DNA of 64,000 nucleotides. It comes from Ceratodon purpureus (Eukaryota > Streptophyta > Bryopsida > Pseudoditrichales > Ditrichaceae). The stretch is taken from contig CM026429.1 of assembly GCA_014871385.1 (NCBI GenBank), positions 17,030,751 to 17,094,750 on the forward strand. The letters run 5' to 3'. Below are positions 1-64,000 of this stretch, in pieces (the stretch's first letter is position 1; every line of letters starts with the position of its first letter). A program made the position numbers and the translations under genes. Under the pieces are notes generated by a model, which ran no database searches, was not told where the DNA came from, and saw nothing but the letters and a program-made list of their open reading frames with translations.

Positions 1-3000
1 ACATAAACCTCTGTTTTGACCGCATGGATTTGTATTTTAACAAATAATGGTATATCAAAAAAATCAAAATGAGTATTAGCAATTATATGAATCCATGTTC
101 TTTATACAACTTTTTCCACAATGCTACATTTTTAAAAAAAAATCTAAAATTTGGTGTATAAGTAACTAACATCACGATTCACGTACATCATATTAGTCCA
201 AAACCTCCAACTTGTAGAGTGCAATACATTTCCACAATAAAAATTCAAAGTCTGCTTATCCTTTTTGAAAAGGATTAAAAAAAAACAATATTTCCTACTT
301 CAAACTCTATAATCTTGTGATCTACTTGGTCAAATTTATTGAATTCTTTTGTGCATAATCCCTTAAAAGTCTTGAAATAGATCGTATTATTAAAAATGCA
401 TATAATTCTATGATTTTGGTTTGTTCACTCCTAGTTTGGAGATGACCGTTTTTTTGAGTGTTTTTGGTGAGAATTGGTCACGGCCAATTAGGGGTTAGTT
501 AAAAAAAATTCATTTCTATTTTCATTTTTTATTTTTACTTATTTTAAATAAAAAACATAGGTCCTTTGTCAGGCTCTATGGCTGTTACACTGCCATGTTT
601 GTACACTTATCATACAAACTGTGCAAGATCACTGATGCTTTCTGATCAAACCCCAAAGTTCCTCATCGAAACTCGCTAAAGGTGTGATTCTCGGTTAAGC
701 AAGGGCCAACAGTTACCAAGCTTCTGATATGAGTATCAAAACTTTTCTAAAGCAGCCAATCCTAATTACGCTAAAGATTGAGTGGACATTTGGAATAATG
801 TATTAAATCTGGTGCGTAATCATTTAATATACATCATTTAATATACAATAATTAGAGCCGGCGCTTTACACCAACTGTATCCATGTCGACGACCAATAAC
901 TTATCGAGACGATTGTCGACGTCGTTGAATGTTACAACTCCTGTGTATTGAATATATGTACTAGAATCTAGATCAACAGTGGTGGCAGTTTTACTTAAGT
1001 ATAATATATTAGATATAGGTTGGTACAGCTAATTAGCTGATCAGTTGATGCAAGCAACTGTGCCAATTCAGAGCCATCACTCAGCGCAGACAATGGACAT
1101 AAATTTATAATGGAGAAGACTGGCTCGAAAACCGGCCCAGAAGAGGATACGAAGAAAATAATATGTAATTTAGATGTGCCCATTGCCCAGTCATGACACA
1201 ACTTACTGGTCATGAATTATATTGCAGTATTAATCTACCAAGGTGAAGCCCAAACCTGTAGTACTGTACTGTACAGAGTCTGGGGATTAGCAATTTAGCA
1301 GTGGTTAAGATAATGGACAGTCAGACGTCGAGTGACCGGGAAAGGCGGCAGGGGCGGCAGCATTGAAACGGAAGCAATCCAAGTACCGAGAGGACCGTGT
1401 CCTCCACGCTTGAATAAGTTATCACCCTCGGTGATCGGGAGTCGGGACCTTGGACTCGATCTGCCTGCAGCTGGTTTATATACTCGTATTACAGAAGAGT
1501 TATTTCAGCCGAAGAATCAATTCTGGATATTTGACGCCTACAGCGTTACAACGAGTACGGTTTGGGTGACTTGGTAGCTTCAGAATACTAGTGTCCATGC
1601 GATAAGCAACCGCAGATATTAAGTAGCAAGCTCTGAATCATGTGACATCCATGTGATGGCAAAGTACGTCGACTAGTCTCCACAGTCGTTCGGATCACGA
1701 GAAATTGGTGGATCGCCGATCCAACAGGCTTTAACAATCCTACGTTTGGTGCTCATGTCCGATCGTCTGCAGACGCGCATGCATCTAGCTTACACACTAC
1801 TAGCAACCATGTCGTTTTTCACTTACTATATCAAGCAATTTCGAAGTTGATGAGTCAATAGAGTCACAAAAAGACAAGAAATGTGACCTTTTCCACCTTC
1901 TCCGTGAGTGAAGAGCGACACTTTCTCAGTGAAAAACGACAGGTCTGCTTGTAGTGACATAGTCACATGTATGCAACATCGATCTACACAACATATCTGA
2001 TACAAGGACTAAGCCAGGAAAGAAAAAACCTAGAGAGAGTGAACGAGTACTGGCATCTGGGTGATATAACTAGGCCGACTTCCTAGGCACCGTAACGAGG
2101 TATTCACAGTGTGATTAACTTGCAATCACTGCCACGTTCTCCTCAACCATACTTGGCAACACAGGCTGTGGGCGATTTAGACATTTACTTCACTGTAATG
2201 CTATATTCTCAACGGAGTTTAGACAAGAATCGCGAATAAAAGAGAACTAAAGACGTTCAAGTTACTCCTCCTCACACAGATTTTGATGCTCTGCGCAGAC
2301 TTGGTTCACTGATTCGTACCCCGTGACCTTCCCGCGGAGCCCCAAGCTGATTCGGTTCACTGCTTCGAGCATCTGCGTCATTTCTTCAGAAATTCATGCC
2401 GCCGCGTGTTTGGACCGGCACAAGTATGTAGAAGCCAGGAAACGGGTGAAGCAACTACTGGAATTGAGGCGGCTGATCGACTCGATCACCAGTCTCTCTA
2501 GAACCTTCGGAGCAGAGAGCCGTCGCAAGTTGCAACATCGAGTATAAAATCTGGCAAGGTGTGGTTAATTCGTGCTGCCGCAGTCACGAAGTGATGGACC
2601 TCTGAACCCTTCAGACTCACCTGCCGTCGCTCTGTAACCTGCCACGTCACAGCTCTGGATTACAATATCTTTTGGGTTTACCAAGCGGTCAGTTTTGCTT
2701 CAACAGTGTTTTTTGGGTCTGAAACTTATTTGATTCGCACCGTACCCTTCGTGCCGGCTCTTGAGCTCAGGAAGCACCGGGCTCTTTGAAGTTGTATTTG
2801 CAAGAGGTTTGGTGTGGGATTGGTTTTTGGCGGAGAGAGAGAGGGAGAGAGAGAGAGAGAGAGTTGGATCTAGGACGAGATTTGGAGCATGGCGTGTGAG
2901 ATTTGAAGGGAGTGGCCTTCAATATGCCCACTGACTTGATGCACCTATGCTCTGATTGGGAGACTCACTTCTGCAGGAGCGACGAGACTAGTTCGTGCGC

Positions 3001-3200
3001 CGGAATGTTCACAAAGCTTCGACGGCGAAATCCAGGGTTAGGAAATATTCACGAGATTTGTAGAGTGGGTTGCAGTTTACGGATTTTGATTCCGGACGAG
3101 CCGTTACTCGACCGACCCGGCTCGGTGGTCAGTGAACGTAGTGCACGACTATCAAGGAAAGAGTTGTTGAACTGTTTGTTTATTAGAACGTAGAAGCGGC
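1..3200. other. Non-coding leader region upstream of the TIR/F-box gene
   Basis: I find no credible gene. The first 1 kb is AT-rich. From about 1300 to 3400 the base composition is more balanced and open frames are short and unrelated to anything I know. A GA-rich microsatellite lies at about 2833-2865, a common feature of plant promoters and 5' leaders. The stretch may hold the promoter and a 5' UTR exon of the plus-strand gene that follows. Confidence 0.5.
2833..2865 (+). repeat. (GA)n microsatellite
   Basis: Interrupted run of GAGA dinucleotides with one extra G, visible directly. GAGA tracts of this kind are frequent in plant core promoters and 5' UTRs; here it lies 1.3 kb upstream of the first TIR-gene coding exon. 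Confidence 0.85.
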
Positions 3201-4183
3201 CATGGAGATGAGTGATGTGGTTAAGCCTGTAAGCTTCTTTCCCCTTAACCTTGTTTTGACGGAGTCTGGACAACGTCCCTAGAGTTTGAAGCAATGATTG
3301 AGTATGATTGGGGTTTCAAAGCAGCTTTTGGGGTTACATGCTCTTGCTCGCAGAGAGTTATTTTCTTGTTCTCGTTCTTGTCTGTTGTTGCAAACCTTCT
3401 GTGATCCTCTTGCTGCGTAGTCGAGATCTTCATTTTTGGTTTCTGTGTATGTGCAAAACTTGGGGGTTAGTCGTCCAGAGAGTATGTAGAATGACTCATT
3501 TCCGCTCGATGTGCACTTATGAACCTGTCAAAGTATTGGAGCTTGCCTTCGAACATAGTCCATTTAGAGTATTCTAAACCCTACTCGGTCCACCTACATG
3601 GAATTTTGAGTATGAAACGGCAGTACTCCGATCGAGCCTCTACAGGTTCTCAGGAAAATAGTATTCTGAGACAGTAGATGGGGATTCATTATGAATAGTA
3701 GGAATCGTTCACGATGAAGTCTGCCATAGCGCCAAAATGATTAACTGGCAATTTTTGGGCGCCAACCAGCAGATTCCGATGCTGTAGCCTGCACAATGGA
3801 CTTGTGCATGCCGCACGTCTATTTCCCTTGGGTTCTTTTAATTCAAAAACTTGAGCCCAGAATTTGTCTGTAATTAGTACTGTAGCTCGTACCGACAGTT
3901 TATTTACCGACAATTTTTTGGGTTTTCAGAGCACCCTGCTTCTTCTCCATAGTTGTTGTGAGCTCGATTAGAGACTTTGCTGTCCTCGAAGCTTTGTGCG
4001 TTTTCACCTAAAATCCAACTGGTGTGGTCCTTGCTTTTACTGCGGATTATGTATGGTCGTTAGTAATATAGGTCACCGTCACTGTGTAATATATATTCAC
4101 GGCATTCAACGTCACCGTTGATTTTAATATTCTTTGAGGAAGAGCTTCGTCCACACTCCCTGGATTGATAACACAGTTTTGAA

Positions 4184-7100
4184 ATGTTGAGTCGCGAACA
4201 GATTGCGTCCCCGCTTGTTTCATCCTCGCCCGCGGATCCACCGGTTTCTGACCCGATGGCGACCTCATGTGAGGAAGATGATCAAAACAGTGTGACCAGG
4301 TTTGCCAACTTGCTATTACTCGGAGTTTAAGATATTTGTGCAATTTGCAAGGATGCACCAACTTTTTGAATACATGATTCTTGAATTTCTTTTTCCGCTT
4401 TCAAGCTCGACAAGCTTCCGTTCTGAATCGATCATGTGATTTTGCCCTTGATCTAGTGGGCATTCTTCTAAATATTATTTTGATTCGTTGGTTGACGTTG
4501 CAGTTCTCCGAATCTGGAAGCCAAGCCTGAAATATTCCTTAGTCACAGTGGGGCTCAGAAACCTTTTGTTGAGCAGCTGTGCATTGATCTGGAAAGACAC
4601 AACCACTTCCCTTTCTTTGATCAGCGGGACGATAGCTTGTCCAAAGGGAAGAAGTTCGCACCTCTCATCTCTGACGCTGCCAAAGAATGTAAGGTAGCTG
4701 TGGTGGTTCTGTCAAGAGAATACCTTACTTCCACATGGCCGATGCTGGAGTTGGTCGCGTTTGTGCGCGCAAAGAGATCTGAGAACAAGAGCTTGGAGTT
4801 GCTCCCCCTTTTCTACAAGGCATCGGTTGCCGATCTCAGCGAGGAGTCAATCAAGAATGAGTGGAGACCTAGATGGATGGGCCTTGTTCGATCTGAGAGA
4901 GGAGACAACGTGGAGGAGTGGGCTGCAGCGGTTCGAGAAATTCGTGCTGTTAATGGCCTCAATTTTGAGCACTTTGGGAAGTCGGAAATGAAGTACAGAG
5001 AGGAGATTGTAAAACAGATTCTCAAGCTTGTACCTTCAGATCTACTCTTCGACACTTCCAAGATATCTGATTGTGACCGAACATGGGAGGTAAGTCCATA
5101 AGAGGGTTCGAAGTATGCCTGGGCTCTAGAACGGTAATATACGAGACCGTAGTTGATGCTCACGATAATGTATCGTAATGATATTGACCGAATGTAATTA
5201 TTGTCGGAATGTAACTGACCGCAATTTGTGAACCTTAACAAGACCCAATCCAAAACTAGCGATCGTGAGTTATGCTTTTGATCAGTGAAACTGTTCCTGT
5301 GAAGAGGGTTTAGGGAGCAGCTTTGTCATTAAGTGGATCCCAATTATTTGTGATATTCAGGAAATATAGTTCTTTCACCCATACCTGTAATCTTGATCGG
5401 AGGGTTCTGAATTCTAACAAGGTACTAATGGTATTCTAGGGCAACCTGCCGGAGCTACCCCAATTCCTGTTAGAGGATATCTTGAATCGGCTGGAGGATG
5501 CGAAAGATATTTCTAAAGCCAAGATGGTGTGCAAAGACTGGAGGGACGCTGGCAACAAGATTCGTTCTCTACGTATAGTCTGTCTCGACGTGTACCATGA
5601 AAGAGCTAGAGAAAATAGAGTGGACCTTTCGTCTTCGAAATCAGCAGGTTCCAGCTCAGGGTCTAGTACATCAAGTTCCAGTCAAGCAGGACGTTCTGAG
5701 AATCATTTTATTTTCAAAGATCAGGTGGTAAAGATCTTGGAACCTATGTCTGAAATCGTCCAGCTTCGTATTGAAGTGGAGCCGAAGCTTCAATCCAAAA
5801 CTGTTCCTGAGGGTGAGCGACGCAGAACCGACTTCTGGCTTGTCGACCCATATTTTTTGAGACTATGGCTTCCTAAAATGGGATCGACTCTCCAACACTT
5901 GTGTATAGTGGACTATGGACAACAGGCAATCATGCGGAGATCAAGCATTATCAAGATCTTATCAAAATGCTGTGAGTATACTTTCCAATTATCTTTTCCC
6001 ATTATTTTTTGGAAAATCAAAATTTCTGGCTGATCTGTTTACTAGATATCTTCGAGAGTCGAAGGTGGTAGTTTTTTTGTTTTTGATTTCTAATGTGCCA
6101 AAGTGAATGCCAAGCTTTACTTTTGAACCGAAGCACTATGATAGTAATTATGCTCTTTATTCGCTCGATTGAGTTGTATCTTGGAGTTTCGAAATGGTTT
6201 GAGAGGCACTCAACATGCATGTTCGCTTGATCCTGAAGGGAACAATAGTAGTCACCATAGACGAGAGTATTTGTGCAAGTCATAATTTATTGAGAACTTT
6301 TGCAGGCAAATTATTGAAAACTTTGGATCTAAGGAACATGTTTATCGACACAAACGATTGTGACGAGATGAACTTGATGGCGAGTTTGACATTGCGGTGT
6401 GTTAAAGTAGTTGGTGAGGCTCTCCAACATATCAATGATAAAATGCCCAAGTTACAGACGTTAGCATTGCTTGGAGTATTTGGCGCAGAGGGAGGAAATC
6501 TTACATTCCAAGATATGAAAGTGTTGTGCCTTGGTCTTTCAACGCCAGCCAAGGAGGTTGTAATGGAGCTTCCCAAGCTTGAGAAGCTGCAATTGAAGAT
6601 GCAATGCCCAACAAAGCTCATTATCAATGCATTGAATTTGAAGTATGTTGCGTTCAACTTGGAAGTGTTGGAACCCTCCAAAGTTGACTTGAGATCTATG
6701 AGTGGATTGGACGAGCTGTTATATGGTGCGACTAGCTTCATTACACTTTCGGATCTTGTTGGGAAGAATCGACCTCACCTGAAGAAGATTTTCTTGGACA
6801 TCCCTTGCATGGCACTTGGAGAAGACGGGAGGTTTTTGGGAGTGCTAAAGGATATAGCATTGCAGCTACCAAGTTTTAGTAACTTACACCAATGTGAGAA
6901 ACTCAATGTGCTAAACATTGGCCCTGGGTTATGGCATAGCATGGAAATGCAAGTGCAAGTATTATCCTTGGAGGAGAGATGGCCTTGTATGCAGACTCTC
7001 ATACTTCATATGATCCCACATGATGTAGAGGCTGCGATTAGGGCATTGGGATTGTTGTTAAGAGCATCGGTGACATCTTTGACTATCTTCATTCATACTA

Positions 7101-7222
7101 GTAGTCCAGTGACGAGGGAACTTATGATCCCAAGAATTGAAGAGGTTGCTAGAAGGCAAAATATTGTTCCCCAAATATTGACATGGACGAAAAGTTTAGA
7201 CTTCTCTTGTTTCAGCTTTTGA
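4184..7222 (+). CDS. TIR domain - F-box - leucine-rich repeat fusion protein
   Basis: Four exons join in frame: 4184-4299, 4504-5089, 5440-5971, 6306-7222 (716 aa). Each junction has GT-AG sites, for example GAG|GTAAGT and TTCTAG|GGC between TIR and F-box. Residues about 46-225 are a TIR domain: 'EIFLSHSG' is the first strand, and 'LSREYLTSTWPMLEL' carries the conserved glutamate (about E121) used by NAD-cleaving TIRs. Residues about 235-273 read as an F-box ('LPELPQFLLEDILNRL', ending 'VCKDWR'). A Ser-rich linker follows ('SSGSSTSSSS'), then irregular leucine-rich repeats to the end ('LLKTLDLR', 'LPKLEKLQLK'). F-boxes bind SKP1 in SCF ubiquitin ligases; plant TIRs act in immunity as NADases. 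The combination is not one of the standard TIR classes (TNL, TN, TX). An alternative first exon at 3202-3228 is possible. Expression is unproven, but the phase-matched junctions argue for one gene. Confidence 0.85.
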
Positions 7223-10200
7223 AAAGTTGAATTGAGCACTTTTCAATCCTGGCAACGACCATTTTGGAACGACCATTTTGGAAGAAAGGAGAACAATTCG
7301 ACTTGTTCCAATCATACAATTTACAGGTGTGGAGTTGCAAAAGTGGTGTTTGCATCACAGAGATGTATTTATTGCAAATGTTGTCATTGCAATAAAGAAA
7401 AGCAAGGTGGAGCGTGGAGCGTGATAATTGTACGAAGATAAATTTGCCTTCGTTGCAAACCATAGTATCTACACATCTTGTGTATCATCAAGGTGAATCG
7501 GAAGTGGCCATCAACATGATTATAGATTGTAGAGCTATTGTGTTTTAAACACATTATTGCACAAGGGTATAGGCATATGGTGACTTGAGGAATTATTGTG
7601 TTTCTTGAACACACTAGTGGATAGGTTAGGAGGTCCAAGGTGGACATTCTTCATGCTCCATTTCTTGGAATATTATTTGGAAGGGAGGAAAATCGAATAG
7701 GCATTGATGAAGATATTGGCAATGGATAGGTGAGAGTAGTATCAAATTTTGAATTTTGTAACAATTTGTCACAAGAAAATATAGTAGAGGATTTATTGAT
7801 AGAAATTAGAAAGTGATGAATATATTCTACATATAATTTGTGATTATGACAAGATGATGACTTTGGTTTACAAGGTATAGTTTGACAAAGTCCACATCAC
7901 TTATGTGTGAACCATTGATGCTTTGTAAAAGATGACATCTTTGATTAGATAATGATCAATATTTAAAAGAGAATATCCTTTTATTGAAGGCTCACTTAAT
8001 AATAATGATAAATTCTTTTTATTGTGGGCATAAGCAAGCTACACTAGTACAAAAATGTTGTCATAAACTGCATTTTCAGAGGAATGTTGCATTCAAGTAC
8101 TTGTAGACTTCACTGTAGCATCTCTTTGAGGGATATAATAGAATAATTTGATTGTAGATATAGATGAGCAATAATTTTTGGGGATTTTATAAATAAACTT
8201 CTCATGGTTTGACCGTAGTGAGTAATTTATATACCAATGGTTAACTGTCACAAAGTATATTTTTATAAAAATATACTTCATTTTGTAGGTTTTAGGTTAT
8301 ATTTTTTGATGACTTCTTTGTAAGAAGTGTATATATTTATGAAGCATATTATGTGAAAACATTCTTACAATTGCAATCCAGTCAACAATCAATAAAGACA
8401 ATGGGATTATTTTAGTAGGTCCTTCAAACATAAAGGAAAAAAAACTTTTTAATGAATTTTAACTTATGCCTATACAAAACACATATAATAGTACGTGGGC
8501 TTCCTATATTTCATGCACCAAAAGCTTTTTCCTTCAAGATATCATAATTTTTCCAAAAAAATGTACTCAAAATATACTTTATTTTTGCCCAAAGTGTAGT
8601 AACCCTAGCTTGCTTTTACCCTTGTATAGTATTTAAGGAATGGATGGTTGCTTCCCAATCTCTAGAAGATGATAGGCTTGAAATGCTATGAAACTATTAA
8701 TGATGGGTATTGAAAGCAATTGCTTTAGATTTAAGAGTTGATGAAAATATCAAGTAGTTTATTATGAGATGTTTGTTGGAATTTTGGAAGTAATACCTAC
8801 TATGGAGACCTTTTGATAAAATTTTGGAGACAATACCTCAATTAGTTGAAACTTGATGATAGAATAATCAAAGCAATGAATTTCCACTGAACTTCTTTTG
8901 ACATTTATTCATTATCAACAATTCTTTTGAAAGATTGTCTACGGAAGTTTTTAACAACATTTGAAATGTTGAAGACTTAGATATATTATGCCATCTTTAA
9001 TTTTCACTTAGAATATTGCTGATAGAGACAATAACGCAGTATAATGGAGTAAATCCCACTACATCATAGTGCTACATTGTGATGTGTAAAGTTTGTAACT
9101 CTTATTGCTTAAAACTGCTTGTATGCACTCTTTCAAGATACAGTAGTACTTGTTACTTGTTTGAATGAATTCTTCACGTGCAAGAGAGTGTACAATCCAG
9201 TGATCTATCACCGGTGCAACATTTCATGATCCACTTCCACAGGCGCTCATTCTGAGTTTTAGGACAACTATCCTGGTGAGGTGTTGCTAGATCGCTCATG
9301 TAGAGTTGAAGTATACAGTGAAGGCAGACTGACGGCACACGCACGCAATCTCATTGGAATCAATCCTGATCCATTCCCATCTAGAAGCATAGGGCCACCT
9401 ATGCCATAGATTCGCATTGGTTTTTGGTGCATCTCTGGTTCCAAAACGTTTTAAGGCTTCGTGGGCCACTTCAATATCATGCAGCGGCTGTGCTAAGAGA
9501 TTGGGTGCAAGCAACACGATGGGATATGCTCGGTGGCACTGTGTAACACGTCCTGGCTCGGATAAACTCGGTCTCCCTTCTCTGTTTCAGTTGGAGATTG
9601 ATCCATGTTAGAGTTTCTCGAGGCCAAGTTTCTGCGCGTGGCATGCAGAACAGTGCCTTTACCGCTCAGACAATGTGTTCAATTGTATCAGGACAGCGTT
9701 GGGATTAGAAGCAATGCTGATGATAATGATTGCGAATTCTATAGATTCCCTAAATTCAGGATTCGAATAGTCTGTAAATTTTCGATCACTGAGCTTGGTT
9801 TTGGGTGAACACTCTCTGAAGAACCTTCCTTCGTGGGTATTTTGCAGTGACTTGCAACTTCGTACATTGACTTCATGTGACCGAATATTCTAAATTAATT
9901 TGAGATGCTACTGGGAGCGTCTCAACGCAGTGGGCCGGCAAGTAGTATTCACTATTTAAATATTGCCTCAGCATGCTCATTTCCTATGAATCTTGAATTT
10001 ATATTTCAAATTGTGGATCTGTAATGGAAGTCTAAGATCTAAGTTTTACACTGATGAATATTATGCAGACAGAACGTCAGTAGGAATAGGCAACCCCTCA
10101 ACCACTCAGTTAACTTCAAAAACACTCGTTCAAAGAAGTTAGTAAGGAGGTAAGCAGGCCATTCATGGCTCCAAATGCTCAAATAATAATTGGTGGCACA

Positions 10201-10787
10201 GTGGTGCATACTCACATGTCGAAAATATTCAGGTGCTTTTTACCCCATTCATTTCAAATGTATGCTTTCAATGTCAAATCTGATCAATGCGCTTCTACTA
10301 CTACTGGAACTTGTGCAAATTTTAAACGCGAGCAATTACGACTTGCTTTGCCCGACAGTGATTCTAACCTCCGAGTATACTATCTCGTGAGAAAAAAATC
10401 AATTTCACCTGATCAACCTCAAGGGTTGCAGCAGCATTAATTGCTGAGTGTTCACAAACACTCAATATAATTTTGCCGGAGCTACTCAGAATACAGATCA
10501 CCCGATTGCCGCTCCTCATCAACATGCTCATCCTGTGCTCATGTGCAAGACAATATTCCTAAGTCTGTGTCAACGGATATCTGCGATCATTGCAGCTTCA
10601 CCGAAGGGAACAAAGCTGAATCAGTACTTACTCATCAAAACCGTAGTTTTGTAATGTATATTAGTTCAAACTCTAAGGGGATGGTTCGACTTGAAACTAG
10701 ATGCACACTCAGCTGATTCAAGCCAGTGAAAATCAAGGGCACATGTACCTCAGTATGATTCTGTGACTATCGGTGGTCATGTCGGCC
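7223..10787. other. AT-rich intergenic DNA
   Basis: No supported gene. The first few hundred bases are probably the 3' UTR of the TIR/F-box gene. The rest is AT-rich with short open frames. A plus-strand frame at 9605-9808 and a minus-strand frame at 9296-9517 resemble nothing I know. I see no clear repeats or element ends. Confidence 0.5.
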
Positions 10788-11336
10788 TCAGAGCTTGAAA
10801 GACAGGGCCACCTTAGGTCGATTCTCGACTTGGATGACCAAATACTTATCAGATTTCAACCTCCAGCTCTCCATCGCCGTCACTTCTACAGTTCCCCCTT
10901 CACCACCATCTTGCCGTCGTTAAAGTCGTGCTAATTCGCCAGGTTTATGTGCAGCACCTTCTTCACCGGATCACCAATCCTCGTGTAGGCACCCACCTGC
11001 ACGGTTATGCCCACCTGTACCACCGGATGCTCCACACTCACCTCCACCGGCCCCATAGCCACCCTCGGCCCTGTCTGCACCTTCACCGCATTCCTGGATC
11101 CCAACCAACTTCCCAGCTGGACGGCGACATGCATCCCCCTGTGCCATATTGCGCAGCACGAGCTCCATCAAGTAGCTGGGGCACTCCTCCTGCTCAACAG
11201 GGTCAGTAATAGATGCACCACTGAATCCAAGTGTTGGCCCATCTTGTTTCCCAGATTTCACCGACACAGTAAACGGATATTGCAGCCATGATCAGAATAC
11301 CGGCCACCAGAATCACGAAGTGCACCTTGATGGCAT
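10788..11336 (-). pseudogene. Broken inverted copy of the small secreted protein gene at 12613-13191
   Basis: On the minus strand this stretch parallels the intact gene 1.3 kb away from start to stop. Shared blocks include the signal-peptide start (AIKV...LVAG), 'LVLRNMAQ', 'MGPVEVSVEHP', 'PVKKVLHINL', 'TAMESWRLKS' and the final 'LSFKL' plus stop. One base is missing right after the ATG, so the frame is lost at codon 2. More shifts follow near 11130 and 10930, and there is an in-frame stop after 'HINLAN'. It cannot encode the full protein. The divergence (many substitutions, several indels) suggests an old duplication. Confidence 0.8.
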
Positions 11337-12612
11337 GGTGATAAGTGCTGAGGGATACCGTCGGAAAACCACAATGGCAAACCTGGGGCACAGCTTGGGA
11401 TCCAGCTGCAGCTGAAGAAACGTCAGGAGCAAGTTTTGGAGTTTGGAGAAGCTTATAATTCGGCTGCAGGAAGAGGGCCAACTCATGTACTCTGCATTTT
11501 GCATTAAGTTACTAATTCCTGCTGCGCACAATTGACATGCTGGAAGGAGAACCAAGTTCTTTAAATGGATCTTCATTCAATGCACTTTGCAAACTGCCAA
11601 GGTTTGGTTCATCTGACTCTTAATCAGCTTCAGCCTGCGAGGTTGGTGCCGTTTGGTGGCTTCGGTGAATACTTAATCAGTAGCTGAGTCACTGGCTCTT
11701 AGGTGACTGCATAATGAATAATAATAATTAGTAGATGGTGGTTGAGGTCCAACAATAATATTGTTGTGTCATGTTTACCGTAACACCGTAGCAGGTTCGG
11801 TCCTTAGCAAATGAATATTTTATTTTTTTGGAAAATTAAGGTTCGTTTCTAAAAAACTGAATTTCTCAACTTTTGTTTTTTAGCAGAAAAAAACAGTAAA
11901 AATGACCTTAAATGGTTTACAAATAACAAATATTGCAAGTTTTATGATGTAAGTTTTGTGCATAATTTGCACCAAGTACTGAGCCTCCCTGCTCTGCACA
12001 GTGCACAGTGCATAGTGCATAGTGCACAGTGCAGCCATCCATCCATCCATCCATCCATCCAAATGTGTGCCTGGTCCTCCGGATTCCGCTCTAATTCGGT
12101 GGTCAAGTCCCCGACTTCCTGAAATTTGGAAACTCGGCTCTGGTAACAGATTTTTGCAGGTTAATAAATCAGCATTACATGAATAAAACTGGAAAACTTG
12201 AAGGGGCAGCCAGCATTGACTCAAAAGTCCAAATCTCATTTGGCAGTTACAGATACATAATAATGTATTATTCTTGCATATTTATTTAGCACAGTCTTGT
12301 TTACGAACCGAGGCAGCCTTAAGGTAATATTGTATCACTACTGTAGTGTACAGTACTACTGTACACACTTTGAAGTATGCTAATTCAGAAGCCTGGTCTT
12401 ATGCATCCACGGATGTCTCATTGTAAGCTTTATTAAATATAAATTATGCAGGGATCCAAAGAAAGCAGACCAGCCTCGATGACACTCATTCATATATAAA
12501 ATCTATGTCAAGGTGTTCCTTTTCCTGCATCGGAGCGAGCATTTCCAATTGCCGACGTGCACCTGCTTCTTCACCAGCTTCGTCATTGCTGTAGCTTGTC
12601 ACAGCATTCACC
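11337..12612. other. Spacer between the inverted gene copies
   Basis: Lies between the two divergently oriented copies and would contain both promoters. AT-rich, with a short TGCACAG/TGCATAG repeat at about 11996-12031 and a (CATC)n tract at about 12034-12060. No coding sequence seen. Confidence 0.5.
11996..12060 (+). repeat. Compound simple repeat: (GTGCAYAGT)n then (CATC)n
   Basis: Tandem 'gtgcacagtgcatagtgcatag' units are followed directly by six or so CATC units. Visible directly; no function suggested. Confidence 0.8.
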
Positions 12613-13191
12613 ATGGCCATCAAGGTGGTGCACTCCGAGTTTCTGGTGGCTGGGACTCTGCTCTTGGCTACATGGATCATCTGCAGTGTGGCTGAAGCTA
12701 CAACGAGTCCAGCTGATCCCACATTTCACAGTTCGAGTGTGGCATCCGTTGAGTCTGTTGTTGGGGAGGGGAACAGCAGCAGCAGCAGCTTCTCGGTGGA
12801 GTTCGTGCTGCGCAACATGGCGCAGGAGAGTGTCACCTTCCAGCTGGGAAGTGAGTTATTAAGGTCTGGGAGGAGTGGGGTGGGTGGCGAGGAGGTGGAG
12901 GTGCAGACAGGGCAGTGGGGGGCCATGGGGCCGGTGGAGGTGAGTGTGGAGCATCCGCCGGTGGTGCAGGTATTTGTGATGGTGAAGGTCCAGACGAGGA
13001 GTGCTCCGGTGAAGAAGGTGCTGCACATCAACCTCGGGAACTACGCCTTTGACGATGGCGAGATGCTTGTGAAGGGGGCCAGGAGATCGGTGGTGGTGAC
13101 GGCGATGGAGAGCTGGAGATTGAAGTCTGGCAAGTATTTAGTCGTTCAAGTGGGGACTCAATGGAAGATGGCTCTCTCCTTCAAGCTCTAG
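12613..13191 (+). CDS. Small putative secreted protein, unknown family
   Basis: Single-exon frame of 192 aa starting in a good context (ACCATGGCC). Residues about 8-28 form a hydrophobic segment ('FLVAGTLLLATWIICSVAEA') that looks like a signal peptide or signal anchor. A Ser-rich patch ('NSSSSSF') comes next, then about 130 residues rich in alternating Val/hydrophobic positions, suggesting a beta-sheet domain ('GPVEVSVEHPPVVQVFVMVKVQ', 'KKVLHINLGNYAF'). There are few cysteines. I recognise no family. The diverged inverted copy upstream keeps the same blocks, which supports this as a real gene rather than a chance frame. Confidence 0.65.
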   Translation: MAIKVVHSEFLVAGTLLLATWIICSVAEATTSPADPTFHSSSVASVESVVGEGNSSSSSFSVEFVLRNMAQESVTFQLGSELLRSGRSGVGGEEVEVQTGQWGAMGPVEVSVEHPPVVQVFVMVKVQTRSAPVKKVLHINLGNYAFDDGEMLVKGARRSVVVTAMESWRLKSGKYLVVQVGTQWKMALSFKL

Positions 13192-14540
13192 GGCCGACAT
13201 GGCCACCATTTAGGTTTAGCCACAGAATCATGTCAAGGTATGTCTGCTTTTCACTCGCTGCTGCTGAATCTGCAATTAATTTCTGATTTTGTTATCCAGG
13301 ACGACTAGCTAGTTTGAATTTAAACTTTTAGAAATCCAATGTTTTGATTAATACGTATGAGGAATTTTACTACTCGCCATTGTAAATAACAATCTTGACC
13401 ATATGTCCGTAGATTCATGATTGGCTTGTACGAACAGAGCAGGAGCATGCTGATGAGGAGCGGCAATCGGGTACTGTTCTGCATAGCTTCGGCAATATTC
13501 TATGGAGTGTTTCTATACACTCTGGGGTCTGGGATGCTGCGGCAATCGGGTCATGTACTCTGCATTGCGAAAGCTGAATTTTGTCTGACAGCAGTAGATA
13601 CCCAAAGAAATGCCGGTCCTGTCCGGATTTCAAGTCCCAGTGGACAAGCGACTGAGCTTAGAGTTGGTACAAGATTTTAATGTATATATACTTTTCTTTA
13701 GATCTCATATTTCGTTTGGTACGTCTGTCTATATGATAAGGTAGTGCACATAACAGGCTGATATTATTCCTTCTTTCACATTACGTGTAAGTATCTTGTG
13801 CTTAACTTCCCTCGGACTAAGTCTTCTCCTGTGTTTCCGCTTCTTTGAGGGGGGCCGCCACTACCACCAATAAGTTATATATCTTCTTCCTCTTCTTATC
13901 AGAAGAGAACCTACACTACATGAGAAAGGACCAAAAGAGAGGGTACGACACACAGATTGGCAAATGAAAAACATCCGAATCCATTCGATCGTCCAAGGAT
14001 GTCGTAGGACACGATGTGTTCACTATTCTGGGCGCTTTGGAGCTGCATCCCCATCATTTACACTTCTGGACAACATCTGGACAACTTCTTGGCTACAGAT
14101 ACACTTCTACAACTCTCTGACATCACGGTGCAGACGTGTGACAGACGTGCTTAATAGAATTTTAACGTTTGTAATACTCTGATTAAACTTATCACAACAT
14201 CAAGCTTCTTGTTTCGTGGATGAAACGAGCTTGGACATCCTCAAGATGCCCAGGGGACCGTAGCTGAATCCCGACAAGGGAAAATATGCCATCTCAGGAA
14301 TGCGAATGTTAGAAGTTAAATGATGGAATGAACTCGTCGACTGTTATCGTGCTTAGAAATTCTCGAACAAACTTCAATTCTCTCAACGTCAAACACCGGT
14401 ATTGCTGAGCCCTGGGAGGATCTTTAGCATCAGTCCGTTATTGAGAAAGGAACTCAGGATATATGTTAATCTGCTTGTTATTGTTTTGTGATTACTATAC
14501 AAGTATTCAAAGCTGTAAGGCATGTATTCCTCAGCGAAGA
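13192..14540. other. Intergenic DNA
   Basis: Holds the likely 3' UTR of the small secreted-protein gene and, at its far end, the 3' UTR of importin alpha-9 on the other strand. The plus-strand frame at 13417-13680 has no recognisable content and I do not call it. Confidence 0.5.
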
Positions 14541-17500
14541 TTAAGCAGCTAATCCACCCCTTCGCCAAGGTGGGTACTCTGAGTCATCTTGGGTACTCAT
14601 TGCACCAGATCCAAACTCCTCTTCTAAGCCGTAGTCTTCACCAAAGTATTTATCAACCAAAGTATTGGACATAATTCGAAGCTCTTCGTTGTCATGAAAT
14701 TGAAGCTCTTCCATCGCTGCTATACCGTCCTCTTTCTCAACAAGCTTTGGCCCTTTCCCGTCTGGCAGCGCTCGCATAACCTGGAAAAAAGATCCACATA
14801 GGCCGAGACTCTTTAATAAGACAACATATTGCATGGGATGATGGTGATAGAACCCTGGGAATAGCTTTGTAATTTCTATTTGCTAAATCTAGTTCAACGA
14901 AGTTTTTGTTATATTTTCAAACAATTTACTACGTAAGAAATAGAATCAGAAAGTTTGTACAGTTTTCTTACCAGCTCTAGAAACTGCAGCCCCAACCTAG
15001 CAGCTTCTAAATCAGGGGACTTAACTAGAGCTATGAAGCCCATAAGGCACCCTCGGTCAACCAGAACTGTTAAATGCTCCAAGATGGGTTTTCCTTCTCC
15101 TCCTTGATCACGTGGTGTCACACACAAGTTCCCAAGGGCATAAGCTGCCTCTTTCCTTACATCGAATGCTGAAGTTGCAAGCAGATGTACAAGTGGAGGA
15201 ACCGCCCCTTCGTTAAACACTGCTCGTTTGTGTAATATCGAACCTGCCGCTAAGTTTGAAACCACCCACGCGGCTTCCTGCAGCAGATCCAAATGAGAAA
15301 CCGAATTAGACGAGAACCAAAACCGCCGCCAGAATAGCGGTGACACAAGGTTACACATTATGCTGGTCCCTGTCTATCCCGGCTTATAGCCTTCACAAGC
15401 ACAACAGTCAAAAGGGGAGGGTTTCGGCTAAAAAGGATGTCTCGCAAAAGATAATGGAAAAATAAACTTGAGATCGGAAATTATCTCAAGAGTCCGTGAA
15501 AGTACCTTTTGCAGAGTGCGGTACTCACTCTCCAAGACTCTTGCAAGGGCACCAATAACCCCACCTGTTCAAGAGAGGGGTTTCGTTGGTTTGAATCAAT
15601 TTAAACAAGCTTCACTTAATGCAACCCAGAACATCAAATTTACTACCAAGATTTGACGATAATGTTTAAAATTGCTAAAGCCAGTAACAGGGAGTTGTAA
15701 GTTATGAAGTGCTAGAATATTCTCCTCAACGGCTTACCTGGAAGAGACTGGCCCGCAGTCAACACAGCATCACACTTGGAATTGTCGCTGGCCACAATGT
15801 TACCAATGCTTCGTAGGACCTTTGCACGTTTATCCCAAAGATTCATGTCAAGAAAAGGTCACGAAGCTCAACGTATACAAAAGCATGGCACATCAAGGGC
15901 CTACACATACAAGATCATGACAGATTAAGGGCCTACAAAAACAAGATCAGATCGGGAATGATACCGGTGTCAGTAAAGCGAGGTGGCGAGAGAGGGCTAG
16001 GCGGGTCACAAGGGGTAGGAGAAGGCCGGCATGGATTAGCTGGCCGGAATGTACATCTGACATGGACGTCACGTAGACAAGAACCCATGCAACTTCCACA
16101 ACCAATTCGTCATCCCTATAAGACATCAAGTAACATCAGCTGAATTAACGATGACATAAAAGATGAAACCAGTGCTTGATACGCCAGAGTGAGTGAGTGA
16201 TTCGCCAACTTAAATGGTCAATAGAGACTCAAGTCAATAGGCAACCATTATAAGTCGAACACGTATATACGTAGCGACTCCCATGAAGTGTAATACGACA
16301 AAAGAATAAAAGAATAAAAAGAAAAAGACACAAGTTGGAAGTAACTGTGAAATCCGAACGTTTGGAATGAGTTTGCGGCTCTACGCTGTAGTGATTATGT
16401 GTTTCTGGACATCACAGCGATGAACACTGGAAAGAGACAGACTCGTCACGGATAAACGAAAATCTTGAACATGATGTTTTGCTAGCCTTAGAAATTTCGA
16501 AGGAACATACCCAGTTGATACAAGCCGAACAAGAGTGTCAACAATGCCATCCATTTTCATGAGCTCTACCGCTGCTCTGGGATTGGGTCCCTACAAGAAG
16601 GCCACGAACAGAAAGTCAAAATGTATTCAAAATTGATGAATACGTGGAAGAACTATCGCTATGCACTAAACCAGCATATTTCAATTTAGAGGCAGAAAAG
16701 AGTTGGAACATTAAAAATAGTCCACCGACAGCTTCGGGAAACTACAGTACCTTAATGAGATTGGATAAAGCCCAGGCAGCTGTGCGGGCCAGAGTAATGA
16801 TAGGAGAGACAAGGTTACGGGCTAGGGCTGGAAGAGCTCCTTGCCGAAGCAACCATTCACGTAGGTCTTCCGCTTCTCCAGCCACATTGCCGATTGCCCA
16901 AGCACATTGTTCTACTACTTGAGCTGGATTCTTCTCTGTATTCACAAATCTCAAAAAGAACATGCCTCAGAATTTCCTGCCTTGAAACTTCCGCTTTTGA
17001 ACAAGTACTTCCTAAGCTCATCAATTCCAAACCCAGAATCTTCATCAAATTGACTTTCCGTGTGGCATGCAAAATCTGCTGTTCAAGAAAGGAAATGAGC
17101 AGCTTGCTGAAGAGTTCTATCATGGAACCTGTTTACAACTGAATAACAATAAGCTAACAATTACATGCTTCCAGTTCAATGGCCAATCTAGACTTCTCAG
17201 AATACACATGCTTCCAGTATGCACTGCCAGTATATCATAGAGATAACCCTAACCTCCAAGATGAAGAATAAGAAGAGGCAAAGCTGGCTCCACAGCACGT
17301 GTCTGTTCCGGATCTCCAGAAGCAATGTTTGTCAAGCACCATGCAGCCTCAAACAGCTGCCAAACAAGACAAATTCACCAACTATGTGAACATCTTAAAC
17401 TCAACCTGCGATCTCTAGTCATTATTGAAAGCACCACTTCCACTAAACAGGAAACGCAAAAGCAGGCTCTCGGTAATTCAATCCAGGACCCAAGCTATGA

Positions 17501-18450
17501 TGACAACAATATTGTAGCACTAAAATCGAAGCTCTACCTGATCCTCAGAAGCACCGAAAGCCAGACAATCGACAAGAAGCGGCACTACACCAGCTTGCAC
17601 AGCAGCATGAACTGGTGGATACGCGGAGCTCGATAACAATCGCCTAAGGGACTGCAAAGCCTCTACTTTCTTCGCAGTCGTCCCTTTCCCTCTTCACATT
17701 GCCACAAGAACGTATGTCACTCACATTCAACCAGGGAACAAACACTCCACAAATGCTTAAAAGTAAGACAACAAAACCAGCAACTACTTAGTAGTGACAC
17801 AACACATATGCAACATCAAATTCAATTCTGGAAAGACCCCCCAGTCAAGCTCATTCGTTGCCTGAAGATACAACAGTACTCAGTAACTACACAAAAAATT
17901 CAGCCCTAAAAAAATTGAACAAATGGGTCAAACAAAAAATCGAGTTGAAAAACGAGGGCGTACAAGTTCTTGAGGTTGTGCACAGCCGCGACAGTGTTGT
18001 CCTCGAGAACCTTATAAGCGGCCTCGTCATCGATCCCAGCAGTAACAAGCTGCATGGCGTCCCCATCCCCATGGTCCTCAGGATCAGCTCTCCTCAACCG
18101 CTTCGCTCGAACCACAGACTCCCGCCGATCCTTCCCCACAGTTATCGCCGCTTGCCGTCTCCTCTGCCCAGCGCCTTTCCCCACTGCAACAACAACAACA
18201 GCATCAACCACGAAGCTCCACTGGAGAACACAGCGCAGTGCGGCGAATTCCACAAAGTTCCAGAAAATTCGCACATTCCGGAAAATGATTCCGCACTACT
18301 CGATTGGAAAAGAATCCATGACAGACAGACAGACAGAGAGGCATACATACAGACAGACAGGCATACATAGGATACATACATACCTGAGGATTTGAAGGGA
18401 TCCCGGCGCGGATTGGGCCCGGCCGATTCCACAGCGCCAAAGTTGATCAT
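14541..18450 (-). CDS. IMPA9: Importin subunit alpha-9 (nuclear import receptor, ARM repeats)
   Basis: Eleven exons on the minus strand: 18384-18450, 17964-18183, 17538-17691, 17254-17356, 16751-16935, 16511-16590, 15965-16115, 15738-15819, 15506-15564, 14972-15277, 14541-14780 (548 aa; phases all fit). The product carries cargo with a basic nuclear localisation signal and hands it to importin beta. The N-terminus has the basic importin-beta-binding region ('GQRRRQAAITVGKDRRE'). Armadillo repeats follow, with typical motifs such as 'AAWCLTNIASG', 'CAWAIGNVAGE', 'AAWALSNLIK' and 'EAAWVVSNLAAG'. The tail 'LVDKYFGEDYG' and the 'CAWAIGNVAGEAEDLR' block match the divergent plant alpha-9 group rather than the canonical alphas. 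The boundary 17964/17691 is the least certain (donor GTACGC is weak). Arabidopsis IMPA-9 is a little over 500 aa, so the length fits. Confidence 0.93.
18321..18371 (+). repeat. (ACAG)n / CATACATA simple repeats in importin alpha-9 intron 1
   Basis: Runs of ACAGACAG are interleaved with GCATACATA units, within the first intron of the minus-strand gene. Seen directly. Confidence 0.8.
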
Positions 18451-18558
18451 GTTCAAGTGTGGAGAGAAAGAGAGAGAAAGAGAGATGCAACGCAGAACGC
18501 AGAACGCAGAACGCAGAACGCAGTTGAGGTGGTCCACAGGAATCACATGATGGCTCCC

Positions 18559-18590
18559 ACCCAACCCAACCCAACCCAACCCAACCCAAT
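18559..18590 (+). repeat. (CCCAA)n repeat
   Basis: Six tandem CCCAA units just upstream of the importin alpha-9 start codon, on the antisense strand. A diverged TTGGG-rich patch recurs at about 18701-18731. Confidence 0.85.
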
Positions 18591-18790
18591 GATGGCCCTA
18601 ATTCTATGAGTGCCCAGTGCGCCAGTGCGTGACCGATCTCGGCAGCCCCAGCCCCCGCCCCCGCACCTCCAACTCCGCAACTTCCTTCCTTCCTCCCTTG
18701 GCTTGGGTTGGCTTGGCTTGGGTTGGGTTGGGTGAGTCGAGAGAGGGTGAACCCAAAACCCTGGCCACCCTGAGTGATCACTGACTGACC

Positions 18791-18822
18791 CCCTTCCCTT
18801 CCCTTCCCTTCCCTTCCCTTCC
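18791..18822 (+). repeat. (CTTCC)n repeat
   Basis: Six tandem CTTCC units in the importin alpha-9 upstream region. Seen directly. Confidence 0.85.
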
Positions 18823-18855
18823 GCCCCCACCAAGTTCCAACCAACTATACATCCA

Positions 18856-18890
18856 AGCAGGCAGGCAGGCAAGCAAGCAAGCAAGCAAGC
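18856..18890 (+). repeat. (GCAG)n(GCAA)n repeat
   Basis: Three GCAG units pass into five or so GCAA units. Seen directly, in the same low-complexity cluster upstream of importin alpha-9. Confidence 0.85.
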
Positions 18891-19789
18891 GGAAACCCAC
18901 AAGCTACAAGTTACACGTTACAACCCAACCAACGGGGAGCCCAGTCAGCATCAGCTCCACACACTAAGTTAGACACCAGATCCAGACACCAGACACCAGA
19001 CACCAAAAGCAGTCACCCCTGGAACCAACTCACTCCGTTACTACGCTAACTTACTCAGTTAAGTTACTTGCTGTGGTTTGGGATTTCAACTTAACTTACT
19101 TGCACTGTGGATTTGCGTCACAACACACACACCTAACTTACAATAAGGAAACCCAAAACTTACTTCTGTCACAATGCACTTGGCTGTGAGTAATGAGCAG
19201 AATACCATGACGAATTGATTTTTTTGTCCTTCGCGGAGTTGTCCAGTTGCAACAAGAGTTTTCATAAAAGTGGAACATGTGGTGGTCTTGTTTCTGGAGT
19301 CTTTGTGACCTTGTCCGAGGCATGTGAAATGGACGAATTATATCTAGAATTTCCATGAAGCAATGCATCAAAGAAGCTATTTTAGGCTGGAGTTATAAAG
19401 AGAACTTTGGATTTCCAAACATGAGGCAACTCTACACACTACAAGTGAGCAATGTCAATCCATACATTTTTCTATTAATTTTTGTCAATTTATGCACTAT
19501 TTGGTCATTTTTTGCCAATTCGGACATTTTTTTGACAGCTTATGTCATTTTGGATATTTTTGTCAATTACAATACATCAATTTAGAGATACTCACATGTC
19601 CACTTCTCACTCAAAAATTTATAAGACCTGCATACTATCTTAGGATCAAGTGAGATTAGCCAAAAAAAGCGTAATATTATCATGTATAACAATACCAATT
19701 TTTTCCACTAAAAACTTCCTTCTACAATACAGAGAGTCCGATCCAATCTAAATAACATGATCTTCTGACAATTATGCATGATAAGATGG

Positions 19790-21360
19790 ACCAGTCAAGG
19801 ACAACCAGGCTAGCCTTATCTCACAAGGTGAAACACTTAGATGGCCTCATGAAGCTGCCGCTTGGCGTAACAAGCTGAATGCTTGCCTAGTGTCATCTAG
19901 ACTAATGTTATGTATATTATGGTCTTGATATTTATTCTCACAATGCTAATCATACACTTGGTTCCTTTCCAAAGTTGCTCCGCAATCTTGAAGCTCCACC
20001 TAAATCAACCTATCAAAAACTCTTTCCAAAGCATGCTTCTCATCTTCTATATGTTGCATTGTTACGGGATGTTGAGATGCCTCAATTCTCTAGGCCCACC
20101 TCTAGAGATCTCTGTTCCTCCCAAGCCTTTGCCCTCTATTCTAAATGTGCAAATGGATAATGTTGTTAGTCATAACAAGAACATATTTGTTTTTCCATTA
20201 TGGTCTCTTTTAGTAGCATAACGTGTATTCCGCAAGGTGTACGTTAACTTCATGCTTGTTGGTTATACACATGGCGACATTAATGCCTTGTTTGGTTGTT
20301 GAAGCTGCATGGCTTTGTGGAGGGAGGACTTTTCTATAGTTTCCCTTCTTATGAAATCCTTCATGAAGAATGAGATGGTTCAAAACATACCGCACCTCAT
20401 TGAAGAGGTTCCTGATTTCAAAAAATTCATCGGGAATTGGATGTTGGATGGTGACAAAACTTTAATGGATCACACAAAAACTCATTAGTTCAAGTTTTAT
20501 ATCAATTCTAGTGGATGCCTTGTAATGAAGTACAAGATATTTTGCCACAACAAGGATTGGCTGCCTAAAAGGGATGGATGTACCATTAAGTTGTAGAAGG
20601 AGGATTCTCAAGGTAGATCATTATGACTCCGTGGTGTTCCCAATACTATGGCGCCTTGCGAGATGTCCCACCTATCCGAAGTGGTTAAGGGGTTGTCGAG
20701 CTTTATTGATCACTGGGATAAATTATCAACTGATTCAATCGAGTCCAAAAGAGTCTATGAGCCCATCTCGAACTAGTACTGGAACGATGTTAAAAATGTT
20801 TTAGCCATTCCAATGGATGCTCCTTTGTCTTTGGAGCATGGCTTTTGGCCATCTGTTTAGTTTACCTATTTCCTTGAGGATGAGTTCATAGAGGATGGAA
20901 CTGTCCACAAAAAGTATGGAAAAAATGATCATTTTGTTAGGCACAAACGTGATTGTCTAGGGCCTTCGTTTTGAGTTGCTCGTGACCTTTTTGAAGAGTA
21001 CTTTCTTGCATTACTGCGTTGCGACCAAGACAAACATCCTTTTTGGCTTGCACAGGCCCTAATTGATTTAAACTCAAATCCAGAACTGCCAAACACAGTC
21101 CATATTGAGTTCTTCTGCCCAATTTTGCTAAATAGTAATGTTTTGAAGTATTACAAAGACTTGGATGTGGATGAGAAATTGTGTTGGACAGTGGAGGAGG
21201 ATGTGCCCTCTCATGGAAAAGTATTGATGCAGTTTTAACTGCTTGGAAATCCAAAGCAAAGCCAAATGTCGTAGATTGAGGACAAAGAATGGATCCTACT
21301 ATGAAGATCCAACAAAAACAAATCGACATCATTAAGTCTATCTCCTTGGAGGCATTTGTT
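19790..21360 (+). pseudogene. Dead DUF7869-type transposon-derived gene
   Basis: Reading the plus strand across frames gives a long protein-like relic broken by many stops and shifts. At 20145-20290 it reads 'LNVQMDNVVSHNKNIFVF', then after an in-frame stop 'VYVNFMLVGYTHGDINALF'. This matches the 'DN...NKN...VNF.LVGHTHEDID..F' signature of DUF7869, a transposon-associated domain. Downstream blocks continue in the same sense ('IPHLIEEVPDFKKFIGNW', 'KYKIFCHNKDWLPK', 'FWLAQALIDLNSNPELPN'). The upstream part ('LRNLEAPPKSTYQKLFPKH') probably belongs to it too. No intact frame over 110 codons remains. I found no terminal repeats, so the element ends are unknown. Confidence 0.55.
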
Positions 21361-22088
21361 TCCTTGAAATTAAAATAGAGGTATAGTGCTCATGTTGTTT
21401 TTGTAGGGGATTGATCAGCTAGGCATGTTGTATTCTTGGTATGTAGTAGGTAATTTGGACGTCAATTGTACGAGTTTCAACCACTAGCAGATTCTAATTA
21501 AACTTTGTGTTAGTCAAGGTCAGCAAATTAGATTCGTGCAACCTAAATTTTTTTTCATTCATATATCTAATAAAAGATGGTAGAGCTTATTCATTCATTC
21601 AATTTTTCCCTGTACGTTCTTTATCTTGATTCAAGGTAAATATTGTATGTCATGCATGTGTATTTTGTTGAAAAAAAATAGAATTGTCTTAAAAAAAGGT
21701 GCCCTCTAAGGCTTGCGTAACTGGGAGCAATAAAATTGTAAGTTAAGTGTTGTTATATGAAATTGTAAGTTAAGTGTTGTTATATGTATACTACCTGGTC
21801 ATCTTATACATTCTCTTTTCATGATTACCTCGTGATTTAATGGAAATTGTCTTCTAAAACATGTCTCTTGGATGTATAGGATTCGCATGCCCGCGTTACC
21901 TCGATCCTACAAGATGCATTATTTTGGAAGATGATGAGTCTTCCAAAATAACGTATATGGTGTTATTAGACATTTGGACGCCTATGCGTCTCTCCATTTA
22001 GAAGGTGAACATCCATGTGTCTCATTTGAACAATTTTGAAACTCCATATAAGGCAAAGAAACACTACAATTTATATTATATATATATA

Positions 22089-22149
<61 letters not shown>

Positions 22150-22237
22150 ATTTGTCAACTTCTATACAGAAGTTATGTCTTGAAACTATCTAAATCCTCT
22201 CTAGAACCACCTATTCACTAGTTTTGTACTATAGAAG
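21361..22237. other. AT-rich spacer with a long (TA)n tract
   Basis: No gene seen. Contains a near-exact direct repeat 'GAAATTGTAAGTTAAGTGTTGTTATATG' pair (about 21736-21787) and the TA microsatellite that precedes the Tc1 relic. Confidence 0.5.
22075..22147. repeat. (TA)n microsatellite
   Basis: About 70 bases of almost pure TA, interrupted once by AAAA at about 22088. Tc1/mariner elements insert at TA, and a transposase relic starts 90 bases downstream, so the tract may be the old target. Confidence 0.9.
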
Positions 22238-23225
22238 ATGTTGAGAGCATTGACAATTGAACAAAAAGATAACATCATTTTCATGTTGAAAAGAGGGTGT
22301 GGATTTAGAGAAATTTGTAGATCTTTGTATGTGAGTTTAGGTAGTGTTAATAAAATTCAATATGCACATGTTCTTGATGCAAAGCTTTGCCATAATGGTA
22401 AATCACGTGTAATGACTAGGGCTATGGAAATTCTTTATATATTAGAAGTCACTAGAGGAAAAATAGGTACTGCAATAGATGCATGTAGACAATTGAGAAA
22501 AGACTTTCGAGTACAAGTGAGTGCAAATACATTAAGGCATGCTCTTTGTAGACATGGTTCGAGGGCAATAGTGAAGGGAAAAAAAAGCTTTGTTTTTCTA
22601 AAAACAATATCAAGAACCGTTTAGAATTTGCTATAGCATACCGTACATTGGACTATAAATGGTTGGAGGCATATAATCTTCTTAGATGTGTCTAAGATCA
22701 ACCACTTTTGTTGAGATGGAATGTCTTGGTGTTGGATACCTAACTTAGAACAACTTTCATCTTGAATTGTTTTTCAAACAATGAAACATGGTGGTGGAGG
22801 AATTATGATTTGCGGAAGTATGTCTATCAATGGACCGGGAGTAGTATGCAAAGTTGAAGGTCGCATATACCAACATCAATACTCAGCAAAATTTGTTCCA
22901 AACAATCTACAAATTACATTTGAACCCTTCTTCTATTTTTTTTTTTTCAACATGACAATGCTCTTGTGCAAAACGGCAAAGATGATTATGGAGTGGTTTT
23001 CTCAAGTGTTACTCTCTTGCCATGGCTGTCTCAATCGCTTGACTTGAACCCTATTGAAAATCTATGGGCTATCCTCAAGCAGACATTGAATCAATATGAT
23101 CATTCACAAAGCAATATAGTTGAATTATGGGATAGGATAATAGAGATTAAGTTCTATTCTATCACTTCAGGTGACTGTGGAGGCTTGTAAAAAGCATACC
23201 ATGCAGAATTGCTTCTCTTATAAAA
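22238..23225 (+). pseudogene. Degraded Tc1/mariner (DD34E-like) transposase
   Basis: The frame at 22238-22624 starts with a helix-turn-helix DNA-binding region ('LTIEQKDNIIFMLKRGCGFREICRSL'). The rest is broken by stops and shifts but stays recognisable. It reads 'WTINGWRHIIFLDVSKIN..DGMSWCW' (first catalytic Asp block), 'KHGGGGIMICGSMS', 'FQHDNALVQNGKDD' (second Asp), and 'LPWLSQSLDLNPIENLW' (Glu). Spacing from the second Asp to the Glu is about 33-34 residues, as in Tc1-type enzymes. Stops near 22693 and 22743 and a shift near 22930 make it non-functional. No convincing terminal inverted repeats; 'TTTGTCAACTTCTA' at 22151 and the reverse of 23361-23375 are only weakly alike. Confidence 0.85.
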
Positions 23226-24427
23226 GCAAAAGGAAAGTAGCAAAATATTGAGTAATTTGCTTCTTACAGTTACAAAAGTGTTCAAATGACTAGCAGATTT
23301 GGAGTTTTTAAAATAACTTGTAAGTTTACATATTTATGATTTTTTCATAATTAAATGATTGGAAAGTTTACAAAATTTTGAACATTTTTGGCTAGTGATG
23401 GATGGGCAGTGCATCGTTTGTTTAATCCTATAGGAATGAAGAACATGCTCATCTTTCTACTGTCGTGATACGCTTAGCATGGCCGTTACCACGTTAGCGA
23501 CATGCTTAGATTAAACCGAGGGTACGGGTATATAAAGCAGAGACACACTTTACACCATTTGTAACTCTCACATGAGGGCTCTCCACCTCTCTATGAGCTC
23601 TCTGTAAATTAAATCACAGGAGCAGTTACACAGGAACACCCAGGTAACCTCGGCATTGAGTGCCAATAGGCGCCTGAACTTCCGGTTTAATCATTGTTCA
23701 AATTAGGCGCAGTCTTCAGCGTATAAATTTGTAAGCTGTTTTGATCCTGAAAACTGAGAAATGAAGACAAAATCCATCACATATGTAAACACTCTTCTTC
23801 TTTCTTCGTTCATTAGCAAGCGTTCTCCAAAAAACCAGGCATTTAATTATACATGGAGAACATCGATCATCACATATTTTTTAGAAGCTTTCATGTATCT
23901 GGATGCGATTCCCAGTTGAGCCAGAATTCGACAGATAGTCCTCTTAAGACTTCACCGTCACACACAATTCCATCATATAATAATCAGGTGGAACATGAAG
24001 ATTGCCAAAATACTGTAATACCCAACTGGTAACACGTTACTAGAAAAACCTTGAATATACAGTGATTACATCAGCATCACTCGTCACTGATCAGCCGCCA
24101 AGATAATCCGGAGTTTGGTACTAATCATGCCTGCACGAGGAAATTAATCCAACCGTTGCTCCTTTCAGAGCAACAGCTAAGCCTAAAAACTCTTTCATCA
24201 CAGGTCCATTATCCAATTTCTGTTTCAAATAAATGCTATAAATTATGACAATCGCCAATGTTGACCGTCACTCTCATGCATGGTAATAGAAATAGTAATT
24301 CCAGGCCGTCGGGTTTCCAACGCCTATTTCCTGACTAAAGTTTCATGTAACTCCAACAATGTTATATTCTACTCCCAGTAATGTCCACATTCGAATAGGA
24401 CATATTTACAAGAATATGCACAAATTA
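23226..24427. other. Spacer with a possible solo-LTR fragment
   Basis: No gene. About 23440-23720 is GC-richer and contains a TATATAAAG box (23529) followed by a pyrimidine-rich CTCTCCACCTCTCTATGAG stretch, a layout like the R-U5 part of a plant LTR. No partner LTR, primer-binding site or coding remains were seen. The end near 24.4 kb is the 3' UTR of the next minus-strand gene. Confidence 0.35.
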
Positions 24428-27400
24428 TCAACAATGTCTAGGCCTATCATAAGTTGGAGGAAGCGAAGGGCACCGTTCGTTCATGTGAACATAGGGCTCA
24501 ATAGTGTTGTAATCTGGAAACTCCATCTCATACTCCCCTAAGATTTGACAAAATGGGGTCGCGGCATCTGTAACATTACACCAGCTCGGCAATCGAGAAA
24601 CATCGTCTTCAAAAAACTTGAGCATGTAAGCATCCCTTATCTGCAACCAACTCAACTCATTAAGGAGAGTTAATAAAATGGTACGTTCCTGGCTAGTAGA
24701 GAGCATTACATAAATCACTTTATATACGGGCTTGGGACCTTCACACTTCAAGGAAGTTCCACCTTAAATTCCTACATCACTTCCCAGCACGAAACAATTT
24801 CAAAGAAATGGTTTGCAACAAAACTCTCATTAACCATAAGCTTTCAACCTTTCCTTGCAAATATCTTAACAACCTCAAGCTGGATTAACACATACCGTAA
24901 ACTCAGTAACTTGAATCGACTTTCCAATAGGTCCAAAAAGTCCAGCTTCTTTCCACAACTGAAGAACAAACGCCACGCAATCTGTGGAGTAACCATCGCT
25001 ATACTCCCAGTTATCCTGCTCTGGAATTGCCAGAAGTTCCTCAAACGCAATGCCTCGTTTCTCACTCTCCACCATTATCCCAGGTAAATCCAGCCCCTGC
25101 ACCAAAAATACAGTACTTGTTACATTCATACTGAGCAAAACCAAGTAGCATACACAATACAACTGTAAAAAAAAATATCTTTCAAAATGGTAAATCCAAC
25201 CAAGAATATGTTAACGTGCTGAATGAGTGTTAATAGCGGCAAATAACTCAATAATACGAAAAAATAGCCCCAGTTCAGAAGCAGGGAAAACAATAAGCCA
25301 CGTGGACATTTGAGGCTTCCAGTGAAACTTGCTAAATCTTACTCAAGCTTTACACCTGGTAAAAGCTCATGTAACCGATCCTGGAGTATGAAAATCACAT
25401 GACAAATGAGATCTTTTACCTGAGTACCCAGGCGTTTGTTCAAAGCTTCATTCCACATATTTGCTGCATAGGCAGGTTGTAATCGGGTCCACATTGTTAT
25501 CACAGACGCAACCTGTTACGAACACCATCATCTTGTCAGCATAACATCCAACAGCTTTAAACCGGATGTCCAGGTATTCTGAACCCTGATTCTGTGAATG
25601 CTCTCCGCCTCTCTCTCTCTCCTCTTCTCTCTCCTATCACATGCTCCTATCACATGCGAGTCAAATTACTTTTGACCTACTGCATGGAGTAACTCTCCTT
25701 CCCCCTCCCCCTCCCCACGGCCACAGGACCTTGAACTTCCGGTTTAAATGCCACGACTTGTCCCTCAAGTTCAGATGTGACCACTATTCCTAGAAAAGGG
25801 TTGTTGAGATCACGACATGACAACAGGACACTATTCAGTCCATCATAACACTCAGAACAGTACACGATATAGGGGAAGACCTACCAAGTTGGAATCGAGA
25901 GGAGGAGGATAATTGTCAGTAGGGGTATCAATCCAGCTGAATATCATGTTGTGATAACCATAAGGCAAGCCACTCATTCGACGAGCATAGTCCCATGCAG
26001 CTGTTGCATTAAACTTGGCACGCAAATCTGGGTGCAACGGCAAGACTGCTACATGGCAATTTGCAACATCCGCAATTTGTAACTCCCACCACTCTTCCCA
26101 CGGGAGTATCACTATGACCTCCTCGCCCTGGTCAAGAAATCAAAATTATGAAAGTATTCAAGAACCGGATAACGTGGATAAGTAGAGACATGACCTGTAC
26201 AGGATTATGGATAATCTTGATAAATAAATGGAGAAAACATCTGCTACGAATATCACTAGCCCCGTGTACCAAGTCTCAGTGCCATTAAAACCGAAGGCAT
26301 TCTTTGCCAGATTTGACTTACCGCTTCATTTTCATGACCGGATTCCCCAACCCAAAGCTTGTCATTCTCATCACGTAGACAGACGGCAGTGTGTCCTGCC
26401 TGTGCCCCTGTCACCCATTTTTCAAGGGTCTCAAACGCTCCCCATCGGCCCCTAATCTTTGACATTGCTAAAAAATCTCCGGACTTCAGGTCAGCGGTGG
26501 TGATATTTGTCACACGTGGTTGCTGCCGCTTGATGAACTCAATTCCCATGTGAGATTCCATGAAAGCTATATTAGAGTTTTGTCCCCATCCTGAATTAGA
26601 GAATAACGGTACCACATCCCACAGTGCTAGCAAAGTTCCCAGCATGCCGGCTGGCATCAAAAACACTGAAAAACCCTTAGCTTTAACCTGAATCCAACGA
26701 CAAACGATAGAATAAGAAATTGGAAGCGTAGGAGTACTGCCATAAAGATTAATATAAATCTGATCGACAATATCAAGAAAGGAACTCAATCAGATAAGCA
26801 GTGTCAGCATAGATAGAAGGTAAAAACTGCAACCAAAGTTGTAACCAGGCCTAACTCGTTGTCGAAACCGAAAAAACCATTGGCCCACACTGATTCATCT
26901 ACATACACAGGAGAGCCACTTTTTCTTTTAAACAAACCATGAAGTACATATTAAGAAGAGGGCCATCGAAAATACATAGTTCAGCTCCCCTTCACTCCAC
27001 TCGTCAATCTTCAGAGTATGGTTGCGAGCGGTGAAGTAGTAGTCCCAAGTCACACGGTATGGCGTTGCAAACACGTATAGATCCAAACAGGTCCAGCTGT
27101 GTGCGCTACTTGTCTGCGAACATAAAGAGCCGAGAGTCAAGTCACCGAGTGATACAATTGACGAAAAAATGAAGCCAAGAAGAGCGAGTAATGACGAAGG
27201 TCCTCTATTGTCAGCCTCACGTCACTTAAATAGAGGTAAAGAACGTTTCTCAACTGACACTTCGTACTAAAACCACCAAAGACACTCCAAAAGTACAATA
27301 AAACCCTAAATTGGGCACGCATGAATCACGATAAAAAAAAGCTTCATTTCTAAGACGCCAAAGTGGGTTGTAAGCAAAATCACTCCCAACATGCAAGCTG

Positions 27401-27803
27401 ATGGTTGGTACGAATTCAGCAAAATCCTCTAAACAATTAGCTGAAGTTACACGATTCATAGATGATTAGCAGCGTGGACAAGCCCTACCTGGATGTGAAG
27501 AACACCTCCACCCTTGTGACTTTCGTCTCTTGGCTCAACATACTCCATGTACGCCACATTCTGATAAAAGCAAGTCCCGTTCCACGCAACCGACTCATTC
27601 CCGGAAGAAACCGCGCCAACGAACTGCGGCAGCAGATCAACTGCACCATGGAAGCTCTTCAGCAGGGGCAGAGCAACCGACCCAGGCAACAGCGGCAGAA
27701 TGTCTCTGGGATGGAAGGCCGTGTGGTACGCATCCCCACCACTGCCAATTGCACTCCACACTAGACTAAAAACCAACAGAAAAATAGCTGAACGCCGCTC
27801 CAT
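24428..27803 (-). CDS. Secretory-pathway protein, putative permuted NlpC/P60 papain-like fold
   Basis: Seven exons on the minus strand: 27489-27803, 26976-27113, 26322-26687, 25885-26127, 25420-25512, 24896-25096, 24428-24640 (522 aa, all junctions phase 0). I start at the ATG that opens a clear signal peptide ('MERRSAIFLLVFSLVWSAIGSG'); an upstream in-frame ATG at 27953 would hide it. I recognise this as a conserved plant protein of unknown function. Visible blocks include 'WTCLDLYVFATPYRVTWDYYF', a hydrophobic stretch near 152-180, 'AGHTAVCLRDENDKLWVGESG' and 'YSTDCVAFVLQLWKEAGLF'. A His in a 'GHTAV' strand (about H250) well before a Cys at a helix start (about C425) is the order found in permuted NlpC/P60 enzymes (YiiX/LRAT type). 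That enzyme assignment is inference. NxT/S sites fit a lumenal location. Confidence 0.8.
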
Positions 27804-29644
27804 GCCTACCCGAGCTGCAAGCAACCCACCCCCGCTATATCCAATCCTCCTCCCTCGCACCCACCCCAATTCTGCACCTCCGTCAACAGCAACAGAGCAC
27901 CAATCTTCCAAGTCCACGTCCAACCCACTCCACCACCGGTCAGAATTCTTCACTCGGCCATCACTACAACCACCCTTCTGGGCAATTCACGCGTCCTGAC
28001 GAAAGACGAGGTGATCGATCCTCTCGCTCCACCAAGCTCCAAAACAAGGTAAACAAAAACAAAAAAATCTCACTCAAAGAGAGAGAGAGAGAGATCACTT
28101 GCACATATACACATACATGCATTCGATGAAGCTCCCAGGCTGTCGATCTCAATATGCACCGGTCTCCACGAGCTCGTCACCATTCATGAAACCCCAGCAG
28201 CAGCAGCTCCGAGACTGAGAAACCCCATCCAGGACAGACAGACTCCGCAGCAGCCACGACGACACCAGTTTCAATACTCTCTCACCTCCCGCGAAGCAGT
28301 ATGAGTTCGAATCACTGAGTTACGGCAACCGGGTGAAAGCGATTGCATGCCAAGCGAGCGGAGGAAACACCACCGTCACGTGAATGGGAATGGAATGGTC
28401 CAAGACTCAAGTGAATAGGTTGGGAACCCTGCTTGGGAACCCCGGAGCTCTCTGTTAGGCGGTGGACAGATAGATGGGTGTCCAACACCGTCACTTCCCC
28501 ATACCCGATGTCATCTACAGCACCAGCACACTTGTCCGCCATCAATCTACGAGACTGCAGACTGAAGTGGTTTAAGGCGCACTGACACAATTGAGTACCT
28601 TAGGAGCAGGAAGTTTAGGCGGTGGAGGGATGGGTATCCCAACACCGACTCATGCTGTATATTTGAAGGAGGTATATTTGAGTTTGTGGGATCTATGAGT
28701 TTTCTTGGCTGTGCGTTCAGTGATGGTTCTTTTGCTGGACGACATTCGTAGCGAATGAGGTGATGAAGGTGAGGTGAGAGGGAAACCAGGCATATCTATG
28801 TGCTACGTACACTTGTATCGCTAGAATCTATTACAGGGTTAGATGCTGGTGGTTCTTGAGGCAGCGACGGTTTTAGGTTCTGATGGACGAAAAGTACAGT
28901 GGTGTAGAACGAACGGCAGAAGGGCTGGTGGTCGGGAGGTGGACTGTGAGACTGGTCGGGGGGGATGACCGGTGGACGGGGGTGGCAGGGAGTGGGGTTG
29001 GAGTGGTGGTGAAGGAAGAAGGCGAAGTGGCCTGAGCTGGGGGAAGCCAAGTGGCTTGCTTTTGGGCCTCCAGCGCTCCATGGGAAGCACATTCCGGCTC
29101 CCAGCGCGGCCACAGGGGAGCCCGGTAGAGCCCGGTAGAGCCCGGTTGGCCTCTTCTTTCACTGTACTAAAAGATCAGAATTAGTATATTAATTCCTGTA
29201 AGTTAAGTTTCCTGCAATTGTCGAATAGCTAGGGTGTGCATACCTTCGACGTACACAATATCAAAAGAGGATAATCACTATCTAGCTCTACATCTATATT
29301 ATGTATAATACCAGGCTCTGAAATGCCCCTTATTATACGCTAGCTCCTCGTCCACTGGCCGCTTCTAAGATTTAATCTGCATTTTGCCATCCATGCTATC
29401 CAACAATCTCCGTAGCATGACGCATTTTGCCTGGTGGCTTGTTCTTCTTTCAGCAGTAACATCACCCAATTCTAAGTATCGCCTCTTATAAAATGAGTGC
29501 GTCCATCCAGAGAGTGTTTCACAAATAAATATAACGGAAGTCTATAGTTTAGATGTTCTGGATACTGAATCAAAGATTCCTGTTAGTGGTGATCGATTAG
29601 CCGATTTCCAGAAACATATTTGTTTGGGAACAAGTGCTGAGCTT
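27804..29644. other. Intergenic DNA with promoter-like and low-complexity patches
   Basis: 27.8-28.3 kb is the probable promoter and 5' UTR of the minus-strand gene, with a GA tract at 28076-28095. Further right I find only short GC-rich frames with proline/arginine bias and no family resemblance. A 10-base unit AGCCCGGTAG is repeated at about 29118-29146. Confidence 0.45.
28076..28095 (+). repeat. (GA)n microsatellite
   Basis: Short uninterrupted GA run upstream of the minus-strand secretory protein, probably in its promoter or leader. Confidence 0.8.
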
Positions 29645-32600
29645 TCAGACATCGATCACGACCTTCAGATCCTGATCTGTAAATTCATGGAAGCACTTCC
29701 TGGCTTTAGCATCCGTGATGAGTTTCTTCCAGATCTCTCCGCCTCCGCTTAAGGTTTCAGCGTTTCCAACTATCCACACGCAGTATCTGCAGCTCAATCA
29801 TTTCAAAGTCTACTTAGCTAGACCAAAACTTGAGAGCATCATGAGTTCTAGCATTTGCTACAGAAACTCAAAAGTTTTTCATGGAATCTACAGTAATACA
29901 TGCTCACCATGTCACGCTGATAATTTGACCATATTGTAGTAGAAACCATATGATGAGAACCTTACCTTCCGCGAGTAATTGCAACATTTAAGCGCCGGCT
30001 ATCGTTCAGGAAACCAATCAGTTTGCTTTGATTGGCTCTCACAGCAGAGAAAATTATCACGTCCCTCTCGTTGCCTTGAAATCCATCGACAGATTTTACT
30101 TCAACGTCCAAAGCACTGTTTAGGCGTTGTTGAACCAGCGACTGCTTCAAGGCTTCCACTTGCATTGCGTAGGGAGAAATGACACCAACGCTCAAGCTCT
30201 TGATTTTTCTCTCTGCACACACTGCTCACATTAACAACGCACATTAGACAAGTTCCGAGTTGATCAATTATTTGCATTATCTGTTGAATCTTGTGAAATA
30301 ATTTCAGATCATCGTTACAGATTGATGAGTACACCAGAGAGAGATCATTGACAGAATTGGTACCTTTTCCAAGACAAATCACAAGTTTTGTCACGACTGC
30401 TACCTCCTGTGGATTGCTCCAGCCTTTTGGCTGCGCTACTTCAGCTCCGGTTCCGCAGTCAATAAACGCATAAGCTCCGTAAGGTGAAGCGTTAGCAAAT
30501 TCCATTCCATAATCCGACGCAAGCACATTGGGACCATCTTTCAACTCGCTCTCATAGAATTGCGAGTTTGGGAAGTGACTGATCTCAGGCATCATCCGGT
30601 ACTGGCAGTTCAACATATGTCGGCAACTGTGACGCAAATTCTGCAGTCTTTCGAAGAGGCTGCGACTGTAGCCAGATTTCTCTGCAACCTGTAAAACCAG
30701 TCATAAAATAGCCGTAAGACAATATTCGTGCAATGCATTTATTCGACCTTATCTTTTAATCTTTAATTTCTCACTAGCTTGAGATCTCACCTTGCTAATT
30801 ACTGTACCCGGAAGCTGTTTGTGATCTCCGACAAGAATAAGCTGCTTGAGATCTCTCATTCCTGATACTACAATGGAGCCTGCTTCGACAAGCTGTGATG
30901 CCTCGTCAATTATCGCGCATTCAAAGGTTGCTGTAGCCATCAGCGGCGACCCAGCTGCCGAAACTGTGCAAAAGACTAACGTCGCATTCTTGAAGCATTG
31001 TGATCTCAGCCATTCGTCTTTTGGCTCACGGCCTTGTGGATTCTGTTCCGTGGCCAGCAGAGTGCAACCGGGTCGTGACGCCAAAGCTTCAAGAAGCGCT
31101 TCCCTTATTCGAAGAAAATTCAGTTTCGAAACAATATCGATGGAGCTGGTCTGTCCACCTGACAAACTCAGATCTGCAATAATTCTTTCGGGTGCAGTAA
31201 TATTCACCGCCGGCGTACTGAACCAACTTGTTGCGTCCACGGGAGGTTGTAAGGGCATGGCGTTTATAATGCTGTTCATGAGCTCAAAGGTCATGGTCAT
31301 AGCCTTGCTTGTCGTCACGTCTATGTGACATTTGGGAAGCTCACTTAGGAGCACCAGCAGATGTTCCTCCATTCGAGCTTGCATCTCAATCATGCGTTCT
31401 CTGGCAAACATCCAAAATGCAGTATTTTGTGCTACTTCCTGCTTCTCGGAATCGATCTCCATTCTTTTGCCAAATTGATCGTAGTCCTTCGTACAGTTCC
31501 CATACCAGTAGTACCATGCAAATTGCGCAGGCGAATCGGTCAGAAAAGTTTCCACCAACTGAACATAGCCTTTCCATCCGGTTGCTGGACTTAACGCTGC
31601 TGTCAGCCGCTGAATTCTGTAAGGTAGAAACACCTTCTCCATTAAGGCATTCCCTTTCACTACCCCATCCATTCCACGGACGCTGCCCACGAGGACTACA
31701 TCACGCAATTCAATGGGAGAGCATTGCTGGCAGCTCGTTGAATCTGTTTTGCTTTGCGAATTCCTAACTCTTGCACAGAAACTTGAAAATATCTCCTGTT
31801 GTGAAACGAGACTCTCTTCTTTGTACGATTGACCAACCGGGAAGAAGCTCATCATCCTTTTGAAAACCTCGAGGACCGCAGCGTTGGTTGGAGCTGAAAT
31901 TAAAGTGCGGTACTGGAGACATCCCAGGACAGAGATCAAGGTGACCAGCATCGCCGTCTTTCCAGTGCCTGGTGGGCCTTGCACCATCCTCACGTGCGAT
32001 TTGACATCCGGAGTGAGCAACCCTGCGAGTGCGCTCTTGACAACATCCCTTTGAGAGTCGTTCAGTCTTCTTGATGTGCAGTACTCTTCCACACGCTCTA
32101 GGGTCCCCACTCCATTAGGCGTCTGACGAAGGGCCAGCGAGTTAGTTCCTGCTGGAACGACCTGCATGTAAATCGGCAATTAACGACGGCATCATCATTG
32201 ATCAATACATGAAAATTTACACCAGCTGTTCGTTCAGGAAATAATTCTGGACACTGGTATGGCCCATGGCTCGCATGAAATCGGAAATAACTCATTACCT
32301 GCTGAGTGATTTGCAGCACATCTTGCATAACAAACATCTTCGACGCTCGGCCTGAAGAGCTAGCCTTGATGATTGAGTTCCAGATACGCTCAGCTGGTAT
32401 CAAACTCAGTCCCAGCAAAACAGCGTGCCACGAAGTGGAGGCCATGGTCATTTTCTCAAGCATTGGACTTCCGGCTTGGACACAAGCAGTGGCGCTCACA
32501 ACCGAAGATTCTTCTTTTGCATTGTTAACATACACAAGAAGGAACTTCTGTGGCGCCTGCAAATTAGCCAAACACTCTCGCTCGGCGTTCCATTCTGGCA

Positions 32601-33207
32601 GCTCCTCACTGCATAGGAGAAGGAGGTCCGAAGTTCTGAAAGGCAGAGCGCTTCGCTGTGACGCCCGTGACGAGTGCAGACGAAATTTCCACATGGAATG
32701 GTCTTCGTTTTTGGCTGACATGCAGATCATCAACTTGCTTAGTTGCACCGGGAAAATGGCGTGGCCGTCGTTGTCCTGATTGGTGCTCTTTTCTAGAGCT
32801 TGATGTAGTGTAGCGCGAACTTCCTCAAGAAATGGCACTCGAAATGCTTCAAGGTACTCTTCCATTGAAGAAAACTCCTCCGGAATGCATTCCACCTAAT
32901 GTACCAAGATGTTTAGGTCAACATGCGTGCAAACTTCGATCCTATTGTTGGGTAGCACATCAAAACAACGTCTCATACATGTTGCTACTATTTGGGAAGG
33001 AAATAATGCAGAAAAATTGCTGAAAATCTCTAAAGCTCATGACTGTGATCACATCAACATACAGTAATATTATACCTTGAAGAGTGTGGAGCTTGTAATG
33101 TCGTCAGTGTTCCACTTCAACACTCTCGATTGCAACGTATCAAACTTAGACTTCGAACTGAACACCGTCCTGCCTTCAGCACACTTGGACTCCTCTAGAC
33201 CCGCCAT
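29645..33207 (-). CDS. SF1 helicase, SEN1/UPF1-like plant group
   Basis: Six exons on the minus strand: 33076-33207, 32299-32895, 30791-32161, 30364-30688, 29966-30212, 29645-29786 (937 aa; phases fit). N-terminus 'FKVECIPEEFSSMEEYLEAFRVPFLEEV' is typical of plant SEN1-like helicases. Helicase motifs in order: Walker A 'GPPGTGKT' (about 305-312), 'DEASQ' (about 662), 'GDHKQLP' (about 688), 'NCQYRM', 'VKSVDGFQGNERDVIIFSAVR', 'RLNVAITRGR' and 'VWIVGN'. All key residues needed for ATP use are present. About 350 residues separate Walker A and DEAS, as is usual for these proteins. They unwind RNA or RNA:DNA hybrids in transcription termination and RNA decay; the precise member is not clear. The last exon is short but completes the standard C-terminal block, so the gene looks intact. 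Confidence 0.92.
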
Positions 33208-34576
33208 CTTCTTATCAAACCCAGTTGCAGATCTTGCAAATATCTAGCTTAGGTTTCACAGAGCACTCAGAATGAGAAGAGAACTCAACCTTAAACAGAG
33301 CGCCAAGATAAAACCAGCCAGAATATAACAGTAGACCTCCTCATCATGACCTCACAATTCGAAGCAACTTTGAGGAGCGCCTGCAAGTACTCAATCAACT
33401 ACAGGTCAATAACACAAAGTGCTCCCTGAGCACTATAACCTCTACAGATTTTACCGAAGTGGAGCACTTTCAGCATCGTGTTGCTTCAATCTCAGCTTCC
33501 CAAACAACGTGAGTGAAACCACCAATGAGGGAGATCAATGCCGCGTTGCCAAGCTTCATCAATGACAACCGTTAGCAAACTGGTGACATACTTAGAGAGA
33601 GCTCAAAACTAAGCCTTGAGCTAGAGCCCAGCATGACAAGTATCCAACAGCTAATTGCAGATAAACGTGCAGGCAATTATAAGTAGTAGTACTCCTGTAA
33701 TTCAGGCAAAGGCTAGAATGATGAACGAGTGCAAATGAGTGGCATGGGTCTAGAATACTGATTAAGTAAGATAGTTGGGAATTAGATGCAGGTGACAGAG
33801 AGTGGGTGAGCCTGTGAGGGGAGGAATGATTAGAGAGCAATCTTGTGAGATGAGTTGTGAGGCGTGAGACGGTGAGGCGATCATTCTGGCGCATGGCAAT
33901 GGGACGATGGGATGCCGACTCTGAGGCCAATGTGATGGGCTGGGTCATTGCCAAAGCACTGTGTCACTGTGTGGTTTGTGGAAATTATCAGTGGTTAATG
34001 CTTCATCATGATATTGTCTAATCCAGACTTACTGGTGCTTGTCCGAGTCTATCATGCTATTTAAAGATGTCAGGATGCAACAATACGGTACTCTGGAGGG
34101 TGCCTCTTGGAGGTGCGGTGACAGGTTGAGACAGACGGTACCACCAATGCTTCAATTTTTAAAAATCTAATTACCTAGGATACAAAAGAGGTTTCAAATC
34201 AAAAAGTAAGAAAGGAACTAATGATATACATCCCCAAAAAACAAATTGAATATTTTTCTGCCTTACAGCCACTTAGATGCTATTTTGAATGGTATTTTTA
34301 AAACAAAATTATTAATTAATAAATTTGAAAAACAAACCTTATTTTTCCAAAAAAAAAAACATTAAAATTTGAAGGTGCGCAAGCTTACAACTCTATTATC
34401 ATGAATGTTTTTAGATTTAGCTACTCAAATATTTGAAATTAAATTTGACAATGTTATTTGTCAAAAACTCTAAGAAGAAATTTAATAATTATATTTCCAT
34501 TTCGGCACTCAAATCATAGAGATAAAAGTTTACATGAATAAAAGCCATATCATAAAACTAAAGATTGGTTTAGACA
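33208..34576. other. Intergenic DNA upstream of the helicase gene
   Basis: Probable promoter and leader of the helicase gene (33.2-33.6 kb), then AT-rich DNA. The minus-strand frame at 33592-33954 has Ser/His-rich composition and no likeness to known proteins. Confidence 0.45.
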
Positions 34577-34740
34577 AGAGTTATCCAAATTAAAGTCACC
34601 ATGAGTTTTTAAAAGATACCGTGAAGTTTATTTTATTGTATTATTATTTTTTACTTGGTGGTTTCACTATATTAGGTGTGTAAGAATATGGTGGTATCCA
34701 AACTTAAGATAAATTATCTGTGTTGTCATTCTATCCTTAA
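34577..34740 (+). mobile_element. Half copy of a hairpin (foldback/MITE-like) element
   Basis: From 'AGAGTTATCC' through 'AAGTCACCATGAGTTTTTAAAAGATACC', 'TATTGTATTATTATTTTTTACTTGGTGGT' and 'GTCATTCTATCCTT' this stretch matches one arm and the loop of the complete hairpin element at 59757-60085. The second arm is missing here. Two dispersed, diverged copies in one window show that it is a repeat family. Confidence 0.65.
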
Positions 34741-37158
34741 TCCTTTACATCCCACGCAACCAGAAACTGGTCGATGTTGTGTAATTTTGGCAATTACTTA
34801 CAATCACTTGGGAGTTCGACTTTGCATGCACGAGAACGAATTTGGTAAAGGATACCACACATGCAATGCAAAAAGAAATTCTCAATTTGGACAAGTGTAA
34901 AATCTCCAAATACAAGAAAATAGGATTGAACTTGAAAAATAAATACATTCATATTTGCAAAGGAATTAATTTAGTCGTTCATAGAACATTGTTGTGGTGG
35001 TTGTGGAGGCTGAAAGCAACGGTTTCTAATGAATAGAAAACCAAAAAGAGACCATTTGAGGAAAAGACACACTTTGGAATGGGAAATTATAATACAGACC
35101 GTATATGCAACTCTATCGCTTGTATAATGTGGTTTTTTTGTTATTTCACTTTGTAACATTGAGGCGTGTACAATTTGGAGTTTAATGATGGTGCCGAATT
35201 TTGTGAATTTTGGATCTATGATTCAGAAATGGCTGTATAATTTAACGCTATGTGTTGTTCTCATATAGTTATAGTAAATTTAAAATCATATGTCTTGGCT
35301 ACAAAGTGTGTTTGGAAGCTTCATAAGTCCACATCCACGTCCAAATTACTCCACAAATTTACAGAACTCACCATTCTTGACATTACAGATTGAATGTGCA
35401 AGGATTCTATATACATTGCTACAAAATACACACAATGGCACAGAAATACACACACCCAAGGTTTTGTTCAACCATCAACAGATCTTGTTATTTTAGAACA
35501 AGTGCAGTACCAAGTTAAAATTTATTATCAATAGTTAGATTCTAAATTTAGTCAATTATTCTTCCAAAGAGATTATTTAATTGCACACAGGTTTGATAAT
35601 TTATAAATTGAGATTTCTTCGAAAACAAATTGGAATGTTAAAGGTTGAAAATCATTTATCCTTGAGTTTAAAGGTTACCAAGCTTTTACACACCTAATGT
35701 AGAGATTTTATCAAAATTTTCTATGCTTATTAACTATTTAAAATGAGAAAATAAGATTATGTTTAATCAAAACTTATACTCCTAATATCTAAATTGTATA
35801 CATGATACTTTTACAAATAACTCTACTATGACAAAAGTTCAAAGCATTCCATGCCCAAATTTGTTGTTGGAACATATTAAATTACACAAATTGTAGCCTT
35901 TGCAATATTCATGATTTAGAACAATAAACATCACTAAATTTTACTGATGCTATGCATTGGAACTTTTCAAAAATTTCAAGGTGGATAAGAAATTGGACAT
36001 TGTGAATTTCATTTATTCATTAATGTGCAAATGTGACATAGGTCATCTCACTGGCCTAAATGAATTTTTGACCCAAAAATTAAATTAAATTAAATTTTAA
36101 AATACTCCTCATGGAGAATTGTTTTTACATATTTGGACTGTCACCTTGGTTTGGTATGAAATTTGGCCCATCAGCCTCTCAACTGGGTTATACTGCAAAG
36201 CAACCTTAAATCGGCCCTGTCCTAAGTAGGACCAGAAAGTATCAGGATTCACGCATGCCTTCATGGCTATTAACGTAGAGAGGGGTATTTCCGAGGAGAA
36301 TCTTGCACACTTGTAATTCGTACGTGTCAATATCCACATCTTTTTCAAAGGAAATCATTCAACTACTTTACATTTTTTATCAAGCATTTATCTTAACTAT
36401 TCTTTCAAAACTTGTACAGATTTTATCAATTATTTGCGTCAACTATTATAATAAACAACAATTTTTATAAACTAGAAAGTTATGTATTGTAATGAAAAAC
36501 AATATAACTAGATGTATAATCACTTGAATATTTCAAGTGGTATATATGATGCATGATCATGCTAAATGTTAAATGAATATTTCCTTCATATCTTTGAATA
36601 GATTTGGTATTTTCAATCACATCGGTCTACAACCTTGCAGAGTAGACTTGCATTGGGATCTTCCAGAATAATAATCATTTGATGTGTCTCAGCAATTTTT
36701 CCTTTTGAACGGGAAGATCTCTCCACACTCCAATACTGATATCCCAAAATCACATATCCGCACAAGATAAAACAACCTATGATAAGCAGAATGATTGGTG
36801 TTCCTTGTTGCCATTGTTGAATTTTTTCTAAAATTCCACATACAGAATAATGTCAAAAAGAGGGAGTGGAAATGAAATTTTATTTTTTAGACAAAGTATG
36901 AATTTGTTGTGAATTTTTGGAGTGTGTCATGTCCAATTGACCTAAAACAATCTCTACACTATCCCCAAACTAAGATAAAGTGTATGTGTAAAGGCCGCCT
37001 ACTTCACCTGTAATAGTCCACACATGTGACAAATCCAAACTTATTTGAATTATATTAAAAAAACTTGTTTTGACTGAATATGAGTATTCACCTTACTAAT
37101 TTTCACTGCAATTGAACGGTATACAACAATCCTTACTTTTCTTAATCACTGCACAGAC
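34741..37158. other. AT-rich intergenic DNA
   Basis: No gene, no clear repeat. Frames are short and of low complexity. Confidence 0.5.
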
Positions 37159-37192
37159 ATGCACATGGAGACATTGCATTTACAAACACTGA

Positions 37193-37515
37193 GACAACAA
37201 GAGTACCAACAGCATCAAAATACTCATAATGCACATGTACTGGACTCTTCAATCACTTGGATTTGGTGGTGTGACAACAAGAGTATCGACAGCATCAAAA
37301 ATACTCATAATGCACATGTACTAGACTCTTCAATCACCTGGATTTGGTGGTGTGACAACAAGAGTATCAACAGCATCAAAAATACTCATAATGCACATGT
37401 ACTAGACTCTTCAATCACTTGGATTTGGTGGTGTCACAACAAGAGTATCGACAGCATCAAAAATACTCATAATGCACATCTACTGGACTCTTCAATCACC
37501 TGAATTTGGTGGTGC
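37193..37515 (+). repeat. Minisatellite, four copies of an 81-base unit
   Basis: Copies begin at about 37193, 37273, 37354 and 37435 (spacing 80, 81, 81). Each unit contains ACAACAAGAGTAT, CAGCATCAAAAATACTCATA, ATGCACATGT and GGATTTGGTGGTGTGA. The copies differ at only a few positions, so the expansion is recent. Because 81 is a multiple of three, one frame stays open (37159-37503) and repeats 'NTHNAHVLDSSITWIWW'. I regard that frame as a by-product. Confidence 0.92.
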
Positions 37516-39413
37516 TTTCCAGAAGTGTTTTCCAGAGGTTTGAAGACAAAGTTGACCGCTAACGTTTCCATCACAAATTTATTCTAATTCCTATGGATTC
37601 TTAGAATAGATGCCAAAAGAATCTAATTTATGAAGTTTTTGCTTTTCTTCGATACCGTCTAGGATATATAGGTGATAAACGCGTACGTGAAATGTCATGC
37701 ATCCGCAACAAAATGATTACCAAAAGCCATATTTTTCTACTCTATTTACTAAATTAAAATAAAAACATGGAATTTCTTCCATTGAAATCACTAGTGATCT
37801 TCCAAAGCTTTTTTATCCATATGAAAAAAAAATACCTCTTAGATTTTGCAAGTACCTCTTTGAAATGAATTTTATAAAGCACAATTTCAAAATGTACATT
37901 AATTTTGGAAGTTCAAATGTTGCAACTTCTAATGTTGATCTAGAAGTTTTTTATTAACTAGAAATTCATTATCAAGTGCACAAGGCACAGTGGAAAGTTA
38001 AGTTACTACTCTTGGTTTTCAAGGTAAAATAGGCACCCACACTAAAACTTGATGAAATATTTCAAATGCGTTTTGATTATTGAATTTGAACATTATGAAT
38101 TTGCTGTAGACTTGATTGTATTATAACCTTGAGTATTTGAGAAAAGCCAAACCAATGGATACAAATATAATAATGTTGTTCAAGTGAGAAATTGCAAAAT
38201 TTAGTTACCAACACGGGAATTAACAACTTTGGAATGCAATTTGTTGTAGTATGAACGTTGGAATGTAATTTTTTTGGAATAGGACAATATGTAAGTAAAG
38301 AACATGCCCAACAAATTTAAGACTGAATAGAGAAATACCGTAAGAGATATGCATTTTTGAGTGACAAGAGGTTGCAACAAAAAATTGGGCACATTGAAAT
38401 TTTTGTTGCCCAACGCTTTCCCTTGCTATAAATTTTTTTCCCCTATGAAGTTTGTCATTGTAGAGAAACAAGTGGCAAATTTCTTATTGAAATTGTTGGT
38501 TGCCTAAGAGAAAAGATTGATTTTTTGTTTTTTCTACAACTCTTGCAAAACTTGGTGTATATTTTTCTTACAATCAAGGATGCCATCCATTAAAAAAGCA
38601 TGTAAATTTAGGCAAAAACAATTTTTGTTGTAGGAATTCATAATAATCTACTAATTGACACTTAAGTTATGGGCATGTAATCATCAAAACTTCAATACTT
38701 TACACTTTGTAAACTACATTGGTACACTCAAATTAAATGAAAATTGTTTTAGGTCAATTTTCACATCTATTAATACATGCCTTAGGTAAAGAATACAAAT
38801 TTTATATTTTTATATTGAACACTAGAATTACAATGAATGTTTGAAGGAAACTTGAAGTGATAAAATTCGTCTCAAATATATAATACACTCCAAAAACTAA
38901 TATTTTTACCAATTTGTATGTTGTAATGGATAATATCATACTGTGAACCAACTTTTTGTCGCGTCATATATCCAAAAGAATTAATCAACCATGGTAATGA
39001 GCCCAAATTTCATCACAATTAGTACACTTAAACTCATTACACTACTTCATCTTCAATCGAAAGGAGATCGATTTTATGGTTAAATTAAATAAATTAACTC
39101 AAATGACTTCAACTAGATTTGATGACACATTATGCTATTTCACATAACTAATAGATAAAATTCATCTATTTTTTTAGTGAAAGTACGTTGTTGGACTATC
39201 CATTTGATGCAAAATGTCTCCAACAACATTAAAATTGGTTGTGTTTTCCCCACTTCATGTCTTCGTCTTTTTGTTGATAAGTTTTAGGATGCTAACAACG
39301 AGTTCTTGTGAGTTGCCACTAACAGAATATTTAAGACTACATAATGACTTGTATATTTCATATTGTATAAGTCACAAAAAAATATTAAGACGTATGTATA
39401 TTCAAACACAATA
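37516..39413. other. AT-rich intergenic DNA
   Basis: No gene or obvious repeat. Base composition is about three quarters A+T. Confidence 0.5.
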
Positions 39414-39710
39414 CTCCCTATGTTTCCAAAAGAAACCATGGTTTCCTTTTCGGGCCAGGATTAAGCACAGTGACGCGGCCTTTAATTTTGCTTATTTTAA
39501 ATGAAAGTGTCATTTGGCTTAACATAGATTTCAAGTGCCATAATGCCATTTGGCTTACCACGGTTTTCAATATGTATATTGATGGTTGACTTCCTGGTAA
39601 TAATGAAACAATGGTTTCTTTGTGAAACAATGGTTTCTTTGTGAAACAATGGTTTCTTTGTGAAACAAAGACTTTGTGGAAACCATGGTTTCTTTTGGAA
39701 ACAAAGGGAG
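39414..39710. mobile_element. Stowaway-like MITE
   Basis: A 297-base stretch begins CTCCCTATGTTTCCAAAAG and ends with its near-perfect reverse complement (TTTTGGAAACAAAGGGAG). The inverted ends match for about 34 bases with one mismatch, including AAACCATGGTTTCC. A TA dinucleotide flanks each side (39412-39413 and 39711-39712), the target duplication of Tc1/mariner-type elements. The CTCCCT end is the hallmark of Stowaway MITEs. It has no coding capacity. Inside, a 19-base unit derived from the end repeat is tandemly repeated three times (about 39604-39660). Confidence 0.85.
39604..39660 (+). repeat. 19-base tandem repeat inside the MITE
   Basis: Unit GAAACAATGGTTTCTTTGT occurs three times in a row; it resembles the inverted end of the host element. 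Confidence 0.85.
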
Positions 39711-40574
39711 TAATATTCTTAAATACAATGCTTTATTCAAATGTGACAACAATGTCATTTTTTGGGTCAAAAGACTAATGAAAATACATGCCAAAGTTGA
39801 GACTTCCAAACATTTAGCAAGGAAAAAATAGGTGATCATGAGTCAAAATAGTTTGAACTTTGAAGTACCTCAAAGTCAGGTGGGGAGAAACTGAGGGAGA
39901 CCGGGGCAAGAAATCAATGAATGGCCAGAGAATTTATTTTGGTATACTAGAAGTGTATTACAAGTGACTAACCAACAGCTGTTGACGAGAGTTGTTCTAA
40001 AAAAAAATCTATGTTAAATTTGTGGAGCTTACTTCCTAATCAGTCCAGTGGTGGAGTTTGAATTCGCACCTCCTAGATGCCAATCAAGGAACCTGTGATT
40101 TGTCCAAACTGTCACCCAGTCCGTCATCTAATCCGTCACTCACCAATCTCGCTAATTTGGAGGTGATGGTCATATACATTGGGATCTCTGGGAACGCTGG
40201 TGCTCCCAATGTCAAGAGCATAGGCGTACCCTAGGGGTTCCATAAAAATTCAATTTTTTTCTTAAAAAGTAGTTGAAAATTATATTTTAGAAGAGGACCC
40301 AAATTTCAAAGCAATATTTTTTCTCAACATATTCTACCTTGGAAAACATGCCCAGATGCTTAAACTCACAGAAATACCCCTCTCTACCTTAAGATCATTC
40401 CATAGTCTAGTTATTCCAAAGTAAGCTGTGAGGACTTACAATATTCCCAGCTACATCAGAAAGGCCAACTTGCCACGTAGGCCACCATACATGATACGGA
40501 ATGAACCCCCTGAACCAGCACAGCACAGGTGGAGAGGTAAAGGAGCGACGGAGAGAGAGCCGGAGGAGGCCCAG

Positions 40575-40608
40575 AGAGAGAGCGAGAGAGAGAGAGAGAG
40601 AAAGAGAG
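40575..40608 (+). repeat. (GA)n-rich tract
   Basis: GAGAGAGAG run with a few interruptions, probably near the transcription start of the reductase gene. Confidence 0.8.
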
Positions 40609-41116
40609 AGCGTCACTGCACTGCCACTGCTACTACCACTGCCACTGTTGCAACTTTGCCGCACAACTCAACTCAACTCAAGTTGCAAAGCCTGTCAAGG
40701 CTCGGCTCGGCGCCTCCGCTCCGCTCCCGGTTTTGCTACCGCAGTAAGGCAACTGATGAGAAGCAGCCTGTGAGTAACTTATGTGACATGTATGGGTGGC
40801 ACTAGTTACTACGACTCACTGCTGTTGCACATGTGACATATCCATCCATGATCCCTGTTCCATTAAATTATATTCCCTTCTCTCGTCTCTTGTCTGCTGT
40901 AAGACTAACCTTGTGTCGCATCTGGGCTATTCTGTGTTGGAGCTGGGACTATACTTCACTTTCACTTGCCTTGAGCTCACTTCATGTTCCAGGGGTGTCG
41001 TCTTCTTTGTTGATCGCTGCATTGCTTAAATCTCCCATTGTGCCTGCACTCGGCTTTGGTGAGTGTGAGGAAGATCTCACAGGATTTCGGTTTCTGGACA
41101 CATGTTCATGTGTTCG

Positions 41117-41143
<27 letters not shown>
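41117..41143 (+). repeat. Poly(T) tract
   Basis: About 27 consecutive T residues, probably in the leader intron of the reductase. An assembly length error is possible in such a run. Confidence 0.85.
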
Positions 41144-41148
<5 letters not shown>

Positions 41149-42080
41149 GTGTTGGGGTCGTGCGGGTGGATGGCAGATCGGGCTCTGGATGTAAGCTGGA
41201 TTTGAGATATGGTGTGCGATGTGCAGAGTGTTTGTTGTGAGTGCTGGGTTAGTTTTATGTGCGAGGGATTGGTTTAGGAGGGTGAGGTTTTGTTGGATTT
41301 GGGAGCTCGTGTGGAGTTGGGGATGCGGTTTTTTGCCCGGTGGGTGAGGGTTTTTCAACGTCTCATAGGGTTCAAGGATTATAGTGAGATCATCTAGACT
41401 TTCCTGCTCTTTAAAATATCTGGTGGTGAATTGATGGCGATCTTCAGGGGGTATGTTTAGAAACGGTGGGTAGCACTTGTTTGGTTGAGTGAACTAGTCC
41501 TTCGTATGTGTGTACTTTGGCATGGCCGCATGGTCTAGATGGCCCTTATTTGTTGTGGGAATGATGTGATAGTGAACCTCGGTTTCTTTCTAGATCTGGG
41601 TTTATGGAGATTCTCGTTTCGGAAGTTTTGTTATTCGTAAGCTCTCTGGAGGGGTGCATAGTGATGTTGGCGCCTTTGAGCAACATGACTGTGTATTTAG
41701 GATTTGATAATGATTTCAGTAGCTGCCCTTATCGAGACAGAACTGGATTTCGAATAGTATGTTCTGAATCTCGCTTTCTGTCGGTTCTTTTTTGTGATAT
41801 GAAGTACTTGTTTGATCTCTATGTCACAATTTTTTCTGTTCATTTTTCCTTCTGCTTTCTGCTTATCTGGCATCACAACGTAGCTCCAACAATGAATGTT
41901 CGATCTATGTCTCCCTTGGATCACATGATCAAACTATGTGATTGTTTGGAAAATATTATGCATTGAGCACCCAGTACGATAGTTTACGCCGACTGTAATA
42001 TGTGTAGTTGTTTCTACTCGAGGCATTGATGTGTGTTCTGACAATGGCTTGGTTGCATGCCAGTCACAGAAGTTTAAAAA

Positions 42081-43545
42081 ATGGAGCAGAAGACAGTGAC
42101 GCTGAACAGTGGACACAAGATGCCTATTATGGGCATGGGTGTCTGGCGTGCTGACCCTGGAGTTATCCACAACCTCATTCTTGAAGCCATTAAGATTGGC
42201 TACCGTCATTTTGATTGCGCAGGTACTTCCTTTACTTGAATCCCACTACGAATTTTAGGTAATTTATTTTCGTGTATTTGAGATTGAGCTTTCAAACTTC
42301 GATGATTGCTTGAGGATGCCGTATTACATTCGAAGCAGCCAACTTGGATTTTGTGGAGCTAACTGGGTGTGAACATTGTTGATATGGTTGTGCAGCTGAC
42401 TACGGCAATGAGAAGGAGGTAGGAGCTGCTTTTGCTGATGCCTTCAAGCAGGGGTTGGTCAAGCGAGAGGAATTGTTCATCACCACAAAGGTGATTCTAC
42501 TGTCATCCGCCTCGAAGTGTATTGTTATGATTTTCTCCGAGTCGTGCGTCTCCATTTTTCTGCTGTAACAGCTATCTTCTATTGCTCTGAACATGTACAT
42601 GCCTGTGACAGCTCTGGAACAGCGACCACGGTCACGTCAAGGAAGCATGTCAAGATAGTTTGAAGAACCTACAACTCGAGTACTTGGACCTTTATTTGGT
42701 TCATTTCCCGATTGCAACCAAACACACAGGTCTATTTTGTTTTCATTTTTTTGTATCTTGTTTTTGAGATGCAAATTTGCATATCCTACTTTGCTGTTGA
42801 TCTCTTTGGTGTTCTGATGACGAGAATTTCTGCATGGCTTTCAGGAGTGGGTACCACGGGCAGTGCAATCGGTGATGATGGAGTCCTCGATATTGACGTG
42901 AATATCACTCTGGAGGATACCTGGCATGCAATGGAGGACCTTGTGTCTGCTGGGCTTGTGAAGAGTATCGGCATTAGGTTTTCATTCTCATCTCTTTTCT
43001 TTGGTGGTTTAAGTATAGATATTCTTGAAGAGTTTACATTTTCTTGATCGTGAAACACTTATAACGATATTAAGTTCCGCATTTCGGTTTGCAGCAACTA
43101 CGACATCTTTTTGACACGGGACTGTCTTGCGTACTCGAAGATCAAGCCAGCCGTAAACCAGATCGAAACACACCCTTACTTTCAACGTGCGGATCTTGTC
43201 AAATTCAACCAGAAGCACGGAGTCTCCATTACTGCGCACACGCCTTTGGGGGGAGGAGCTGCTAATGTTGAAATGTTTAAGTCTGTATCTGCCCTTGAGG
43301 ATCCTACTCTGCAGGGAATTGCTAGGAAGTACAACAAGACCGCTGCCCAAATTGCGCTTCGATGGGGAATTCAGCGCAACACTGTGGTGATCCCCAAGTC
43401 GAACAAGGTTGCAAGACTCAAGGAGAACTTCGACGTTTTTGATTTCGAGCTTACAGAGGAAGACATGAAGACTATCAAATCTATCGACAAGAGGATGCGC
43501 ACAAACAACCCTGAATGCTTCTGGAACATTTATCTTTTCGACTAG
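42081..43545 (+). CDS. NADPH-dependent aldose/mannose-6-phosphate reductase (aldo-keto reductase)
   Basis: Five exons: 42081-42222, 42396-42490, 42612-42729, 42845-42977, 43095-43545 (312 aa; all GT-AG, phases fit). Aldo-keto reductase barrel with the full catalytic tetrad: D45 in 'HFDCA', Y50 in 'DYGNE', K79 in 'ITTKLW', H110 in 'YLVHFP'. Blocks 'LWNSDHGHV', 'GVGTTG', '[23 protein letters not shown]', 'TAHTPLGGG' and '[16 protein letters not shown]' match the plant mannose-6-phosphate / sorbitol-6-phosphate (aldose-6-phosphate) reductases. These make mannitol-1-phosphate or sorbitol-6-phosphate in the cytosol from hexose phosphates. Which sugar it prefers cannot be told from the sequence. 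Length is usual for the family (about 310 aa). The start ATG opens the standard '[14 protein letters not shown]' strand. Confidence 0.95.
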
Positions 43546-44041
43546 AGGTTGAGTGTAGTGTCTGGACGTTGAGCATACGATTTTGTCACCGTAAGAGTGT
43601 TGAGTTTATGGTTATGTTTCTATAGTCTGGGGAAAACAATTGCAACTGCAACAGTTATAACGTCCAAGTGACTCTCGTTCTTAGAGTTATGTGTGGTCCA
43701 CGACCCTTAACTTTTAAACATACTCTCATTTCGGACAAATCTCAAGCAGATTGATGATAGTATTCTGAACCTTTCATGCAATTGGATGCAATCGAATTAA
43801 TGGCTACGTCTATTTATCTTCATCTGTTTGTTCATTCTAGAGAATCTTGTGCATCCTCACGAAGTTCTACTCGCCTGTTTCATGCAGCACTCCATTCCAA
43901 TGACTTGGATAAACTACCAAAAAAACCATGTAGGTGAAAATTAATAAGATTCTCAGTTTCATGAAATTTCGATATGGTACAAAAGTGCCTGACCATACTA
44001 AGTGAAGCGGCCGAAATTGAAGATTGTACTATCTACCTACC
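43546..44041. other. Shared 3' region between convergent genes
   Basis: Between the stop codons of the reductase (+) and PUB49 (-). It must contain both 3' UTRs, so the two transcripts end within 0.5 kb of each other or overlap. Confidence 0.55.
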
Positions 44042-46808
44042 CTACCAACTTGAAAAATCCTTGAACTGTACACCTTTCACGTTCTCAACCTTCTTTCGTT
44101 TACTCGGCACATTCGAGCCCAAATCTACATCCTCATCTGCTGCTACATCAATCTCTTTCCGTATGATTCCAGGTGCAATACTTTTCATGTATTTGCCAAC
44201 CCCAGTACCGTATGCCTGAGGTGCCAAACCCGCGCTTGGATTGCTATACCAACTACCCAATTTCTCAGCATCATCCTCAGCATCAGCGGGTTTAGCAGCA
44301 GCTTCTTCGGCTGCTTTCCTCTCTTCTTCCTCGAGTTCTGAATAAGGATTCACAAATACTGAAACACGCAAGATTTTGATCTCCTCCAAAGGTCGGTCAT
44401 CATCATCAACAGGAACTTTCTCCATTGCTGATAGCACCTCTAAACCTCCCACAATGCGGCCAAAAACAGTATGCTTGTAGTTGAGATGAGTTGCTGATTT
44501 ATACAAGAAAAAGAACTGAGAGCCATTGGAGTGAGGACCACTGTTGGCCATGCTTAAAACACCCCTCTCACTGTGCAAAACTTTTGAGTTCAGCTCATCT
44601 TTAAATGGTTTGCCCCAAATAGACTCTCCTCCTCGCCCTGTACCCGTGGGATCACCTCCTTGGATCATAAAATTCTTGATGCTGCGGTGGAATAGCACGT
44701 TGTCGTAATAACCTCGTTCACACAGGGTCATGAAATTCTCGCATGTCCTTGGTGTTATGTCACAATGAAGTTCAATATTCAAGTCCCCATGGGAGGTGTG
44801 CATCCGAATATATCCTTTTTTCTTAGGGTTTCGCTCAGCTTGCACGTACTCATATTCATTTTGTGTGACAGGGTCGTAAGAAGTTGATGTGAAGGATCGA
44901 GATGCCGCACCTGAAGTGTATTTGCTTTTCACCTACAGACATAGAAAATAGAGCTTAGAATGCTAGATAACACAGAAAAGTAAGCCACTCTTTCTGAACC
45001 ACCAACCCTATGTGATGTTCATCAAAGTAAACACATACCCGAGAAGCAACCCAAGAGATAGTCAGATAGAATTGACATCCACGATCGATATGTAGGTGCT
45101 TAACATCAAGGTAAATGCTTGGAAAACTGCATCAAAACAACTAAAAGTACAAGAGATCACTAAACAAGTTTGAACCGGACGTAGTAAAGAGTCATTATAA
45201 AAAATCAATTACCAGTCTTGAGTTGACAGGGGCAAGAGAGCCTGCTGTATGAGCTGCCACATGAGCGGCGGTTTTTTCTGCAGAGCCTGCTAGAGCGGCT
45301 GCAGCAGAGCGCCCGTTAATTGATGCTGACGCAATGTCTACAATACTTAATGCAGGTTTAGGAGCTTCTTTCTTCTCTTCTTCTGGATGATCCTTCGCTC
45401 TCTGACGATCAACATTGAAAAACCACCCATATTCAGACAAAACGGTGAGTCAAACATACCTCATTTGATGAGTAATGAAGAACATGGGCAATAAAGAGCG
45501 TCAAATTTCCAATTCAACATGATTACAAGAAAAGAAAAGAAAACATCGAGAATCTGTACCTTCTTTGCTGCTTTCAAGGCGGCAACAGCTGCTGCATGCT
45601 CACGCTGGGTCTTGTCACCGCCGCCACCACTAGAAGCAATCTCTCGACCTTTCTCAGTGCCCAACTCTTGTAATATGCGTTTCGTATCACCAGACATATT
45701 TATGCCGTAAGCAGCATCATCCTTTAGCCTTTTTAGCTCTTCAGATTCGAGGTCAACCTCGTTCTTGATGTGATCAAACTCAGACAGCACCTTGGCATCC
45801 AGATTGTTAGGGTCCTGGCCAAAAATCGCACCAAAAATCAAAATGTTAAGCCAGTATTACATCATGATTCATATTCCACAGTTTGATATGGATATGTAAA
45901 TCAGAATATCATCTGCTCCTCCCAAACCTGTGAACTTGCAAGCCATAGCAAGTATCGCAACACCGAACATTCCAGATTTCCGTGCTATTCCTGCTAATAC
46001 GGTTTAGGCCAACTGATGCAGTCAGCTATCAGAGAATGTAACAGAGCTAACCTGGATAGTAATGATGTCTTCTCTCGTAAAAGGCTCGTCCGTAAGAAGC
46101 TCCTTCCAATTCTTTGGCTTGATATTCAACTCTCGGATGGCTTCATAGGAAAAGACGTTCCCAGTTTTCTTAATAGCCACAATGTGTGTAAACTCTGTGA
46201 AAACCTTGTGGAGCACCGGGCATTGATACTCGCCATCTGAATTCTTGTGAAACTGGATCTTGATGAGGTCTTTCACTGCCAGTGGCTTGCCAGTTACAGG
46301 GTTCTTCTTAAATTTTGTAATGTAGGGTACTATATTCCTGAGTTGAAAAGGCACAAACTATAAAAATCAGACTTCACTTCGTAGTATCCACTCGAACTTG
46401 ACATGTACACCTAAACCCTAAACCTTAGGCTCGACAAACAGCCAAGGAGCAACATGAACCTTGCTGTGACAGTGATATTCTTGTCATTGAACTCAATGAG
46501 GAAGATTGTTTTACTGTATGTTTTAACCCTAAACCCAAAAAGGCACCTAAAACAGGGAGAATCCAAGAGAGCTTCCAAACATTGGCTCTAGAATTCACGA
46601 CCAAAATACGAACTTACAGAATATCAAAGACATGGCCTTCCTTCGTGCAAACAGCATCTTCAAAGGGCGTGAATGTAACCGCACAGCAATAATATGGCAG
46701 CCGTTTAAACGGAGTCTTCACATCACGCGACTTGGCTCCTCCCCACTCCGTTTTCCATTCAGTGCTCGTAATGAACATACGATCCTTGCTATGCTGCTTC
46801 TTCCCCAT
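44042..46808 (-). CDS. PUB49: Cyclophilin / U-box protein PUB49 (CYP65, PPIL2 type)
   Basis: Five exons on the minus strand: 46618-46808, 46052-46337, 45560-45814, 45213-45401, 44042-44932 (603 aa; phases fit). The N-terminus 'MGKKQHSKDRMFITSTEW' and two variant U-box regions ('FTPFEDAVCTKEGHVFDIL', 'CPVLHKVFTEFTHIVAIKKTG') give E3 ubiquitin-ligase function. A cyclophilin domain follows ('GYIRMHTSHGDLNIELHCD', 'ENFMTLCERGYYDNVLFHR', 'NFMIQGGDPTGTGRGG', 'GSQFFFLY'). The C-terminus is a charged tail with a basic cluster 'PSKRKKVE', probably a nuclear signal. Plant PUB49 and animal PPIL2 are nuclear and associate with the spliceosome. The cyclophilin keeps the 'FHR' Arg but has Y in place of the usual W of the drug-binding site ('KSATHLNYKHTVFG'), normal for this subfamily. 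Arabidopsis PUB49 is close to 595 aa. Confidence 0.95.
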
Positions 46809-47270
46809 CGTGACCTCCCACTAGACCGCCAACCAACCGAAACCTAAAAATAAAAAATTAAATTAAATACACAACGCCACGCACAACTCTCCAATGTCAC
46901 AAACTCAAAACTCGCAAAACCAATAAATAAATAAAATCAATCAATCAATCAAAATTGTGACGCACCAACCAGCGACCAAGGCGATCGCCACAGTCCAGAC
47001 GACAACACTGAGCAACCGAGGTGTGACATCAACATCAACCACATCAAACGGACGGACTCACCTGATACAAAGGGAAAGGTTACGAGTCGCCAAGCAACAG
47101 CGAGCCTGTCGCTGGAGGAGGAGAAGAAGACGGCGCACTGGAAGATTGACGCAAGCATCGGCCCCCAGAATCCAGCACCATCACCGGCGAACCTCGCACA
47201 TCCGACTCCACACCACACCCCAACCCTTCCCTCCTTTCCTTCCTTGCTTGCTTCCTTCCTTCCTTCGTTC

Positions 47271-47326
47271 CTGCTTCTGCTTCTGCTTCTGCTTCTGCTT
47301 CTGCTTCTGCTTCAGCTTCAGCTTCG
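47271..47326 (+). repeat. (CTGCTT)n repeat
   Basis: About seven perfect CTGCTT units then two CAGCTT variants. Seen directly, in the PUB49 upstream region. Confidence 0.9.
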
Positions 47327-48662
47327 TCGTCTCTCTGGTGAGCTCCACCTTCGCCTCCCAGGATCTCCACCGCCCATGGCCCATGGGCCTTCCTCGGGAC
47401 CTTCAGGGGGAACCGTCGATCCTCCGGGGTCCGCCCGGGCTCTCCGTCGGGGACCCGTCGCCGGGAGGGCCGCTGACTGCTTGCTGAAGCCGGTACCGGT
47501 ACCCGCTCGCCGGTTGCAGGGAAGGGAGCTGGTCACCGTGGGGCATGGCATGCCATGCCATGCCATGGCGTGGGGGCTCTCGTACTGATGATTGACGTGA
47601 GTCCATTCTTGTATTTTCTTCTGCTAAGTTAGTTCCCCACTTTTCCTTCACACCGGTAAATCGGTGATGTGCCGATGGCATTCACGAAATCAAAATAAAT
47701 TACATAAATTCCTGCTTACTAAGTTGTGAAATACCTTATTATCATATGAATTATTAAGTAGAAAGGTAGAGAGAGGAACTCCATTCGTTATGACCAATGG
47801 GAATGGGTCCCTTGGTAATAGTGCTACAATATTGGTAGTAAGTGGTACTATATTGGTGATATTAGGCCCAACCGATACTTCCACTATGCCATCCATTTGC
47901 TCCAATTCATTCATCGTTCACTATATTCATCATCTCTACAATTCGTTTTTTTTACGAAATATTCAAGTTCAAAAAAATCTAGGTAAATATAATAGATTCT
48001 TTTTAATTTTATAAAAAAATTAATTTCAACTCAAACAATTTTTTTTTGAAAAACTCATATCTTTATTACGGTATAAATTATATTTTTGAATTCGGTTAAA
48101 CATTTAAAGATACTATCATTTCAATTGAATACAATCTTTTATGCAATTCCTTTGACGTAAGTATAGCAGTAGCTTCATAAGCCCTCAAAAAAAAAATGAT
48201 ATTATTGGAGAAGGCCCACATGATACACAAAGCACGGACTGATCGAATGTGGTCTCACCGTTAGTGAACACCGGAAAAACCCAGTAGCCAATGAGATTGT
48301 GGGGACAAGATTAGATGTATACAATATCATATTTAGAGTGTAATCTACTAGTGTAGTTGGACTATGTCTCCAATGAGAGGAGTTGGAATACTTATACATT
48401 TTATAATAAAGGGAGGGAGTCTTTTTTCATCTACCTTACTATTAGTTAGTATCCAAAAGGGAAGGCATCCACCCATCCATCCATCCGTCCATCCATGAAA
48501 TCCATCCGTCCGTGCATGGAGGTGTGGACGGTGGTTATCCGGAGGCATGGAAAGGGAAGGGGGAGCATGGCGAGGGAGGGAGGGAGGGAGGGAGGCCGAG
48601 TGCAAGGCAGGGAGGTGCGTGGAGCGGGCTCTCAATCGATCTAATCCGACCCTCGGGACCCG

Positions 48663-48697
48663 ACCTGACCTGACCTGACCTGACCTGACCTGACCTG
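48663..48697 (+). repeat. (ACCTG)n repeat
   Basis: Seven tandem ACCTG units in the region upstream of PYRR. Confidence 0.9.
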
Positions 48698-48808
48698 GGT
48701 TAACTGAGGCTGCTGTGGGTTTGGGTTAGGCTTGGTGCCAATTCCAATTCCCGAGGGCTGCAGTGGCTTCTAGTGTTCCAGGGACACCCATCATCCCGTT
48801 TCTCTCTA

Positions 48809-48940
<132 letters not shown>

Positions 48941-49390
48941 CACTTCCACGGATTCATTCGCACTTGCACCTCTTCACTTCACTTGAATTCACTTTCGCCA
49001 CCCTCAGCCTCAGGGCCGCTGCATTGCTGCATTCTCGCATTGTCTAATTCCTACATTCCATTGCCACCTACCTGTTTCTTACTTGTTTTCACCATTTTAT
49101 TGCGGTGCTACTGCTAGTGCTCGTGCTCGTGGGGGCGAGTGAGGCTTAGGATTTCTTCACCGTTGTTGCGGAATTGCAAATGGTGCAGAGGTTTCTTCCA
49201 CCACTTGCTTCGCTCGGGAGTCGCTACTGGGGAATGAATGCATCAGCGTAATCTGCACCGACAGCCTCTTCTATCCGATTTTTTACCTCTGAATTGTCTC
49301 ATTTTGTACCCTGATGGTTTACATTCAAAGTTTAGTGTGGGTAGCTTCATTAGGGGTTCACGGATAAGGCTATAAGAGCGTTGGAGTAGC

Positions 49391-49415
49391 AGTGCAGTGC
49401 AGTGCAGTGCAGTGA
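49391..49415 (+). repeat. (AGTGC)n repeat
   Basis: Five AGTGC units about 70 bases before the PYRR start codon, so likely in the 5' UTR. Confidence 0.8.
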
Positions 49416-49478
49416 TGCATTACGATTTTTGAACTAGTCCATCTAGAGTTCAAGGTTTGCTTTGTCGAAGCAATAAGT

Positions 49479-52400
49479 ATGCATGTGCAAGCTCTCTCGT
49501 TGAGAGCCTGTGTGTCAGCGCAGCGTCCGAGTCCTGCCCCGTCGTCTGATGATACTCGGCACCTCCTCCGAGCCGCAGAGCTTGCTGGATCGTCGGCCGG
49601 ATTGAGTGCTCCTCATCCTAATTTCGGCTGCGTGATTGCCCATGGCCCTAAAGTGGTAGGGGAGGGCTTTTTGTATGCTCAAGGCACCAAGAGTGCGGAA
49701 GTGCAAGCAGTAGAAAGAGCTGGAGAGTTTGCCAAGAACGCCACAGCTTATCTGAATTTGGAGCCCGGTGATTGTCATGGTGACGACAGCGCTGTTCGTG
49801 CTCTTAGGCAGGTGAGTGCATAGGAGCGTTTTGAGTAGTACACAACGCCTGGTGAAATTGTCTGCGTTGATTGGATTAATGCGATTACTGTTATGAGGAA
49901 CTCTGGAAAATGTTTGAGACATATGTGCTATCTCCTTGCATTGCGTCATTTCTCTGTCATGATCTCTTTCAATTTCTATATCGTATAGTGGTCAGAACAG
50001 GGTTTTCTGAGGCATTTTATTTGCCTCTTTTCACTGGCAAAGGCGAGTACGAGATCGATGTTAATTATTTCTTCTGCTTATTCTTCGAACACCTCTTCTG
50101 GTGGCAGGCGGGGGTGTCAAGGGTGGTGGTCGGAATGCCTCACCCATTACCGCATTTACATGGCAAGGCCATCAGTGCTCTTCGCCACGGAGGCGCCAAT
50201 GTGGAAGTTGGTGGACACAATTTACTAGAATCCGGAAGCAGTATACAGGTACAATCTGTGCTGGGCGAACTCTTATCTGAATGTAATCAGAATCTACAGA
50301 AAGATGTCTTGGTTTCTTTACTCTCTGGCATACATACCCTTCAATCTTCGACAACTTTAAAACCCTAGTTTAACCAATTATGTGCCTCTCAGTAATCGCG
50401 TTGTGTGAATTCTGCCTCCTTTTGTGTTATTCGAAGTTCTTATTTCGTCATTTACATTTACATTGTTTGACCGCAGGCTTAGAATTCCGTCAATGCTTGT
50501 CAAATGCAACAGCTTATCTGACAGTCTTAGATTTGTTTCCGTTATTGAATAGAAGTTAATGATTGTACAGGAAGCTCTCAAGGCATGTCAATTAGTGAAT
50601 GCACCGCTCCTCTACCGGGCTGCCAACCGCCTGCCTTATTCAGTACTGAAGTACGCCATGACAGTTGATGGTACGAGCCGATAAATCCATCTTTTAAATT
50701 CCATACTCAGCTGCAGATTGTCAAGATATCGAAGCCTACTCGTTCATGGAAGTTTGCTTTATGATCACAGAGATGAATGGTTATCGGTGAGTTGTTGGTA
50801 TTGAGCAGGAAAGATTGCAGCCAGCACGGGCCACTCTGCATGGGTGTCCAGCACACAGTCTCGGCAACGAGTCTTCGAAACCCGTGCTCGAAGCGACGCT
50901 GTCGTTGTGGGAGGCAACACTGTTCGTCGTGACAGTAAGAAACGCCCTCTTTGCTTTCTCTCTTTTAGTCGTGATATCGTATTTAAATATTGTCTAGCAT
51001 ATGGATCTAATCTCACATGCTACGAACAGATCCACGCCTAACAACAAGGCAAGAAGGAGGGCATCTTCCAGTTCGTATTGTGATGTCACGGTGCTTGAAT
51101 CTGCCCATGGACGCCAAACTCTGGGATGTGTCGACCACGCATACTATCGTCACGACACAGAAGGGTGCTCGGCAGGACTTCCAGGCCATGCTGGTGTCAA
51201 GAGGCGTGGAAGTGGTGGAGTTTGATTTTTTGACTCCTCGGGCAGTGATGGACTACTGCTATGACCGGGGATACTTGTCAATCCTTTGGGAATGTGGTGG
51301 CATGCTGTCAGCCCCAGCCATTGCTTCTGGTGTGATTCAGAAGGTAATCTCTTCCTCTTTCATCCAGCTCTTTGATAGCAACACCTTTTCACAGGAGCGT
51401 TTGTGTTGATCGTTGTCCCTCTAATTCATAATGTGCAGGTGATGGCCTTCATATCTCCGAAGATTATTGGGGGCATCACAGCACCGACACCTGTGGGAGA
51501 GCTGGGAATGGTGGAGATGACACAAGCTCTCCAATTGTCAGAAGTTGCATTTGAGCAGGTATGTCTGGACAATCCTCCTATATCTGCAGTTTGGGTCTCT
51601 TTCGTCTCACAGGACAGCATCGTATGACAGCATCGTTACGAATATGCTTGTAGGAAGTATTTTTTAAGAGAACCCCACAGTAGGATTCTTTTTTGTAGCA
51701 TGGATATTGAATGCAGCTAACCTGAACTTGTACTTGCGTCACGGTTTGTAGTTCGGAATGACAGCACTTGGAAGAAACAGTGATATTGAATTTTGTTATT
51801 TATGCTCGGAAATATACATTTGTCCTTCTACAACTAGTGCCAATTGGGATGATTGTTAATATGTGACGTGCACAGTGAGAAAGATGTAAGAACATGTGGG
51901 AATTAATCAATTCTTTCTCAGTTATGAAGGTCTTGCAAACAGACTTGCTTTGTCATTTGACAGTCCTATTCCTGTTGTTGATTTCATTCTGCAGATAGGA
52001 CCAGACATGCTTATGACAGGATTCCTACAACCAATTCCAAGCTGTCAACCTGAAGTCCCAGCTGTAGTGGAGGCAGCTGCAGCATTAGATACAAGCATTC
52101 CTTCATCAACTGAACGACCTCAAGTCATTTCCTTCTACAAGCCCTGGGATCCTTATGGCGCACTCTCCAACTTTTCCCCACACTCCATCTCTCTTCCTGA
52201 TGAGAGCGGCGCTGCTGTGTCATGGAACAGTGTTGAGCACTATTATCAGGTAACCATCATCTCTGATGCTTGAAAGTGACTTGACATATTACACCTGCAC
52301 AACTTATTCTCTAATGGTCTGAGTCTAATCGAATCAAGATTTACTAGAGGGCGTTCTCAGTTAGTCAATGAAACATTACTGTGTGCTTCATGCTCTGCGG

Positions 52401-52998
52401 TAGCAATTTGCTCTTCTGGCTTCTTAGTTGGCCTTGGGGTCTTTTGCAGGCACAGAAATTTAGGGGCGTAAAAGATGAATTAGCCCAAGCATGTGTTCAC
52501 AACATTCAAAAGGCCAGGGGTCCTGAGGAAGCAGCCCGAATGGGACGAACTCTTGCTCGCCAGCGTCCCGATCTGGTGAGACCGTCTACATGTTTGTTTA
52601 TACAGAAGCAAACTTGGACGCCACAAGCATGGCTTGAGAAAATTAAGCTCGGCCTGTAAAGTCATTAGAAATACTTACGTGGCACTAAAGAGTTATGAAT
52701 GATGTTTTTGATGTAGGTCCGAGCGGATTGGGCAACGGCAAGAATTGGTGCTATGGAGACAGCCTTACAAGCAAAATTCTCCACGTACCCTGTTCTTCGA
52801 GATCTACTCCTCTCAACTGCGGGTGCCGTGCTTGTAGAAGCGTCTCAAAACGACATGTTCTGGGGTGCAGGACGAAGTGGGAATGGAGAAAACAAGCTGG
52901 GCCTTCTCCTCATGCAGTTGCGATCACAATTTCTAGAAGATTCAGAAGACCTTAATGGACGCTCAAGAACAGCCGGATCAGCAACTGCAGTATCTTAG
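49479..52998 (+). CDS. PYRR: PYRR: riboflavin-pathway reductase with NADAR N-glycosidase domain
   Basis: Nine exons: 49479-49811, 50108-50248, 50571-50670, 50809-50934, 51030-51343, 51439-51558, 51995-52249, 52450-52575, 52717-52998 (598 aa; phases fit). Three parts follow in order. A deaminase-like domain has lost its zinc ligands ('GTKSAEVQAV' where active enzymes have HAE; the PC..C motif is gone), as in known plant PYRR. A reductase domain reduces the ribosylamino-pyrimidine intermediate with NADPH ('LKYAMTVDGKIAASTGHSAWVS', 'VVVGGNTVRRDNPRLTTR', 'LSILWECGGML'). A C-terminal COG3236/NADAR domain ('ISFYKPWDPYGALSNF', 'WNSVEHYYQAQKF', 'NDMFWGAGRSGNGENKLG') hydrolyses unstable riboflavin intermediates. 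Plastid location is known for the family; here only a short Ser/Arg-rich leader (about 20 aa) precedes the first domain. It is the first ATG after an in-frame stop. Arabidopsis PYRR is about 599 aa. Confidence 0.95.
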
Positions 52999-53399
52999 CT
53001 TAAATGTGGAGATCGTAGTAGCATATTCTCCGGTCAGTTCCACAGTAGTCTAGTGTATGCTCTGGCGTCTTCAGAGTACAAAGATTCGAGTACAAATTTC
53101 TGAGCTTATAGCAGGAACAAATTCCAAGTTTTGGCACGGGTCACGAAGAAATTTGTGTGCCCAGTATTTACCTAAGATCAAGTTGTCAGTTGCTCACGCC
53201 GTAGACTGATCATACACTGAAATTGGACAATGTGCAATACTCTTAGATTCCTCAATTCTGCAAGACTTAGTCATTTAGGAACCTGGGTCAGCTAGTGACG
53301 GTACTTGAATCTTCAAACTGAATGGCGTTGCCTGTCTCATCAATGTCTCCGTGCGAAACAGCAAGCTGCCTAAGTCTACAGCGATTGTATTGAAATTTT
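52999..53399. other. PYRR 3' region
   Basis: Probable 3' UTR and spacer up to the duplicated exon fragment. No gene seen. Confidence 0.5.
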
Positions 53400-53747
53400 G
53401 TCTATCATATGGATCTATCATTTTGGAAATGAATCTTCGCACAGAACTAATCTCACATGCTATGAACAGATCCACGCCTAAGATCAAGGCAAGAAGGAGG
53501 GCATCTTCCAGTTCGTATTGCGATGTCACGGTGCTTGAATCTGCCCATGGATGCCAAACTCTGGGATGTGTCGACCACGCATACCATCGTCACAACGCAC
53601 AACACGAAAGGGAGCTCGGCAGGACTTCCAGGCCATGCTGGTGTCAAGAGGCGTGGAAGTGGTGGAGTTTGGTTTGTTGACTCCTCGGGCAGTGATGGAT
53701 AAGTTACTGCTATGACCGGGGATACTTGTCAGGCCTTTGGGAATGTA
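53400..53747 (+). pseudogene. Truncated duplicate of PYRR exon 5
   Basis: Nearly identical to the PYRR segment at about 50985-51295: the end of intron 4 ('CATATGGATCT', 'CTCACATGCTA'), the acceptor, and most of exon 5 up to 'ACTTGTCA..CCTTTGGGAATGT'. It has a roughly 35-base insertion in the intron part (53414-53448), an insertion near 53597 and extra bases near 53698 ('GATGGATAAGTTACTGC') that disrupt the frame. No other PYRR exon follows. High identity suggests a recent local duplication; it includes intron sequence, so it is DNA-based rather than a retrocopy. Confidence 0.9.
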
Positions 53748-56131
53748 AGATCGCAAGTCCAACGTATTTTCTTTCTGAACACTGTCTGTGGTCTTTCAGG
53801 CGCTTTTGCACTTTATGGGATATTATAAAGTAAATCCAAATCCTAAGACACACCCTAACATGGGTGAGGTCTTCCTTGTTTTTTTCTTCTTTAATTATCC
53901 CAACTGCGTTTTTAGAGCATGTTATAGTTTCTACCCAATTATGCGATGGTTGAATAAGCTCTATCCAAATCATGACACTCCTAATCCTAATTTGATGGCA
54001 GTTTATGTACGAAGCAAAGGTGTCTGAAATTGCATCCTAACTTGGACAGACATCCCTTGACTCTGAGTCCTGACTACTGTGTTAAATGGAGTGAGGGTGC
54101 GTTTTGAGTACACTAAGGTCAAGTCACCCATTAAAAACCAGGACCCATCAGCAGCATGTTGGGTACATAGAAATAGTCATGGGTTGGACGCATTTCCAAT
54201 TTTTGTGGATGGTTACAAACATGCATAGGTGGTTCACTCTTAGTGGTTCTTACAAATTTTGTGGTAAAGAAATTATGACTTTCTTTGTCCACAATTATAT
54301 GTTCCAAGATGGTTAGAAACTACTCCTACAGTGAGCGGTTATGTAACACTTTATAGATTGGTTATGGGTTACGGGCAACTTTTCACTTCAAATAATTATA
54401 ACTATTTGAATAGTGGGAATGAAATCATAAAACTTTTTGCATTCAATAAGAACCTTATGTTTACACACATGAAAAATCCTTAAAAAATTATATACCTTAA
54501 ACTCATATGCTAAAATCCCTAAGTGATTTGGTTATGGGTGGCTCAACGTTAGTGGAAAAGACTATCAACTAGACCCAGATGAACACCAAGAATTGTGCCA
54601 TTTTTAGGTCTTTGAAAATGGTGTTTACATAACACTGTTATGTGTAATTGGATCATTGATAGGTCTATATATTATCATATTTAAATAAAATTGAGCCACG
54701 GATTTTACATGATATTTGTTTGTATGTATGAAACTAAAACCTCGTCATCAAATACCCTATACTAAGATTTATGCTGTAATACAATAAATCATTTAAATAT
54801 CTGAAACGTAATTTTAAACTATTAAGGTATTAATTGAAAATCTAAATTAAAGAATATGTACATGGATTTGAGAATTTGAATTAATTTTGAGATCAAAATA
54901 TTAAGAGGCTACAGCCAAGTAGTGAAATAATTTTGACTTTCAAAAAGTGGAATCACGAGTACATCCTATTGGATTTGAATTTTAGAATTAAGCGAAAAAA
55001 TGTCATATATGCAATTAAGAATATCTATGTGCACCACACATGATTCTTTTATTTTTTATATAAAAAAGATTTGATAACTTTATATATGATATCTTGATAA
55101 TACATGATACTTCCTTTATCAATATAATGCATTTTATAATTAATTGAATTTCTAATTTAGTATTTATTTTAATAAAATTGAACATCCAAATTGATTATGG
55201 AAGTTTATTTTTTGTTTTTTAATAACCATTTTTAATAATAAAACACATTTTTTAATTTTGAGCATTACTCATAAATATTGATTTCATGTATTTAGATCAA
55301 AATAAAAGGAATCTAGAAAAAAGTAAGATATTATGAGGTATTATTGACTTCCGTCCACTTCTTCTATGCAGTTCGATCACCACTTCAATGTACTACTTAA
55401 TGAGAATGAAATTTTTTTGAGAGATATATATATAAATATAAATATAAATATAAAAATATATATATAAAAAGAAGCCATGTAAAGAATTGTTAACTCTTAG
55501 TTTTCCTTGGTGTTTTTGGAACAAAAATTGTCAAAGTTGACTATTTTTTATTATATGTTTGATACATCTCAATCTAAGCATTTTTTTAGTATAGTAGATT
55601 TAATTGTATAATTTTAAACTTAACTTAACACACTATTTTTATACCAAAATTAGATTGTTAATTTGGAAAATTGTAAAGATCAAAGTCGGCTAAATTTGTC
55701 TTTCAACAATTGTTAAATTTGTTTTTGCCAAAAAATTTAGCTTGCCCTTGTAAAACTCATATATACTCTAACTTGGGTAACTTGGTAATTTGAGTAAGAA
55801 TTTGGTTAAGAATACATTACAACAAAAAAATATACATAAATAAAATCTTAGATTGCTCAAATTTGAAAAGAAAATGGGTTTGTGAATGGAAAAATCCCTG
55901 AAAATAGTAAATTCACGGAAAAAAAAGCACACATTTACTTTGATGTAAATTCTTCTTTGTCAAAAATTTATCGCCAAAACCCAAATTGGATTTAAAAGAA
56001 CTATAGGGAATTATATAGCTCCAAACAAATGTAGGATAAGCTCTTTTGAGTACTTGCATCAAAGCATGTGGGCAATGTATATATACATATTATATTTTTT
56101 AAATAGCTCCATTTAAATATGCAATCAACTC
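53748..56131. other. AT-rich intergenic DNA
   Basis: No gene seen. A short TATAAA-rich tract at 55426-55470 (ATATAAATATAAATATAAAT) is a simple repeat. Stops are dense in all frames. Confidence 0.5.
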
Positions 56132-56135
56132 TTAA

Positions 56136-57799
56136 CCTCTAAAGGACAATTGTCCTAGAATGGGCTTTTTTAGAATTTGGGCATGTACCTATGACTTCAA
56201 TTGAAGTTGAGATTTTTTAAACTTTTTTGTAAATGTAGGCCATAACTAGAACTTTGAGGAAATCTATTTATTTTTTTCAATTGGACATTTTAAAAAACAG
56301 TTTGATGGGCAATTTGGACAGCCATGTTAAATACATCAATTACCTTTGAGAATATTTCTATAAATACTTCATGATGTGATCTTTGAGGTTTCCCAAAAAA
56401 AAAACGACTTTGAGTGCATAATGTTCAAAGTTTTCTCACCGTTTTGGGCAATGTACTAAAAAAACTTCTTTCCTTCATAAAAGTTAGAAAAAATATTGTT
56501 TTAGGTCTTTTCTTTTTTCAGTGAAAGGATGGACATTAAGCTTTACTTTGACCGTTAGGATTGGGACTTTATAAGATGAAAGAATTTCTAGGAAAAAAAA
56601 AAGATTTAGCATTCTTGTCTATTTTACTTAATAAAAATATTGTTTCCAACATGCTCCACTTGACTTCTGAGTGTAATTTTTTTTAATACAATTAGTTAAC
56701 TTAGTCATCTTTGATACGCATCAAAACCCCCAACATCAATAATTTCAATATAATCTTCTAATCTCTACAGTAGATTACATTGAAATTTTTTGAGCTGTCT
56801 ATTAGAATAATCTGGTTAAAGATCTTACCGTTATAATCAGAAAGTAATGAATTTTTAGTCATTCATGGTTTTTAGATTGGAAATGGTAGTATTGGAGCGT
56901 GTTTTGGTGAAACATAGTGAAGAAACTTTAGAGGTTAACCCCTAAAGTTCTGAGGGTATTTTTCATCAAAACTGCCTCAAAACAGCCCCTCTTCAAAGCA
57001 AGGTGGATTTTGCAAACTTGGGGTTTTTTTTAGTACATCAAACCGTAAGATCTTGTAGCTAACTTCTATGTCTACATGTCCACCAAATCTCATACACTCA
57101 TTCTTCACCAATTGCAAGATCATAACGTTCAAAGTAAAAAAACAAGTTTTTCTTCCCTGCAAAAAAATGGGACAGCAGAGTTTTGAAGGCCCAAAAAACC
57201 ATTTTATCGCATTATGGATTTTGGGGGTTTTGATGCACGTCAAAGAAGACTGAGTTAGCTAATTGTAAGAAGAAAACTATATTCAAAAAAGTTGTGAAAA
57301 GTTGCCAAAAAAGTCATTTTCCGCTAGGGGGTTTACTGAAATTCACAAACAAAGACCGTTTTTGGACAATAAAAATAGCATATGAAAAAAAATTGGATTA
57401 AGAATCCGAACGGTGGGAATATGCTCTACTGCCTTCTCTAAACATAGAAATTTTTATTTTAAAAAATTATCAAAATCTCAATTTTTGGTGGAATTTCAAA
57501 GTTTCGTCTTTGGGCAGATTTTGACAGTTTTGGGCAGTTTTGGGCAGTTTTGGGCAGAATTTGCTGCATTCACAGTGGCTTAGAAAAATTCAGCAGCAAC
57601 CCAACGAGCAGCGTTTGACACTTAAACCTTCATAACTTTTGATCCCAATGTTGGAATTGAAAAATAAAAATACCCACACGAAGATCTCCGAACGGCCCAC
57701 CTTCAATAAAAATTTCAGAAAATCTTGATATGAATTGCATTCATAGATACATGCCCAAATTCCAAAAAAGCCCAAATGTGGCAGATTGTCCTTTAGGGG
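56136..57799. mobile_element. TTAA-flanked element with long terminal inverted repeats
   Basis: Left end CCTCTAAAGGACAATTGTCC and the reverse complement of the right end (CCCCTAAAGGACAATCTGCC) match. The likeness continues about 100 bases inward (GGGCTTTTTTRGAATTTGGGCATGTA, then TATGA...TCAATT). TTAA sits at 56132-56135 and 57800-57803. TTAA duplication and CCY-starting ends are features of piggyBac-type elements. There is no coding capacity, so it would be a non-autonomous copy. A third TTAA at 56935-56938 is flanked on both sides by the same short end (CTTTAGAGG-TTAA-CCCCTAAAG), suggesting either two elements sharing one target or an internal insertion. Family assignment is inference. Confidence 0.6.
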
Positions 57800-57803
57800 T
57801 TAA

Positions 57804-59756
57804 TGAATTGAGACCTTTTTATTCCTAGGCATACGTTTTTTTATAGAATGAATGAGCGTGTAAGCACTTGATGCATTGAATAACATAAAATGGGTATTTT
57901 CTGATGTAAAAAGACAATAAAAATCCTTATGAACTTAATCCTTTTCAGAAAAGAGGAACGATTTCAGCTACATTTATATTTTGATGCAATTCTTAATTTC
58001 AAAACACTTCTAAAGTTCATCATGTTATGCTTTTCACCTTCCATATAAAGGTAACCATTCCACATTTGATATAATGCAAAATACTGAAAGTGTTAAGTAC
58101 CAACATAGTTACTGGAAAAGTGAAAAAATACCTTATATGATATGCAATTAAGCCATTACCCTTCTCTCAATCACAAAGAGTAATCACAGCTTGTAATACG
58201 TTGGGGTACATAATTCAACTTAATGCAGGTCCAGCCAAGGAATGAATGGAAGTGGAAATGATTCCTCTCTTCAACTGACAAAGTTAGTACCTCTCTATCA
58301 TATCAGGCTGCTGCCGCACTGTTTTATTTTGGTGAATGCACAGAACTTGTTATTGAGCCAGACATTGCACTCTATGATACATAACAGATGATCCCACATC
58401 AATGGCAATTTCTGAAAGAACTAAGTTGTAGGGACAACTTGAATAATTTTGGAATGGCTCCAAGTCCATCTTTGAAGTGTGTGAGTGGAATTGTGCTCTC
58501 AGTCTGGTCATGGAAAAGCAATCATACAATCTAAATTACACTATTTTGTCAGGCTTGACTCAGTCTGTGGTGAGAGACATGAAATTCCTTCCAACTGAAT
58601 GAGTCTCACTAAGTTACTGTGGCTATGCCCCGTCACCAAGGTCTTCAACAAAATGGCTTTTCCATTGTGAAACATGTGAGATCATGAGATGGGGGCCTTT
58701 GATAGCTGACACTTTCGGCAGCATCATCATACAATAGTAAGTTAGTGAATCTTCTAAGCCACACACATCTTTTTTTGAAGTCAAACATGGAACCACTTGG
58801 AAAAGTTGCAGCAGCCCCCAAATTACAGTAGCTGGCTTCCTACTAAGGTTGAGGCACCCAAAACCGATCAAATAAGAGAGTTCGCAATGATTCCTTGGGA
58901 GAAATTCTGAATGGTTATTTTTCATGGAAGGGGAAATAGAAATCATGAAGAATGCCAATTTTTTGGAAATTTTTGAAGCATTTTCTGAATTGATACAAAT
59001 TTTCTAATGAACACTTTTACTTTTACACACAACCAACATGACCACCACCATGACACCAAAAACCGACCACCATGACACCAAAACTTGATCACTCTACTAC
59101 CACCAAAATATTCCCATATGATTCCCTTTCTACCAATCATGCTTCATACTTTCTTCTAGATCTCTCAAGATTTTAAATCTGAAAACTTGTCGGAATTGGA
59201 GAAGTCTAGTGATCAGTTTTGGGGACCCGGTTGGTTTTAGGTGCTTCAACCTTATGTCTCATGAATGACGGACAGGAGCTAACTTATGTAATACTCTTGA
59301 CGAACTCTGTTAAGATACTGTGATGAATATCACATGCAAGTTTTGCCCATCCAAGGGAAACATGTACTGTACTGTACAACACAAAGTCCTGTGTTTGGAT
59401 AAATGCACAACTTGGAAAATAGTTGATTTTAGAAGTCTGCAAAAATCTGCAAATTAACCTTGGGAAAATGTTAATCTTAATCTGTCCTCTAAGGAACACA
59501 GCCTAAGGACCATTCTTCAAATATTAGAGCCATCACACCCTTGATATTTTGTCATGAATTTGATTGAATTCCCATCAAAATCAAATCCCAACAAAATGTA
59601 ATTGATACTAGTGAGACCCGTGCCGTTGAGCACATTGACTGCAACTCGGTTTGTCTCTTCAACGGATTCCATTGTGGAACCGCCGTGTGAGACAAACATG
59701 CTCAATTGTAAGATAGATATTAGAGTTATTTGTGAAGGCATCCGGTATTTGACTTA
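57804..59756. other. AT-rich intergenic DNA
   Basis: No supported gene. A minus-strand stretch at about 59520-59715 reads without stops and has coding-like composition ('SMFVSHGGSTMESVEETNR', 'LLGFDFDGNSIKFM') but matches nothing I can name. Confidence 0.45.
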
Positions 59757-60085
59757 GATACGGCCATGAGTTTTGCTTTATTGTATTATTTTTCTTTTTT
59801 ACTTCAAATAGTTGAAAGGCATGGAAGAACTTGGTGGTCTCACTACATTTGGTGTGTAAGAGCTTGGTGGTCTCTAAACTCAAGGAAAACTAGTTTTGCT
59901 GTCATTCCATCCTTGAAAACTAATTTTCCTTTAGTTTAAAGACCACCAAGCTCTTATACACCAAATATAGTGAAACCATGAAGTTCTTCCATGTCTCCCA
60001 ACTATTTAAAGTAAAAAAAAAAAATACAATAAAGCAAAACTCATGGTATCTTTTTAAAACACAAGGTGACTTTAAGGATAACTCT
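59757..60085. mobile_element. Long near-perfect hairpin element (foldback/MITE-like)
   Basis: Arms 59757-59897 and 59916-60050 are reverse complements with few mismatches and an 18-base loop (GCTGTCATTCCATCCTTG). Paired landmarks are CATGAGTTTTGCTTTATTGTATT, GGAAGAACTT, GAGCTTGGTGGTCT and AAGGAAAACTAGTTTT on the left with their complements on the right. The flank to 60085 (GGATAACTCT) is shared, reversed, with the half copy at 34577. It is therefore a dispersed repeat. A transcript would fold into a stem of about 135 pairs, a natural small-RNA source. No target duplication is evident. Confidence 0.8.
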
Positions 60086-63000
60086 ATTGTTCAGGAATTG
60101 CTTAATCATAATCCTTCACCATCTCGAACTGGTTTTTTTGATTGAAAATTTCTCTTTTTATTTTTATTTTTTATGTAGAGATGCATGAAGGTAATAGCTT
60201 TGCAGGGATGTTATTATTTTTGACAAGATACCACTAAATAAGAAATTATGTTACCCTGAGTAATTATTCCTCTTTTTTCATAAATTCCCAATTTTTTTCT
60301 TACCCTCACCTATTACTTCTTAAATTTTATACACCTGTAGCTAATGTGGTCTTTTTTGAGATTGTCATCAAAAACTTGGTTCATGAAGTAATAATTTCAC
60401 CCTTACATGAGTTAAAGTTGTTTTCACTTTAGTGCAATTTATTTTATGTTTTTAAATCACATAAAGATAATATATTCTATTTAATAATCAAGGTTTTATT
60501 AGAAGTATTGGTCTACTTTAATAAGTGGATCAAATCCTTTGAATTGAGATTCCATATAAAATTGGGGTAATAATGGAATAAAATGTGTTTATCAATAGTA
60601 TGAATTTATCTACTTACAAATTTTATTGAAAATGATACATCCTTTTCTTACCTCTAAATTTTGGTGTATAGAAAACCAATATTATGTACAACATAGTAGT
60701 AGAGAACTTAGACTTTGTGTAGCACAAAAATGTGACACTAAGAATAGTCAAAGTTTGATGATCTTGTTTGGATATGATAAAATCTCTTTCTTTGATTTGG
60801 TTTTATATTTTATTCAAATTCTTTATCTCATGAGTCTAATGGTCAAATTTTACAATATTTTTTCCATATAATTTTCATGTAGTGGGCAATATCCTACAAT
60901 TGAGATTGAAAGGGGAAAATGTTGCTCTAATAAAACATTGGGATTACAAAGAAAAATTATGAACTATTCCGGTGCATTATAGACTACAATTTCATCTTAT
61001 TCTTTCAAGTTTTAGAAAACTTTGCAAATGCACTTTAGCCATGACCATTAAATCAACTTTGATGCATTCAAAGGTCCATAAACTATAATTAAAAGGTAGC
61101 CATTTTATTTAGTTGAAGAGTGTCATCATGTTATGATAAACTCACCTCTTATAGCCTCTATTAATTTATATTAAATCTTAATAAATTAATCTAAAGGTTT
61201 TTTGAATCAAGATGGATTTTTGCAATTTTGATCATAGTCGCACAAATGCATATTTGCCTTGATTTTATGAGATTCTTTTATAAAAGTAGAGATTTCTACA
61301 AGCTTCATGAAAATATAATTGGTTTTAGTTCTAGACATTTGAAGAAAATGTTATGCTATTCAATGTATTTTCTTTAATTTTTAGGCAACTTAGGTAGTTG
61401 TGCAAAATCCTTTTAGTATCCTTGACAGTTTTGTACTAATAGCCAATATGATTTTTTTTGGATTGACAAAATAGTAACCTTTTTATAGATGAAAAATTTC
61501 AATACAATGGAAGTCAAAGTTCTTTAACCCTACTAGACAAGGTGAAAAAACAGTTCATCCACATTTTAGATATAAAATTTAGTTTGTTTATTTATATTTC
61601 ATGGTAATTTTAAGAAGAAACAGTCATCTTTATCTGTATTGTTTGGATAAAAAGAATGAGCTTTAATCAAAATAAATGTATCAAAAATTGGTTTAGATCT
61701 TCTTACGTTGTATGGTTTTTTTAATGTATACAAGTAGATCAAAGCTATTTTTTTATAGCAATACATTGCCAGAATGCACTAATTAAAATTCTCAAACAAA
61801 TTGAAAGTGTTGAAAAACAAATCTCACGCTGGAAGTTGGCCACAAAGGCTTTGAAAGTTATGTCTATGTGGTCAATCTGGCTTTGCATGGTCAATCTAGT
61901 TTTGATTTAAAATTGCACTAGATGAAATCTTGCCAACAAATTTGAAGCCAATGCTTTCTTGAACTGACTCCAATTTGCGAAGCTCTTGGAACTGCCTTAA
62001 CAACAAGCATTTTTTTTTTATGTTCCTCTCCTACTTTGAATGACATCACTTGATTTGTATAAGATTTTTTTTGCAAGTTTCACTCTCGTGCATGCCTCTT
62101 TTGTCATGGTTGTACTTGGTTTGTTGGAAACGTTCTAAAGATATTTCTTCACATTCTCTATTATTTGGTTTTGTCTTGTCTAGTTTTTTTGAATGAATTC
62201 TAATAATTTGTTGAAGATATGAAAAATTAGATTGTGAATGTTGAGGTTGTAGGGTTGAATGATCATGATTTGAAGAAGGTAGTGCAAGTGGCCAATGTTT
62301 CATGAAGGGCCACGTAAGTTGGAAGGCTATGCAGAGAAATTCTTATTGCCAAGAAGAAACATTTGAAGGAAAAGACCCTCTTTGCAAATAATCATCACAA
62401 GAAAGTTGCAAAAAATGGTATCATCAAATGTTGGTATTGAAGCCATGGAAATTCTTTCAAAAAGGTGTTGGTCCTAGAACAAGTGTTGAATCGTTTGGTA
62501 CAAGATGTCTCTAGAGTAGAGCCTAACTTGTTCAACACCAACTCTATGAGTACAAATCACCTCATGCTTATTCAATGTGGATATGTGAATTTTGTTACAT
62601 CTTTATTTGACGAGTATTATTTTCTATTCATGCTATGGTATACCTTTTAGAAGATTTGATAGACCAAGCCAATGACTATCTAGCGGAGATATGTTTTGCT
62701 GATCAAGATGAGTTTAATGAAGATTTTGTAGGTTTGTAATTTTTTTGATCCTCCAACTGTTACCGATTCCTCCGTTTTTTTTTGGTAAGAAGATGATTTT
62801 GAGAGTGAAAATTTTCCTTGAGAAAAACATCTTAAAGATAGTTGAAGGGTGTAAAAAGACATTTTAGAGCCACCCAATGAGTGGAAAAAATGGTTTTCGA
62901 CACCTTAAATAATTTTTCCAATGTACAGTATTAAAAACAATTATATTCGTGTGAAGTTTTTACAATTCCATGTATCTACATTTTTTTCAAAAGAAATCTA

Positions 63001-64000
63001 CCCAAAATCCAAAATGTTTGTTAAAATAGACAAAAGAATTTAAGGATTAAACGAATAAGAATAATCAACCAATGTATAATAAATATCTAATAGATATTTA
63101 CCACTAACTTTCTATATACATTTGATATACACCAAAACTTACTATGCTAAAGTTTTGTTGCCATAATTGTAATTGCTCTGAAATAAGGTGTGCAAGGTGG
63201 TACGTGGAGTGAGTTCCAAACTCAAGGCATGGCAACCCATTCATGCCAAATGTGGAGGGGTGGCATGTTTTATACAATGGGTTGATTCTCGTAAATGGAC
63301 AAATTCTTGCATTTACGCCAGCAGGCCTTCGGCTGGCCTTCTCAACGAGACACGCGGCGCCTCCTCCAAGTCCCTTTTCACCTTCCATCCTTCCTCCCAC
63401 ATGCTTCTTTAAGCTTTTCTCCTTCATCAATTTTTGACAAATTAAAAAACAATATTAGTACAGTAAAAGTCAAATTTTGTAGTCTCTAGAATGGCTTACT
63501 TCAAAGTACAGTCAAATTGAATTTGAAGTGACCGGTACCAATTTTAGTGTTGGCAAGACTCAATGGCCATTGTGCCGAGGCCCTTCAACTCCAAATATAG
63601 TGTTGGCACCATTGTTGGCATCAATGGTACAAAAGCTCTAGGAAATTTTAGCCAAGCATGGTGGATCTCACATTAGGTTAGAATGGCAAAAATTCTTTGC
63701 AACGTTGAGAAATGTGTCCTATTATGGCAGTTAAGGTCAATCCCATGGGCCATGACCACCCGCAACCATCCATTCACACACTATCCATAGAGTTATCCAC
63801 GACCAAACATTCCTATCACTCCCCAACTCACGACGATGGTATTTATACATCCATCGCCCATCGGTCCATCTATCCATCCATGCACCCATTCATTCATACG
63901 ACCATTTATTCACCCCACAAATGATCTCACAACCATTTTATGACATTCTAAAGAGGATGCTACACTACTGGAAAGGGAGTCCTTCCCTTCAAAAAAAAAT
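60086..64000. other. AT-rich intergenic DNA
   Basis: No gene supported. 62.2-62.7 kb has a few short plus-strand stretches of coding-like texture but no family. 63.2-63.42 kb is GC-richer with no recognised product. A loose (CCAT)n tract lies at 63766-63890. Confidence 0.5.
63841..63890 (+). repeat. Loose (CATC)n tract
   Basis: Interrupted CATC/CATT units such as CCATCTATCCATCCATGCACCC. Seen directly. Confidence 0.7.

Follow-up and report, generated by a model that had tools for sequence, protein, structure and literature searches.

The window analysed here, a stretch of 64,000 nucleotides from the Ceratodon purpureus genome (C9:17030751-17094750; 362,488,568 bases in 151 contigs were searched), carries a four-exon gene on the forward strand whose exons join in frame to encode a protein of 716 aa followed by a stop codon (Table 1). 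This exon model, including a phase-0 junction between a TIR-coding and an F-box-coding exon, had been proposed in a sequence-only reading of the same DNA and proved sound: all junctions follow the GT..AG rule and keep the frame, with intron phases, as given by the exon lengths, of 2, 0 and 1. Specifically, the intron at which the TIR and F-box parts meet opens at the donor GAG/GTAAGT (5089/5090) and closes at the acceptor TTCTAG/GGC (5439/5440). The 5' end of the gene is putative; 4202-4282 aligns weakly (E of 6.0), in the same frame, with residues 148-175 of the second fusion protein described below. Taken as a whole, we consider it highly probable that Ceratodon purpureus has here one fusion gene encoding a TIR-F-box-LRR protein.

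Table 1. Features of the TIR-F-box-LRR gene, in window coordinates.
Feature	Position	Strand	Remarks
Exon 1	4184..4299	+	Short stretch ahead of the TIR; putative start codon
Intron 1, phase 2	4300..4503	+	Same position and phase at L021, a TIR-NB-ARC gene
Exon 2, TIR domain	4504..5089	+	Pfam stretch residues 49-213, about 4532-5026
E121, putative catalytic glutamate	4748..4750	+	Aligned with the L6 and RPP1 TIRs
Intron 2, phase 0, TIR/F-box join	5090..5439	+	Donor as in the TIR/NB-ARC intron of paralogues
Exon 3	5440..5971	+	F-box-like segment residues 238-274 (5449-5559), variable linker, LRR start
Intron 3, phase 1	5972..6305	+	By eye, L050 and L051 have the donor in the same position
Exon 4, LRR region and stop codon	6306..7222	+	94% identical to P0001; LRR fold in the P0001 model

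Several other features lie in the window. About 30 bases beyond the stop codon of the fusion gene, a 14-base direct repeat, AACGACCATTTTGG, occurs in two copies (7254-7283). A 192-aa single-exon frame at 12613-13188 (+) has three database matches, one of them 99% identical; tried as a synteny probe to M758, it yielded among these three none from KC19 or M758, which we take to denote the strains GG1 and R40, respectively. A relative of the C-terminal half of this frame, with an in-frame stop, lies 1.5 kb away at 10791-11086 (-). Long frames at 30101-32895 (-) resemble, by eye, a superfamily 1 RNA/DNA helicase, and at 37193-37514 four units of 81 bp, 94% alike, are arrayed in tandem.

The order of TIR, F-box and LRR, also put forward in the sequence-only reading, is borne out part by part. 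Both TIR profiles exceed their Pfam cut-offs (TIR_2, E of 1e-15, 58.7 against 28 bits; TIR, E of 1.8e-13, 51.1 against 21.3 bits), and the fold likewise places the domain among TIRs; by the same Pfam and fold evidence it is a Toll/interleukin TIR, and a reading of the name as the auxin receptor TIR1 was rejected. In the 716-aa protein the F-box-like match (E of 1.5e-4, 21.9 bits) falls below the Pfam cut-off of 24.3, as does the match to the F-box model (12.9 bits against 20.5). Because three of the eight scanned relatives with an F-box part pass an F-box cut-off (P0011, P0027 and P0030), the segment can probably be assigned to an F-box family, with the window protein as a weak match; a further one of the eight, P0002, has no F-box match at E <= 0.1. 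The Pfam model of F-box-associated LRRs, LRR_At5g56370, is matched at 1.5e-4 and 22 bits against a cut-off of 27. An LRR fold does follow the F-box in the structural model of P0001, the second fusion protein, whose F-box and LRR are modelled and match D3 and FBXL2, the FBXL2 match spanning the F-box (residues 378-836); the TIR of this model is poor, with a pLDDT of about 40-55.

No NB-ARC was found in the 716-aa protein, nor in the window at E <= 1e-3, and a search for remnants at E <= 10 gave scattered matches only (best E 0.084). The TIR itself appears well preserved. The glutamate at about E121, correctly reported as retained, aligns with that of the W..x..EL motif in L6 and RPP1 in a nearly invariant column, the active-site Trp is kept as well, 59 of the 60 positions at residues 101-160 are identical between the two fusions, and the fold is close to those of NADase-active plant TIRs. 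With Trp and Glu kept and residues 101-160 near-identical, NADase activity is plausible on sequence grounds, and because a TIR-NB-ARC protein (P0026, M758_9G120900) has the same TIR, this conservation may reflect the TNL.

The 716-aa query returned 52 homologous proteins, from 7984 scored candidates sharing the most words with it. When BLAST was run with the three parts, F-box or LRR parts only were found in 34 of them, the TIR only in 17, and both halves in a single one, P0001 (M758_9G120800), a C. purpureus 'hypothetical protein' in which TIR, F-box segment and LRR follow one another as in the window protein. A bryophyte homologue with both domains, the absence of which had been named as evidence against the fusion, thus does exist, and its source is probably the window's own species. 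P0001 is 79% identical to the window protein over 98% of the query, although the parts differ greatly (TIR 81%, F-box exon 61%, LRR 94%), and the join falls at the same boundary (CDRICK/RIMPELPQ in P0001, CDRTWE/GNLPELPQ in the window). Judged by sequence, with strong homologues for each part and the whole order present in P0001, this arrangement is more than chance. P0001 differs in being 881 aa long, with a longer N-terminus. M758_9G120900 has an identical TIR, and the two proteins share 378 identical residues and then split, M758_9G120900 continuing as CDRICK/ELAGKF. By eye, a hydrophobic N-terminal stretch resembling a membrane anchor is present in the moss TIR proteins P0026, P0031 and P0032 and in the other fusion, P0001; the window gene, with its putative 5' end, showed no such stretch. 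Among the matches listed for the 716-aa query there is no KC19 protein for the window locus; the TIR and NB-ARC exons of a KC19 protein, P0034 (KC19_5G034700), find 98.9-99.5% matches in this genome.

At the other loci examined in the genome, the two halves of the gene lie apart. Among the best 150 of 299 candidates, no other copy of the window TIR exon exceeds 58% identity, and all 19 other TIR loci examined (20 including the window) carry sequence coding for NB-ARC in their downstream flanks. The LRR exon gave ten matches (11 candidates scored) at eight loci, the window included, two of which are fragments or carry stops; L055 (C7:15475001-15483000) and L048 (C10) are broken, stop-bearing copies of the F-box-LRR family. 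Among the matches listed, no TIR lies within 60 kb of the seven other F-box-LRR loci, the nearest being at 60.6 kb. Searched with P0001, P0026 and P0002, the flanks of the window (30 kb upstream, 10 kb downstream) gave no match at E <= 1e-4, and a search with P0026 (best 40 of 734 candidates, E limit 1e-40) found no R40-type TNL elsewhere in the genome, the best TIR besides the window being 59% and the best NB-ARC 44% identical.

How the two halves could have come together is suggested by the introns. The phase-0 donor of exon 2 has a counterpart at the same place in L021, a TIR-NB-ARC gene, and in several other paralogues. Of the F-box genes that stand alone, L051, L052 and L053 have a phase-0 intron ahead of the F-box exon, in the latter two directly before the F-box (SMEE/ALPVHVL and SMEE/TLPVHVI, respectively); at L050 the annotated protein begins inside the F-box exon. 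Both parents would therefore have had a phase-0 intron at the join. The simplest reading of these sequences is that a TIR-NB-ARC gene had its NB-ARC half replaced by F-box-LRR exons via intron recombination: a small F-box family of mosses would have supplied the F-box-LRR exons, linked to the 5' exons of a TNL by way of compatible phase-0 introns.

Phylogenies agree with such a history. FastTree trees were built from a choice of the matches (13 for the TIR, 18 for the F-box exon, 17 for the LRR region), and in all three the window and P0001 group together (support of 0.993, 0.929 and 0.999, respectively), as would be expected of one inherited fusion; the TIR group also includes P0026 and the fragment P0054. 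The branch sums between the two fusions are nonetheless very unequal, at about 0.28 for the TIR, 0.73 for the F-box exon and 0.07 for the LRR. Such uneven divergence, which makes 5440-7222 a mosaic relative to P0001, points to copies having exchanged sequence or to constraint that is very unequal. Compared with paralogues, all three blocks show far fewer nonsynonymous than synonymous changes; the ratio of the two was computable in one of seven comparisons (0.25, F-box exon against L051), the rest being saturated at synonymous sites. Two alignments, in which TIR-NB-ARC rows or TIR fragments were misaligned, were set aside.

From its sequence, the fusion protein probably works as an SCF subunit. 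The F-box would dock on SKP1/CUL1, and the LRR would keep the substrate role of the F-box-LRR family, a function likely to have been retained given that the two fusions resemble each other most in the LRR and that nonsynonymous differences are few. The TIR would add a surface contacting other TIR proteins, so that SCF ubiquitination may limit TIR signalling. The sequence-only reading had put forward two possible functions, an SCF receptor recognising TIR proteins by TIR-TIR contact and a TIR enzyme controlled by ubiquitin. That the protein's role is the control of TIR signalling is a more tentative proposal, made by analogy: SCF-CPR1 limits the TNL SNC1 (PMC9153377). Intron-mediated exon shuffling combined with an SCF limit on TIR signalling is nevertheless the best overall explanation we can offer, albeit one to be held with some reserve.

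A different, somewhat unlikely possibility is a receptor and executor in one, in which the LRR senses a target, clustered TIRs cleave NAD+, and the F-box, in place of the NB-ARC, sets the protein's level or acts as an off-switch. The kept active-site residues, the near-identity around them and the closeness of the fold to NADase-active TIRs all speak for it, as does the finding that TIRs of nonflowering plants lead to cell death in 11 of 20 cases (PMC11218826). However, no known oligomerising module takes the place of the NB-ARC, and the conservation of the TIR may stem from its counterpart in P0026. Reasoning from the analogy above, we favour SCF control of TIR signalling.

The identity of the P0001 and P0026 TIRs raises a further idea, which we regard as rather improbable: that two receptors draw on a single set of TIR exons, which splicing in M758 would join to NB-ARC-LRR in M758_9G120900 and to F-box-LRR in M758_9G120800, with only the F-box ending retained in the window genome, so that an SCF ubiquitin-ligase module would replace the NB-ARC switch in an NLR-like receptor. 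The run of 378 identical residues and the split at an exon boundary are predicted by such splicing, and equally by a recent tandem duplication; the separate locus tags of the two M758 genes favour duplication over alternative splicing.

It is more improbable still that the window holds two transcription units, a TIR-only gene read for a few codons past the intron 2 donor, and an F-box-LRR gene of its own. Retention of intron 2 would end a TIR protein four codons beyond the exon (GTA AGT CCA TAA), and in mosses F-box-LRR proteins and TIR proteins often stand alone, as the 34 and 17 partial matches described above attest. Also counting against the fusion, P0001 is itself a gene prediction and has its whole TIR in common with the TIR-NB-ARC model of neighbouring tag. 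Yet the two parts are separated by only 350 bp, and exon 3 has no usable start: it begins just after an in-frame TAG (its own acceptor), its first Met is residue 263, within the F-box, and in intron 2 three ATGs give rise to five phase-0 ATG..GT candidates; their donors are weak, and one candidate would reduce the intron to 9 bases. Furthermore, the R40 counterpart is annotated as a single protein, and the two-gene reading appears strained. A search for transcript fragments across 5089/5440 found none, its three matches (P0053, P0054, P0055) all being one-sided; P0053, 97.8% identical in exon 3, reads on into intron 3, and P0054 covers the TIR exon and reads on past the donor.

Two further readings have little in their favour. 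The TIR could be bait, with effectors that hit TIR proteins being caught and ubiquitinated by the F-box-LRR part; integrated domains of NLRs do overlap with host targets of effectors (PMC4759884) and mosses have many TIR genes (at least 150 scored matches here), but no effector is known in this setting, and we consider the idea quite improbable. Least probable of all is a functionless by-product of duplication, recent or decaying, as the very uneven divergence of the fusion copies and their possible location on different chromosomes might indicate for an unstable locus. By length, the contig with the window (17,567,963) is distinct from the KC19_9 contig, and the second fusion bears the tag M758_9. 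Against this reading stand 716 open codons, the presence of an intact, 79% identical relative in a second genome, and low nonsynonymous change relative to paralogues (a measure that also covers the time before the fusion).

We conclude that this is a real, unusual fusion of known parts, in an order that we did not find described. Moss TNLs correspond to the window gene in the TIR exon, in intron 1 and at the intron 2 donor, but carry an NB-ARC that the window gene lacks in its protein, in the window and in the flanks examined. Moss F-box/LRR proteins (P0002, P0003, P0011; some of them named after At4g29420) share the F-box exon, intron 3 and the LRR exon and, unlike the fusion, have no TIR in any of the 34 matches. 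Among NLRs, integrated F-boxes are described in apple, tomato and potato, in proteins selected for NB-ARC (PMC4759884); these too combine immune-receptor parts with an F-box, and by their description in that paper they are set apart from the window protein by the presence of NB-ARC. Ceratodon purpureus reportedly has more than 315 NLR-related loci, and mosses an expansion of integrated domains (PMC11218826). TIR-X proteins occur in all species tested in the same work, the main text of which makes no mention of F-box (PMC11218826). Among the best-ranked papers and abstracts that our literature search covered, no description of a TIR-F-box protein lacking NB-ARC was found; the window protein may be among the TIR-X entries of supplementary tables.

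If the reading favoured here is true, TIR signalling and SCF ubiquitination are linked within one natural protein, and the pieces of a TNL are recombinable at a phase-0 intron to give a receptor-like protein without NB-ARC. Surveys keyed to NB-ARC would miss such proteins or class them as TIR-X. Such a link would bear on how TIR signals are read and limited in mosses, plants said to lack EDS1 (PMC11218826, PMC9153377). Ceratodon can be cultivated, making RNA, knock-out and binding tests direct. SCF-CPR1 and SNC1, separate proteins where here there is one fused protein, serve as a working analogy (PMC9153377).
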